Of a DNA stretch of 64,000 bases, positions 1 to 64,000 are shown piece after piece. Below the pieces are notes generated by a model. It was not told where the DNA came from and did not search any database. It saw only the letters and a program-made list of their open reading frames with translations. Location of the stretch: the NCBI GenBank assembly GCA_001414345.1, contig LLCB01000105.1, positions 62,001-126,000 on the forward strand, written 5' to 3'. How positions within the stretch are numbered: the first letter of the stretch is position 1; each line of letters begins with the position of its first letter. A program made the position numbers and the translations under genes. This DNA comes from Hymenoscyphus infarciens (lineage: Eukaryota; Ascomycota; Leotiomycetes; Helotiales; Helotiaceae).

Positions 1-262
1 TCAATGAGTTATTGAAGAAGAGAGATGTCAACCTTTTCATGGGAGGTTTGCAATAGTTATTGATTATATTGTAGGCTGCCATGAGTCAATGTCACAATGA
101 GGCAAACGAGGCTGTCAACGCCCGCCCAACATCTATTTTCTTGGACAGCTGACGTCGTTACTCGTTCTGTGGGGGTTCTGAATAATTTATGGATATTCCA
201 GATAAATTGCAATGCTTGTTTGCTAGTGTGGCCGATGGCTAATTTAGGAAGTAGGCTTATCA

Positions 263-1641
263 TCACAAATCACCCCTCCATCCAGGCTGGTTCTTCCTCT
301 TCTCCCCAGGACCTTCGGTCTTGAACTGATACCCTCTCACTCTCGGCCCCTGTCCACTCTTCTCTGGTAGCTCGGTCTCATAACATTTTGCAAAATTCTC
401 GCAGTCAGCTTCAAAGGTTTCACTCCCGATACTTGCACGAATGGAAGCGAAGAAGTTGGAAAGAACATAATGGTTGTGAATTTGAAGCAGAGCCCAGCCA
501 AGCATCTCTTTAGCAGAGAGCAGATGCTGAACGAACCCACGATGATGGGTGGTGCATGTATAGCATTCGCATGAAAATGATAATGGATCGAGGGATGTAC
601 TGTGTTCGGCGGCCCACATATCTATTCCGAGAGATTTTGGGGTGCTTCCATTTTCGCTGGAGAGGGCTTCTTCGGGAGTTGAGGGGGATGGGAATTGGAA
701 ATCCAGTGCAATTCCAGCATCAGTTGCGAATCCAATGAACGGGATTGTGAAAATATCCATTCCAAGAGAAATTTGACGTAGAATCTGGTGAGGAGACGAA
801 GGTTCATCGAGGGATAATCGTGGAAGTCGAGCGACAGCCGTGCTAGCCGGGATATCGGGGAGAAGGTTGGAATCGTAGAACGCAAGACCTCGGATCTTGT
901 CTGCGAAATCATCCAAGTCATTCAGGTATTCGAATTGACTGTGATATTCGATTGGTAAGATTGGCGCGAATACGGCCGATTTTGTACTTTCTGATGCGAG
1001 AAGTTCGGATAACCATCCTTCTGTCCTCTCTCCCATTTTATCAACTCGTTTGACACCAGGAACAGTGCCGTGAGGAACATCGGCTAGACCAATGAGGATA
1101 TCTGGATGAAGTTTTTCGGCATAGCTGACATAGGCTTTATTTGATAAGGTTTGAAACCCGGTGGAGGTGAATATTGAAATTGCCGTATTGCTGTTTCCAA
1201 CTGGAGCAATTACCGCAGGTGTTCGACGAGGCGCCAGAAGTGTGATAAAAGAGGTGGGGAGACAGGTAAAAGTGTGGAGAGGAGCGCTACCGGGAACGTT
1301 CATGATGGGCGGGGAACCAGTTGTTGCTCGCTCTATGACTGAAAAATGTCAGTCTCCATGATATGCCGATGATATGAATTTAGTGGTATGGACTCACAAT
1401 CTTCCAATGCTATATGAACTCCTCCTGCTTGTGTATGCTCCCCAATGACATCGGGTGTCAGATGTGGAACAACGCCTCTTGAACTGATGGAGAAAAAATT
1501 TGGAGTCTCAAGCTCATTACGACCTGCTATTAATAGCCTCCCCAGCCTTGCATCGGGAGTAATAGAGTCAAGAGCACTTAATATCTCAAAGCGGAAGCTT
1601 GTAGCTCTACTTGAGCCCTCAACGTCTGAAGATATCGTCAT
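263..1641 (-). CDS. QTRT2: Queuine tRNA-ribosyltransferase accessory subunit 2 (QTRT2-like)
   Basis: Non-catalytic partner of the eukaryotic tRNA-guanine transglycosylase, which exchanges guanine-34 for queuine in GUN anticodons; in other eukaryotes the heterodimer is associated with the mitochondrial outer membrane. Two exons, 1641-1398 and 1338-263, give 439 aa. The 59-nt intron has donor GTGAGT, branch CTGAC and acceptor TTTCAG, and the join is in frame (ALED-FIERATTG). The C-terminal zinc site is visible as CECYTCTTHHRGF followed by a downstream IHNH, that is C-x-C-x2-C plus His. The motif DVPHGTVPGVKRVDKMGERT is typical of the family's TIM-barrel core. The ATG at 1641 is the first in the frame. 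The family assignment is confident; subunit 2 rather than the catalytic subunit 1 is chosen from overall resemblance. Confidence 0.88.
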
Positions 1642-3636
1642 TGTCGAAGATTTTGGGGGAATAAAAGTAGGAACTAGGAAAGGTTTCGGAACACTAGATT
1701 TCTGAGTGCTTGTATGTCAGTGATCTTCCATCAAAAAGATGAAGGCACTGTTAAGAAACGCTTTTATATGAGCGTGTTTTCTTCTTGACAGTATGGGTGA
1801 GAATGATTTGAGATGAACGGAAGGCGCCAAGGCCAATAGTTAAAACGTGACCTGAACCTTCATAAGTCTGCAGGGGAGGTTATACTGGTTTATATTGTCA
1901 AAATGATTATTGGGAAAGGCTTACGCAAGAGATCCTTCCCATAGCACAATAGGTCCTCTGTCCTTTTCTCACTTCTTGCAACACGTGACCTAATAACTCT
2001 CCCGTCAGCATCTTCCGGAATATAGGGGCCCTAACTCAGATATTTGATATAAACCGCCCGCAATCGTATGAAATAATTCCCGCAGATCTGATAACCGGGG
2101 CAATATGGAATGGTAACGCTGGACCCTGACAGGCAAAAGCTTGTCAGCCTCTTTCTAATCTCAACCTCAAAAATAAGATTTCAAGCTCCTCTCTCGGGAG
2201 AGAGCTGTTTTTAATACACATGCACCTTTACCCCTTATACGAGCTTCATAATAAGAGCCAAGATGACTACCAAGACAACAACAAAAAAAAACATGGGATA
2301 TCCCCGTTTTGAAGTCTAAGAATATCTACTGGTAAACTAGACCTAGGTCTATTGACAACGAAACGACAATAGAATCGATAACCGTTCTTTCCTAGTAGAT
2401 GGAAGCTAGGGATCCATACCCCTCCGTCAGTAAAGCATTAAAAATCACATCCTTGAGATTCTCTTACGATCGAAATGATATAGATATTATCGTGACAAAA
2501 ACGAGACCATCAAATACAAAAACCACCCCTCAAAACCACACTTCAACCATCAACGCCAATACCCACCCACCCTAGATACTGAACAAGCACCCCGTCGTCT
2601 CCCCCTCAGAGCTTCCTTCCTCTCATCCCTCTCTCATCGGACTCTTGAAACCCTTGGTAAATCCTTGGAATCAAGCCATTATCTTCTTTCCCCTCCAGTA
2701 TCACCATACATCGTCGTCGCGAACGTCTCAGATCAACTTTCTCTTATGGTTTCAAAATATATACTCTTTCTATCACATTTGCCTACAGTATATCACAGTT
2801 CTACCAAAATTCTCCTCGTACCACATCATCTACCCCTCGCTGCTAAAACCAGCTTTCTCCACGATTCAAACCCTCGTGGCCGTTCAGCAAGATCCAGCAC
2901 GGGGGAAAGAAAGGCAAGTAATTGAAAAAATACTCCTTCCTCTCGGATAAACTTTCCACGCTGGCAGAGAACACCGGGCAGCGTTTACTGTTCGTCGTCT
3001 CCTTCGCAGTTCACGGAGTGTAGAGAGGCTGTGACTATAGCCTCCCTCGCGCTTTCCCTTCTACACTTATCCTAATACTTCTAGGAGAATAAAGATGAGG
3101 CAAATATAGTTGTTCTAGTAGGATAATTAATTTGATTTTCCGAGTTTTGGTCAGAGCAGAGGGCTGCTACCGGGATTTTCCCACCTGGGCCCCAAAGCCA
3201 AGCCAGTCGGTACTCGTAAGTAATTCACAATTGTAATCCCAAAGCCAGGCCACTCATTTAGTAATTATTACTCGTAATTCACGATGAAAAGAATTCCATT
3301 GCTAGAAAAAAATACTATCCTATCGAAACCCCATGCTCAAAAAACATGGTATTTCCAATTCCCAATCCAACCACCCCACCACCACCGGGTATCAAATGCT
3401 GAAAAGAATTCAACACCAAACTCCCATGCAAAATGCTTCCCAATGCGAAGAAAAATAAATGAACCCCTGCCGTTGAATCGTATCAAATGCAATGCATCGC
3501 CCTCGGAAAGAAAATGCTTAACAACGCAGCCGATTGAGAAAACTCCACCAACTGGTAGTAAAATGCAGCGCAACGCCCAAGAACCCAAAAACAAAACAAG
3601 GCCTCTATCGATGCCATCGCAGAAAAGGAAAGGCGC
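1642..3636. other. Intergenic region, no supported gene
   Basis: Two kilobases between the QTRT2 start and the 3' end of the ligase-like gene. Short open frames occur (for example around 2645-2950 and 3284-3733) but show no recognisable domain, no splice support and poor composition. The part next to 1642 should hold the QTRT2 promoter. Pyrimidine-rich stretches lie around 2540-2640. I see no repeat or RNA gene. Confidence 0.5.
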
Positions 3637-5711
3637 CTACTCCAAAGCCCAAAAACACCGCTTCCACGGATTCCCTTCAACTTCCTCACCCCACTCATTA
3701 CTTCCAATATCCCCCAACAAACGCCAATCGTAAAACGCCGTCCAATACTTCTCACCGTTTCTGCGCTTCAGATCCAAGGCTTGCACCTCGCGCTGGACTT
3801 GAGCCCTTTCATCGATATCAGAGGGTTCAATGAGGACGATCTTGCGGTAGTTGGTGTTGGTGGCCTGACAGCGATGAGGGAGAGAGGGGTCTCCGAGGTC
3901 CTTGACGCTGGTGACATATCGAGAGCCATGGTGAGCAAAGAGGAAAGTTTTGAGGCTATCAATGACATGGGCGGGGAGGTACGGTGAGGGTAGGAAGATG
4001 CAGTCGGCCAATGGACATCGTTTTGCGTTTGGGTCTGCGCTGATCGTACATCGTCCTGCGCCTCCAATGATCATAGGAGAGTTTGGGATCGTGGTGGATA
4101 GAGGAAGCCATTTCGGGAGTGGCGAGGATACGACGAGGGATGGATCTTGCGGATTCTCGATTGATAGTCTTGGTACATCCTCAAGTTGGACTTGGATTCC
4201 CCCGTCTGGTCGGGACGGCTCAGCGGTATCAGCATGCGGGGATTGCGATGCCGGATCAGAGCTGGCTGGGGTCGGCAATGCCTCATTCGATTGCATATCG
4301 TCCACCGAAATCACCGTGGGTGACACAACTTTGCTTCTGGTTCGATGCTCGTGAGAATCGTCTGGAGCCTTGTCTGGAGTTGGTCGAAGAGTATCGGCGG
4401 AGTTGCAGCCTAGTGGCGGCATCCTTGTTTGACTTGAATTGGCCAATGGGAACGAAGGATGAATTTGCGGACTCTTTTCCTGTGAGAGTGAATCTCGGGG
4501 CGCTTTTGCATTGGCGAGGTTCTTGCTAAGCGAGTGATTATTCGAGATATTCGTCTCACGTACTGGCCCGAGAATACCTCTCTTGAACACATAAGTTCCT
4601 GGAGATGATATCCGTCGTCGTTTTGCCGCTGGCTGAGGATTGGAGTTTTCAGATGTTTTTAGAGCTGGTGGAAGAGACATTGGTGACGAACTTGGCGGTG
4701 TTGGAATGGATTCTGGAAGCTCATGCCCATTGTCTTTTACCCTGGTAGTTCGCGGCCTCGAGACGGAACGATTCAGGGACTTGAGGCCTCTGGAATTCCG
4801 CCTTCCTCTTTCCCTTGGCCGCAAATCAGTTTCTGGGGAACCACCTCTGTCCGGCGTTGGGGATCGACGACGAGGGATCGGGATTGCCAATCGTGGGGTA
4901 GGTGACGGAACGACTGGTTTTTTGGCTTTGATCATCCCTGTTTTCCCACGCATCAGTGATGTAGGAGGTGAGCTTGATAACCAAATATGGGCCTTTGTGC
5001 AACTGGGTGGATACCACCCAAGTTTACCGGCGGCATCGACGAAATCTCCTGGGACTTTGACTGGTTCTGTGGTTTTCAGCAGCAATCTAGTCATCCACTT
5101 TGCTTCTCGGGGCTCAAGTCGTCTGAAGATGCTTCTCAGTTCGGTGGTAGCATCAAAACAGGAACAGTGGGGTTGTAGAGACTGCACTTCGAGGGAAGAT
5201 TGTGAGTTGTTTGCGGCAGTCTTGAGTAAGAATTGGTCGATTTCTTCCACGGTCACTTCTTCATCTCGATATATCATCTCGTTTGGCTAGAAATTATATT
5301 AGATCGGGGATATGGTCTCTAGGTAGTCTTGAAAGTGCTTACATTTTTTTTCCTGGCCCAGATTCGTTCAACCTGGGCGCCCATATTCCCAGTGTAATAT
5401 TCTGTCTTCCACTTGTGTAGTTCAACAGCCTCTGTGTCAGTAAGCCTCAATACTTGCGACAGAAAAGGCTCCAATTTGTCTTCATCTCCAAAGAATTCCC
5501 TGTCTACCCAAGTTTCAGGCCGTAGCATGCATGTAACAGCATCTGCTTGTGTGGAATTCTCATTCAGTCGGTCATAATGGTTCTTGAACCACAGTCGGAT
5601 CTCCTCTTGGACATATGTCTTGAGTATCCTTGGTAATGGTAGCGATGGTCGAAGATGGGGTTCTTCCAATTTGTCCAGAAGGTCACACAAATAAGTGAAT
5701 TTGAAAGGCAT
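3637..5711 (-). CDS. DNA-ligase-like protein: ligase N-terminal domain plus C-terminal BRCT-like region, no catalytic core
   Basis: Two exons, 5711-5343 and 5286-3637, give 672 aa; the intron has donor GTAAGC and acceptor TTTCTAG and joins in frame (ARKKN-PNEM). The ATG at 5711 (MPFKFTYLCDLLDKLE) is chosen because the codon opening the frame upstream is TTG. The first ~200 residues match the N-terminal DNA-binding domain of fungal ATP-dependent DNA ligases (LIG4-like), including EPREAKWMTRLLLK. The expected nucleotidyltransferase and OB domains do not follow: no K-x-D-G motif is present. The chain passes into a long Pro/Ser/Arg-rich low-complexity segment (residues ~240-480). The last ~150 residues, with KIVLIEPSD and AFYDWRLLGDI, look BRCT-like. 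It may be a non-catalytic scaffold or a decayed ligase paralogue. Domain calls come from sequence reading only. Confidence 0.62.
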
Positions 5712-5820
5712 CTTTAGCAAACCTCATACTAAGGAGACGCCAGCGGTGAAGATAATGTATGCCTGCGTTGCGTATGATGTGATTCTACAACGCCGCTAGA
5801 GGGTCTTGAAGGATGCTGTG

Positions 5821-5860
5821 TTGAGTTGTGTTGAGTTGTGTTGAGTTGTGTTGAGTTGTG
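5821..5860. repeat. Tandem decamer repeat, 4 perfect copies
   Basis: Four exact consecutive copies of TTGAGTTGTG, about 110 bp upstream of the start of the ligase-like gene, in its probable promoter or 5' UTR. This is a minisatellite-type array. Confidence 0.9.
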
Positions 5861-6677
5861 TACTGTACAAAGAATCGGACGTGATATTGATATCAAATTC
5901 GTGACGCGAAAGAGGAACGCGGTCACGAGGCAGCACTTTGATCTTTCTTGGCACAAAGCAAAGTCGGTCTTGTCAATTTCCGTGATCAAGGGGTAGTAGC
6001 TTAAAGAGGAAAGGTCAAGAAAAGCCAGGTGAGGAAAAAGAACAAAGCGGCACTGCATAATCTCAAAAGGGAAGTGACAGAGATTTAGACTTTGAAAACT
6101 TGTGAAAATATCTCTAGCAGAACTGAAAAAAAGATTATATACCAAAGAAATGCTAGCAATTAAATATTTGGTAGTTTAGAAGATGTAAAAAGAAAGAGAA
6201 AACTCATCTATAAAACTAGCCCCTTTTCTGGTGGTGATTGGGGTAATCTTGTTATGGGTGCCGCTATCCACGTCAGCGAAATTTGGCGGAGCAAGGATGC
6301 AGCTTCACACCCAACAGCAACTCTCCTGATTCCTTCCATTCTGACTTGACTTTGCAAGTTCTCACTTCACCACCACCCACCACCCACTGTGCCATCATGG
6401 CCTCCCAATAATCCCCCCTCCCCTCCTTCGTTTCTGTTCCTGTCCCCAATTACCATGTCGGAATAATTACAATCTCTATTCTTCCACCCCACGATCCCTT
6501 ATCGCATCTGCATTGCCGTTGCTTGCCCACAAGTCAGACTTGGCCCTGGATGTTTTGTCAACAAAGATCGGGACCCGCCAATCTCCGCCCAACGACTTTA
6601 TGATCACACAAAGAACGACTTTCTTCCCCTTTTTGCAACACGAATTAGCTCAGTTCTCGAACAACACGATATGCGCA

Positions 6678-8322
6678 ATGGAAAATCATCGCAGACGTCT
6701 ATCCATCGACCCGGCTTCGGTCGAGTCGATCCTGTCCTCAGGGGGATCCAACGCTCCAGCAGGTCTACCGAATCCATATGTTGGCAACTCGCCGAATCGT
6801 CCCAATGATTCCATGGCACCGCCTCCGAAACCAGCAACAAATCATACTCGCACTTCGTCCTCTACTCCTCGCGTGCGACCTGCTCGCCCCTTATCGCTGA
6901 GTTTCCCCGTCGCCCCAAGCTCGAGCAGCAGCGACTCCGCCAGACAAACTCCGGCGACGTCTACCGCTACATCGTTTCCTCCGACACCCATTGAGATAGT
7001 TCCTTCCCCAAGCGATCCCAGCGGTTTTCTCGTTGCCTTGGCAGGGCAAGAAAGAAAGGTACTGGAGCTGAAGGAGGAGTTGAACAAGGCGGAGAGAGAC
7101 TTGCACAAGCTCAAGAGGCAATGGGCAAACCACGAGGCACACAAGAAGAGAGCGGAGATCAAGCATAATGAACCAATGCAACAACTGCAGACGGTGGCGA
7201 CGGATGGCACTTCGAAGGACGCAACAACAGTCGAGACGAGACACAGTGCCGAAATGGACAGAAGGAAATTGCTCCTAAGTAATATTAATATCCCAAAAGA
7301 ATCAAGACGGAAGGTCATGACAGGGGGTCACACACGAACATTGTCTCTTCTCTCGCCAGAGCGATCGAATTATCCTCGGCCATTCCCACCGGTCCGAGAA
7401 GCGAGCAACGAACAGCCAGGGCTCACGAGAACAGAAATGATGCCCGACACTACCAGTCAGGGTCTTACAAGAGGCCTCTCGCTTCGCGCTAGGCCCCTAT
7501 CCTATCAGGGTGGTCTTGCACTGGCCAGTAATGCTAAACTGATTGCTGAGGATCTCCGAAATGGGATGTGGGGATTTATGGAAGACATCCGACAAGCAAC
7601 AGTAGGAGATGAGGCAGTCAACGAGCCCTCCAAGCAACAAAATCAAAATCTCAATGTCAAGGCACCTTCAAGAAAAGTTAGCAAGGGCAATCTGCGTAGT
7701 ACCGACAAGAACAGGAAGGTATCGACTCCAAGATCGGCTTCCCCACGGACCTGGGATTCGCTGACGGGATCTCCTGCACCAGCCGACACATGGCAAGAAT
7801 CCGAGCAAAGCCAATCCACCAAAACGACAAACGGGCTAAAACCCAAAACCTCGAAGACCGTATCTCTCGCAGCCTCAGCGCTCGACGATTTAGACGACGA
7901 TTGGTCGAATTGGGATTCTCCCACGCCGAAAAGTCCTCGGTGGAGTAGTAGCACAGCGGCTTCCGACCCAGCTACACCATCGAACAGCAACCTCGATGAT
8001 CGGGCTGTCAAGTGAGGAATCTCCCTCACCTATTCTTCCTATAGCACAAACGTTAACCAGTTTTCCCCCCAATAGAATCCTCGATCATTGTGCTGATGAC
8101 GTTACTACGCCTTCGAAGGAACTCCAATGGCCGAATTTGGATGTCCTTACTCCGGGCAATATTCGACGGACTTTCTCGACTGTTATGCAGGATTGGGAGA
8201 AGAGTCTTTCTCCTTCGCTTGATGGGGCACATCGGGTGTCTTCGGATTCTACACAGAGTGAGAAAGAGGGGGAGTTGGATCATAGTGAGGCTACTCATGA
8301 GGCTTTGATGCTTTCGAGGTAG
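6678..8322 (+). CDS. DUF4048-type fungal protein
   Basis: Two exons, 6678-8011 and 8076-8322, give 526 aa. The intron has donor GTGAGG, branch GTTAAC and acceptor AATAG, and reads in frame across the join (DDRAVK-ILDHCADD). The ATG at 6678 (MENHRRRLSIDP) is preferred; an in-frame ATG at 6600 would add 26 residues. The N-terminus is Ser/Pro-rich. Residues ~115-170 form a charged coiled coil (LVALAGQERKVLELKEELNK) that matches the conserved block of fungal DUF4048 proteins, followed by the conserved RRKVMTGGHTRTLSLLSPE segment. The C-terminal third is low-complexity but ends in a conserved-looking stretch (TFSTVMQDWEKSL). No enzymatic motif or membrane segment is seen. The function of the family is not known to me. 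Confidence 0.72.
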
Positions 8323-9378
8323 TTACACGAGGGGGGTACTTGCGTCATGGAAAATGAAGAGTGGAAATGTGGCGCTTATTGGATGCTGTAATTATTACAA
8401 AATGTTGTCTTGGGCTGTGTCGATGAGGTGGGTTGTATATGTTGTTGATACACTTTTGTAGACAAACAGTTCAGGAGATGGACCAAAAAGCGGTTACTTT
8501 TATGGAGTTGGGTAGGAATTTGGAGGGAGGGTTGTTTTGATAAGATAATGACTGGAGCGACGAATATAATGAATTAAGATTGGCATTTGGTTGTGTTGTT
8601 TTCTTGATCTCGGGATGAGTAGGAAGATGGGAGTGAGGGGGGAAATAATTGAGGGGGTTGGGAGTTTATGTGTCTGTCTGCGAAGTTGGGGTGGGGAGTT
8701 GTTTGGTTGGTTGTGAGGTGCATGACGGGGAAGGCGGATGCAAACGGGCGATGCTGCCATGTGTGGGGGTATAACTATTTGCTTTTTGTTTGTATGAATG
8801 CAACTCTGAGTCCAGGGATTGTGATGGATCACTTATTGTTTGTATGTGGCATCGAAGAAGTGAGATTGATTGGGTGCTTGTTCTCGTTGCTCGTTGCTCT
8901 TTGAAGGCTTGAGGTTGATGTTGAAGCAAGCAGCTTTCCTTTCTTTTCAAGCCAAAACTGCCTTGCTAGCAATTGTTTTACTTTAGAATTGTGTCTCGAT
9001 TTCTCCTAGATTGAAAGACGCACCGCACCACCTTGACAAATTAAAATTGCTAGGACGACAGACGCGTGCTCGAGTCTTGCTTGACATAGGAGAAATATCT
9101 CTATCTCAGGGGATCACTAGAGCAGGCAGGACTTCGTGACTATAGCCCTTTGGTGCTTTCACGTATACAATTGTCGAGTCATTTGGGGGCATTGAATTGA
9201 ATTCTCCAAGTCTTGGTTGAACAATTAATGGGGCAAGAACTTTGTCGGTTAAATTGCTAATTGAGATCTTTGAGAATCACGAATGAATTAAATATGTTTT
9301 CCTCTCACCCACCCTACCAAGACAATCCTCTTGATATAGTTCACACCTTTCCGTTTTATCTGTGAGTTCTCAGGCTCT
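8323..9378. other. Intergenic region between convergent genes
   Basis: About 1 kb between the 3' ends of the DUF4048 gene (+) and the oxidoreductase gene (-). T/G-rich, consistent with 3' UTRs. Frames here lack domain similarity. No repeats or RNA genes seen. Confidence 0.5.
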
Positions 9379-11023
9379 TTATATCTTGGCCCTCTCCCCA
9401 TATCCAGTCCAAGCTTCCTCGAATCCGGCACTTCTTACCCACTGTAATAAATCAGCATATGTCCATCTCGTAGCATGAAGAGTAATGTTCTTTCCACCGT
9501 AAAACCATAGAGTGTAAGAAGGGAAGGAATGGAATGAAGGGAAAAGTTACTCACAGTATCACCCGAATCCTCCACAGAATCAACAACCATATTTCCGATC
9601 TTGTCCCACGTGCCACCTTGTATCGGCAAAGCTTTTATCTCATCTTGCTTCGCCCGCTGAGTCAATAACTCTCCATATCTAACTGCCCGTCCCAATTTCA
9701 CCGCATGTCCATCATCTTCATACTTGATCAACCGATCGAAAATTTGTTCCCAGCTTGACTTTGCGGGGTAGGATGTGATTTCTGCTTCTAGAAGCTTGGG
9801 GGAACGACGAGAAGCGTAGAGAGCTAGGTCGAGGTATACTTTCCAATTCAGAAGACGGACTCTAGTAGAAGGAGAGAGAAAGGGGAGGGCGAGCAGGGTG
9901 GGGAAGAAGAGGGAGGAGTTCGTTGAGTGCATGTAGTAGAAATCCATTTTTACTTGTTTTGGGGGGTGTTGGGCGGCGGCTGTGAAGTAGATGCAGTTGG
10001 TGATCATTTCGAGGGTCTTTTGGGGGAGGGTTTCGGGTGTTGCTGTATTTTTTCGTTAATTGGATTTTTTTGGTTTGAGTTTGAAGGGGGATGTGTGAGT
10101 GATGAGAAAAGGAATGAGAATTGGAAAGAAAGAATTACCTTTCCATTGAATGGCATAACTCAACATCTCCTCCCTAGCACGTTTCAAAATCCCATCTCGG
10201 ATTTTATTGCCATCTTCCCAATGAGCAGCAGTTGAAAGCTTCTCATCTGCATGAATCAGATCCAGAATTTCCTTCATAGATTTCGAAGGCGTGTCTGGGG
10301 ACGCTGTGGCTGCTTCTTCGACTGCCAGGAGATAGTCTCCAGTCCAGGAATCGTGGATACAGGCTTGAGCTAGGGCTTCGGCTATGATGGCTGGTTGGTG
10401 GAACTCTACCCCAAAACCGAGATGGATTATTGGGTGGAAGAAACCTTGGAACATTTCAGTACATGTGAGGACAGGAAGTGGGAGAGCGGGGAATAGAATA
10501 CCAGCAAACATTCTCCCAAGCATATCATCTGCCCGCTCATCGCCTGCGAATACATATTCTTGGAGGACCTTCTCCCATCCCTTTTCTTCCATTTCTTGTT
10601 GGAAGTATTTGAGGTAGGAGAAGTAGTATTTCTCTTTTCCTAGGAAGTTTTTAAATTTCTCGGGGTCTTTCAGGTCTTCTACTGTGATTTTTACCATTTT
10701 GTTGGTTGGTGGTCGTTGGTAGGAGGAGTTGTTTTGATAGTGTTTCTCGATTGCGGAGGTTGGGGCACCGAGGCCGTAGAGTGTGAGGAGGCCGTGGACT
10801 ATGTGGTTGTGGAATCCAGATGTGTTGAAAACTATGTGATGTTTCTGAGGAGGTGGTTAGTTTCTTGAAAGGATAAAATCATATTGGAGAAAACGAAAAC
10901 GGATACCTCATGGTTCTCTTGCAAAAGCTCGGAAGTTCTCCTCGCAGTTTCCGGATTTTGAGGTTTATTCTTCACCACTCCTGTCTCGTCAACTGTCAAA
11001 TGTATCTTACTTGGAGTAGCCAT
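9379..11023 (-). CDS. Questin oxidase / AflY-like oxidoreductase (DUF4243 family)
   Basis: Four exons, 11023-10907, 10844-10139, 10042-9555 and 9489-9379, give 473 aa. All joins keep the frame and every intron has GT-AG ends; intron 1 has branch ACTAAC. The start MATPSKIHLTVDETGVV is typical of the family. Conserved features are the HNHIVHGLLTLYGLGA segment in exon 2, the FHPIIHLGFGVEF segment and the C-terminal ending WVRSAGFEEAWTGYG. Characterised members (AflY, GedK) perform Baeyer-Villiger-type ring opening of anthraquinones in aflatoxin and geodin pathways. Here no polyketide synthase or tailoring enzyme lies nearby, so the substrate is unknown and a cluster role should not be assumed. 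The last exon encodes only 36 residues and would be missed by a simple ORF reading. Confidence 0.82.
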
Positions 11024-11626
11024 TTTGATAGAATTGGATCGCCACTCTTGAAAGTTTGATGTTGTTGATTGAGAAGGCTTGATTGAAAAAAACAACTTTC
11101 CGCTATTGATGATTGCAGATCGTGAAGACGAGTGCCGAAGTCTCAACATAACCATTTGAAAGCTGGAGACTTTCTCTCGCAGTATAAACTCTTACAATTA
11201 TAGTGCAACACAGAGTATCAGGTGACAACCTCAATGACGTAAAAAGGGCCCCCCTGAGGTTGTATATTACAAAGCGCTTGCTAGTGAGATGCAAAATGCA
11301 GGTGGCTCACTGCTTATGTCTCTTCACCAAGCTTTAAACCGAGCCCGATTATCTCGCACCTATATCATGGCCGAAGACCGATTGCACTTTCTGATTGACA
11401 TCTTGAAGTTTTCAACATTTGTAAGCAGAGGAAGCTATGAAGATATATTGATATTGAGGGGGACCGGTTTCAGAGTTTCAGCCACAGTGGCACGTCCAAT
11501 GCCGTCACGACGATTAGCAGGTGCTTGCTGCTGCTGATAATCACCTCATGCTCAACTGTCTCTTTCCTTTCCAATCTTTACGAATCTCTTCGCGTTCTGT
11601 AATGATCGTATTCTTCCAAACCCATC
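11024..11626. promoter_or_regulatory. Shared divergent promoter region
   Basis: 603 bp separate the start codons of the AflY-like gene (-) and the PhoD-like phosphatase gene (+), so both promoters must lie here or overlap. I see no clear TATA box or repeated operator-like motif. Confidence 0.5.
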
Positions 11627-13623
11627 ATGTCGACTTTACAGGATAAGGTCACGATTGCGAGCAGCACTGCTCTGCGCGTATTTACTTTTATCTTCTTGCG
11701 GATCATTCCCGGCCATGTTAGCAGCTTCTAGTCTACTCTTAACTACAGACCACAATGGCTAATCAAGTCTTACTAGCCTTTACCACCTATCATCTACTCC
11801 TTATTCGCAATCTACGTTCCTTCTTTCCTATCGAGTTTCTTTACCCAATCGCCCTACGTGGTTCTGGAGGATGAGGTGGATATCGTGGTGACCGAAACCG
11901 AGGTGGAAGACCAGCCACCCACCTTCTCTTCGACTGCAGCACATTCTCAGAACCTCCCGGCTGGAGAAAAGCCAACACATCTGGAGGAGGAGATCGATAT
12001 AAAGGAGACAGTGATAGCCGAGGAGAAGTCTGCACGGCCATGGAAGACACTCTTGACCGGACTTCCCAGCCCGACATCAACATTGTTATCCCTCGCTACC
12101 TTCTTGATCAACGCATTATTGCTCTCGTCCGCCGTGGATTTGGTATATCGGGCAAAGGTTTATCACCCAAGCAATGATGTCTCCTTTGCGCGACTGGGAT
12201 ACGTTTCACCTACGGATGCCAGTATTCTGGTCCGAGAGCCTGAAGCTTCACAACTCCCAATATTCGTCTCCTACAGGCTCGCAGATGATGCAGCTTCATA
12301 TGAAGACCCTGCTTGGAAGAACGCAGGCGTGATTACGGCTCTTGGTAACGACACTGACTACACCGGAACTGTGACCTTTGCATTGCCAAACTACCCGGAC
12401 AGAAGATACCAATGGAGCACCTCAAACAATCATACCGGATTCTTCACCATTCCACCAAAACCCGGACAAGTTGGAAAGCAAGGATCTTTCACTTTCTTGA
12501 CTTCGAGCTGTATCAAACCTCGTTTTCCATACAACCCGCTTCAACATCCATTAGCTATTCCGGGTTTTAAATATATGGCAGATGTGGTCAATTCGATTCC
12601 TGGAGGAGCTCAGTTTATGCTCTTTCTTGGTGATTTTATCTATGTGGATGTCCCAAAGCGCTTTGGTACCAGTGTCGAAGACTACCGGAGAGAGTATCGA
12701 CAAGTCTATAACTCGCCAGATTGGCCACTTGTGGGACAGAACTTGAGCTGGATTCATGTTTTGGATGATCATGAGATTGCCAATGACTGGGATGCCAATA
12801 CCACAGGAGTCTACGAAGCAGCTGCTGATCCATGGCACCATTATCATACATCCGTGAACCCACCAAAAGCCCGCCAAGCTGGTACCTACAATCAGCTGAG
12901 AAAAGATGCTACATACTTCGAGTTCACTCAAGGTCCTGCAACCTTCTTCATGCTAGATACTCGAACCTACCGTAATGCTTCGGGTGACTTGCCTGTGAAT
13001 AGCACAGAAAAGACTATGCTCGGCCCGGAACAGCTCGCTGATCTACTTGCTTTCCTCGCTAAACCTGAACCGAAAGGTGTGAAATGGAAGATTATTGCTT
13101 CCAGCATTCCATTCACAAAGAACTGGAGAGTAAACAGCCTCGATACCTGGGCTGGATATCTCCACGAGCGGAAGATCATTTTGGAAGCCATGTGGGATGT
13201 CGGACTTCGAGGAGGCGTAGGAGTCACGATTTTGTCTGGCGATCGCCATGAGTTTGCTGCTACTGCATTCCCTCCCCCTGCTGGTGGAAAATGGCCTATT
13301 AGTGCAACTGTGAACGAGTTTTCAACCAGTCCCCTCAGTCAATTTTACTTGCCTACCCCAACTTATAGGCAAACGGACGAGGAGGATGTGATGGTAAAGT
13401 AAGTTTTAGTTCCAGTACGCTTTTGGCCGTCACTGACGCGCTTAGATATATTCCAAATGGCAACTCAAAACTCGGAGCTATCACAATAGAGAATACGGCG
13501 AGTGATCAAAGCATCTTCAAATTCCGACTCTACGTTGATGGCGTTGAAGCTTGGTCTTCAGTTTTGCTGTCTCCACCAACAATTTCTGGAAAGCAATGGG
13601 GCAAAGATGCACTTTGGGGGTAA
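11627..13623 (+). CDS. PhoD-like alkaline phosphatase, membrane-anchored
   Basis: Metallophosphoesterase of the PhoD family (hydrolysis of phosphomono- or diesters). Three exons, 11627-11716, 11777-13398 and 13446-13623, give 629 aa. The ATG at 11627 (MSTLQDKVTIASSTALRVF) is chosen because exon 2 has no ATG in frame and exons 1-2 together reproduce the family's hydrophobic N-terminus (PPIIYSLFAIYVPSFL). The donor after exon 1 (GTTAGC) is weak, but the branch (GCTAATC) and frame fit. Membrane segments lie at about residues 10-55 and 135-155. Catalytic metal motifs are present in order: GDFIYVD, DDHEIANDWD and SGDRHEF. It divides convincingly into an acidic cytosolic N-terminal stretch and a lumenal or extracellular catalytic domain; that topology is inferred. 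Confidence 0.86.
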
Positions 13624-15820
13624 ATCTGAGGGCATAGAGGGATCAGACCTCCGGCTGTTCAAGAGGCGTTTTAGGTATCATGATTCTGAATGAATAATGA
13701 GGTTCATAATTTTGAAGAGGAGCATTTTGTGGACTACTGACTCTTGATGAATATCGGTGTGGAAATTTGACTGACATCTTCGCTGTCTAGGTCTTTTGTG
13801 CTTGAACAACATCTTCTGAAGAGCGAACTTCTTGTCTGGCTTGGATTACCTTGCTTGATCAATTTTGGCTGACAAATCATCTATCTACTTGTGGCACATC
13901 AAGAGCTTCACACTTGGGAGGTGCAAGTGAGATTTTCAAAGTTGGTATCCAATTGTGCTACTACTACAATTACTTGATCTTCTTTTGCTGGCATCACTTT
14001 TGCTGTTCTACTGCAAGAGATGAAATATCCGCCGGAAAATATCGGAAAGTGTCTTCTCTTATGGAATTCACCCCAGAATGTTTCAGCTTCTACGTCTCAC
14101 TTGCCAACTTGTTTACATGTAATTCAAAATCATGCTGTCTTCTCCGCTTGCTGCCAAGTTATATCGAAGTGTGCTTACTTTGAATTTATCGAGTGGAAGT
14201 GTAGCTATATACTCTAGTCTAAGCAAGCTTCAGTGGGTCGCTACTGCTTCACAAATGTTTAACGTATCGTTGTTTCCTATAGTGGAACTGAGCATGACCA
14301 ATGTTATTCACCGCAGGCACCTAACTATAAAAGTCTCTCACTCCTACCTTTCCACCAACTTTCAACCTACCACAATACATAAACAAACCTCTCGCATATC
14401 TTGCAAAGTTTTCAAGTTCAGCATCTGCATGAGCATTCGTTACCCAATTGAAGTCTCTCTCTCAATATTATTAACCAGTCCGAATACCAAGGCAAGTATC
14501 ATTTACGAATCGCTCGCCTTTGCATCCTTGCCTTCAGCAGCAGCTTCCTCCAAACTCTCTCAAAGAACAATTCGAAACTCGAATACCAAAACTGAAATCG
14601 GACTTGCAACTCAAACTAATTTCGTGTTCTTTCTGGGCCTCCAACTTAAGATAAGAAATACTTGTGAGTTTTGTTTCCTATATTTTTTTGTTGCTTTACT
14701 GCCTATGTTCTGCCTACCAATCGGCTTGGGAAATTCACAATACCCCATGAACGAATGCATCTTCGCCATTGCCACTTCGGATTATTTGGTTGCGACTTTG
14801 CTCTACGTGAATGCATCCCCGTAGGTTTGTTCCGTCTTCGGCCATATCATCACCGAGTCCTAGCTTGTCAGCTTAAATTTGAAGTTCTGTGTCAAGATTA
14901 GCGGATTAGCAGTATGAGATCACAACCTCGCTTACTCCTTTGGACTGGTTCCACCGCCAACAACTACAACTGCTACCAGCCACACTCCACTGCGCCATAG
15001 GGCTTTTGATAGCTTGCTTTCAAGTTAAATTCTCAGTCCACGATCATCAAGTATCTTTGGTTGGTTTTACTGACATCTGAGTTGGAATAGAAGTGACCAT
15101 CCTCTTACAGACAAAGAGGGTTGGCATACAAGAAGCCGGTAAGCCTTATTTTTTTCTGCTTTCCCTTTCTACTCATCGCTGCTAACATCATGGAAGGAAA
15201 TTTGTCCTTGGAACTTTTCATCAACCAAAAAAAAAAAAAAAAAAAAGCCCTCCCAGGCCCACTTTTGCGGTTGGTCCTGCCTTTCGCTTAAGGATACAAC
15301 CCCCCTCTTACCTCACCAACCCTTTTGTAAGTCCACAGCCACATTACTGAAATCAGACTACCTATTGGCCCCTCCTCCCTTGACTCATCCTCTTTGGTGA
15401 ACAGCTATTCACCTCAAGGCATCCGAACTTTACCCCTCTTTTACCCTGGGATTACCCCTCATTTTGACATAGGTTCAAGACACACTCCTCAGAATTCACC
15501 TCACAATTTCCCCCTATTGGAAATTCTCCCCTGGAACTGGCCCTATATTTTCTTTATCCAGGCTTCCCATCCTTCCTTTTTTCTAACAAACCAACAGCTA
15601 CTTTTGCAGACATTGTCTGCGACTCCTCCGCCAACAACCTTGAATACACTTCTTTGCCTTACATCTTTGAGAACTTGTTTTTCAAAGTGGGAGCCTTTTC
15701 GACATCAGTTGTCTACTCAAGCTTCTCCTCTCCCCTTCCCTGGTTAGTCTTACATCCAATTATCTGCCAGCGGCGATACAACTTACAATCTCCGACCAGC
15801 CAACCACGACACCTCCCATC
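13624..15820. other. Long intergenic / probable 5' leader region
   Basis: 2.2 kb with no supported coding sequence. Several overlapping open frames exist in 14020-14900, but none is recognisable. Spliceosome-like sites (GTGAGT at 14663, GTAAGC at 15139 followed by GCTAAC near 15180) and pyrimidine-rich DNA suggest a long spliced 5' UTR for the gene starting at 15821. A 20-nt poly(A) run occupies 15227-15246. Confidence 0.4.
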
Positions 15821-17676
15821 ATGAACTCCAGCTCAAAGGGCAAGCAGCCGTATCCCACTGACCCCCAAGGACGTGGATACTCCTACGGTGGTATCAACCC
15901 TTCCAATGCTCAAAAGACCGAGGCCTTCCCTACTTTCGATCCAACCGTTACCTCCAACGAGTCGTACGATATCAATACTGGCAGATCGGGCTTTGCACAC
16001 TATGCGGTAAGCACCACTGAGCCCCTATTCAAACTTTGCAGAACTTTAGCTTTGACTGACCGACTGTCGATTTCTAGGGAAATGATCAAAACGCTTTGAA
16101 TCGACTTATCGCAGCTTCTTCCAGATTCAGTCCTCCTCAACCAGAGCTTGGCTACAAACAGTACAACGTTGGAGCTCAATATCGCATCGTTGGCGACGTT
16201 AGAAACGCTGTCGCCCCTGCTCTCCCTAGGCAATTCTCCCAAGTTCCATCGGCTGGCTTTAACGGCAACGTGGTCCCTTCTATTTCCAACCACTTTTTGC
16301 AAACACCAACTTTTGGTTTCAACGCACACTCTGCAGCTTTTGTCCCGGTGGCGTCGCCAGCTCGTTCTTCACCAGGAATGTTCAATGCCAACACACCAGC
16401 CTTCGTTCCAGGTGGTTCCCCCGCCCCTCTTCTACATTCGTCCTCTAGCTCCTCTCTTGTCCAGGCTAGCAATAATGGGTTTGCTTTTCGCTCAAAGCCC
16501 CCCGTCGCTCCTCGAGCTATGATACAAAGCCTGCTTGAAAGTATCAAACCAGATCCCTATAATCAGCAGAATGGCAACACCGGAGGTGCCCTTGTTCCCT
16601 CGGGACCACCCCCTATCCGACACTTCACGACTCGCTTCGATAAGAAGCTCAAGGATATCGTTATCACCCACGAGGGAGTCTTTTACAACGCTGTCAGAGT
16701 CGAGCAACAAATCTTTGCAGATGGCACAATCGAGACGGAAACTTTCCACGATTTCGATCTCGAAAATGGCTATAACCTTTTGGAGGAGCTTACCAACATG
16801 TCACCAGAGGAGCGAGCAAAGTTCTTCTCCGACAAGTTCGCTGAGATTGTCATTGATGGTCCATACGTCGAGGCTCTCTTCGAGGGTCCAGTGGCCTTTG
16901 CCAAATACTTGAAGGAGAATAAGAAGGTGGACACCAGCGCAGCAGCCGACATCTTCGGAACCATCGGACTAGGATTAGGATTAAGAACTCAAACCAGCAC
17001 AAAAGGAAAGGAGGAGGAAATTGCCACCCAACCAAAGACCGTCTTGGATATCCTCGCCCTTCTTGGCCCTGACTTCCCCCAAAACTGCCGCAACCTATTC
17101 ATCAGAATTATCTTCCCCCCAGACTCCGCCCCCGCTCAAGCTCCTGTCACCCACCCCGTTATCTTCCACTCGGCCCTTGCTCAAAAGCAATCAGCTCGTC
17201 CCAACGCCGGTGCCATTGACTGCGGAACTACCCCCCTCCTTTGGCATCTCACATGTCTCGTCGATCCACTAAACACCTTCACCAACCTCCGTCGTCTAGA
17301 CGTCACGTTGCAAACTCCCAAGGGATGTCCTAGGCCCGTTACGCTCGAGCATATGGATCACATCCTCCCCTTCTACGACATTGAGAGCTTTCTGGGTTGG
17401 CAGGTCTGGTGGACACACGAATATCTCACTCATCCCGAACGAGTTCAGGCTTGGCCTCTGGAGCAGTGTGCTTGTGAGTGGGTTAAGATTTGTGCCCAGC
17501 GCGATCAGTGGTGGGAGCAAATTGAGGGAGCTGTCTTTGTTAGGAAGAGTCAATTTCATGGACCGGGTAAGCAATTTGGGGGAGGTGGAGGTGGAGGTGG
17601 CGGTGGAGGTAGAGGTGGTAGAAAGTATGGTGGTCCACATTCAGGTGGTGTTCCAAAGAGAGGTCGTTATCGTTGA
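15821..17676 (+). CDS. Fungal protein of unknown function with Gly/Arg-rich tail
   Basis: Two exons, 15821-16006 and 16078-17676, give 594 aa; intron donor GTAAGC, acceptor TTTCTAG, join in frame (AHYA-GNDQN). Not recognised as a named family. The N-terminal ~200 residues are Ser/Pro/Asn-rich and likely disordered. Residues ~220-560 form an apparently folded domain with conserved-looking blocks (HFTTRFDKKLKDIVITHEGV, PFYDIESFLGWQVWWTHEYL). The C-terminus is a glycine run followed by RGGRKYGG and PKRGRYR, reminiscent of RGG-type RNA-binding tails. A role in RNA or mRNP biology is a guess from that tail only. Confidence 0.7.
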
Positions 17677-18471
17677 TTCGAACTAATAGGCGGATTATGG
17701 TCTGGAATTGGTGGATCGAATCCTTGATGCGGCTCTGAATTTTTCTTTCGGAGTTGCGGGTTTGCATCTTACCTTTACTTACCAGCTGTTACTTCGACAG
17801 AACGGAGGGGAGGGGAGTTGGAGTTGGGATCAGGAAGGTGAAGGTCGGTGTGAGATGGAATCCTTCTGATTTTCTCAGGAGTTGCGGGGTTTGATCTTGC
17901 CTTGACCTTCTGCGGAGCGACGATTGATGCTGGATATGCGTGCATTTCTGGCGTTCATTTCCTTGCTCGAGCGGCATTCACTGGTTCGGCGGCATTTGCA
18001 TTTCTTTTCTTCTTCTTTTCATTTCGCATTTTCTCTCGCATTGCATGGAACATCAACATGGGTAGCATTGGAGGAGTTAATAATTTGGCATGCATCTGCA
18101 ATTTTTTTTGCATCTGCATGAAAAAGGGGCTACATCACATTTACACATGCATTGCGAGGGAGTTTACATTACCACTGATTCTTCTGATTTCATGAACGCG
18201 GGGGTTGGATACATGACATCAGAATCAGGATAATGAGTTTGACTTCGACCACGGAGAGTTACGAGGTTGTATTTAGATTTCTTTGAAGCACTTGCGATGC
18301 TGACTTCGCCATTTACTCTCTGGATACTAGCACGGCTGTTTTCTGAAGAGGAGTTGTAGCGTAACACAGCATAGAGGAAAGCAAAAGTAATGGTTTCAAT
18401 AAACTTTTTGAAATCTCTCTAGTGATAAAGTGACTGACACCTCATCTCATCCACCTCTTGAACTTCTAAAT
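17677..18471. other. Intergenic region between convergent genes
   Basis: About 800 bp of 3' flanking sequence for the Gly-rich protein gene (+) and the PQ-loop gene (-). No supported coding sequence or repeat. Confidence 0.5.
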
Positions 18472-20004
18472 TCAAGCAACAGCCGAATCCCCTCTATCAT
18501 TAAGAAGCGGTCTCTGTGGCCTCGAGTCTTCCTCTTCCGCTCCCTCCTCAACCTCCCGATAAATAAAAAACTGGATAAAGATCCCCAAATCCAAAAACAA
18601 CGTTCCAAGACTCCCGGCAAGCCAAGAAGCATTTACACCAATATACCTACCATACAACCCCGCCATCTCGCCCTCCCTACATCTTCCATGTTTGCCCGAA
18701 CAATGAGGTTCATATGCCAAGATAGACAAAACATATGTGAGATTCCCGATACAGGCGAAGAGAAAGAATAGCATGCTAACACCCGAAGTACTCTTTCGTC
18801 GATAATTGAGGAGGATTTGAGGAATTCTAGAGCCAAGGTAGAGAACGGCGCAAAGGTATCCAAAAATCTGGCCCCAAAGGTTGAATTTTAATCCCGAGTC
18901 TCCATCTGGGATAGGCTCGGAGTGAGGGGATTGAGTTCTTTCGGAGATGTACCAGCCCATTACGCCTGCCGAACAGACCATGAATATGGTGAAGAGGTTA
19001 AAAATCGTAGCTTGGAGACGGGTGGTTGGTTCTGTTGCTGGAGCGGGAGAAGATTGCAGAGGTACTGCTGGGGAGAGATGGGAGGCGGAAACCGAGGTGT
19101 CGGATAAAAAACTCGAACGGCGTTCTCTTTCTTGAGGAAGGAGTCCTGTTCTTTCATTTGCTTCTCCGATGTGGTATTCTGGGTCAGAGTGGTGGGTTGG
19201 TTTTGGTGGTGGGATTACTTCGTCGCGGAGGGTGAAGCCTCTGTAGTAGAAGCATTGGAGGAGGAGGACTATGTCTGCTATTGTGTAGTAGATTGCCAAG
19301 ATGATCTGAAATATACGTTAATATGTCATTTTTGAAATTCAGAATGATGAAACATACCATGGTCGGCAAGACACCCTGTAAAACAGCTCCTAGAATGTTG
19401 AATATATCGCCTAGAAGCCAGACGATGATGAATTGGAGGGATAAGCCATCTGCGGACCCTCGTCGAAATTGCTCAATAATTTGGGGTGAAAATACAACGA
19501 TCCCTATTGAATTGTGTCAGCTAGAACCTCCAGGGGACAGCAGTGAACAAATAAGTTCCTGATCAAACGACTTGCTTGTACCAACTACTCTCCACTCGGG
19601 CTAAGAGGGCCGGAAAAAAGAAACCGGTATTTAAGCCAGGAGAACCAGGAAATACGATAATTCTTCTCGGGGCTTCTCAGCTCAAGGGCCTGGGCCCCCT
19701 CAAGCGTTTCTGGGAAATCGGAAGAGCCTTGGTACTCTCAAGCAACCTCCAACAACCCCTTGCAAGGGCTCAACAACAAAATCAAAACCAAAACACCCTC
19801 GAAATGAACTTACAGCAAGCAATCGAAACAGACCTATCTCACAAATCAGTAAAAACCTCAAAGACAACCAAAAGACCATTCCAGATCTCAAAATTAAATC
19901 TGGGGTGAATGCAAGGAGTGTGGAGTATGAAGAAGTCAAACTTACCCGCAAATACCACTAATAGCGGTAATATCCAAATTCAACGCCTGAGCCGGAGGAA
20001 ACAT
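18472..20004 (-). CDS. PQ-loop repeat transporter, vacuolar basic amino acid exporter type (Ypq1-like)
   Basis: Four exons, 20004-19946, 19833-19814, 19503-19358 and 19305-18472, give 352 aa. Exon 2 is a microexon of only 20 nt: it restores the frame between SGICG and IVVFSPQI and supplies the conserved S-x-S-x-x-C-W of transmembrane helix 1. Both flanking introns have good ends (GTAAGT, GATAG, GTAAGT, AATAG). The first PQ-loop is VVFSPQIIEQFRRGSADGLS, the second YLGSRIPQILLNYRRKST. About seven membrane helices are expected, with a hydrophilic loop in the middle containing a dileucine-like ERTGLLPQE typical of vacuolar sorting. Yeast relatives (Ypq1-3) export lysine, arginine or histidine from the vacuole. 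Confidence 0.87.
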
Positions 20005-20397
20005 CTCTCCTCTTCCTTCCCTATTTCCCTTCCTTTTCCCTAAACTCCCCTTAAGAAAATAACTCCAAAAAAAATCTCCCTTAAGACTCGGACCCCCTCT
20101 ATGACGTCTTAACCCCAAATTTCAATTGCCTGGCCCAGATTCCCTTTGAATAAGAGAGTGGTCGTGACTTTTTGATATCCAAGACCGCAGTGTTGAAAAT
20201 GGAATGATGCTGGAGACAAACGGGTTGGAAAAGTTCTTTGAGGAATGCTTGTAGGGAGTAAGATTTTTTTAATGAGACGAGATTGGCCACGTCATGTGAT
20301 TGGGGTCTTAGTCCAGATTCCAGGTTTCCGCGGATATTAGTCACCAAGGCAAGCTAATGAAATGATGGGGTAATTCACATGAAGGGCCTGTATTTTA

Positions 20398-20494
20398 TAC
20401 TATCCCCCCCCTTGATTACATTGTAGGGTGCACAGACATTGCTATACTAAAACGACCGTGCGCATACAATGTAATTAGGGGGGGGGGGATAGTA
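20398..20494. mobile_element. Tiny TA-flanked palindromic element (MITE-like hairpin)
   Basis: About 95 bp with inverted ends: the left arm starts CTATCC plus a C run and contains ATTACATTGTA; the right arm contains TACAATGTAAT then a G run ending GGATAG. The core of ~35 nt has no visible coding. A TA dinucleotide lies on each side, as expected of a Tc1/mariner-type target duplication. It lies in the short intergenic gap between the PQ-loop gene and PWP2. The inverted repeat is directly visible; its mobile origin is inferred. Confidence 0.6.
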
Positions 20495-20627
20495 CAGCTT
20501 AAGTGGATCTCTTTATATTGAAAAGGAAAATGTTAGAAATGTCACATTTTTTGCCCCTTATCGTCTGGTTGTGTAACCGGTAATGCCTCAAGATATTTAC
20601 TCCAACACGTCCCATCCATATAACTCC

Positions 20628-23402
20628 CTAATCTAAACCGATCCACTCCGCATCCTCATCAATATCGTCGACCATTTCCTCATCTCCCCCAAACCCATTG
20701 GTAACACTCCTCTGTCCATCTTGTGGACCAACCTTCGCCACCGGTTGACTGGTCAAATAATCGATCGTATATACATTCTCATCTGCTAACCTTCTCAGTT
20801 CATCTCTGATTTTGCCCACAGCTCTTGCTACAACCCTCAATTCCGCGTCGACCTGCCCTCTGTTGTCACTCACCCACTGGCCATGAGAAACTAATATAGC
20901 TTGCACCCAGAGAAGACAGAATTCGAGATGAGGAGATTCTTCTGTTTGTAGAGATACGAAACGGAGAAGGCGTGGGATGTAGACAATAGGTAGTTCGGAA
21001 ACGACCAGGGAGATGTTAGGGTGAGGGATAGCCTCGAAGACCCGACGCAGGAGAGGTGCCTCGTTGAGGCGGAATGCCATGACGAGAGCTTTAAGGTAGT
21101 CTTTGTCTTTTTCTAGGACGTGTAAGGTTGATGCGGGGGTTACCGCGAGGTCGAGATCGATAGGATCGAAGAGAGGGATTGTGTCGAGACTATAAATGAG
21201 GAGCCCTTCTGTTGAAGCAGCACAGAAGGAGCGACCGGTAGGAGCAAATGCTAGACCTGTGACGCGGACTTCAGGGTTGTGTTTTCGTGCTGATGGATCA
21301 CCACCACGCGTTGAACCTGGTAGAGTTTTGTCAAGACGGTCCTCGAGATCTGAGGCTTCGCCTTGCTCGTCAATGAGACCAGCAGCTCCAGCTTCTGTCA
21401 GCAATCTGCTGTTCAAGAATTCTTGCGTTCCAGAAAGTGATAGATTGATGCTGACAGTGAAGCGCTTCAAAAGTACGAGCGAGGCAACCGAGTACAAACA
21501 AATGTACTTGCTGTTTCCACCTGCAAGTACGCAACTTCCATCCGAGCTATATCTCAGGGTACTGAAGCTTTTGTTTCCAGATGCATTTGCAGCAGTTCTT
21601 CGGTCTCCTATTTTTCGACCACCGGATACATCTCTTCTCCCGTCCACGCCTGATTGTTGCTCCGCTTCAGAAACCGACCAGAATGTTAATTGGCCATCCA
21701 ACGTGGAAACCGCAAGTTGTCGTGAATCGGGTCGAAATGCAACATCTAATACATCTGCCTGAAGTTGCAGCGGCTCGCTCGTTTGTGTTCGATCGAAAAC
21801 CGACCATATTCGAACAGTGTGATCCCAACTTCCACTAACGACCACACCGCCATTAGGTGCAAATGCCAGTGATGAGACGGGTCCCTCATGACCTGCTAAT
21901 CTATCAAGCAGTTGTCCAGTCTGGACAGACCAGATGTGAATGTCGAAGGAGTCGAGAGATCCGGCACAAACAACTTCGCCACTGGGATCAACTGCTAGGC
22001 AAGAGAATGAGAGTCGTGTTGGCGCTGTAAATGTCCGGAAATTTCGATATCTGATCAAGTCCCACGCTCTTATCGACCCGTCGAGACTTGATGTGAAAAG
22101 CACGTTCCCTCGTTTTGCAAATTCGCAAGCTGTCACTCCACTGGTATGTTCAGTGAAAGTAACGATACAAAATCCCGAGTTAACATCCCAAACTTTGATC
22201 TTTCCGTCATCGGCAGTGGTAACAACTCTTTGTCCGTCTGGAGAGTAAACCAAGGCATTCATCGAATCGAAATGTCCTTGTTGCTTCAAAATATATGACT
22301 CCGATTGCCATTCCCAAACCAGAAGTTGTCCTAATTTTGAGGCCCCAAATGCCAGCCATTCGCCAGTTTTGTTGATAGTGACAAAATCAATGTCATTTTG
22401 CGAAATGCTCAGCGTGTGTATCATGTCAAACTCCGGCATTTCGTACAAACCAAAAACTCCATTCGAAAAGCCTGCCACTAACAAATTCGTTTCCGGGTGA
22501 AATACTGCACACTTTACTTTTGCGTTGTTTTGTAAAAAGTAATTCCGTTGCGTGATACGCCATCTCTCATCAACTCCGTCATCTTTCATTTCATTAATAT
22601 CTGACTCTGGCGCATTAAGACGCTCGACATATTCCCATTGGAATACCGCACCATCTTTACTAACAGTGTAAATCGTCTCCTGGTCTTTGGAAAAGTATGC
22701 CCCAATCACGCCTTCTCTGTGACCTGCCAGTGTTGTTGGTACAAACTCGGGCATGGGATCAAGACTCCATATTCGAGCGGTCAAGTCCTTAGCAGAACTT
22801 AAGAAGAAAAGGGAATCACCCGACCATTCGATGTGCTGTACGGTATCGAAATGTCCGGCATACACTCTATGGCGCACAAAAGGCGCAAATTCTAACTCCC
22901 CATGGATATTTTGATCTGGTGTTGAAGGTGTATGCCATACTTCAATATGTCGTCCAACTCCTACAGCGATGTGTCGTCCAGATGGGGCAAAGGAAAGGGC
23001 TGTAACTGCTCCCTTGAATGAAAAGTGATGTAGAACGATCCGTCGGGGAACATTGGTTAAAATTGCGCGGCCGTCCTCGTCAATCGATAGTAGGAGATTA
23101 CCCCGCGGTGTGAGGCCAATTCGTGCGATGTTCTTTCGATGTGCGAATGGGAGGGTATGGGATTTGTTACTGCGAAAAGGTCAATAATCTTCTATAGAGT
23201 TTGGAGAATGGATTCGTACTTTACGAGGTCGAAGACCGTAACGCGATTGCCCACAGGCGAAAAGAGGCATGATCCATCCGGGCTGAATAGCAGGTTTCCC
23301 TGGCTGTAAACAGTCCCCAAAAGGTTGGAGAACTTTGGAAATAGTCAATATAGATATCCCAAAACTCGAGGGTGAGCTTCCTACCTTAAACTCCGTCTTC
23401 AT
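20628..23402 (-). CDS. PWP2: Periodic tryptophan protein 2 (Pwp2/Utp1), U3 snoRNP component
   Basis: WD40 scaffold of the UTP-B complex of the small-subunit processome, acting in 18S rRNA maturation in the nucleolus. Three exons, 23402-23385 (six codons, MKTEFK), 23332-23220 and 23169-20628, give 890 aa, close to the ~920 aa of the yeast protein. The joins are in frame (EFK-FSNLLGTVYSQ; DLVN-NKSHTLPFAH). Two WD40 propellers fill residues ~1-640, with many GH...WD units (for example GHREGVIGAYFSKD, GHEGPVSSLAFAPNG). The C-terminal Utp12-type helical domain follows (DYLKALVMAFRLNEAPLLRR). The acidic end contains DDIDEDAEWIGLD. The tiny first exon is supported by the conserved MKTEFKFSNL start. 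Confidence 0.93.
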
Positions 23403-23727
23403 CGTCACCGTTCCGTGGACATTTCCACTACTAGTATGTTGTCGCAGCTTTGCTATCGCGAACTTTTTTTATCGCTATCGGCTTGATTTTCTCGTTTTCT
23501 TGGCGGCCGGATCAACGTTCTTCCTGTTATTTACAAGGGTTCACTAGCGCAATACGGGGTGCTCAGGGGGCAGGTGCGAATTTCCTCGACCACCAAGCGA
23601 ACCTCCTGAGCGAGCACGACCTGCCATACCTTCAACAGCTTCCCAACAAACTCATCCGTTTTTGAAGCTTCAACTTCCACCGAATCTACCTCTTGAATCT
23701 GACAAGGGAACATATACACACTGCACA
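23403..23727. promoter_or_regulatory. Divergent promoter of PWP2 and the septin gene
   Basis: Only 325 bp separate the two start codons, so a ribosome-biogenesis gene and a septin gene share one promoter region. No specific binding site could be assigned. Confidence 0.6.
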
Positions 23728-25069
23728 ATGGCACCACCCACCGCGGAAAGCGCGTCCCCAATTGGGATTGCCAATCTACCAAACCAGCGTCACAAGATTG
23801 TCGCAAAGAGAGGAGCTGCCTTTACTATCATGGTACGCATCTGCGAACTCGAAGTCGAAATCGACGAGGCCATCGCGAGATTGGTTTACTAACCACGAAC
23901 AGGTTGCTGGAGAATCAGGATTAGGAAAGACAACCTTCATCAACACCCTCTTCTCGACCACAATCAAGAACTACGCCGATCACAAACGCAGACACGCAAA
24001 GCAGGTGGACAAGACCGTCGAAATCGAAATCACAAAGGCTGAGCTGGAAGAGAAGTTTTTCAAGGGTATGCGATATTCGGAGTTGTTTTGTTCTCACCAT
24101 TGTTACAGCAACTGATCATTCACAGTCCGCCTCACCGTTATCGATACACCTGGGTTTGGAGATTATGTCAACAACCGCGATTCCTGGATGCCAATCATCG
24201 AATTCTTGGATGATCAGCATGAGTCCTACATGTTGCAAGAGCAGCAACCTCGCCGTGTTGACAAAATCGATCTCCGTGTACACGCCTGCTTGTACTTCAT
24301 CAGACCAACTGGACACACCCTGAAGCCATTGGATATTGAAGTTATGAAGCGATTGAGCTCCAGAGTTAACCTTATCCCAGTTGTCGCAAAGGCAGATACC
24401 TTGAGCCCGGCTGATTTGTCCCGCTTCAAGCAAAGAGTAAGTGAACACAGAGAGCGGTGAGGTAGCACAACAACTCACATTTTCTTCTAGATCCGAGCTG
24501 TGATCGACGCACAAGGAATCAAAATCTACACCCCACCAGTCGAGGAGGACGATGAGGCCGCTGCACAACACGCACGAAGCTTGATGGGCGCTATGCCATT
24601 CGCCGTTATCGGTTCCGAGAAGGATGTTAAGACCAGCGATGGACGAATTGTTAAGGGTCGCCAATACTCATGGGGTGTCGCCGAAGTCGAGAACGAGGAC
24701 CACTGCGATTTCAAAAAACTCCGCTCCATCCTCATCCGAACCCACATGCTTGATCTCATCCACACCACAGAAGAGGCACACTACGAGGCTTACCGCGCTC
24801 AACAAATGGAGACCCGGAAATTCGGTGAGGCCAGACCAAGAAAGCTCGACAACCCCAAGTTCAAGGAAGAGGAGGAGAGTCTACGAAAGCGATTCACCGA
24901 GCAAGTCAAGATTGAGGAACACAGATTCAGACAATGGGAGCAGAAGCTCATCAGTGAGCGTGATCGTCTCAATAAAGATTTGGAAAGCACCCACGCCGCC
25001 ATCAAGTCATTGGAGCAGGAACTTGAGGCGATGCAAGGAAGTGCAGTACGCAGTCACGGTCGTCGTTAA
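23728..25069 (+). CDS. CDC12: Septin, Cdc12 / AspC type
   Basis: GTP-binding subunit of septin filaments at septa and hyphal tips. Four exons, 23728-23832, 23903-24065, 24126-24436 and 24491-25069, give 385 aa with all joins in frame. The G1 P-loop GESGLGKTTF spans the start of exon 2; G3 is DTPGFGD; G4 is AKAD; the septin unique element (residues ~290-340, GRQYSWGVAEVENEDHCDF) is present. The C-terminal ~85 residues form a coiled coil (RKRFTEQVKIEEHRFRQWEQ). The start MAPPTAESASPIGIANLPNQ with IANLPNQRHKIV points to the Cdc12 subgroup rather than Cdc3, Cdc10 or Cdc11. Confidence 0.92.
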
Positions 25070-25843
25070 GGGATAATTTCGTGTTTTTGGGAGTTGGAGC
25101 ATAATATCCTCTTTGATGTTTTTCCAGGACTACCCTTAAAAAATGTTCAGGGATGATTCCATGTTTGCTAGGGCAATCACCTACTTCTCTTTTCTTCTTT
25201 TGCGGGTACCTGACCTACCGATTTTCTTCAAAATGCTAGGTTGGCAGGCAGCTATAATTTACAGCCGCTCCATTGGTGCCTTCATCTTCCTCTTAGTTTT
25301 TAGCCACCATGTAATTCATGCTTCTCGACGTCCTTCCATGCCATTCATCATGATCATAAGATTGGTTTTAATGTTGCAAAATTTCCCAAAGTGAGTGGTC
25401 AGCCGCTCAATACATTTGCGACCTCGATAATGTCTTTGTAATGTTACCATCATTATGCCTTCCTTTTGCCTTCATTATGTTGCCTCCATCTCCTATGTCT
25501 CTCAAATGAGATTTTGACATGCCTTCTTGCTTTTTACGGTTTTTCTTCAGACCCTTACCTCAAAGTTCGAGAGTAAGCTACCAAGCACATCATGAATAAC
25601 CCAGGAGTAACCCGACAATTGTCCAGCTTACTCGCGAAGTGGGGCGTGAACCGTCCATACCAGTAAATCCTGCTCATAAAATTTCGCCAATTTTTATTTC
25701 TATCTCATCTTTGAAGCAACTTTCCAAATTCAAGAAAGTACCAAGAAAAAAAATAATGGGTATATCTGCTCAACAAAAAAATTTCTCTTTCCCTCTTCCC
25801 CTCTCATTTCCCATTTCTCATTTTCAATCCCATTCTATCATAT
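25070..25843. other. Intergenic region between convergent genes
   Basis: About 770 bp covering the septin 3' UTR and the 3' flank of the kinase gene. T-rich; no supported gene. Confidence 0.5.
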
Positions 25844-27433
25844 CTAAACAGCATCCATACTAGCCCTCATAGTCAACTGCTCATTTTTATTCCCCAACTT
25901 ACTAATCTGCAAAAAGGCATCCACCCCATACCCCTCCAAACTATGCAGCTCCAGACTCCCAGCCCAATACTCGCTATAAACCCTACTAAGAGGAAGTCCC
26001 ATTCCTAATCTCAAATTAGGCGGTCGGGTACTGAGTGACGCCAGGGAGGAATCATGCATCAGGACTCCTGTTTTATTTTGGAATTGAGAAGCGGGTGGTC
26101 TTTCTTTTGCAGGATGCTGCTTTTTGCCGTGTTTTTCATGATGTTTGGAGTCGACGCGCAGTTCTTGGAGTGTAGCAGCCATTTTGGGGACTTGGTTTAG
26201 GTTTTCTAGCGTTTCGTGGCTGCGGGGACCTTTGGAAAAGGACCAGATGTGGGGGAGGATGTCGTGGGGTATTCCTCCTCCTTGATCTGATACCCGGATT
26301 ATAACATGTTGTTGTGCCTCACAAACCGTGACTTCTATTGGCGGTGGTTGGATGGGAGGTCCAGGTGTTGCGCGTTGTTTTTCTACGATTGCTTGGATGG
26401 AGTTGCGGAGGAGCTCACCAATTATGTATTCAATGTGGCTTAGGATATAGGGAAAGGTGGCATGGAGGTGTCCGGAGAGTTTTATTTCTGGGAGGAGGGT
26501 GGATGGACCGTAGGCGGAGGAGGCGAGGGAGGCTACTTCGTGGCCGCAGCGGGTTACTATGTCGGAGGCGTTGCATTTTACTAGAACTTCGCCGACGAAT
26601 TCAGTTTCTGGGAGGGGGTCGTCGGGGAAGAGGTGTGGGTTGTGGAAGGTTTCTGTGAGGGCTATGTGTTGTTCTGCTATTACTCGGCGAGAAATTCGCT
26701 ATAAATGGTTTAGTAGAAAGCTTTTGTGTACATACAGAGTATGGATTGAGCCGTAAGAGAAAGATCCATACCGAACGTAATATTGTGTTCATGAACTTGT
26801 CCATATCCTCTTGTGCCATCAGATCTCGACATTCCAACACCCCCATGGCCAAGCTCGGAATGACTGTAAGGTGCTCTTGCAGATTCTGCCCAATCTTTTC
26901 ACAAAACTTTTCGTTATCCTCCAAAGTCTTGATCTCGGGTATCCGTCTTAAACCTTCAAATGCCTTGTAATACAGCTCGTAGACTTGGCTGATATGGGGG
27001 TTCGTGACAACGACGTAGGGGAGGGTTTGCATGTCTCGTATACGATGGGCCAATCTGGAACGAGTGTCAATTGGTGTACTGAGAACTCGGACATAAACCC
27101 TACCTGGTTGGCAACTCCGTTCGTACATAGTTGGCAGAACTAATCAATCGACTTTCAGTCAAGGTACGACCAAAAACCATGAGCTGTCTAAGACTAATTG
27201 GCCGGGCTTCCTTTGCAACCCATCTGCCACCTATTAGCTGCCAGCCTCAATCCTAATGCCTATATATCTTACTGGTCCAGAGAATATGCTGGCCTCCATG
27301 GGGGTGGGTTATGGTGAGAATGGTTGTAAGCTCTTTGTACAAGTCTCCCGTTTCTGGGGCGATTCCAACAAGAGCCAGCTAGTCGGGTCAACCCCACGGG
27401 CCGTGACCTAATCTGCGAGCAGGAGCGCAGCAT
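25844..27433 (-). CDS. Mitochondrial 2-oxoacid dehydrogenase kinase (PDK/BCKDK family)
   Basis: GHKL-fold protein kinase that phosphorylates and inactivates the E1 subunit of pyruvate or branched-chain dehydrogenase in the mitochondrial matrix. Four exons, 27433-27273, 27223-27104, 27054-26772 and 26698-25844, give 472 aa, all joins in frame. The ATG at 27433 begins a basic, Arg-rich presequence (MLRSCSQIRSRPVGLTRLAG) typical of mitochondrial import. The helical N-domain contains RQLMVFGRTLTESRLISSAN and RLAHRIRDMQTLPYVV. ATP-binding boxes follow: N-box ELLRNSIQAIVE, G1-box DQGGGIP, G2-box GMGLPLSRVY. The last exon has no ATG until near its end, so ORF scans see only its tail. PDK versus BCKDK specificity (yeast Pkp1/Pkp2) cannot be settled by eye. 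Confidence 0.9.
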
Positions 27434-28771
27434 TCGGGTGGTTCCATACGAGGATGTCTAGAAAATTGGGGGTGTTGGGGGGGGAATTGGAAATGCGTTT
27501 GCGTTCTTTCGAGGTGGGGCAGGGACGTTGTCACTAGCCTCCGCACACTATGTAGTACCAGTCGAGATACAGCTCACGAGAAGATGAGATTTAGGAGGCA
27601 GAGAGAGATATTGGGGTATGCGATTTATATATGGCTCTTTTGGTTGAAGACTAGGCGGATTTGAATGGGTGAGATAAGTGAATGATGTTGTGAAGCTTGT
27701 TTCCCCAGACCTCCAGCTTACTCGGACCGAGGTCGGAGGGTGGCTTTATCTACCGTTATAGGTTGGCACCTCCGTACGTACTTATGGAATAGCTAGACCT
27801 TCAAGGTGGCTAAAGTATTGACGCGGACGATCTTTACGATGGCAACTTAAAAGACTAGACCAATATTGAATATTTACAATCAGCTTCCATTCTTTTCTTC
27901 AAAGCGAGTTTTAACTACTTCCTTGTTTATTAAACATCTGTCGCTTGTAAAGTAGAAGAGCCATCAAGCGTGGAGACAACAATACCTAGCTTCCATTGAG
28001 CCTTCACAGGCACGTGGCACTCAAGTGTTGATTCATCCATACGGCAACTGTCAGGTTGACTTATTTCCAAGCTATTCAACACTCATGATTCACACTGCCA
28101 CTGTGAATCCTCTGCACTGCTCTAGTCACCAAGGTATTTAAATTTATAAGCTTAGGTCTGAACTTGCACCATCTAATTCTTGTACAAAAGCTAGTATTCA
28201 GATCCACCAGTGGAAATTAGGATTTCACATAGCTACACCATCCACCTACAATATTTCTACAACGTCTCCTAACCGAAAACACCATCATACCTTTCTCCAT
28301 ATCCATATCCATATCGTGGCTTGCACTGTGGCTGTGCACCCCAGCTTCATAACGTCACTGATTGGTTCTGCGGCCACCTACTCCGTACCAAGCGATTGTC
28401 CCGCCCAACTTTCCCCAGCAGGCCGCAGCCACAACAGCTTCAGACTCGGGATAGTGCGACCTGCGACCTGCGACCTGCGAACTCGCCTCTCTTCTTGCCC
28501 CGTCAGGTCTTTGTTGATTGCCCTGAGAGTTTGGGTCTCCCTTTTCGCTTTCTGGGAAGGCGTCACTGTGTGTACCTTTGTGTACCTTTACCTTGCCTCT
28601 ACCTATTACATAGGTACCTTACCTATTTCTTTGGCGACTGCAGTCTGTAGGAAGGTAAGCATCTATCTACTCTTGTTACTCCCACACTAGGGCTGTCTTG
28701 CAGGTCGGTCGGTCGGCCGGTGTCTCTGGCTACTCTACTTCTACCTATGAGCTGAGCTGCTGTCCTCCACC
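27434..28771. promoter_or_regulatory. Divergent intergenic region
   Basis: 1.3 kb between the kinase (-) and deubiquitinase (+) start codons. It contains short tandem motifs: three CCATAT units near 28297-28315 and three GCGACCT-type heptamers near 28457-28480. No supported gene. Confidence 0.45.
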
Positions 28772-31700
28772 ATGAATCGTCTTCCCCTCCTGGAGATTTC
28801 TTCCATGACCTCTATCGATGACGATTTCGCTGACCTCTATCTTCTCTCCTCTCAGCCCTCCAACTCGCACTCAACCATGGACGTCCCCAACAACTTCGTC
28901 GATCCAGACGAGCTACTGGTCGATGCCGAGAATGAGAATGAGACGGACAGTGTGGTAAATATCAACGCGGATAGCGATGGCGAACCTCCACTACGCGCAG
29001 ATGACTGTGAGTCGGCCCTTGCTGCCTGCTGCCTGCTGCCCGCTGGCTACATGCGCTGCTCCAAGAGATGGATTAGAAAGCTAAATTGTGCTGGCAGTCG
29101 AGGCTATGAGAAAGGCCATCCTCACACCACTTCCAGAGCTACCCCCCATCGTTGCAGACGGTCACCATACTTGGGAGATACATGACTGGCGGAATCTACC
29201 ACGAAGGGAACATGGTCCGGTCTTTGAAGTTGGAGGCTTTCCTTGGTAGGCTCCCCGCGCAGCACCAGCACTAGCGTAACTCTCGACTGACGATTGCAGG
29301 CGCATTCTTATGTTTCCCTTTGGCAACAATGTTGATCACAGTTCTTTCTACCTCGAGCAAGGATACCCAGATGGAAAACCCCCAGACGATTTTGTATGCT
29401 GCGTACAGTTTGGATTAGTACTATGGAACCCAAATGCGCCAGAGGTCTTTACCCACCATGTGGCCCACCACCGATTTACCAAAGAGGAGGGCGATTGGGG
29501 CTTCACGCGCTTTGTTGAGATCAGAAAGCTCTGGCAAACTCCATTCGAGGGCACAAATCGACATCTAGTGGAAGACGAATCAGCCAATATGACGGCATAC
29601 GTCAGAGTGGTAAAAGATGAGACAGGGGTGTTGTGGCACAACTTCCAGAACTACGATTCGAAAAAAGAGACGGGTTTCGTGGGACTGAAGAACCAAGGAG
29701 CCACATGCTATTTGAATTCTCTCATTCAGTCATTATATTTTACAAATGCTTTTCGCAAGGTCTGTCTATCCACCGTTCCGGACCTACCCTGTCGCTGACC
29801 ATACCATAGGCTGTTTATCAGATACCAACACAAGGCGAGGATAGTCTTCAGAACTCTGCGTATACCCTTCAGCGTCTCTTCTACCAACTTCAAACTTCCA
29901 ACAATGCCGTCAGCACGAACGAGCTCACGAAGTCTTTTGGATGGGAGACCAGGCATATCTTCGAGCAGCAGGATGTACAGGAGCTGTCTAGGAAGCTCAT
30001 GGAACGAATGGAGGAGAAGATGAAGGGTACCGAATCGGAAAATGTGTTGCCTAGGCTTTTCTGTGGGAAAGTACGCACGTACATATCTTGCATCAATGTC
30101 GAATACGAGTCTCGTCGGGTGGAAGACTTCTGGGATATCCAATTGAACGTCAGCGGCAACAAGACGCTCGAGGACAGCTTCAAGGATTATGTCCAGGTTG
30201 AGACAATGGATGGCGAAAATCAATATTTCGCGGGGGACGATTTCAAACTACAGGATGCAAGAAAGGGCGTTATTTTCGAATCGTTCCCAGAAGTCCTCCA
30301 TTTACAGCTGAAGCGATTTCAGTATGATATTGATCACGACGCGATGATGAAGATCAATGACCTCTACGAGTTTCCGGAATCCTTCGATGCAGCTCCGTAC
30401 TTGTCCACGGATGCCGATCGATCAGAACCTTGGATTTATAAGTTGCATGGTGTTCTTGTCCACAGCGGGGACCTCAATGCTGGACACTACTACGCTTTTA
30501 TAAAGCCTGGCAAAGACGGTTGGTTTTACAAGTACGATGACGACAAGGTCACCAAAGCGACAATGAGGGAGGTCCTCAACGATAATTATGGCGGCGAGTA
30601 TCCCCTTGGCACAACACCACTCTCCAAGCTATCCACTCCTACCATGCGTCAAATGAGCGCATACATGCTTGTTTACATCCGCGAATCTCGGTTGGATGAT
30701 GTCCTTCTCCCAGTTGAACAACAAGATACCCCTTCGCACTTACAGGCGAAGCTTGATGAGGAAGCAGCAATCCGGGAGGCACGCAAGAAGGAACGTGAGG
30801 AGCAGCATTTGTACATCGGAGTGAGAGTCATCACGGAAGATACCTACAAGGCTCACGGTGGAACCGATTTGACTACGTTTGACCTCAACAGTGCGGACGA
30901 AAAAGCTGCAGCCAAGTCGTATCGTGTCCTTCGGAAATCAACCCTACGAGATTTGATTTTGCATATTGCAGAGGATACAGGTGTTGATCCAAATATGCTG
31001 CGACTTTGGTGTATGGTCAATCGCCAAAACAAGACCACTCGACCAGACGTACCCCTCCATGACCTGGACGCTACTGTAGAGGAGGCACACCAAAAACTTG
31101 TCGGCAGCAAAACTGCCGAACTTCGGTTATGGGCCGAGATGGCTGAAGATGTTGGCGAAGACGGGTTCGGGAAATGGCCCACTAACTCGACGTTCTCTAG
31201 CGGAACTACGAGCGCACTATCGACTACAAGTTCCCTTACAGGTTCCCTTACAAGTTCCATGGTTTCCAGCAAGCATGACCAACAAATCCTTCTCTTTTTG
31301 AAGTGGTTTGATGTTGAGAACCAAAGGTTAAGTGGAGCAGGTCACATTTACATTGGCAAGGACAAGAAGGTTGAGGAACTTGTGCCTGCCATTTTAAGTA
31401 AGATGGACTGGCCAGAAAAGCTTCCTTCAGGCGAACGACTTCAATTGAAACTGTTTGAGGCAAGCGTCCCAATTATAGGCCAGGGAAGGAAACTGCTAAC
31501 AAAATTATAGGAAATCAAACCAACCATGATCGAGCCATTGAAAGCCAAGCAATCACTGAAAGCTGCCGAACTTCAAGATGGCGATATTGTAGTCTTTCAG
31601 AAGTCGGGGGACGCATCAAGTGTTTTCGTGAAAACACCTGACTCCAATTCGGGTATTTTCAGGATGTCTGAATCCGACAGAGAGTCGTCAGTATTCCATC

Positions 31701-32911
31701 CTATAATTAACTGGATTTTGCTTACAATTATTAGAAGCATCAAGAGTTCCGTTTCCGTTTCCGTTTCCGTTTCTGTTTCCGATCGGATCGACAACGCGCC
31801 ATCTTTCTACGATTTCCTAATACATAGAAGAGAAGTACACTTCCAAGCTCACCCAACGAAGAACTCGAACCCGGAAGCATATGAACCATTTTCTCTCACC
31901 CTCAGCGCAAAACACACATACGACCAGGTTTCCTCCAAGGTTGGCGATGTATTGGGAGTTGATCCAACTCATCTTCGATTTTGGTCCGTCAATGCCACGA
32001 CAGGAAACCCCAAAGCCGTGATCAAACGGAATCAAGCCCACTCCTTACAGGCGATCCTCGTTCCTCCATACAGTACATTCAGCAACAACAACCAAAAGGC
32101 CGATTCGCTGTACTTTGAGGTTCTGGAAATGAGTCTGTCGGAACTGGATACCAAGAAGGCTTTGAAGATCAATTGGCTTAGCGAGGGATTATCCAAAGTG
32201 GTAAGTTTAACAACTTCATCTGACCTGCGCCTCAGTGCTAAGCAAATGTAGGAAACATACGATGTGCTTGTTGCCAAGAGTGGAACTGTAGATGACCTGA
32301 TACATGGAATCATCAAGAAGCTAAATATCAATGAGGAGGACGCGGCCAGCGCGATCAGAGTGTATGAAATACACAGCAACAAGATTCAGAGAGAACTTAC
32401 TCGATCACATGCCGTTATCAGCATCACGGATTACGTTACTCTGGCAGCGGAAATAATTCCAGAAGAAGATCGCGGCATCTCGGGTTCCGAATTTATCTAC
32501 GCGTTCCATTTCCAAAATGAACCCAACAAAGGTCACGGAATTCCTTTCAAGTTCCGCATCATGGAGGTAAGTAATGGAATTGCGTAGCTTCCGATTGTCT
32601 TTTCTAACAGGTCATATAGGGCGAATTATTCTCCGATACCAAGAAGCGACTGGAAAAGAGACTGGGCATCAAGGGCAAGAACTTTGAGAAGATCAAGTTT
32701 GCTATCGTTACGAAAAACCAATACTCGAAACCCAAATATCTTGCCGATGGTAAGCATCAGTCACCCCCTCTACGTTTGAGCGTCACACTAATACAGAACA
32801 GAGGATGTACTGTGGGACATGGCTGGCAACGAGGAAGACCTGCTTGGCCTAGACCATGTGGACAGAACGCGGATCGTTCGAAATGGCGCTGGAGACTTGT
32901 TTCTGAAGTAG
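28772..32911 (+). CDS. Ubiquitin-specific protease, USP7/Ubp15/Ubp21 type
   Basis: Cysteine protease removing ubiquitin from substrates. Eight exons: 28772-29006, 29098-29245, 29300-29759, 29810-31459, 31511-32200, 32252-32566, 32620-32749 and 32802-32911, giving 1245 aa. Domain order: acidic N-terminus; MATH/TRAF-like domain from about residue 95 (HTWEIHDWRNLPR); USP catalytic domain with Cys-box NQGATCYLNSLIQSLY and His-box LNAGHYYAF; then ubiquitin-like repeats, ending YLADEDVLWDM...GAGDLFLK. Intron 4 starts with GC (GAG|GCAAGC, branch GCTAAC, acceptor TTATAG), a GC-AG intron. The 31620-31780 part of exon 5 is uncertain: an uninterrupted frame is kept here, but two further GT-AG introns whose summed length is a multiple of three could also be removed. 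Confidence 0.9.
31751..31780 (+). repeat. Coding hexanucleotide repeat (GTTTCC)5
   Basis: Five consecutive hexamers, four perfect GTTTCC and one GTTTCT, encoding alternating Val-Ser within the deubiquitinase linker. Unit changes would add or remove two residues without shifting the frame. Confidence 0.85.
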
Positions 32912-33747
32912 ACTTTGGCGTGGGCGTAGCATTTGTTCGTCTCTTCTCTAAATTTTTGTGGCACGCGGTGGATTTTGTATGTTATTTGAAGGGAATGAAT
33001 GGCGCTCAGGTGGAATTTGCAAGCACGGGGTGGATGGGTAAAACAGTCATATTTGGGGGGGCTGAAGTTTAGATGGGATGTGGGTGCCATGAGACCCTCT
33101 TCCTTGCATTTTTGTTGTGTGGCAAGAAAGCAAGCAAGACATATTGATACACAGATCAGAGCATCATAGCGGCTGTGGATGAATTTATAACTATGAATGG
33201 TACCGATATGTATTTTGGTAGTGCTGATTTTATTTCATGAAGGAAGACGGAATTGTGTTGCGGTTTGTGTGTAGAATGGTCTTTGAAAGCTCTGGTATAC
33301 GGCAAGACATCCCGAGGTACGCCAGGAATACTAATTTATACCTGACTCTAAATACAAAGGATCTATGATAATTTCTCAAACAAGGTCTAGAACTTGAAGT
33401 AGAAAGCAGTCGCGACTATATTGTCGTGCTACATCAACATGTTCGAACACAAATTTCGAGGGAGATAATAAAGAGGGTCGGTGATACAGTCTAGCAATGG
33501 CTGAATAGAGCAGAGGGATTGGAGTGCTATTGGACCTGTAGATAACCTCTAGATTTTGAAGGATTTATATACTTCTCGGGAGACGAATGTTTCAGATGCA
33601 TATAAATTGGCGGGTCTTCAAATTTTCAGTGTAGTTTTTCATAACCTCCTCCTAAAATAATAGAAAGACACTTGAGTCTCGCTCTAGCAAACCCTATACA
33701 TAGAATATTCCCCTCCACCCCATTGTAGTCTTGTCGGCTAGAGGATC

Positions 33748-34268
33748 TAATCGCTCGGTCCACCTCTCACCTAATCCGCTTCGTGTATTGGGTAAGGGAG
33801 GGTAATACGATAAAACCAGTAATATAACCACTTTTAGTTTACACTAAAATACGTTGTTTTTAAAAATATATAATAAAACAACAACGCTTTATTATATTCT
33901 AATTTTAATTAAGGTCTCTTATTTTAAACTTAATAAATAGAAATATAAAGTAAGATTTATCTATCTAGTATCTATCTAGTTCTTAAATCTAACTTCTAAG
34001 AAAGCTACTACTAAATCTCTAGAAAAATTTAGTAAAGCCTAGAATATAGAAGATATAATTATATTTTAAAGATTAAATATAAGTTTAAGCTATATATTAA
34101 TAGTAGGAACATATTAGAGTAGTTTTAGTAGCAAAGGTAGGGAGTTATTAGAGGCTAGTTAAGGCGATTTTAGTATAAACAAAAGTGGTCGTATTACTGG
34201 TTTTATCGTATTACCCTCCCTCACCTAATACGCGAAGCGGATTGGGTGAGAGGTGGACCGAGCGATTA
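33748..34268. mobile_element. MITE copy 1, TA-flanked, long terminal inverted repeats
   Basis: The 517-bp element (33750-34266) starts ATCGCTCGGTCCACCTCTCA and ends with its inverse; the inverted ends run about 90 bp. TA lies on both sides, as for Tc1/mariner-type insertions. The interior is very TA-rich and has no transposase. A near-identical copy lies at 56436-56954. Where the two differ, this copy usually has T for C before A, or A for G after T, the RIP signature, so it looks the more mutated of the two. Confidence 0.9.
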
Positions 34269-34503
34269 GTCCCTTTGTACGATTTGATAGCGCTAGTCAT
34301 TCTATATCAAAGGGCTTGACACCAACATGGATCTCTCCTGTCTGACTTGACTGTAGTCTCAGCCGTGAATGGAATCCTTCTAGGACCGTGTCGTTCACTT
34401 TGGTGGAGGTCCCTTTGGTGGGGGTGGTTTAGATGGGGGTTCAGATTTTGCTGGTGGAAATTTCGGCGGTTGTGGTTTGGGTGACGATTTCTGATCAGCA
34501 GGA

Positions 34504-34844
34504 CTAGTAGTGATAACTTGGCCAATTGCTTCCTCGGTTGTGGAAAAGCTTGTTGCTAATGAAGCTCGCCGAGTTGCCAAGCGTGGATGCACAAACAGTC
34601 CCATTGCCAGCAACATCATTACAAATGCCTTGCACCCGCAAAGATGTACCTACAAACCTTGCCACGACTATGTTTGGGATTCCCGCACTTGCAGAGGTGC
34701 ATCCGCTAATAGCTAGACCTAAAATTTATAATTAGGAGGAAAAAAAAACATTTGCGTATCGGAAGATGTGAACTACTCACTGGAGATGATAATGTAGGGA
34801 ATAGATAGTCCGGAAGCCACGTTTCGAACAGTCTCACTCGCCAT
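34504..34844 (-). CDS. Possible small protein, unrecognised
   Basis: A two-exon model, 34844-34781 and 34718-34504, gives 92 aa starting MASETVRNVASGLSIPYIII, with donor GTGAGT, acceptor TTTTAG and a length divisible by three. It contains a hydrophobic stretch and three cysteines. A competing frame over 34619-34395 ends in a Pro/Lys-rich tail (PPSKPPPPKGPPPK), so the true structure may differ; an upstream ATG with donor GTAACT near 34930 could be a leader exon. No family was recognised. It begins about 240 bp from the end of the MITE. Confidence 0.3.
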
Positions 34845-36073
34845 CGAGAGTTAAAGAAAACTTTCTTTTCTTTGCGAGGTGTTTAGGTCTCGCTAGAGGA
34901 CGGAAAACAGTTACCTTGAGAACGCATCATGGTAGCTTTTGGTTGTCGGTTGGTGTTGTTTAGGTTGTTTGATAATGAAAAAAAGATGACTGATGAAGAT
35001 GATTGATGAAGATGAAAGATGAAAGATGAAAGATGAAAGAAGTTGATTTGATTATAATTTGACCGTTGAGAAGACTAGAGAGCTTATGTACGCAGGACTA
35101 ACACAGGCCGTTGGTGTCCAAAGAGCCTCCCTTCCATAAAGCAAAATAGAACGAGGAAATAGACGCCGCGACGTGGAGGCTTTTGACTCATGAAACTTAG
35201 GATATCCAATCTCTTGTGGAAGTCTCGACAACCGCCAGAACCATACACTTTCTTGGAAGCGGTCCCTTGCTACTCCTAGGCACTTTCATAATGACTAGCA
35301 TTCTTACTGCTGCTCCTTGAAACTATCCACCAACGAACCCCGGCCCTGGAGAATTATAAAAATAGTTTCACTTGATGAAAATATATCGAAATTCCGAGGC
35401 CACCTGTTTAACGACCAAGTAGAAGAATGTAAAAGGGCACTTGACGCGCGCCAAAGAGATACTGATCTTATGGCAAAACTCTTAAACAAGAAAAATATCT
35501 CATATCAGCGTTGTACTAGAAAAAATTGTGGCAATTGTTGGTAGTTCCGCGCGCATGTTGGTTAGCACCAGGAAAAGTCATCACGAGTCCCTTCATCAAT
35601 ACTCTCCAGCATTAAGCGAACCCGAGGATTTGGTCTGCCCCACCACCCCGCTCATCACGTCTTGGGTACTTCAGAGTCAGGCCGAGTGCAGAAATTAAAT
35701 TCAGCTTCATTTCAATGAGTGGCGCCCATGCGGGTCTGAACATGTTGGAAAAAGAGGATTGAGCAGGCAGGTCTGCTTGAGCACAGAGATGAATTCGAAG
35801 AAGAGATCGCAGAGCTTGAAAGTTTGAAAGGGCCCGAATAGAGGGTGTTGCTCTGAGCAACTAAGGAACTGAGAGTTGCGTTGTTGGGGTCCAACGTGTT
35901 TTGCTTCTGTTTTAAAGGCTGGGCTTTTAACTGTTCATGATTTTGTGTTTGATTCTATGCTTTGATCTGTCATTATCCTTGGTCAATGGATTGATTGATT
36001 GCATGCCTGCTGCTTTGTATTTGTTTAAGAAATATTATTGAATCGTATGATGCTTTCTACAAAAATTCAACAA
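34845..36073. other. Intergenic region with a degenerate gene fragment
   Basis: Contains a GATGAAA-type tandem repeat near 34990-35040. A short open stretch at 35317-35544 (+) (SKFRGHLFNDQVEECKRALD) resembles the helical N-terminal region of fungal HET/STAND-like proteins, but it lacks neighbours and is probably a relic. Nothing else is supported. Confidence 0.35.
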
Positions 36074-37299
36074 TTATGTAGTGTTATGATATTCCTCCTT
36101 CTTCACTGCCGAAAACCCCAGGGACATATCCCAGATGCGCCCAACAAGAAATCGTTCAGGATGTCTGGTGGGAGAGATACAATGCGGCAAGTAGTGGTAC
36201 CAATCGCTTTCGACGTTCCGATTGAAAAGGTGTAACACCTGAACTGACTCCATATTTTCCGGGTAAAATCCACTCATTTCCCAGTCAATGATTCCAGATA
36301 CGGTGTACCCACCATCAGTATCTTGTTCCACCATGATGTTGGCTGGCCGTAGGTCGCCATGGGTGAAGACACACTCCTTGTTTGATGGCGGGAGGAAGCT
36401 GCGTAGAAATCTAGTAAATGCTGGACTTGGTGGTAACTCATTGACAAAAAATTGAAAGTCTTCAAATGCTGACATTGTGTTTACTTGTTGGGTGTCGTGG
36501 TCGTCCATGTGAAAATCCTGCACACCCTCACCGCCGACCCCGCCCATGTTGCGGCCTGATGGCAATTTCAAGCTTCGGAGTGTGCTGAATATACTTTGTA
36601 GTCTGTTTTGAATTGAGAGTTTGTTGTCGACGGTAAGATTTGGCCATACACTCTCTAGCGTTGTTGTCGGAAAATAAGTCATAAGCATAATGCAAAAGCC
36701 CGAAAATCTGATCAGGCCGTGAGGCTTAGGAGCTGGTATGTCAGGTGCGTGTGCCTCAAGGTACTGAAGGGAAGAATACTCTGTATAATCCTTATTCGCC
36801 CAAACAATCTTTGCAGCAATATCCTCGTTGAACCTTAGGACCGCACCCTTCAGGTCTTGCTCCCACACCGTTGTTGACGCTGATATCATTTTTTTAATCG
36901 CATCCACAAGGCCTTTCTTCTTGCCTATGAGACTAGTGTCCATGTTGCTAACTAGGAGATTTGTCGCTGCTTTGGATAACGGAAATACTATTTCCGCAGT
37001 CTTGGGACCGGTAACAAGAGTCTCGCGGAAACTCATTTTCTTTGGAGGAGGGGGTTTCGACTTTTTGGGAGGGTCGACCTGTTTTTGGATCTTGCGTAAT
37101 GACATGAATATATCCATTTCGGGGGCTCTTTTGAGTTCTGCTGTTAAAAGCTCCATCATTGCCTGATTTCTCCGAGCCTTGGTGGATAACGGCGCCGTGG
37201 ATAACATTGTGGTATCCGTGGGCAACATCACATCTCTAGAAATTCATTAGCGAAAGGTTATATATCTGGGTAAAGACCTTTTTACCTGTGGGATTGCAT
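36074..37299 (-). CDS. APH/choline-kinase-like phosphotransferase
   Basis: Protein-kinase-fold small-molecule phosphotransferase family, expanded in filamentous fungi, substrate usually unknown. Two exons: 37299-37286 (14 nt, MQSH plus two bases) and 37235-36074, giving 391 aa. The intron has donor GTAAAA, branch GCTAAT and acceptor TTTCTAG and joins in frame (MQSHR-DVMLPTD). If that exon is wrong, the ATG at 37228 gives a slightly shorter protein. The catalytic loop is FTHGDLRPANIMV (Brenner motif with Asp and Asn) and the metal-binding motif is IIDWEMSGFYPE. The N-terminal ~80 residues are extra, with a Lys/Pro patch (DPPKKSKPPPPKK). The gene is bordered upstream by a TA-rich block. Confidence 0.82.
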
Positions 37300-37479
37300 A
37301 TTGTAGGACTCCCACAGAATACCGTGAGTTATTATATCACTTGAGAGTCTTCTATTGCTTGCGAAATGAAGCGGGCCGAGCGACCGTTTGTGGAAAGAGG
37401 GAGGACGTTACCGTATAATATATGTTGGTAACATGTTCCCTACGAAAGCAAGATAAGTATCTAGAACACTCCCTCGGTG

Positions 37480-38110
37480 TGTCTAGTATACTCTAACAAG
37501 GGTTTTTATCCCTATAAGTAAGCTAGTTAGGACTAAAAAGTGGAATTTGAGAAAGCGGAGTAGAGACTAAGGGCGCTAGCTTTGTAGTTTTAAGTGTTTT
37601 AAGAGGCTATAGAGGTTATAGCTATTATATATCCTCTTTTAAGGAATAGTCTATGCTCTAGCTCCTCTTTTAAGGAATAGTTAGTGCTCTTAGTATTTAG
37701 GAATAGCTTTACGTTATATAATTATCTAATTACTCTCTTCTTTTTTCGCTAATTCTCTACTTTTATAAAATCGCTTCTTTTTAAAGAATAAGTAACGAAA
37801 TTAGACGTTTTAGACAAAGTTCACTACTTCGTACGCTTATATATATACGCGCGTCTATAGATAAGCTCTTAAATTCCTTACTTTTAAAGTAACTTAGAAG
37901 AATCTATCTACGTTTAAAAAGGAGAGCGGAAAGAGGAAGTAAGAAAGCGTCGAATTTAAAATTTAAAACTAATTTTTTTTAATTACTCTAAAAAAGTCTA
38001 AGCTTTATTAATTATAAGCCCTCTACCCTAGTAGAATATTATTGCTTTTTAACACTAATCTCTACCTAAAACATCCTTATAAACCCTCTAATAAGAGCCC
38101 TGATTAGGTT
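37480..38110. repeat. TA-rich, RIP-like block
   Basis: Stop-rich, TA-dominated DNA with depletion of CpA/TpG, as left by repeat-induced point mutation. It contains an 18-bp direct repeat (CCTCTTTTAAGGAATAGT) twice near 37640-37682. The original repeat is not identifiable. Confidence 0.6.
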
Positions 38111-38334
38111 ATATTCCGTGTAGTACAGAACACCTACGACAGGGGGGGCGCTTTGCTTTCGTAGAGGTTAGTTGTTAACTTTATTTGTAGACAGTAGCCT
38201 TGTGGTAGCCTCGTCCGCCAAAATATCATATACAGGGGTTAGCCCCTGAAAGTCGGGTCGGGCATGCGCGACTTCTGAATATTTGGCCTCAGTCAAACAG
38301 CTACGAGTATCACCCATCATCACCACCAGTCAAC

Positions 38335-39208
38335 ATGAAAATCTCAACGCTTTACTGCGGCCTGCTGGCATGCATCACGCCGTTAGTGTCTGCGACGGCC
38401 CTCACGTATAAGTTGCAGGCAAATGAGAAAGCCTGCTTCTACTCGTGGGTTGACAAGCAGGGCGCGAAGATCGCCTTTTATTTCGCTGTACGTCACCCCA
38501 ACAGCCAATTCCGGCTCTCGAGTTTGGCGGATGATGCTAATTGATTGGGGGTCTTCAGGTTCAAGCAGGAGGATCTTTCGATGTCGATTACGAGGTTATT
38601 GGACCGAATGAGAAACCGATTATGGATGGACAGAAGGAGAGGCAGGGAGACTTCGTTTTCACGGCGACCGAGACGGGGGAATACAAGTTCTGCTTCAATA
38701 ATGAGATGAGTACTTTTGCGGAGAAATACGTGGATTTCGAGATTGCTGTCCGTATACTCTGTACTATCTATCTTGTTGGGTTGGAGGGGAGGGTATCATG
38801 GGAGGAATTGGCTATCATGGAGATAACTTGACTAACACCTTCATCTTTGCAGGTCGAGAACGAAGCCCGAGCATCTTTACCAGCCAAACAAGGCACCTCA
38901 CCCGAACAAACCTCTGCATTGGAGGAGTCCATCTTCAAGCTCTCCGGCCAACTCTCAACCATCACACGAAACCAGAAATACTTCCGCACGAGAGAGAATC
39001 GTAATTTTAGCACGGTTAGAAGCACGGAGAGGAGAATCTTCAACTTTAGCGTTATTGAGAGCTTGATGATGGTTTGTATGGCTGGGTTACAGGTTTTTAT
39101 CGTCAGGTTCTTTTTCCAGGTATGTAATACTCTTCAGGAAAGCCAATATTGGTGTATGAAAATGGGGACTGATTCTTGGGATAGGGCGCGAGAAAGGGAT
39201 ATGTGTGA
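38335..39208 (+). CDS. p24-family cargo receptor (emp24/gp25L/p24, Erp-like)
   Basis: Type I membrane protein of COPII/COPI vesicles that helps export cargo from the ER. Four exons, 38335-38487, 38559-38747, 38853-39119 and 39185-39208, give 210 aa. There is a signal peptide (MKISTLYCGLLACITPLVSA), a GOLD domain with the paired cysteines (NEKACFYSW, YKFCFNNEM), a coiled-coil stalk and one C-terminal membrane helix. The last exon encodes only GARKGYV, completing the tail FFFQGARKGYV with its FF sorting signal. The donor of intron 2 (GTCCGT) is weak but is the only phase-compatible choice. The tail lacks a terminal KKxx. Confidence 0.9.
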
Positions 39209-39593
39209 AGTACTTGCTGTATATTCGTTTGTCCGTCAAGCGTTCTTTGGGAAGTCTGGCATGGAATGGGGAGTCGGAACTCTCGTTGTACTTTTATATG
39301 AAGATCCGAAGACCGCGGGAATAGAGCAATTAATGCCATTTTGAACATGACTATCTGACTTCACTTCCCGACTCGTAAACAATTGCAACTGACACCATTT
39401 GCTGATTAGCTGTGTCTTGTCCCCCCACAATTCACTCATGCTCAGTTCTCAGCCTCGCCAAGTTTGCGCTAGCCCCATTTGGATTAGCCCAATATCCAGG
39501 ATCGCGATAATTCAGCGATAATTCGACTCCCATCTACGATTTGCTCTAAAAGGTTGACCAGATACCCAACTTTTCCACAACACAACTACAACC

Positions 39594-41486
39594 ATGACTT
39601 CCCTAGCAGCAAACCTGGCGAGGGCCCTTCCTAATCCGAAATACACAGGAGAAGAAGAAGAGATCCCACAACATGCTCAGCAGAGAGGACCAAGAATCGT
39701 AGGAGCAGGCACGCTTGACGATTCACAAATTGTTCTACGGGTGAGTCGCATTCTAGAAACGCAGTCGGGAGAACATTCTAATGGACGGTCTCAGAAAACG
39801 GGACCACCGCCATACGGACAACGAGCGGGATGGCGACCAAGAGGACCAGAGGATTTTGGAGATGGAGGCGCGTTCCCTGAAGTACCTGTCGCACAATACC
39901 CCCTCGACATGGGGCGAAAATCGAATTCCTCCAGTACCGCGCTTGCAGTTCAGGTCGATGGGGAGGGAAAGGTCAAATATGATGCGATTGCGCGACAGGG
40001 ACATAATGACAAGAGGATTGTACATGCTTCGTTTAAGGATCTGATACCACTTCGGCAGCGCGCTGATGCGGGGGATATCAATCTCGATCGACCGAGCGAG
40101 GAGGAGGTCAGGGCTTCGACCGAACGGACGAAGGATGCTCTTGCGAAGTTGGTCAATGGTGCGGTGGCAGCGCAGAAACCGAAGAATGTGAATATTGGCA
40201 GCAAGAAGGAACCTACGTTTGTACGGTACACGCCTGCGAACCAGATGGGGGATAATACGAGGAAGAATGATCGGATTATGAAGATTGTTGAGAGGCAGGT
40301 TGATCCCATGGAACCGCCGAAATTCAAACATAAGAAGATTCCACGAGGACCACCGAGTCCACCGCCGCCCGTTATGCATTCGCCTCCGAGGAAGTTGACA
40401 GCTGAGGATCAGGAGGCATGGAAGATTCCTCCGCCCGTGTCGAATTGGAAGAATCCTAAGGGCTATACGGTTCCGCTGGATAAACGTTTAGCAGCAGATG
40501 GTAGGGGATTACAGGATGTTACTATTAACGACAAATTCGCCCAGTTTGCCGAAGCATTATTTACCGCCGACAGACATGCGAGAGAGGAGGTTAAACAGAG
40601 ATCATTGATGCAACAGCGGTTAGCAGAAAAGGAAAAGTCACAAAAAGAGGACCACCTTCGAATGTTGGCACAAAAGGCACGGGAGGATCGAGCAGCAGTT
40701 GGATCAGGTCGACGAAATTCACGAACCTCTCGCTCTCGATCTGGAAGTTACAGTTACTCAGAATCAGAATCCGACAGCGGCTCCGAAGCAGAAGTGCGCG
40801 AACGAGAAAAAGCCCGACAAGAAAAACGTCGCGAGGAAGAGCGAAAACTCCGCCAATCACGCATGGGCGCCGAACGAAGAGTACAAATGATGGCACGAGA
40901 GCAGAACCGTGATATCTCTGAAAAGGTCGCCCTGGGACTAGCAAAACCTACGCAATCCTCAGAAAGCATGTTTGATTCGAGACTGTTTAATCGCACTGCG
41001 GGCTTTGATACGGGATTCAATGAGGATCAACATTATGATAAGCCGCTGTTTCAGGCGCATGATGCTATTAATAGTATTTATCGCCCGCAGCAGAATATGG
41101 ATGATGGAGAGGATGATGAAGCTGCGGAGGCGGAGATGGGGAAGATAGCTAGGACGGGGAGGTTTAGTGAGGCGCTGGGTAAGGGGACTTTTAAGGGGAG
41201 TGGAGATGTTGAGGTTAGTACTTTTCTTCTCTTTTCTCCTCCATTTAGGGATTATGGAGGTTTTTTGTGGGAATAGTTCGCTAACTGGCTGTAACAGGCG
41301 CGCGAGGGCCCCGTTCAGTTTGAGAAGGATACGGGCGATGTTTTTAATGTTGATGAATTCCTTACTAAAGTTGGTGAGGGCGGTGGTACGGGTGGGAGTG
41401 AGAATAAACGGGGGTATGGATTGCAGGCTGGAGAGGATGAGGAGAGGTCGAGTAAGAGGGCTAGGGTTGAGGAGGACTCTGACTAG
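39594..41486 (+). CDS. PRP45: Pre-mRNA-processing protein 45 (SNW/SKIP family)
   Basis: Spliceosome component (NTC-related), also a transcription coregulator in other eukaryotes. Three exons, 39594-39740, 39795-41213 and 41298-41486, give 584 aa. The signature VSNWKNPKGYTVPLDKR is present, along with GPPPYGQRAGWRPRGPEDFG, the DRPSEEEV helix region, a charged C-terminal half and the nuclear-looking end SSKRARVEEDSD. The first intron is 54 nt without a stop, so a plain reading runs through it and inserts 18 spurious residues; its GTGAGT donor, TCTAAT branch and CAG acceptor, plus the conserved IVLR-KTGPPPYGQ join, support removal. The last exon supplies the conserved DVFNVDEFL. Confidence 0.92.
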
Positions 41487-42187
41487 AGCATTTTGAACGA
41501 AAGGAATGGAGGGGAAGAAATGTGTATTATTGATTGATGGCGGGGCTGCATTGATGCATAGCATGGCATTGGGATTGGGAGTTGTACTGTATTAATATTG
41601 AAAACAAATATAGTATGGTCATTCCTATCGATTCTTTGTTTCGGTGGTGAGGTAGTTGTGGTTAATTTTTGAGTAATCTGCTGTTTTGCGGGTAAGCTGT
41701 GGAAAACAAGTAAGCTGGTGGTTTGCTCAACACCATCAAAGCGAGAAGTAAAAAATTTATTAAAAAAAAACCAAGTTTACAAAAAAAATTCAAAATGAGC
41801 AAAAACTCTGCTCGCCTATGAAGGCAAGCTGAGAATACCCGGTATGTTAGATATTTTTATGGTGCTACTTACGACGGATGGAACCTTCAACCGACCAGGC
41901 CAAGCGTGCAGACTCTGGATTTGTGATAGACAGCGGTGTTACTTGTGGACATGAATATAATTTTCGAATTATGGAGTTTTAGTGGGGCTGGTTCTCTCTA
42001 GCCTAGTGATTGGCCTCCTCAACACCGTGTCCCGTTGGTAGCTCAACGTAAACATAATAGAGAAAAATAGAAACAGTATCTTACGCATCTACTTATAATT
42101 CTTATCTTGTTTTTATAATCTTATGTCGAGTTATCTTCAGTTTCTCGTGTGATTAGCATGATCATATGACGAATTGTGCCAAGGTTT
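41487..42187. other. Intergenic region downstream of PRP45
   Basis: The first part is PRP45 3' flank. Further on is mixed sequence leading to a hairpin at 42188 and then TA-rich DNA. No supported gene. Confidence 0.45.
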
Positions 42188-42223
42188 GTGATATTTGGCC
42201 TCAGGTTCTAGGCCAAATATCAC
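42188..42223. repeat. Perfect 14-bp stem hairpin
   Basis: GTGATATTTGGCCT and its exact inverse AGGCCAAATATCAC, separated by 8 nt. It lies just before a TA-rich block; it could be an element end or a structured transcript end. The same ATTTGGCCTCAG string occurs near 38280. Confidence 0.8.
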
Positions 42224-42239
42224 TTATAAAATATCACAG

Positions 42240-43085
42240 GTTTTCAGGGGGACACTCTTTCAAGAACGAAATCACTAAGAAAATAATCAAAATAGATGTA
42301 ACTTTATTTTATCATTAATTAGCTATCAAAGATTCATTCTAGATTTTTTGAATGTTATTCTGGTAACTAGTAGTTGTAATTTATGTCTTTTGGTATAGTG
42401 CGGCAGTAGGTCTATACAACGAATAAAAGCTACAAATATATTTAGAATATTCACGATTTTCTATAGATAAATTACTCTTCGAATTATTTAAGAATAAGGA
42501 GAGTTTAAGGTATAAATAGTAGTCGTTTATTTATAAATATTCTATATTCTCTACCCTTTTAGTATAGTTTCCTACTTATCTAAATATATATGAAAATCCC
42601 TTGAAATTATCCGCTTTAGTTGCTTTCATTGTCTCGATTAGGCTACGCCAGGGGCTAAAAAAGTGGATAAATTATTAAATAAGGTGAAAAGAGTAAAGCC
42701 TCTTAACGTTGAAACCTTAGTTAAAACCTTAGCTTAAAAGTTATATATATAATACTTTAGAAAGTAGGGTATTATATAATACGCTTTAATATAACACCCT
42801 ATTTTATATAATAAAGAGTAGAAACGATAGTAATCTATTAATAATAATTAAAAGTAAGTAAGTTTATAGTTTAGTTATATTTAAATATATATATAAAAAG
42901 AGAGTAAAATTCAACTTATATAAACCCTCTATACTAAGACTTGGGGGGCGGATATTAAGCTTAATAAATAGAAACTATTCGTAATATATTTATTTAAGCT
43001 CTTATCGCTTAAATAATTGCTTAAATACTATATATTTATTTAATATTTATAATGAATAATTAATATTTTATTCATCTATTCGTTG
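42240..43085. repeat. TA-rich, RIP-like block
   Basis: Dense TA-rich sequence without coding potential, consistent with an ancient RIP-mutated repeat. The exact edges are approximate. Confidence 0.55.
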
Positions 43086-44110
43086 TGCAGACCTATGCAG
43101 CAGAGGAACAAAATGCGACGTTCTTTCCGTCCCTGTTGAGGTTGGGACGAGTCTTGGGGTTCGGGATGCCTGAAGGATGATTAATGAAGAGGATAGAAAC
43201 TGAATAGTGCCTTCCTTTTCTTCTCCCTTGGTCGGTCTCTGGGACTGAGTTGAAAAATGGAAAGGCAGGAGCGAGGGAAAGAGGGGGTTTCTTGGTTCTC
43301 AGTGAAAAGCATGGAACGATTGAGGTCACTTCGCGATTTGGTTCAAGACTGGGTCCATTTTGTGGAGTTTCTTAGAGCTGTGTATTTCTGAGGAAGGAGG
43401 AAGGATTTTATTTTTGCGTTTTGGCTTTGTAAGTATGAGAAAGTTGGCAAGTTGGGATTGGGTTGGAGCTTACTAGTATGCCCTAGGAATGGTGTCTAGG
43501 ATGTTATAGCACGTTGTGGCTCATATCTTTACAACAGCAGAAGATAACGGTTCCCCTTCAAACATACCACTTACAGTCAGGTGTGCATTCTATCTAGCCT
43601 TCTTCTCTCATTATAGTAATTAATTCTTTCCGAAAGAGCTAGCCATTTACGATAAACTCCCTTCTTCACTTTTTGCAAGCTTCGCTTCTACGTCGTCATA
43701 CCACCCAATATTAGTGACACGGGAATATAGGATAAGCTAAGGTGTTAGCGCGAATTAAATGGGTGCATCTCATCTGTTTCCAGGTTCTGTTTAAGGGCGA
43801 TGGACCTTTCTCTCACATCTTTCTTTCTTTCTGCACTTGGAGGTACGTCTACTCGATTTATAGACAGGAGCAAGCATTTGCATTTATACTCCGTTGTCGT
43901 GTTTTGTTCGTCATTCAACGACTACCCATCTATTTCTCTTTTCAACTCCCCTTTTCTATTGGTTTGTCTTATCAAGTCTTATATCCTGCATCACTGTTGT
44001 TGGGTGGTCTTCGGTAGGTGGCATTCGGGGCCTTACATATATGCCGCCTGTAGAAGTTTCATCGACATATTAAAATAGCCAGTAACAAAGCGCCACAATC
44101 ATGTCGTCGC
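43086..44110. other. GC-balanced island between TA-rich blocks, no supported gene
   Basis: About 1 kb of normal composition. Open frames at 43093-43329 (-) and 43742-44078 (+) show no recognisable domain, and two frames overlap without a clear winner. It may be unmutated spacer or a decayed gene. Confidence 0.4.
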
Positions 44111-47100
44111 AGTGAGAGTAAGGGGAAGGTATAAAGAGAACCTTTTAGTATATAAGGCTAACTGTCTCCTTTTTTCCAAGTAAACTTTCGTAAATTTGTT
44201 TCTTAATTTACTGTTCGGCTTTATAGTACAGATTTATAGATTAGATTATACTCGTTTTTTCACAGCGATACTATCTAAAAAGAAAAAAAAAAATCAAGAA
44301 AGGATAAGCTATCACCTACTACAAAATCTCCACTAGTACGTAATCCTAGATTTTACAAAGGACATAATAGTATTAGTTTTATTATTAGGCTAAAAACCTA
44401 GAAGCTAAGAGGAAGAAGTCTTAAACTCTAATATATACTCTAAATATTTTCTTTAGTCTAGCTTTTAAATACTTTAGTTATCTTTTTCCTCTTACTAATA
44501 CTTCTATCTAATATAATTAAGTTAATACTTTATAAGAATTAGAGCTAGTAGCTTAGACTTAGTTTAGATATTAATTAAGTTAAGCTATTAAATAATATTA
44601 TAAAAGAAGCTAATAATAATCCGTATAGTAGAGTAAGTCTTTCTAAACTTACGACTATATATCTCTTAATCTAATTTCGTTATAATAAACGCTATTAACT
44701 CTCTAGTTTTATCTCCTTTCTTATAATTAGATCTATATAGAAACTCTATACTAATATCTACTTAGTACTTAATAATAGTTATATAAGTATTCTATTTAAG
44801 TTACTATGTCTATATATATTTTATAACTCTCTTAAAGTTATTAAATCAGCTAGTATAGTTATAAATCTAATAGAATAAAAGTTTCTAGCTAGTTTACTAC
44901 GTTTATAAAGTTTAAAAGTATATTTCAAGATTAAGTAGTATAGATATAGTACTTATATAAAGGCGGCTATAATTATAGATACTATTAAAGAATATATCTA
45001 CGAGACTTTAGAAACACTCTCTTATAGATTCTTTAAATTAGATAGTATTACTAGTAATATCTAGAATATTATACTACTATAATATATTATTAAAAATAGA
45101 GTTTAATATATACTTATTATACTATATAATTCTAATAATATTTAATTATAAAACTATTAATATTATTAGTATTTTAATTAATATTATAATAATACTATCT
45201 CTTTAGTTCGCTATATAACTTATATATAGATATAATTAGAAGTCTAGTCTAAAACTACTTCTATTTAGATTAGAATTATACTAAAATCTAAGTAGCTTTA
45301 AACTACGATACTACTAAACTAGTTTAGAAGTGCTAAGATATTAAGATCTAAATTAAAGCTATTTATACTTCTTATTATATATATAATAGTAGTACTATCT
45401 CTTCTTTAAATCTCTCTAGCTCTTTTATCACTATTATACTTATATTAAATAAGATTAGAATTATACTTATTATTAAGAAACACGTCTAAAGAGCGTACTT
45501 AAGAGGCCTGCTTTTTAAAAGCTTTTTTAGTAGTTTTAAAAGCTCTTTTAATAGACCTTTTAGTACTAGAAGTAGTACTCGTCTTACGTTATTCTAGAGA
45601 AAGTATATTAAGTAAAAAGAAAGATAAAAGAGTATAAAAGTCGTAGTAAAAGTAGATAAAGGAAAATTAGCTTATATACTTCTATTATAAACTAACTTAT
45701 ACTAAAATAATTTTTTTTTAGTAGAGTTTAAGAAATAAGATAATAATTTAATTATTTAGTCGCGTTAGAGCTAGAAATATAAGATTAGAACTATCTTCTA
45801 TTAAAACACGTAAGTTATATAGTAAACTAAAAAGAGAGTAGTACTATATTTATTAGATTTAATCTTTTTACTTTAGATTTTAAATCTACTTATTTTTAGT
45901 CTTATACTATAGAATTATATAATATAATATATAAAGTAAAAAGTATATATCTAAATAACTAGATTTATTAATCTAATTAAATAGAGTATTTTAAAAAAAT
46001 AATTATATTAGTAGCTTATAAAATAGTTATAAAATTATTTCTTATATAGCTTATTAAAAGTAATTTATATAAGATATAAAAAGTTTATTTTTAGACTTTA
46101 CTATATAAGTTATTAAAGAATATATAATTAATACTATTATAATATTAAGTAAGTAGTATAATATAATAATAATCTTTAGTTTAAAAATAAATATAGACTA
46201 TTAATTTATTCTAATAATATATTTATTTAAAAAAATAATATTACTAGTAGTACTAGAACTAGATATCTTAACTAGTAGTATTAATTTAAAAATAAAGAAA
46301 GTTTAAAGTCTCTTAGTAAAGCTCTTTTTAAAAATAAATTTATAGAATATCTTTATATTCTAAAGAGTACTATTTCTCTAGAGATCTATAGATAGATTAT
46401 AATAGATAGTAAATTTCTCTATAAATTAGCTTATCTCTACTAAGCTTAAGAGAGAGTTAATATTTATAAATATAATAGCTCTAAGAATAGAAAAGATAGT
46501 ATAGATTATATAAGAAATAGTTAGATTAGATTAGATTAATAACCTTTTAATTAATCTAATCTTAGATTAGTAAGATCTAACTTTTTTAATTAAATTAACC
46601 AAAAGTGATTAATTAGATTATTAATTAATTAAGTGATTAAAAATAGCACGTGACCGGCACGGAGGTATCGGAGACCGGGTCGGGCCCCGGGGTAGAGTCG
46701 GAGTAGCGTTCTAGTACTACCGAGAGCTTAGGCGAGACCTTCTAAGTAGTCTTTTTATAACGTAACTTCTTTATTTTAAGTCTTAATAAATTAGCTATTA
46801 ATTATTTATTAATAAACATCTATTAATAATAGATCTCGTTATTAATTTAAACTTTAAAAGCTTTATATATAATAACTATATACTATATATAGTCTATTAA
46901 TTATATTAATTAATTAATTAATAATTAAAATAGATTAATTAATCTAATCTAATTAATATACGTGCTAATTAATAATCAGCTTAATCTAAAGTTATTAATT
47001 AGATTAATAATTACTTAAATAATTAATTTATACTTATACTAGATTAAGAAGAGAAAGTATAATAGAAGATTTTAAGTAATAAAGAAAATAGATAAAATTA

Positions 47101-47440
47101 GTAATAGTAATATAAAGAGATATTAATTAAATAAAAAAAGTATAGAAGTAATAGTAGTATAATAAGTAGTTAAAATATAAGAGAATTAGTAGTAGTAGTA
47201 GTAGTAGGATTTTAGCCTCTTAGTAAAACATATATATAGAGAAGTAAAAAAGAGAGATAAAAAGTAATACTCTCTAAATATAGTAAAGAATAGAAGTAGA
47301 AGATAAAGATAGAAGATTTTAAGAAAGAAAAGAAGATACTTTTATACTACTTTTTAAGCTAAAAGTAATTATAATTACTATATAAAAGTACTTAAGAGTT
47401 CTAGGCTTATAACTATAGAAGTTGAGTTTCAAGAGTAGCT
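44110..47440. repeat. Large TA-rich, RIP-like desert
   Basis: 3.3 kb of extreme TA richness with stops in all frames. It is best explained as one or more transposable-element copies destroyed by RIP. A short GC-rich patch (about 46634-46745) interrupts it. Family identity cannot be recovered by eye. Confidence 0.65.
46615..46990. repeat. Imperfect inverted-repeat element with GC-rich core
   Basis: GATTAAAAATAGCACGTG on the left and, inverted, GATTATTAATTAGCACGTA on the right bracket about 330 bp whose left third is strikingly GC-rich (GACCGGGTCGGGCCCCGGGG). The arms are mutated. It is a probable relic of a small DNA element inside the TA-rich desert. Confidence 0.4.
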
Positions 47441-47460
47441 TACTCCTTAGGATCCAAGCT

Positions 47461-48723
47461 TTATAAGTCCAACGCTCTAAGGATGTTCATGAATCTTACG
47501 ACCTTGGTTCTCAAATCCGTTTGAGAGTCTCTAAATTCTTTCTGGGCTTCTTTCAACTTCTCTCCCTTACTTTTTGCCCGGTCGTATGACTCTAGCAACT
47601 CTCCCCTCGCTTGTCGCAGGTCCCATGAATGGATACTCGAGGGCTCGAGTTGTTGGGCCTTTTGGTGATACTCTTCGATTTGCGCTGCTAGTAGAGCTTG
47701 AATTGCTTTCATCTCTGCCTTTCTTGCCTTTTCCCTTTCTCTTTCTTTCTGCTCGTCCGACTTTGTTGCTCCAACGTATGTGATAGCATTAGTCCATGGG
47801 TCTCTTTTGACATCGAGCTTCTCGAAGTAGCGGGCCTGGAATAAATCGATTGAGGCCAGTAACTGGCTTTTCTCTGCTTGGAGGTGTGTTGGGAGATTCC
47901 CTTGTAATATCCAGTCTCTATCATTGGCAATAAAAGCACCAACTAAGTGGAAGGCGTCTACTGCTAGCGCCTCATCGATTCCCGAATGGGCGACGCCGTT
48001 TCTCTCCGCATATTTCCTGATTTGGTGCTCGGCATCTTCAGCTGACATTCTTGACATTTCAGCAATGGTTTCGATGAGATCCTTGAGGTGGGTTGCTGGT
48101 TTGGGGGTCGAAGGATCCTTCACCAAAGCTTGGTAGTACTTTGTGAGCAATTGCTGCTCCCCATCCAGAGCTTCTTGGATAACTTTATATGGACTTGCCA
48201 TAAAGAATTGTCGCGTAAGTCGCATATTCATTTGGGCGTCGGTTTCAACGATGGCTTCCTTCTTTCGCTTTGGTTTAGCAGCATCTAGTAACGATTGGAC
48301 AGTTGTTCTCAAGAAATGAACATTTCCTTTGTAGTAGTCTCCGTAACGAATAAGAATGGCGTCGGTCATGAGTTGTGAGTACTTCACGAGAACCTCCGCA
48401 TATCTGGCTTCTTTACGAAGCTTTTGTAGAAGAACTTGTTCGAGCTGGAGAGCTTTAAAAGCACATGTGCTGTGTTCTGGCTCCCCTAGCTCCATCGCAC
48501 GCATCTTCTCCCCAATCTGTAACAACGAATCGATGATGAATCGTGTTCCTGCAGATAACACCCTGGTATTCCTCAATGTCCGTAGCTCTTCTACGCTTTC
48601 TTCTTCTGACTTCCGGGTCATATCGTATCTGTATGGCCTCTTGCGCTCCGATTCCGTCATCGATTGAGTTGGTATGGCAGGGCTGTTGTCGAGGATCGAC
48701 GATGGGTTCTCGTAGGGAGGCAT
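47461..48723 (-). CDS. Orphan coiled-coil protein of unknown function
   Basis: A single uninterrupted 420-aa frame from an ATG at 48723. It is not recognised as any known family. Mostly helical and charged, with long coiled-coil-like segments at residues ~85-125 (CAFKALQLEQVLLQKLRKEA) and ~320-410 (EQKEREREKARKAEMKAIQ). No signal peptide, membrane helix or catalytic motif is seen. A basic KPKRKKE at about residue 153 could be a nuclear signal. The composition is normal and the frame intact although TA-rich, RIP-like DNA lies on both sides (44.1-47.4 and 48.9-50.1 kb), so it looks maintained. It may be a lineage-specific gene. Confidence 0.6.
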   Translation of the reverse strand: MPPYENPSSILDNSPAIPTQSMTESERKRPYRYDMTRKSEEESVEELRTLRNTRVLSAGTRFIIDSLLQIGEKMRAMELGEPEHSTCAFKALQLEQVLLQKLRKEARYAEVLVKYSQLMTDAILIRYGDYYKGNVHFLRTTVQSLLDAAKPKRKKEAIVETDAQMNMRLTRQFFMASPYKVIQEALDGEQQLLTKYYQALVKDPSTPKPATHLKDLIETIAEMSRMSAEDAEHQIRKYAERNGVAHSGIDEALAVDAFHLVGAFIANDRDWILQGNLPTHLQAEKSQLLASIDLFQARYFEKLDVKRDPWTNAITYVGATKSDEQKEREREKARKAEMKAIQALLAAQIEEYHQKAQQLEPSSIHSWDLRQARGELLESYDRAKSKGEKLKEAQKEFRDSQTDLRTKVVRFMNILRALDL

Positions 48724-48869
48724 CGTGGTTTCTAATTCTGGTCGGAACAGTTTGGCAGCAGTTTCGGGGCAGTTTTTGGGTGGTTGTAGGATGCGCAGAT
48801 TAATGGGGTGATGGATTGATGAAAAGCACAGAGTGACGGAGTTTTCTCTAGGTCTTATGCGCCTCCGTC

Positions 48870-50095
48870 AGATATAAGCACTAACTACTAAACATATAAG
48901 TCGTCATAAACAAATCTAGTTTAGACTAAAAGCCACTAACAGAACATAAGTATATTTAATTCCACGTGGTCTTAAACAAGAGCTTTATACTATGTAATAT
49001 CTAGTAACGAATAATATGTCGAGCGTATAAATTAAGAAAGCTAGATTTTCTATAGTAATAAGTGTTTTAGAATATATATAGTAGAATACTAAGATATAAA
49101 GACTTAAAACCTATACGCGGTGTATTCTACGAACCTCTAGTAGCTCTATTCTAGCTCTAGAGCTATTTATAGAGCTAAGTTTAAGTTAAAACTATAATAT
49201 AGTAATATCTCTTTTTATAAATATTAGAGTTTTAAGTCTCTTAATATTCTATAAAGAAGCTACGTTATATATTATAATATACTAGTATTAATAATAAAGA
49301 CCTATAGAGCTTATTTACTTAATAGTAGTATCTATAGACTACTAAACTAAACTAATTAAGAAAGCCTCTAAAGTTAATACTATATACTCGCTAATACTAG
49401 ATAACTTCTATTCTAGATATACTATAGAATTATATATAACTTTAAGAAAGTAAGAGCTATATACCGACTTAAAATTAGAAGTAATATACGTAGTAGTTAT
49501 TCTATATAATTAGTCTAATACTATATTCGAGTTAAGAGAATTACTAGAAAGAGTAAAGAACTCTTAGCAAAAGTAATAGAGTAATAAGAAGAGATCTTAG
49601 TAGTATAAATAGAAGTATAAAGCTAGAGAAGTCTTTATAACTAGAGAATAAATTCTCTATTATTTATAATATTATACGTAGATATTTAAAGTATATTTAG
49701 TAGTATATTAGATAAAGTAGTATAAATATCTCTAGAAAAGTATAAAACTATAGAGTAGAGAGAATAGAGAATAGAACTAGAAGACTTAGATTTAAGATAT
49801 ATTAGAGAAAGATTCTATATAAGATAATATACTAAAAGATAATTATTATTATTCCTATATAGAGAAGTGCTAACTAAGCTCTTATAAGAGCTAGTATATT
49901 ATATCTAATCTATCTATACTAGTAACGAAATAGAGAGAAATAGAGGAGATACTAAGCTATTACTAGAAAGCTTTAAATAATAGACGTAAAGCTTAATATA
50001 GATAAGTCTAGTAATAGATACTCTAAGAAGTATATAAGCTCCTCTAATAAAACTCTATAAATAAGTACGTCTATATAACGTCTCTCTAGTAGCTA
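48870..50095. repeat. TA-rich, RIP-like block
   Basis: TA-dominated, stop-filled DNA ending abruptly at about 50,095, where sequence of normal composition encoding a truncated gene begins. It is probably a RIP-mutated transposon that inserted into, or replaced, the 5' part of that gene. Confidence 0.6.
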
Positions 50096-50106
50096 AAAAG
50101 AAAGCA

Positions 50107-51245
50107 GAATCTGAGAAGACAGTGCAGTGGAGCATAATAAGACCACTGGAAATAAAGCTTTTGCACCGGTTTTACGAACCGCTGGTGCTTCTTCATGTTC
50201 TGGATAAGCATGGTGGTTTGCCTGTTTCGCGATGTCCTTCACAAGACCACATAGCTTCCCAACTTGACTTGCCGGGGTTGAGGCGATCATTTTTGAATCA
50301 GCTTTCCTATGTCTGTGATTATCCTAAGGGCGGTGACAAAGTGACAACCATGGCTCTCGAGTCGGCCCCTTCTGGTGTTACAGTTTGGGTCACTTCAAAC
50401 AGCCAAATTTCTAAAACACCAAGGAGCATCTATCGGTATTCTTGAATTGCTTCGAAGTCTTGCAAATTTTCATTCTGAAGTGGCAGAAAAGGTGATGGAA
50501 GAGCAAATCGCTGAAAAGTGTATCGCTTTCAGCCATAAAAGACTCAGGGATTATCAAGGCTTCATGCAAAGCAATTTGGAAAATTGCCTGTCGGCTTTGA
50601 GTTGGTCTGAAGATTCTGAAGGTCAATTGTTGGAAATGTCTCTCGCCTCTCTACTGATGTTCCTTTCCACAGATAAAACCCTAGTATCCTGGCTCCAACA
50701 ATTCCAATCCTTTGGGGCAAACATTTCGCAACTATGCCGTTTTGCGTACCAACAGAGGCATTGCCAATGCATGGGACTGCTCCAAAAACACATCCGCGAT
50801 GAGCGTGCAATTCTTGTCGAGACCGAGTCCAAAAAACAATATTTCATCGAAAGGCTTGGGTCTCCTCTGAAGGCTTGCAAAAGTACTTGTCCTCGCCGGT
50901 TGTAAATTGGCAAATATATTCCAGAACTTTGCTATCACAACATTGCCTTCAGCAAAACCACCCATATTTCCGCCTTCCCCAGATGACCTAACAACATTAG
51001 ACGGCAGTTTGAAGCGAATGCTTCCTACAGACTCCAAAGATATCCCACGATACCAAGAGTCCCTCGCATTCATGGACTCAAACTTCGACGTACAAAACCG
51101 GCTTCTCGACCAGTACCGAGAGAAAGAGTTTAGACAATGAGTCCACGCCGAGCTTCATTTACTGGAGCGCTTTTACACAAAAGACTTGAATTTTGAAAAT
51201 TCGGATAGATTTATCGACTGCAGCAAACCTGCATGTTCTTGTTGA
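50107..51245 (+). pseudogene. Decayed fungal deaminase-like gene (OTT_1508-like family)
   Basis: Conserved blocks of a fungal family with a C-terminal nucleic-acid-deaminase-like domain can be read in order, but in different frames: EPLVLLHVLDKHGGLPVS and FLNQLSYVCDYPKGGD in one; QIAEKCIAFSHKRLRDYQGF and LCRFAYQQRHCQCMG in a second; then LPRYQE-type DIPRYQESLAFMD and VHAELHLLERFY...DCSKPACSC in a third. There are two frameshifts (near 50,395 and 50,875), an in-frame TGA at 51138 just before the His-Ala-Glu motif, and a stop at 51243 right after the Cys motif. No start codon is visible; the 5' end is cut off by TA-rich DNA. The zinc-site motifs HAE and C-x4-C-x-C remain readable. The family name is from memory and moderately sure; the decay is plain. 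Confidence 0.72.
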
Positions 51246-51996
51246 AATCGGTCTGAAGAAGTGAAATCATTTAGATGAGTTTTTATTTCCGTGTTTTGCG
51301 TATAGCTCTTTATTCAGTCTGTTCGTTGTTTGGAATTCCGACTCTTTGCCTTGCTTTTGAAATTTGGTTGGTATTTTGGTATACTTGATTATAGTGAATA
51401 CGAATTCTGGCAGCCCCCCCCCTTTTTCTTTTGTCTAAGCGAGTATCATTACCTGTATTGTGACACCAGAGCTTGGCGCAGACTGACAGTTTTAACTGAG
51501 TTTCGAGAGAATACTAAAAGCGCCAAGTCCTTCGACATCACAGTTTGTGTATGACCCAGAAAATATTCTTATCAGCAGGTTCCTATTCTCCCGAGCTTTC
51601 TGTCAATACTTTTCATTGTCCTAGGCTATTTCGCACAGTGCAAGGGAAAGCAGGCAACGGAGAATAATATTCGAATCTGTTGTGAGCTTCTTCATTGATG
51701 AATTCCTCATCGTCGCTCTACTAAACCTATATATCCACAACCTATCCACACATCCAACGAACCACAAAACCGTGGACATACTACAATGCCCAGTCCTTTT
51801 TCAACGGCCAGCGTCCGCAAAATTTGTCTTCCATCCTAGCAAGATGTGCTCCCAAAAATAAAAACGCCCCGTGGTATAAAACCCCCAATTTATTCCAACT
51901 CCCTTGGCCGTCACGATCTCGTAATTCTTGCCTCCCATAAAATTGTGCCCAATATATACAATAAAAATGACAGGATGGCGAAATGAAGAGCTATTA
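51246..51996. other. Intergenic region
   Basis: 750 bp between the decayed deaminase-like gene and the GH16 gene 3' end. No supported feature; a C8 run lies near 51415. Confidence 0.45.
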
Positions 51997-53388
51997 TCAA
52001 GAACTTGAGTAAACAGAAAAGGTACCGAATTCCCAAAACGCGTTTGTGAATGCGGTGTTGTTGTTTGCGACTTGGTCTTGGCAGGTGCCGGAGCCTGCGT
52101 TTGGTATTAGTGGAAGTAAGAGATGGGAAGAGGATAATAACTTACAGGTTTGTGAATAAACACTTTGTTTCCCTGCCCAACTTCCGCAGAGGTCGATGTT
52201 CGCAATGATACTCTGGTTTCGGAAATGAGTATCAATATCACAGCTTGTGCTTGGAAAATCGGCAGTTGCTGTCCCCCAGGTACTTGGATCTGGGCTACCG
52301 CTGGTAATGTCGGAAGGAATGCTTGCACGGCCAAATTGCCACGCTCTGATACCAGCGGTTCGCAATTCCAATGCCATGACTCCACCCCCATTGTTATTGT
52401 AACCTTCTCCAAAGGTTTTGGTTCCGGCATCGACCCCGCAACCTGCATTGGCATTTGTGGTGTTGAGACAGTTGGTCTTGAGGACTTTGCCGGTTTCCTT
52501 GCGCTTCACGTCCATCTTGCATCCATCTGTTGTGTGTAGAGTTATTTGGTTTTGTGCGGAAGAAACGACGTTGACGGCTTCCATCAAGTCAACTTCTCCA
52601 TTCGTGGGCCAGTTGTTGGCATCTGTGAGCCAAAGAGCTGGCCATGTACCGCAGCCAATGGGGGTGTGTTTAACATCGAAGATAAAGAGGTTATTGTTTC
52701 CGTATTGCTTCTTGGAAGTAATGCGGACGGAGAAGCGGCCGGTCGAGGCGTTGGGAACACTCGAAGAGTTTACGGAGGTATCGACGCGGAGAACGGCAGA
52801 GGAGGAGGAAGCGTAAGTGAGGTTGTACTGTTTTGCGACAGTCGAGTCCACATAGTGAACGAAGCCAGACGCGGGGTCATAGCCTGTAAAATAATCGAAG
52901 TTGTCGAAGAAGGTATCTCCTGAGTCTGGAAATGGTTAGCAAGGCAGCAAGACAGCAAGGGAGTAGGAGAAGTAGCCAAAGTACATACAAGTTTCTGAAA
53001 GAGTGTAGGTCAATTTCGTATAATCCGGGTATCGGTTGTTCTTGGTCACCACGACCGCGGGCACGACAATGGCGATAATAATTATCACCATCGCTGCTCC
53101 AATTCCAATCCATACTTTCTTCCCCCATCCCTTCACATTACTCCAGGCCGGGTTTTGTACGGCCATATAATCATATTCTTTTGCCATTTCGACGGTTGAA
53201 ATAGATAGGTGTTTCGGGTCCGGGTATGCGTCTTTCGGGTATGACGAATAAACAGAAGGCGAATAAATTATCTTGGGGATTTCTTTCTTCGAAGGTGCCA
53301 ACGACAGAGAACCGCTTGCTGAACGAAAGTGACGGACAGGTTTTGGTGGTTTCCAATATTCCAGGAGGGGAGGTTTTGGTTGCGCCAT
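51997..53388 (-). CDS. GH16 endo-1,3(4)-beta-glucanase, type II membrane-anchored
   Basis: Glycoside hydrolase family 16 enzyme acting on beta-glucans, probably of the cell wall. Three exons, 53388-52989, 52925-52146 and 52094-51997, give 425 aa. A cytosolic N-terminus of ~100 residues precedes one membrane helix (VWIGIGAAMVIIIIAIVVPA) and no cleavable signal peptide, so the catalytic domain faces outside or the lumen. The catalytic motif GEVDLMEAVN has the E-x-D-x-x-E layout (nucleophile and acid/base). The upstream blocks YSGDTFFDNFDYFTGYDPAS and GCGTWPALWLTD are typical of the family. A later ATG at 53187 would shorten the cytosolic part by 67 residues and is equally plausible. The last exon ends FWEFGTFSVYSSS. 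Confidence 0.87.
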
Positions 53389-55827
53389 TATTATATATAA
53401 ATAGCAGCCAGACGCTTGTTGCCCTGTTGCAGACGGGAGCTGGGGGCAAAAATTAAGCAATTAAGTGGAACGGACAACGACCCTGTACCTGTATAGATTA
53501 TCTGCTCTGCCTTTCGTTGGTGAGTTTCCTGTCGTTCAGGACGAATTGATCCACTTGATTTCCCCAATGAGATAGCGATTAGATATTAGTATAAATGCAT
53601 AGATGCAGGCTGACGACGTGCGGTGTGCGTGGAGCCCGTGCGGGTAAAGAGACGACAACCGGCGTACGTCGATTTCGGGCGCAGCAACCATCAACAAGCA
53701 GCAATGGAACCAGCGAAGAGAAAAGCAGAAATGGCAGGAGAACGCGGCCTATTTGACCAACATGAGAGCGTACATAAAAGAGGGTGTGGTGTTCTGGATG
53801 AGGATCTCATACAAGGAGTCGATTATGCCCCCACTTCAACTCTGCATGCTCTTGGACGCCTTTTCGTCTCTTCGTCTCTTCTTTTGACAGGCATTTTGCA
53901 GACTGGTCAGTGTTCTTTTTGACAGGTCTCTACGCGGCCGTTGTTCAACAGATGCTTTTGATACCCATGATGCCTGGGATGTCGAGGCTCAAGTTTCGTA
54001 TATTGGGCATTCGGAGATTTTTGCTGGGAAGAATTAAGCGTGTAACGCGCACCACTGTACGAGCTGTGCTGACTCCCGGCTTTTGTTTGGCCTCACTATT
54101 CTTGGATGCCGACACTACGGAATCGACAACACCCAAACACCCTCAGGATCTGTTTACTTGCTCTCTGGTGCTCTCGACATTGAAGCGATCTTCCTGTTAC
54201 TCGACCTCGCTTGTTTGTCATCCAGTATTATGTCAATCACCGCTAAACAACCTCCCCAATATCAGCCAAGCCCAACACAATGAGAATATGATCACAAGGT
54301 CCGAATCAACAGACGCCACGATATGATAACATCTCAATGTGATGGATTTTCAAAGCTCAAACAACACCATTGAGCAAAACCTTGAGCTCTGGATTCAACT
54401 CGCTACCGTCAATCCATGTAAAGCCCACCCACCCCAGTCGCATCACCAATTCCAAACCAGAACTCAACTCAAAATTCATGCATCAACACTTCACTCACAA
54501 AGTCACAGCTCCCCCCCCCACGTCTTTATCCAACCTCAATGAGGTCATCCAGAGCATCAAACTTTTCCCAAACCTCCAATTATCGTTGAAATTCCGGGGA
54601 CATGGTTCGCGCGCGCACCGGATTTCCCAAACTTGACCATGCGCTCGCCAAGAGAACATTGGAAATTAATTGAGGGGATTGACGAGGGGACGATGGGACT
54701 CACGAGAGATCTCTCTTCCTTAATTTCACCTTCCAAGTTCCGTCCTTGATTCCGCACGGAGAACCCCTCGTCCGAGCTTGGGGTGCTTTAGCTCCAGAAA
54801 ATGTTTCCTGTTTCCACAATTGCGATGCCGCGTCAGAGGTGACGACCCAAGGTTCTAGTCCAAACTTTCTGCTCCAATTGTTTTTATTACCTTTTGTCTT
54901 TTTCATTTCTAGACGCTTTTGAAACATAAAAACGCAAGCTTCAAGAAAGAGAAACATTTCAAACTCAATTCTTGGTGCTCAAATGCTTGGGGTTTAAGCT
55001 TTCCTCCTCTAGCGAACCGCAAGGCCGGTAGCAGCTTCTAATTCAAATCACCTTCACGTTAACTGAACTTGCACTTACGAGTGTTATTTTGAGATCAGTA
55101 TAGATCAGGGATACGAACAAACCCGCTTCGGTTGTCCTTCATACAATGGGTAGAATGAGGCTACCACCTGCAAAAACATCAAGCTTCGCATGATTTTCGT
55201 GTCACAAGAAGAATCTTTTGTCCAAGTCTTTTTCTTTCTCTCAACTCATTAAACTTGTAACGCTTCCTTTCAACCTATTGCCATTTCACGTGTTAGTCGA
55301 AAGTTCATTCACGTGATCTACCCCTCTCAAAAAAATTCAGAGTACTTTAAGACCTCTTTCGGGAGCCAACAGATATGGTTTCTTTTGTCTCGATAATCTG
55401 GAAGCTTTGGGGGTATGGAAGGTTTCCATTCAATTTTGTATTCGTGGTTTTCCCGGATGAAGCACGTGGAACTCGGGCAATTCCCAATTTGGGGGGAAGT
55501 ACCCAGATTTCAGGGTAGGCATACAGTCAGGAACTCAAGCTCCTCTCCTCCATCATGAATACCATACATCTCCCACCATAGCCATCACCATTGAGTCCAA
55601 GCCTGTGCCTATCACCAAGGTTACATCCGGTGGCGCTCTGAGTCAATATTGCTGCGGCTGAGAAAAGCAGTCACCCTCCAAAAAAAAGACTCGATTTTAT
55701 TTCTTTCCCTTTCAAAGCAAGAACCCCAAGTATTAGGGTAAGCTTTTATAGTGGCGAAAGTTCAACACTCAAATAAGTCGATAGAATCCAGCTTCGTCGT
55801 TCTGTTTGTGACAAGCATTTCGGCAGC
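53389..55827. other. Intergenic region without supported gene
   Basis: 2.4 kb. Open frames at 53623-53922 and 53910-54326 (+) have no recognisable domain. A C9 run lies near 54512-54520. The part near 55,500-55,827 is probably the promoter and leader of the HET gene. Confidence 0.4.
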
Positions 55828-58800
55828 ATGAGCGCTTCAGACGAACAGGCAGCAGGTGTGAAGACCGAGCCAGGGTCAGATAAGAAATCCAAACCAAAGG
55901 ACGACGAATTTGATTGGAATTCTGATCATGAGGAGAAGAACAAAGAGGACAAAACCGTTGCTTTCCAGAAGTTATACAGGCCCATCCGATCCGCGTTTCT
56001 GATCCACCTCATCCAGAAGGGGTTACCTCAGGAGCAAAGAGGAATCTTTTATTTCCTTATGATACAGTTTCACGAAGACTTGGACTCGCCACTTCTTGTT
56101 TACTCGGCATTACCTGCGGTTCTAATGGGGTATTACCCAAAAGTTTCTCCCCTGTTGGTGTACAGCACGACTCGTGGAATTGATGGGTACAGAAGAATGG
56201 AGCATAAGGGTTTTTGGGAGGTTCTGATGCCTTCAGTTATATATTCGATTTCTTCCTACGGTTTTGCAAGGTTGTTTGACTTTAGGGGAATGACGGAGGA
56301 GGTTTTTGAACCCATCTTTGGGCCGGCATCGGGGTGGCCCGCTGCGCTGCTTCCGATCTTCCCTGGCATGTTCTTGCGATTTGTTAATGAACGGCCGAAC
56401 TCCATCAATGGGTTTGTTCCAGAGAACAAACAGGGTAATCGTTCGGCTCCACTTCTCACCCAATCCGCTTCGCGTATTGGGTGAGGGAGGGCAATACGAT
56501 AAAACCAGCAATACGACCACTTTTAGTTTACACCAAAATACGTTGTTTTTAAAAATATATAACAAAACAACAACGCTTTATTATATTCTAATTTTAATTA
56601 GGGTCTCTTATTTTAAACTTAATAAATAGAATTATAAAGTAAGATTTATCTATCTAGTATCTATCTAGTTCAATCTAACTTCTAAGAAAGCTACTACTAA
56701 ATCTCTAGAAAAATTTAGTAAAGCCTAGAATATAGAAGATATAATTATATTTTAAAGATTAAATATAAGTTTAAGCTATATATTAATAGTAGGAACATAT
56801 TAGAGTAGTTTTAGTAGCAAAGGTGGTGAGTTATTAGAGGCTAGTTAAGGCGATTTTGGTGTAAACAAAAGTGGTCGTATTGCTGGTTTTATCGTATTGC
56901 CCTCCCTCACCCAATACGCGAAGCGGATTGGGTGAGAGGTGGACCGAGCGATTATTTGGATAGCGGTTTTCGCCCGTGCCTGCACTGCCGTTCTCCCCAC
57001 AGCGGTTTGTTGGCCAATATGGGTTGCATACACAGCTCCAAGCGTGGAGTATCCTGTCATGTTTATTGACTGGCTTGTTTGTAGTTTTTGTTGGTCCTCT
57101 TCGGAAACCTCGCTGTTGGGAGCGTATGCGATATGGCTCCTGGTCAACCAATATCGACATACGAGCAGCTGGTTTCGAAATTCTGGTGGTGGTCCTTCGG
57201 TTGTTCTCGAGCGTGAACGTCGCGGAACACTATGGTATATTGCTGCAATCATTTTGATTCAGCTCATCGAAGTTGAAATAGGCCCCTCTGTTGTGGAAAA
57301 CGAATCCATGACCCTTCGTCCCGAGGTCTGGATCCCCTTCGCTCTCCTTTTAGTCACCGGGGTATATCTTCTGAAATATGGAGTGATGCTCCGCATCTAC
57401 AAGTACAACCACAAGCCATTGAAGGAAGGGCCAAATATTCGACTGGTACGACTTCGTGCACAACCACGTTGGGTAAACGCTCCAATTCAATGCGATATGA
57501 TTTATACCTCGCTAAGATGTCCGCCACAATACACAGCAGTCTCGCATCGTTGGGATCTATACGGTGTGCCTCAAGAGATGATATTGATTGACGGTGGTCT
57601 TTTTCCAGTCTCTCGTAGTATATATTCCCTCCTGTTAGCCAAGCGACATTATCTCCATCCTCGCTACTTCTGGATTGATTCGATATGCATTAATCAAGAG
57701 GACAATCTTGAGAAAAGCAGGCAGGTGGGAATGATGCGGAACATTTATGAGGAGGCGGAAAATACGCTAGGGTGGCTGGGGGATGATCCAGGCGCAAAGA
57801 AAGCTTTTGCCTTGGTCGGTCGCATTAACACGACGACCTCAGCCGCCTCGTTTACAAGTCTTTGGTCAGAGCCAGATTCGGGATGGGGCGAATTTCGAAC
57901 TCTCATGTCAAATGAATGGTTTGAACGAGTTTGGATTATTCAGGAAATAGCTGTTTCCAAGGCTCAAATAATCCGATACGGAGACCAGGAGATGGAATGG
58001 CAGAATCTCACTGACGCACTGGCTCGTGTTATGTATTTCGGTTTCAGTGTGGAAAACGATTTGGGTGAACTGCTCAATCGACGAGAAGTTCTCAGTGCCT
58101 TGGTCATGGAGGAAGTCAGGTCACATATCGCAAAGGTCGATCTTGTCAAGCTGCAGGATACACTCAAACTTGCAATTGGATTTAGAGCAACTCTTCCTAT
58201 CGACAGGATTTATGCACTTCTTGGGCTTGTCGCGGAACGTTACACACCACTTTTCCATCCAAGATTCGGCATGTCTGCTGACATCGGCAGCAAAGACCCA
58301 CGAATGGCATTGAAAGATACAGTAGAAACAATGGAGCTTCTGAGCGAGATTATTGGGACTGCAACAGGGCGTTCGAATTCTAGAAGGGGCCGAGCTATTC
58401 TATCTTCGGGTACAGAAAATGCGCTTCGTCATACACTGCTCTTGATGTCGAATATGAAGAACCTCACCAATAAGATTGAGAAGATGGGTAAAGGGAGCTT
58501 TGATGAGGAGCCAATACGACCTGATTACTCTGGAAAAGCTACAGCCCAATTGGTCTACACGCATGTAACCAGAGATATTGTTCAAAAGGGGGACGCTCTC
58601 TCTTTCATTCGATATGCTGGAATCGGTAACCCCCCAAACCAGGATTTGGATGGACTACCTTCTTGGGTTCCAGATTGGTCGACAGATGCTCGGGTCTATA
58701 TTCTCCCTTGGCGAAAGTATACGCCACCAATCAATGATGAGGCAGGGGACAAACCACCTGCGCAGCGAACTCCCATTTTCCAAGACGGAGGTTCGAAATT

Positions 58801-59701
58801 CTTGTTTGTCAAAGGCTTGATAGTCGGTAACATCGCACATTCAGCTCCTCTCACGTGGGATTACGATTCTAATCAGTATGCGGACGACGAAGAAGAAACC
58901 CAAGCAGAGAGCGACTTCACCAAACTCTCCTCGAATCTTCAGGCTGCATTCGACCTCGCCAAACAGCACGTTAAGCCTCAATCAACCAAAAGTGCTCTAC
59001 AAGATGCCTTCCATCGAGTGTTAATTGCTGATTCAATCCCCGATGGTGATTCCACTGCATCATCGATGCGTACCTGGATTCCCGGGTCCCCAGTAACGCC
59101 CCCCATACTAGCAGCAAAGAATTTCAAAGAATACCTTGCCAAAACCCCGCGTCCTCAAACTTCCGAATCTGTTCAACGCTACCAAAGAACTGTTTTCAAA
59201 AAATACCTCTCTACGCGACGTATACAAACCTCCGCAAATTCGAAGTTTGCTCATCTTGTGCGTGCTGATGTTGTTCCTTCTTTTGATCAATATCGTACAT
59301 ATTCTAAAGATGCAAGCCAGTTTTCTATTTTGAAGAAAGATTCGGCTGGGCCGCTGGCTGGGTATGCGCAGTATGTTGATTATACTATTGGCAGGGCCTT
59401 TGTTGTTACGGATCGGGGGGTGATGGGATTGGCTTGTTCTGAGTCGAGGGTAGGGGATGTTGTTGTGTGGATTGAGGGTGATGGAAGGGTTGTTTGGCTT
59501 ATTTTGAGGGAAGAGGAGTTTGAAGGGGAAGTTAATAATGATGGTGTTGTATCTTCCGGGGAGGATAAAAGACCCGAGGATAGTGAGAGAAGTGATCCGG
59601 AGTATCATGGAACTTACCGGTTGGTTGGCGAGGCTTATATTCATGATTCTGATTCTCGACATGGGAATGTCGATGACTTGAAATGGTTCAGGTTGTGGTA
59701 A
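55828..59701 (+). CDS. HET-domain membrane protein gene, split by a MITE
   Basis: HET proteins mediate incompatibility-type cell death in filamentous fungi. The 5' part (55828-56437, starting MSASDEQAAG) and the 3' part (56955-59701) are separated by a 515-bp MITE. Read directly, the 5' frame runs into the element and stops at 56484, and the 3' frame has no ATG until 57061. Removing the element plus one TA gives GGT-ATT-TGG at the junction and one continuous frame. The N-terminus is acidic/basic and soluble; several hydrophobic segments follow on both sides of the insertion (for example PEVWIPFALLLVTGVYLL). The HET domain begins near 57530: YTAVSHRWD, then YFWIDSICINQEDNLEKSRQ and MMRNIYEEAENTLGWLGDD. 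It is either a disrupted allele or spliced across the insert. Confidence 0.8.
56436..56954. mobile_element. MITE copy 2, inserted in the HET-domain gene
   Basis: 515-bp element (56438-56952) with ~90-bp terminal inverted repeats; the right end (CTCACCCAATACGCGAAGCG) is the inverse of the left (CGCTTCGCGTATTGGGTGAG). TA target duplications lie at 56436-56437 and 56953-56954. No transposase, so it is non-autonomous and would have been moved by a Tc1/mariner-type enzyme. It is nearly identical to copy 1 at 33748 and keeps more C and G, so it is likely the better preserved copy. Confidence 0.93.
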
Positions 59702-60289
59702 TTATGTTAGCTATGATGAATCCGCATCGCAACTTATTTCTGCGGATACCACCTGATGCGTTGTTTTTTTTCTTTCAATTCTAGAACAAGTCCTGATTAC
59801 ATGTACATGGTTCCGATTCCTCAGGGGGCTTTTTTAGGAGTTCCGATCAAAGTTTGTCAACTCAATTCAAAAGCTACCTAGTGTCTATGACATTAAATTC
59901 CCATCCTTTGTCAGACAACAAACAACAATTCATATTAACACGCAATGCCCCCAAGTAAACCCAGAGAATCATGAAAAGAGTCGGTGGGTGTGAACACGTG
60001 AGCCGATTTTGGCCCCCAATCTTGGTATTGGCTTACTCCACATTCACTGGCTCATTCGATGATTAGAAGCTTACCCGCTACTTCTTCTGGCCCCTACACT
60101 TGTTTGGTTTACTCCATGTTTAATAGCTTACTAGGTTCTTTTTAGACTATAACCTTTGTCTAGCTTACTTATAGGTTACTTATAGGTTGCTCTTCAATTA
60201 ATAGCTTACTCGCAACTCGCTTTTCGCCCTCAAATTTGACGGCTTACTCGCTACCAAAGTTGAGAGAATCTTATCCTAGGCTATTTCGA
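59702..60289. other. 3' flank of HET gene with repeated GCTTACT motif
   Basis: Non-coding. The string GGCTTACT or AGCTTACT recurs several times between 60,027 and 60,250, interspersed with C/T-rich stretches. It is possibly a degenerate repeat leading into TA-rich DNA. Confidence 0.4.
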
Positions 60290-60960
60290 ATAATCGTTTA
60301 AAAAAACTAGTGTCCTAGACTCTTTATATATCTGCTCTCCTTCTTATCACTTTATCAACTACTAGACATTTTGAAAAAAATTTCATAGGTAACTAAGAGG
60401 TGAAAATCAAGCTAATTCTCTCTGTTAAACACTTCTAAGTTATTTTATATATTATAAGAAGTAGAGTATATATGAAAATAAAAAATAAAGTATAGATTCG
60501 ATATACTTTAGTTACTTAATAGAGAATCTATTACTATAGTAAACCTACTAAATTATATATAGTAAATATAAAAGTGTTAGTTAATAGAAATTTCGAGATA
60601 GTTAAACATAGTAATACTAAAGTAGTTTACTTAATAAAATTAGTTAAAACCACTTTAGATAAAGAAGATAATTAAATAAAGTTAGAATTTTCCAAAAAAA
60701 AAACTAAATTTAGTCTTATTATTATTTATAGAAGTTACTCTGCTATTTCTAGAATAAGAATCTTTAAATTTATAGAATAGAATTCTAATATATCTACTTT
60801 TCAGAGTCGAATTTCTCTAAATAAAGTTATTCTAAATCGTGAAGCGTATATTAAATATTCTAGTAGATTCGTTTCTAAAGCACTTAAAAGATCTATAATA
60901 AGAGTATATATAAAAAGGCTTCATAGATAAGGTATATAGGTACTTAGATAAACTACTTTC
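60290..60960. repeat. TA-rich, RIP-like block
   Basis: Stop-filled TA-rich DNA, consistent with a RIP-mutated repeat. The edges are approximate. Confidence 0.55.
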
Positions 60961-61117
60961 AAAGGTAGCGTAAAGGCGACTAGATTGCTAGCACACTGTA
61001 AGCACAGCCCTGCTTGAACTCGAAGGAGATATATGCTACGCGCTTTAACCACTGTAGTAACAATGAACTTATATTTATCTCGATTAACAACTATACAATA
61101 GTTACCTCACAAGAAAC

Positions 61118-61309
61118 TCACCATGTCCTCAAGCACACTCCTCATCAAGGCTCCATGTCATCAAAGCCCTCGACGACAGCAAAGGATCTTCTGCTGAGTA
61201 CCAACAAATCATCCGCAAAGAGTTATCTGTCAACAGCGTATTCTTAGAAAGCGTTATCATATATCAAGATCCCGACCCGACCTGTGGACTTGATGCACTT
61301 GACATCTAA
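61118..61309 (+). pseudogene. Gene fragment resembling the helical N-domain of fungal regulatory proteins
   Basis: An open stretch without its own start codon contains HVIKALDDSKGSSAEYQQII and ends at a TAA. The D-SKGSS-EYQ-II pattern is common in the N-terminal helical region of fungal proteins related to STAND/ankyrin or ubiquitin-like (ULD) families. No further matching exon is evident directly downstream. Likely a relic beside the TA-rich block; the family resemblance is from memory only. Confidence 0.35.
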
Positions 61310-61856
61310 GCACGACGAATTAACTATAGACCAGTGTAAGCTTTGCATTGAGGATTTTTTGAAAATTGTTGTATAGATATACGAGGACTTTGAGACCTGA
61401 GGGATTCAGAGATATTTAGCTGGGGATTTTTGCCGGGAAGAGTATAATAAATGGTAGTTTGAGCAAGAGAAGAATGAGAGGTTTCATGTCAGGGAGAGAG
61501 ATATTCAGGCATAGCACAGCGATGAAAAATCATTGTTGATGTTAAAAAATCCGTTGGTATTTTTTGCTTGGAGTGGGAAGGAGAGGGGAGAATTAATTAA
61601 TTGTTGCCTGTTTTTAGAAAGGTTCTTTTTTAGAAACAGGTTTAAAATACTGAATAACCGAATCAAGGAGAGGTACAACTTTACTTTAATAAGAATTCTA
61701 TGACCTGGCAAAATGCAGCTCTCGAGTAACTAAAGAGGCTAATTAGAAGATTGTAGGACAAGAGGTTTGTGTTTACAGGTTGGGGTTGAAAGTGGTGTAT
61801 CATCCTGACAACCGTTCTTGTTTCCAGAATTACCAATCTTACTTTTTTTTACTTAG

Positions 61857-62357
61857 ATCGTGACTTTGTTGTACAAGTTGCATCGAGCGTCCAGCGTCCA
61901 GCGTCCAGCGTCCAGCAACTTCTACGACCACTACTATTTTCAAACCTCCCAGCTTTCCAAGTCCTCATTCAAGCCCGTCGTGGCGTACCCCAAAAAATTC
62001 AAACCGTGTTTCACACAAGAACCGGTCCTCTTCACTAATACACACGGGAAAGTAACGCCTATCCACACTGGAATGGTGCCACTCTTGGGAAGGTGAGTGC
62101 TATATGTTTAAGTTATACTCGACCGCGGTACTAACCGTAGAAGGCTAGTTCATTTGATAGATCTTTGCTCCGTTGATTTCAGACTCGACCAGCCGGCAGT
62201 CGAAAGGTTTGAAGAAAGTGATGGATCGGTGTTATCTACCGAGGAGAATGATGCCGAGGAAGATTCTAGACTCTACTGCCCATTACAACTTCGACAGCTG
62301 GTCGTCAACCGATATAAAGCTTGTTTTGTTTTGAACCCCCATGAGACAGACGCATAG
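61857..62357 (+). CDS. Possible 3' portion of a gene, uncertain
   Basis: Two stretches, about 61857-62092 and 62141-62357, are joined in frame by a plausible intron (donor GTGAGT, branch ACTAAC, acceptor CGTAG). The first, preceded by an acceptor-like TTACTTAG, contains EPVLFTNTHGKVTPIHTGM, faintly like the ubiquitin-like domain of fungal regulatory proteins. The second ends at a TAG with an acidic stretch (ENDAEEDSRLY). No ATG start is visible. It may belong with the fragment at 61118-61309 or be a relic. Confidence 0.3.
61887..61916. repeat. Tandem heptamer repeat (GCGTCCA)4
   Basis: Four perfect consecutive heptamers plus two bases. Because the unit is not a multiple of three, copy-number change would shift any reading frame through it. 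Confidence 0.9.
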
Positions 62358-64000
62358 TGTTAAGGGACGTGTGTGGTTCGATTCAGGGGCAGGCTTTCTA
62401 CTGGAAGCTATAACGTTAAAGTAGAGAAAAGTAGGTAGGCCACTCTCTTATGAGCTACTCCGAGATGTCTTAGGCATCGTGCTCCGGACCGAATCCCGTA
62501 GGACTTGATGAATTAGAGTATTCAAATGCAATGTTCAGTAAATGTACTCGCCTCAGTGACTCTGAGTAGCTAAGTAGTTTGTTCTCACGCTGGATTCGGA
62601 AGTGCTCTGACGATGAGCTAAAGTAAACTGGCATGTATTCTTGCATACTTTTAGCCTACTCGCTTATAACATTTACACATTTACCAAGGTAATGTGACCA
62701 AAACTGTCTCACGTGATGGAAAGTTCCAAATAATCTGCCAAAACAACAAACGCCAGGTTACCTTGAATTTCTTAAAAATAGCAGTAATCTCGACGGCGAT
62801 CAGGGGTCGTGTTGTGATTCGAACAACGCAAGACGAATTCGGCACTAAGGCAGGTATGAGTTGGCAGACAGATTCTGGGGTGAATGCAACAGCGATAGAA
62901 AAGGGCTGGGCCAGGAACATGGACTGGACCAAATCGAGGGAAATCTTTGATATCAACCGCACTTTCGGTGGTATCGATGCTGTAGCTGACCGCATCTTCC
63001 GCCAACATGCACCTCCTTCTTGAGACAGAAGGAGATGTGTGTTGCAATGGCCTCTTGTTGTTTGCCACCTGCCATCTCAAGTCTGGATATGTGAAACTTT
63101 GCTGGCAAACACGAACGAGGAGCAGACACATCCACTCGAGAGGATTCCAGAGAGACACAGCTCTGGAGAGACACGGCTGTGTTTCATCAATTCAACCGGC
63201 TTCTATTTGCTGTAGGCGAGGACCATCCGATTTCTCGTGGACTTTGGTGGCCGTCGTAGGTAACCAGGAGAAATCGGATGGCTCAACACCAAGACCTGAA
63301 TATAGCAGACCAGAGACCAGTCATCGTCCCCACCCTCCTTCCTCTCGTTTCCGTCTTACCCTGCCATCCAGCCAGCACCAGAGGCAACGTCGAGTCGGAG
63401 GCAGAGCCAACGCAGTAACCCTACCACCCTACCACCCTCCTCTCCAAACTTCCCAAACCTCTCAGACGCGTGGGTTAGCTGCAGATATCTTGCAGACTCC
63501 AGCTGCCGGAGGCTGAAAAGGGTCAGTCTCGAGTCTTCTCTTACACGGCTGTTCCCAGACCTGCGATGCAGATTGGTGCTTCGATGTGAAGCCGCGGAAA
63601 AGGGACGAAAGGGGCCATCCACTGCCATCGCATCAAGCCCGATGAGTAGAGAGCAGCAGTGAGAGTGAGCACCAGTGTCCTCTGATCCCAGCTGCATTCA
63701 TCGAATCACTGGACGGCGTGCTGGCTGGTGATCCTCCCTGTCCTTCGTTGGTGGTGGTGATTGGGCACTTGAGCCCAGGGTTCATGCAATGCAATGCAAC
63801 TGCGTGGATTTGTTGGCAAGCGGCGAGCGTGGCCGTGGAGTGGCAGGAGGAGTGGCAGGAGAGATGCGATGCTTTTGGAGATCTCAGCTCGTCGATGGGA
63901 CTGCACTGCACTGCACTGCACCGCACTCCACTGGGTCCGACTCCCATACTCGCGACGTCGTCTTCTTCCTCTTCTTTCCTCTCCTCCAACTCCTCATTCC
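62358..64000. other. Unassigned terminal region, likely leader/promoter of a gene beyond the window
   Basis: From about 63,000 the sequence becomes GC- and C/T-rich, ending in a CT-rich tract (TTCTTCCTCTTCTTTCC), typical of fungal promoters and 5' leaders on the + strand. Frames at 62694-63023 and 63007-63516 are open but unrecognised. CTGCA-type direct repeats occur at 63900-63920. Confidence 0.35.
63223..63281. repeat. 14-bp inverted repeat with 31-nt loop
   Basis: CCATCCGATTTCTC at 63223-63236 and its exact inverse GAGAAATCGGATGG at 63268-63281. It could form a hairpin in a leader RNA or bind a dimeric factor; neither is shown. Confidence 0.75.

What the first reader, a model, noticed from the sequence alone, without database searches (positions are those of the whole stretch)
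55828..59701. A MITE splits a HET-domain membrane protein gene, and removing it with one TA restores the frame exactly
The 5' and 3' coding parts are each open up to the element. The insert has TA on both sides and ~90-bp inverted ends. Collapsing to a single TA joins the codons GGT-ATT-TGG without shift or stop. This is strong evidence for a recent insertion into a functional gene that controls self/non-self cell death, so it may change the vegetative compatibility type of this strain.
Basis: partly seen in the sequence, partly recalled or inferred. Interest (0 to 1): 0.8.

Follow-up and report, generated by a model that had tools for sequence, protein, structure and literature searches.

The report
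Jumping element splits fungal HET gene
In this fungal genome a 515-base non-coding jumping element sits inside the only copy found of a HET-domain gene, and a relative keeps the same protein unbroken with the exact join the empty site predicts; it is a clear but ordinary kind of gene disruption, and nothing yet shows that this gene controls self/non-self recognition.

Summary
Observation confirmed. A 515-bp element (56438-56952) lies between TA dinucleotides inside a HET-domain gene (55828-59701) found once in this genome. Its inverted ends are 100-102 nt. An unbroken relative (P0001, 1115 aa, 92% and 88% identical to the two pieces) reads G-I-W at the site, as the empty TA allele predicts; in 23 of 24 measurable relatives exactly two residues separate the two matches. 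The element is a non-autonomous Tc1/mariner-type (Fot1/pogo-like) MITE: 28 of 28 other full-length copies, of 39 fetched, have TA on both sides, and its ends match a ~2.0-kb element, one copy of which holds the only DDE_1 transposase match found, with 10 stops. Retained, the insert stops translation after 218 aa, before the HET domain. The coding pieces show no decay (23 derived residues against 24 in the relative) and no RIP signature. The insertion is probably young, but no second strain could be checked. The claim that it changes vegetative compatibility is unsupported: only a few per cent of HET-domain genes are known incompatibility genes (PMC10890737). Splicing of the insert is not excluded but has no positive support.

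The parts
55828..56433 (+). 5' coding piece of the HET gene, 202 codons, ending in ..RPNSINGFVPENKQ
   Evidence: 92% identical to P0001 residues 1-201; no Pfam match; one match in the genome
56434..56435 (+). first two bases of the interrupted glycine codon; glycine in 26 of 26 sequences of alignment A1 with a residue there (27 rows, one gap)
56436..56437 (.). left TA (target site duplication)
56438..56952 (.). MITE, 515 bp, GC 0.33; no frame of 80 aa or more lies wholly inside it
56438..56539 (.). left terminal inverted repeat, 102 nt, with a 31-nt inner palindrome at 56455-56485
56853..56952 (.). right terminal inverted repeat, 100 nt, with the inner palindrome at 56906-56936
56482..56484 (+). 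stop codon met by read-through from the 5' piece (product 218 aa)
56953..56954 (.). right TA (target site duplication)
56957..59701 (+). 3' coding piece, 914 codons plus stop, HET domain (PF06985) at residues 192-330 of the piece; first in-frame ATG at 57059
   Evidence: 88% identical to P0001 residues 204-1115

Best explanation
A non-autonomous DNA transposon (MITE) of the Tc1/mariner type, probably moved in trans by the transposase of a ~2.0-kb Fot1/pogo-like relative that is now riddled with RIP-type mutations, inserted at a TA in codons 203-204 of a HET-domain gene that is found once in this genome and has no other interruption. Shown here: element anatomy, TA duplication, copy family, ends shared with the larger element, degenerate DDE_1 transposase, relatives' proteins with the exact empty-site join, no decay of the coding pieces. 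Inferred: the sequenced strain carries a null allele. Translation would stop after 218 codons, far upstream of the HET domain; the 3' part could be made only from an internal start (880 aa from ATG 57059). The insertion is probably young compared with the split from P0001's lineage, but its age and frequency in the species are unknown.
For: TA on both sides here and at 28 of 28 other full-length copies, out of 39 other copies fetched. 58 genome matches to the outer-end pattern at up to 3 mismatches, 0 to the reversed control. The ends are 86-94% identical, over 75-89 nt, to those of elements at C558 and C173, copies of which recur; the only DDE_1 match found in the assembly, with 10 stops, lies inside the C173 element. 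P0001 reads G-I-W; 23 of 24 relatives have exactly two residues there. Derived residues 23 (window) v 24 (P0001); where at least 6 of 8 outgroups agree, the window departs at 7 sites and P0001 at 14. Coding pieces without RIP signature: 0.55/1.28 and 0.58/1.33. The N piece has one match in the genome and the next best match of the C piece is 29% identical.
Against: No DNA of an empty allele was seen; the empty site is known from proteins only. No RNA data, so loss of function is inferred. The relative-rate test places only 47 of 117 differences, because the outgroup is 59% identical; 23 of 47 has a 95% interval of 0.34-0.64, so moderate relaxation is not excluded. The element's own RIP indices (1.37 and 0.62) pass the RIP thresholds. 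No working transposase was found, which fits less easily with 'very recent'. An internal promoter or splicing could preserve some function.
Confidence: 0.9

Rival explanations
1. The insert is spliced out as an intron and the gene still works. The host G before the TA makes a GT donor at 56435-56436; an AG ending at 56936, 56948, 56963, 57002 or 57035 keeps the frame; the long stem brings the two ends together.
For: In-frame GT..AG pairs exist; the AG ending at 57002 follows a pyrimidine-rich stretch and looks like a fair acceptor. Neither coding piece shows decay. The stem is very stable, -250.6 kcal/mol against a mean of -106 for 100 shuffles. Fungi have multi-copy introns, introner-like elements (PMC4457414, passages seen).
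Against: 20 GT..AG pairs keep the frame, so frame-keeping is cheap. The only strict CTRAY branch-like sites are at 56588 and 56675, over 250 nt before those AGs (looser motifs were not scanned). The donor GTAATC lacks the G at position 5 usual in fungal introns (recalled). The AGs inside the element follow G, not a pyrimidine; those ending at 56963, 57002 and 57035 lie in host sequence and would remove 4, 17 and 28 residues (from the lengths). Of 29 full-length copies only this one lies in a long open frame; 9 of 28 other sites have G before the TA.
Confidence: 0.06
2. The gene was already dispensable and the insertion is a neutral passenger (compatible with the best explanation; it differs on whether anything was lost that mattered).
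For: HET matches are numerous here: 50 listed, of 94 candidates 50 were scored; 9 of the other 49 have stops inside the match (some may be introns).
Against: No other lesion and no excess of derived residues.
Confidence: 0.2
3. The split creates a new product: a HET-domain protein without its N-terminal part, started at ATG 57059 from a promoter in or near the MITE, with altered cell-death activity.
For: The 3' frame is open and keeps the whole HET domain. [quoted passage not shown]
Against: No evidence of a promoter or transcript there; none was looked for.
Confidence: 0.04
4. Assembly artefact: the element was wrongly placed in the gene.
For: The element is repetitive and some copies run into contig ends (L024 and L026); the reads could not be examined.
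Against: The copy is distinct (best other copy 98%), has clean TA borders like 28 other copies, and both flanking pieces are unique and collinear with intact relatives.
Confidence: 0.02

Closest known systems
Tc1-mariner MITEs of Sclerotinia sclerotiorum (PMC4188875, passages seen)
   Same: Six MITEs of 481-813 nt belonging to Tc1-mariner families, in a fungus of the same order (order recalled).
   Different: Those families show no RIP signature by the two indices; the larger relative here is strongly marked (1.77 and 0.25). Sequence relation not tested.
mimp MITEs of Fusarium oxysporum (PMC3599309, search listing with abstract start only)
   Same: Short fungal MITEs; TA target (recalled).
   Different: Reported in promoters of effector genes, while this one lies inside a coding frame; terminal sequences differ (recalled).
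HET-domain incompatibility genes such as het-B of Podospora anserina (PMC10890737, passages seen)
   Same: Share the Pfam HET domain, PF06985.
   Different: Bh has an N-terminal HET domain and a lectin-fold domain; here the HET domain follows about 390 residues with hydrophobic segments. No allelic or incompatibility data here.
Introner-like elements of Dothideomycetes (PMC4457414, passages seen)
   Same: Multi-copy, near-identical elements; here one inside a gene.
   Different: Those are spliceosomal introns in unrelated genes; here 1 of 29 full-length copies is in a long frame and splice signals are poor.

Membership tests
MITE of the Tc1/mariner (Fot1/pogo) type | Short, non-coding, with terminal inverted repeats | tested here: met
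   515 bp, arms 102 and 100 nt; no frame of 80 aa or more wholly inside it
MITE of the Tc1/mariner (Fot1/pogo) type | TA target-site duplication | tested here: met
   This copy and 28 of 28 other full-length copies, of 39 fetched
MITE of the Tc1/mariner (Fot1/pogo) type | Many near-identical copies | tested here: met
   86 candidate places, 40 scored, best other copy 98%; 58 outer-end matches, control 0
MITE of the Tc1/mariner (Fot1/pogo) type | Ends shared with an element that encodes a DDE_1 transposase | tested here: met
   Ends 86-94% identical to the C558 and C173 elements; DDE_1 match of 37.5 bits (cut-off 22) inside the C173 element, with 10 stops
MITE of the Tc1/mariner (Fot1/pogo) type | Moved in trans by that transposase | not testable with these tools
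   Needs an excision assay; no intact transposase found by DDE_1 and DDE_3 searches
MITE of the Tc1/mariner (Fot1/pogo) type | Transposase clade (pogo versus Tc1) by phylogeny | not tested
   Only a degenerate DDE_1 stretch; no tree made. That DDE_1 marks pogo/Fot1 rather than Tc1 is recalled
Vegetative incompatibility (het) gene | HET domain PF06985 | tested here: met
   E 3.5e-26, 92.7 bits, full profile
Vegetative incompatibility (het) gene | Alleles or partner that trigger cell death on fusion | not testable with these tools
   No second strain and no experiment
Vegetative incompatibility (het) gene | Polymorphism under balancing selection within the species | not testable with these tools
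   One genome only; no relatives of it are held
Introner-like element | Copies lie as introns in many genes | tested here: not met
   1 of 29 full-length sites in a long open frame; genes with introns nearby would be missed by this test
Introner-like element | Splice donor, branch site and acceptor near the ends | tested here: inconclusive
   GT and AG present, no strict CTRAY branch site near the AG; looser motifs not scanned

The most novel reading that the evidence does not exclude
The MITE acts as a new-born intron: its long stem brings a host-derived GT and an AG at or just past its right end together, the insert is spliced out in frame at some level, and the HET gene stays functional, which would explain why neither coding piece shows decay.
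Probability: 0.06. Interest if true: 0.6.

Novelty: new member of a known kind. Interest (0 to 1): 0.3.

Why it matters
It is a clean natural disruption of a little-studied HET family: a protein of about 1100 aa with hydrophobic segments before the HET domain, alignable end to end with relatives as far as Colletotrichum, and without a sequence match among solved structures at E up to 0.1. If empty alleles segregate in the species, the two alleles form a natural experiment on what this HET protein does, including whether it has any role in fusion or cell death. It also documents a RIP-eroded transposon family that left many small, better preserved derivatives.

Tried and rejected
Frame-keeping splice pairs as evidence of splicing: rejected, 20 pairs keep the frame. 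Introner family: not favoured, only 1 of 29 sites is in a long frame. DDE_3 transposase as the source: three degenerate matches, on contigs not listed. An intact larger copy: L091 (C558 element) and L092 (left part of the C173 element) show no closed frame of 60 aa or more; for L093 (right part) frames were not listed, and the DDE_1 row there gives an open frame of 109 aa and 10 stops within the match; the other copies were not read. So 'no intact transposase' rests on the DDE_1 and DDE_3 searches. Dating the insertion by divergence from sister copies: given up, because copies differ largely by RIP-type changes (C to T: CpA 155 on 20 sites per copy, CpT 65 on 74). dN/dS against P0001: not possible, only its protein is held. 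Nine paper searches: 0 papers for MITE + HET domain + vegetative incompatibility + insertion and 0 for MITE + inserted + coding sequence + Helotiales; the other lists were read by title and abstract start, apart from passages of four papers. The library lacks most subscription papers, so this does not show that no such case is in print.

Full report
What is there. The window lies in a 65.6-Mb assembly of 742 contigs. A conserved neighbour gene (PWP2, 20631-23180, minus strand) has its best-scoring relative, 90% identical, in Amylocarpus encephaloides; an unnamed partial protein (P0148) is 98% identical over 83% (120 of 3896 hits listed). Amylocarpus belongs to Leotiomycetes, Helotiales, so the organism is probably an unnamed member of that order (inference). 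At 55828-59701 a gene is open from ATG 55828 through codon 202, is interrupted by 56438-56952, and is open again to the stop ending at 59701. The 3' piece carries a full HET domain (PF06985, E 3.5e-26).

The empty site. Searching the 3' piece alone gave 103 proteins; only the 7991 candidates sharing most words were scored. The best, P0001 (source label lgn, 1115 aa), matches the 5' piece at 92% (residues 1-201) and the 3' piece at 88% (residues 204-1115), and reads ENKQ-GIW between them. That is the join predicted by one TA. Its DNA was not seen. Of the 103 hits, 28 match both pieces; in 24 of these both matches reach the site, and 23 have exactly two residues between them, one (P0022) three. 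In alignment A1 (27 rows) the glycine is present in 26 of 26 rows with a residue there, and P197, E198 and G202 of P0001 are nearly invariant. A hydrophobic stretch of P0001 begins at residue 202 (hydropathy only), so the insertion sits at the start of a possible membrane segment.

The element. It is 515 bp with arms of 102 and 100 nt, each containing a 31-nt palindrome, flanked by TA. One search found 86 candidate places and scored 40; I fetched 39 other copies. Of these 28 align over the full element and all 28 have TA on both sides; the other 11 align only partly. A pattern of the outer end, up to 3 mismatches, occurs 58 times and its reversed control never. As RNA the element with both TA is a long hairpin (-250.6 kcal/mol; 100 shuffles mean -106, sd 6).

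Its source. Outer-end matches at C558:128103 and 130110 bound a 2.0-kb element with 89-nt ends; a related copy at C173 is split by an insert of about 4.3 kb with direct repeats of about 357 nt (89% alike) at its ends (the middle of the insert was not read). The only match to DDE_1 (PF03184) in the assembly is in the C173 element, at C173:5272-5667, over the cut-off but with 10 stops. DDE_3 gives three degenerate matches elsewhere. More copies of the larger element exist (40 of 112 candidates scored). [quoted passage not shown] The MITE is thus best explained as a passenger of a Fot1/pogo-like family whose transposase gene, where seen, is wrecked. The interior of the MITE is not clearly related to the larger element (about 40 nt at 77%).

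Age. The MITE copies differ largely by RIP-type changes: over 29 copies C to T changes number 155 at CpA (20 sites per copy), 70 at CpC (33), 64 at CpG (34) and 65 at CpT (74). The copy here has 2 changes of the C-to-T kind against 11 of the opposite kind, relative to the commonest base, so it is among the less eroded; its own indices (1.37 and 0.62) still pass the RIP thresholds, so the family as a whole may descend from an eroded sequence. The gene pieces show no RIP signature (0.55/1.28 and 0.58/1.33). With P0002 as outgroup, 23 differences are derived in the window and 24 in P0001; where at least 6 of 8 outgroups agree the window departs 7 times and P0001 14 times. Only 47 of 117 differences can be placed, and the 95% interval for 23 of 47 is 0.34-0.64, so this speaks against a long period of free decay but not against a modest one. 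No second isolate was available.

Effect. Retained, the insert shifts the frame and stops translation at 56482-56484, giving 218 aa without the HET domain. No second copy of either piece was found. The strain most likely carries a null allele; a HET-bearing product of 880 aa from ATG 57059 is possible only with an internal start. Splicing was examined: 20 GT..AG pairs keep the frame, so that is no evidence by itself; strict branch-like CTRAY sites are at 56588 and 56675 only; one host AG (ending at 57002) looks like a fair acceptor but would cost 17 residues.

What it does not show. A HET domain does not make a gene a vegetative-compatibility locus. PMC10890737 (passages seen) gives 4 of 132, 3 of 94 and 4 of 65 HET-domain genes as incompatibility genes in P. 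anserina, C. parasitica and N. crassa, and PMC10197012 (passages seen) says that only a minute fraction function in allorecognition (5 of 125 in P. anserina by its count). This genome has 50 listed HET matches, the gene itself included. That hints at a patchy, perhaps dispensable gene.

Verdict. The case is a good example of a known process.

Noticed in passing
window 33748-34268: A second full-length copy of the same MITE (95% identical, TA on both sides); its joined flanks show no long open frame (L063).
   Followed up: partly
L094 (G000:C1:33350-33427) and L095 (G000:C742:115652-115731): Tiny elements of 78 and 80 bp, both TA included, made of little more than the end sequence and its inner palindrome.
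   Followed up: partly
L092 and L093 (G000:C173:230-6481): A ~2.0-kb RIP-marked Fot1/pogo-like element split by an insert of about 4.3 kb with ~357-nt direct repeats at its ends, perhaps an LTR retroelement; only parts were read.
   Followed up: partly
window 44001-47000, 49001-50000, 60001-61000: AT-rich blocks (GC 0.20-0.29 per kb) with strong RIP indices beside genes of normal GC.
   Followed up: no
relatives of window 55828-59701 (P0001-P0031): A HET family alignable end to end in distant fungi, but no named Helotiales among the 28 hits that match both pieces: patchy, by loss or transfer, or only unnamed.
   Followed up: no
G000, one search list: 9 of the 49 other listed HET matches contain stops inside the match, which may be pseudogenes or introns.
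   Followed up: no
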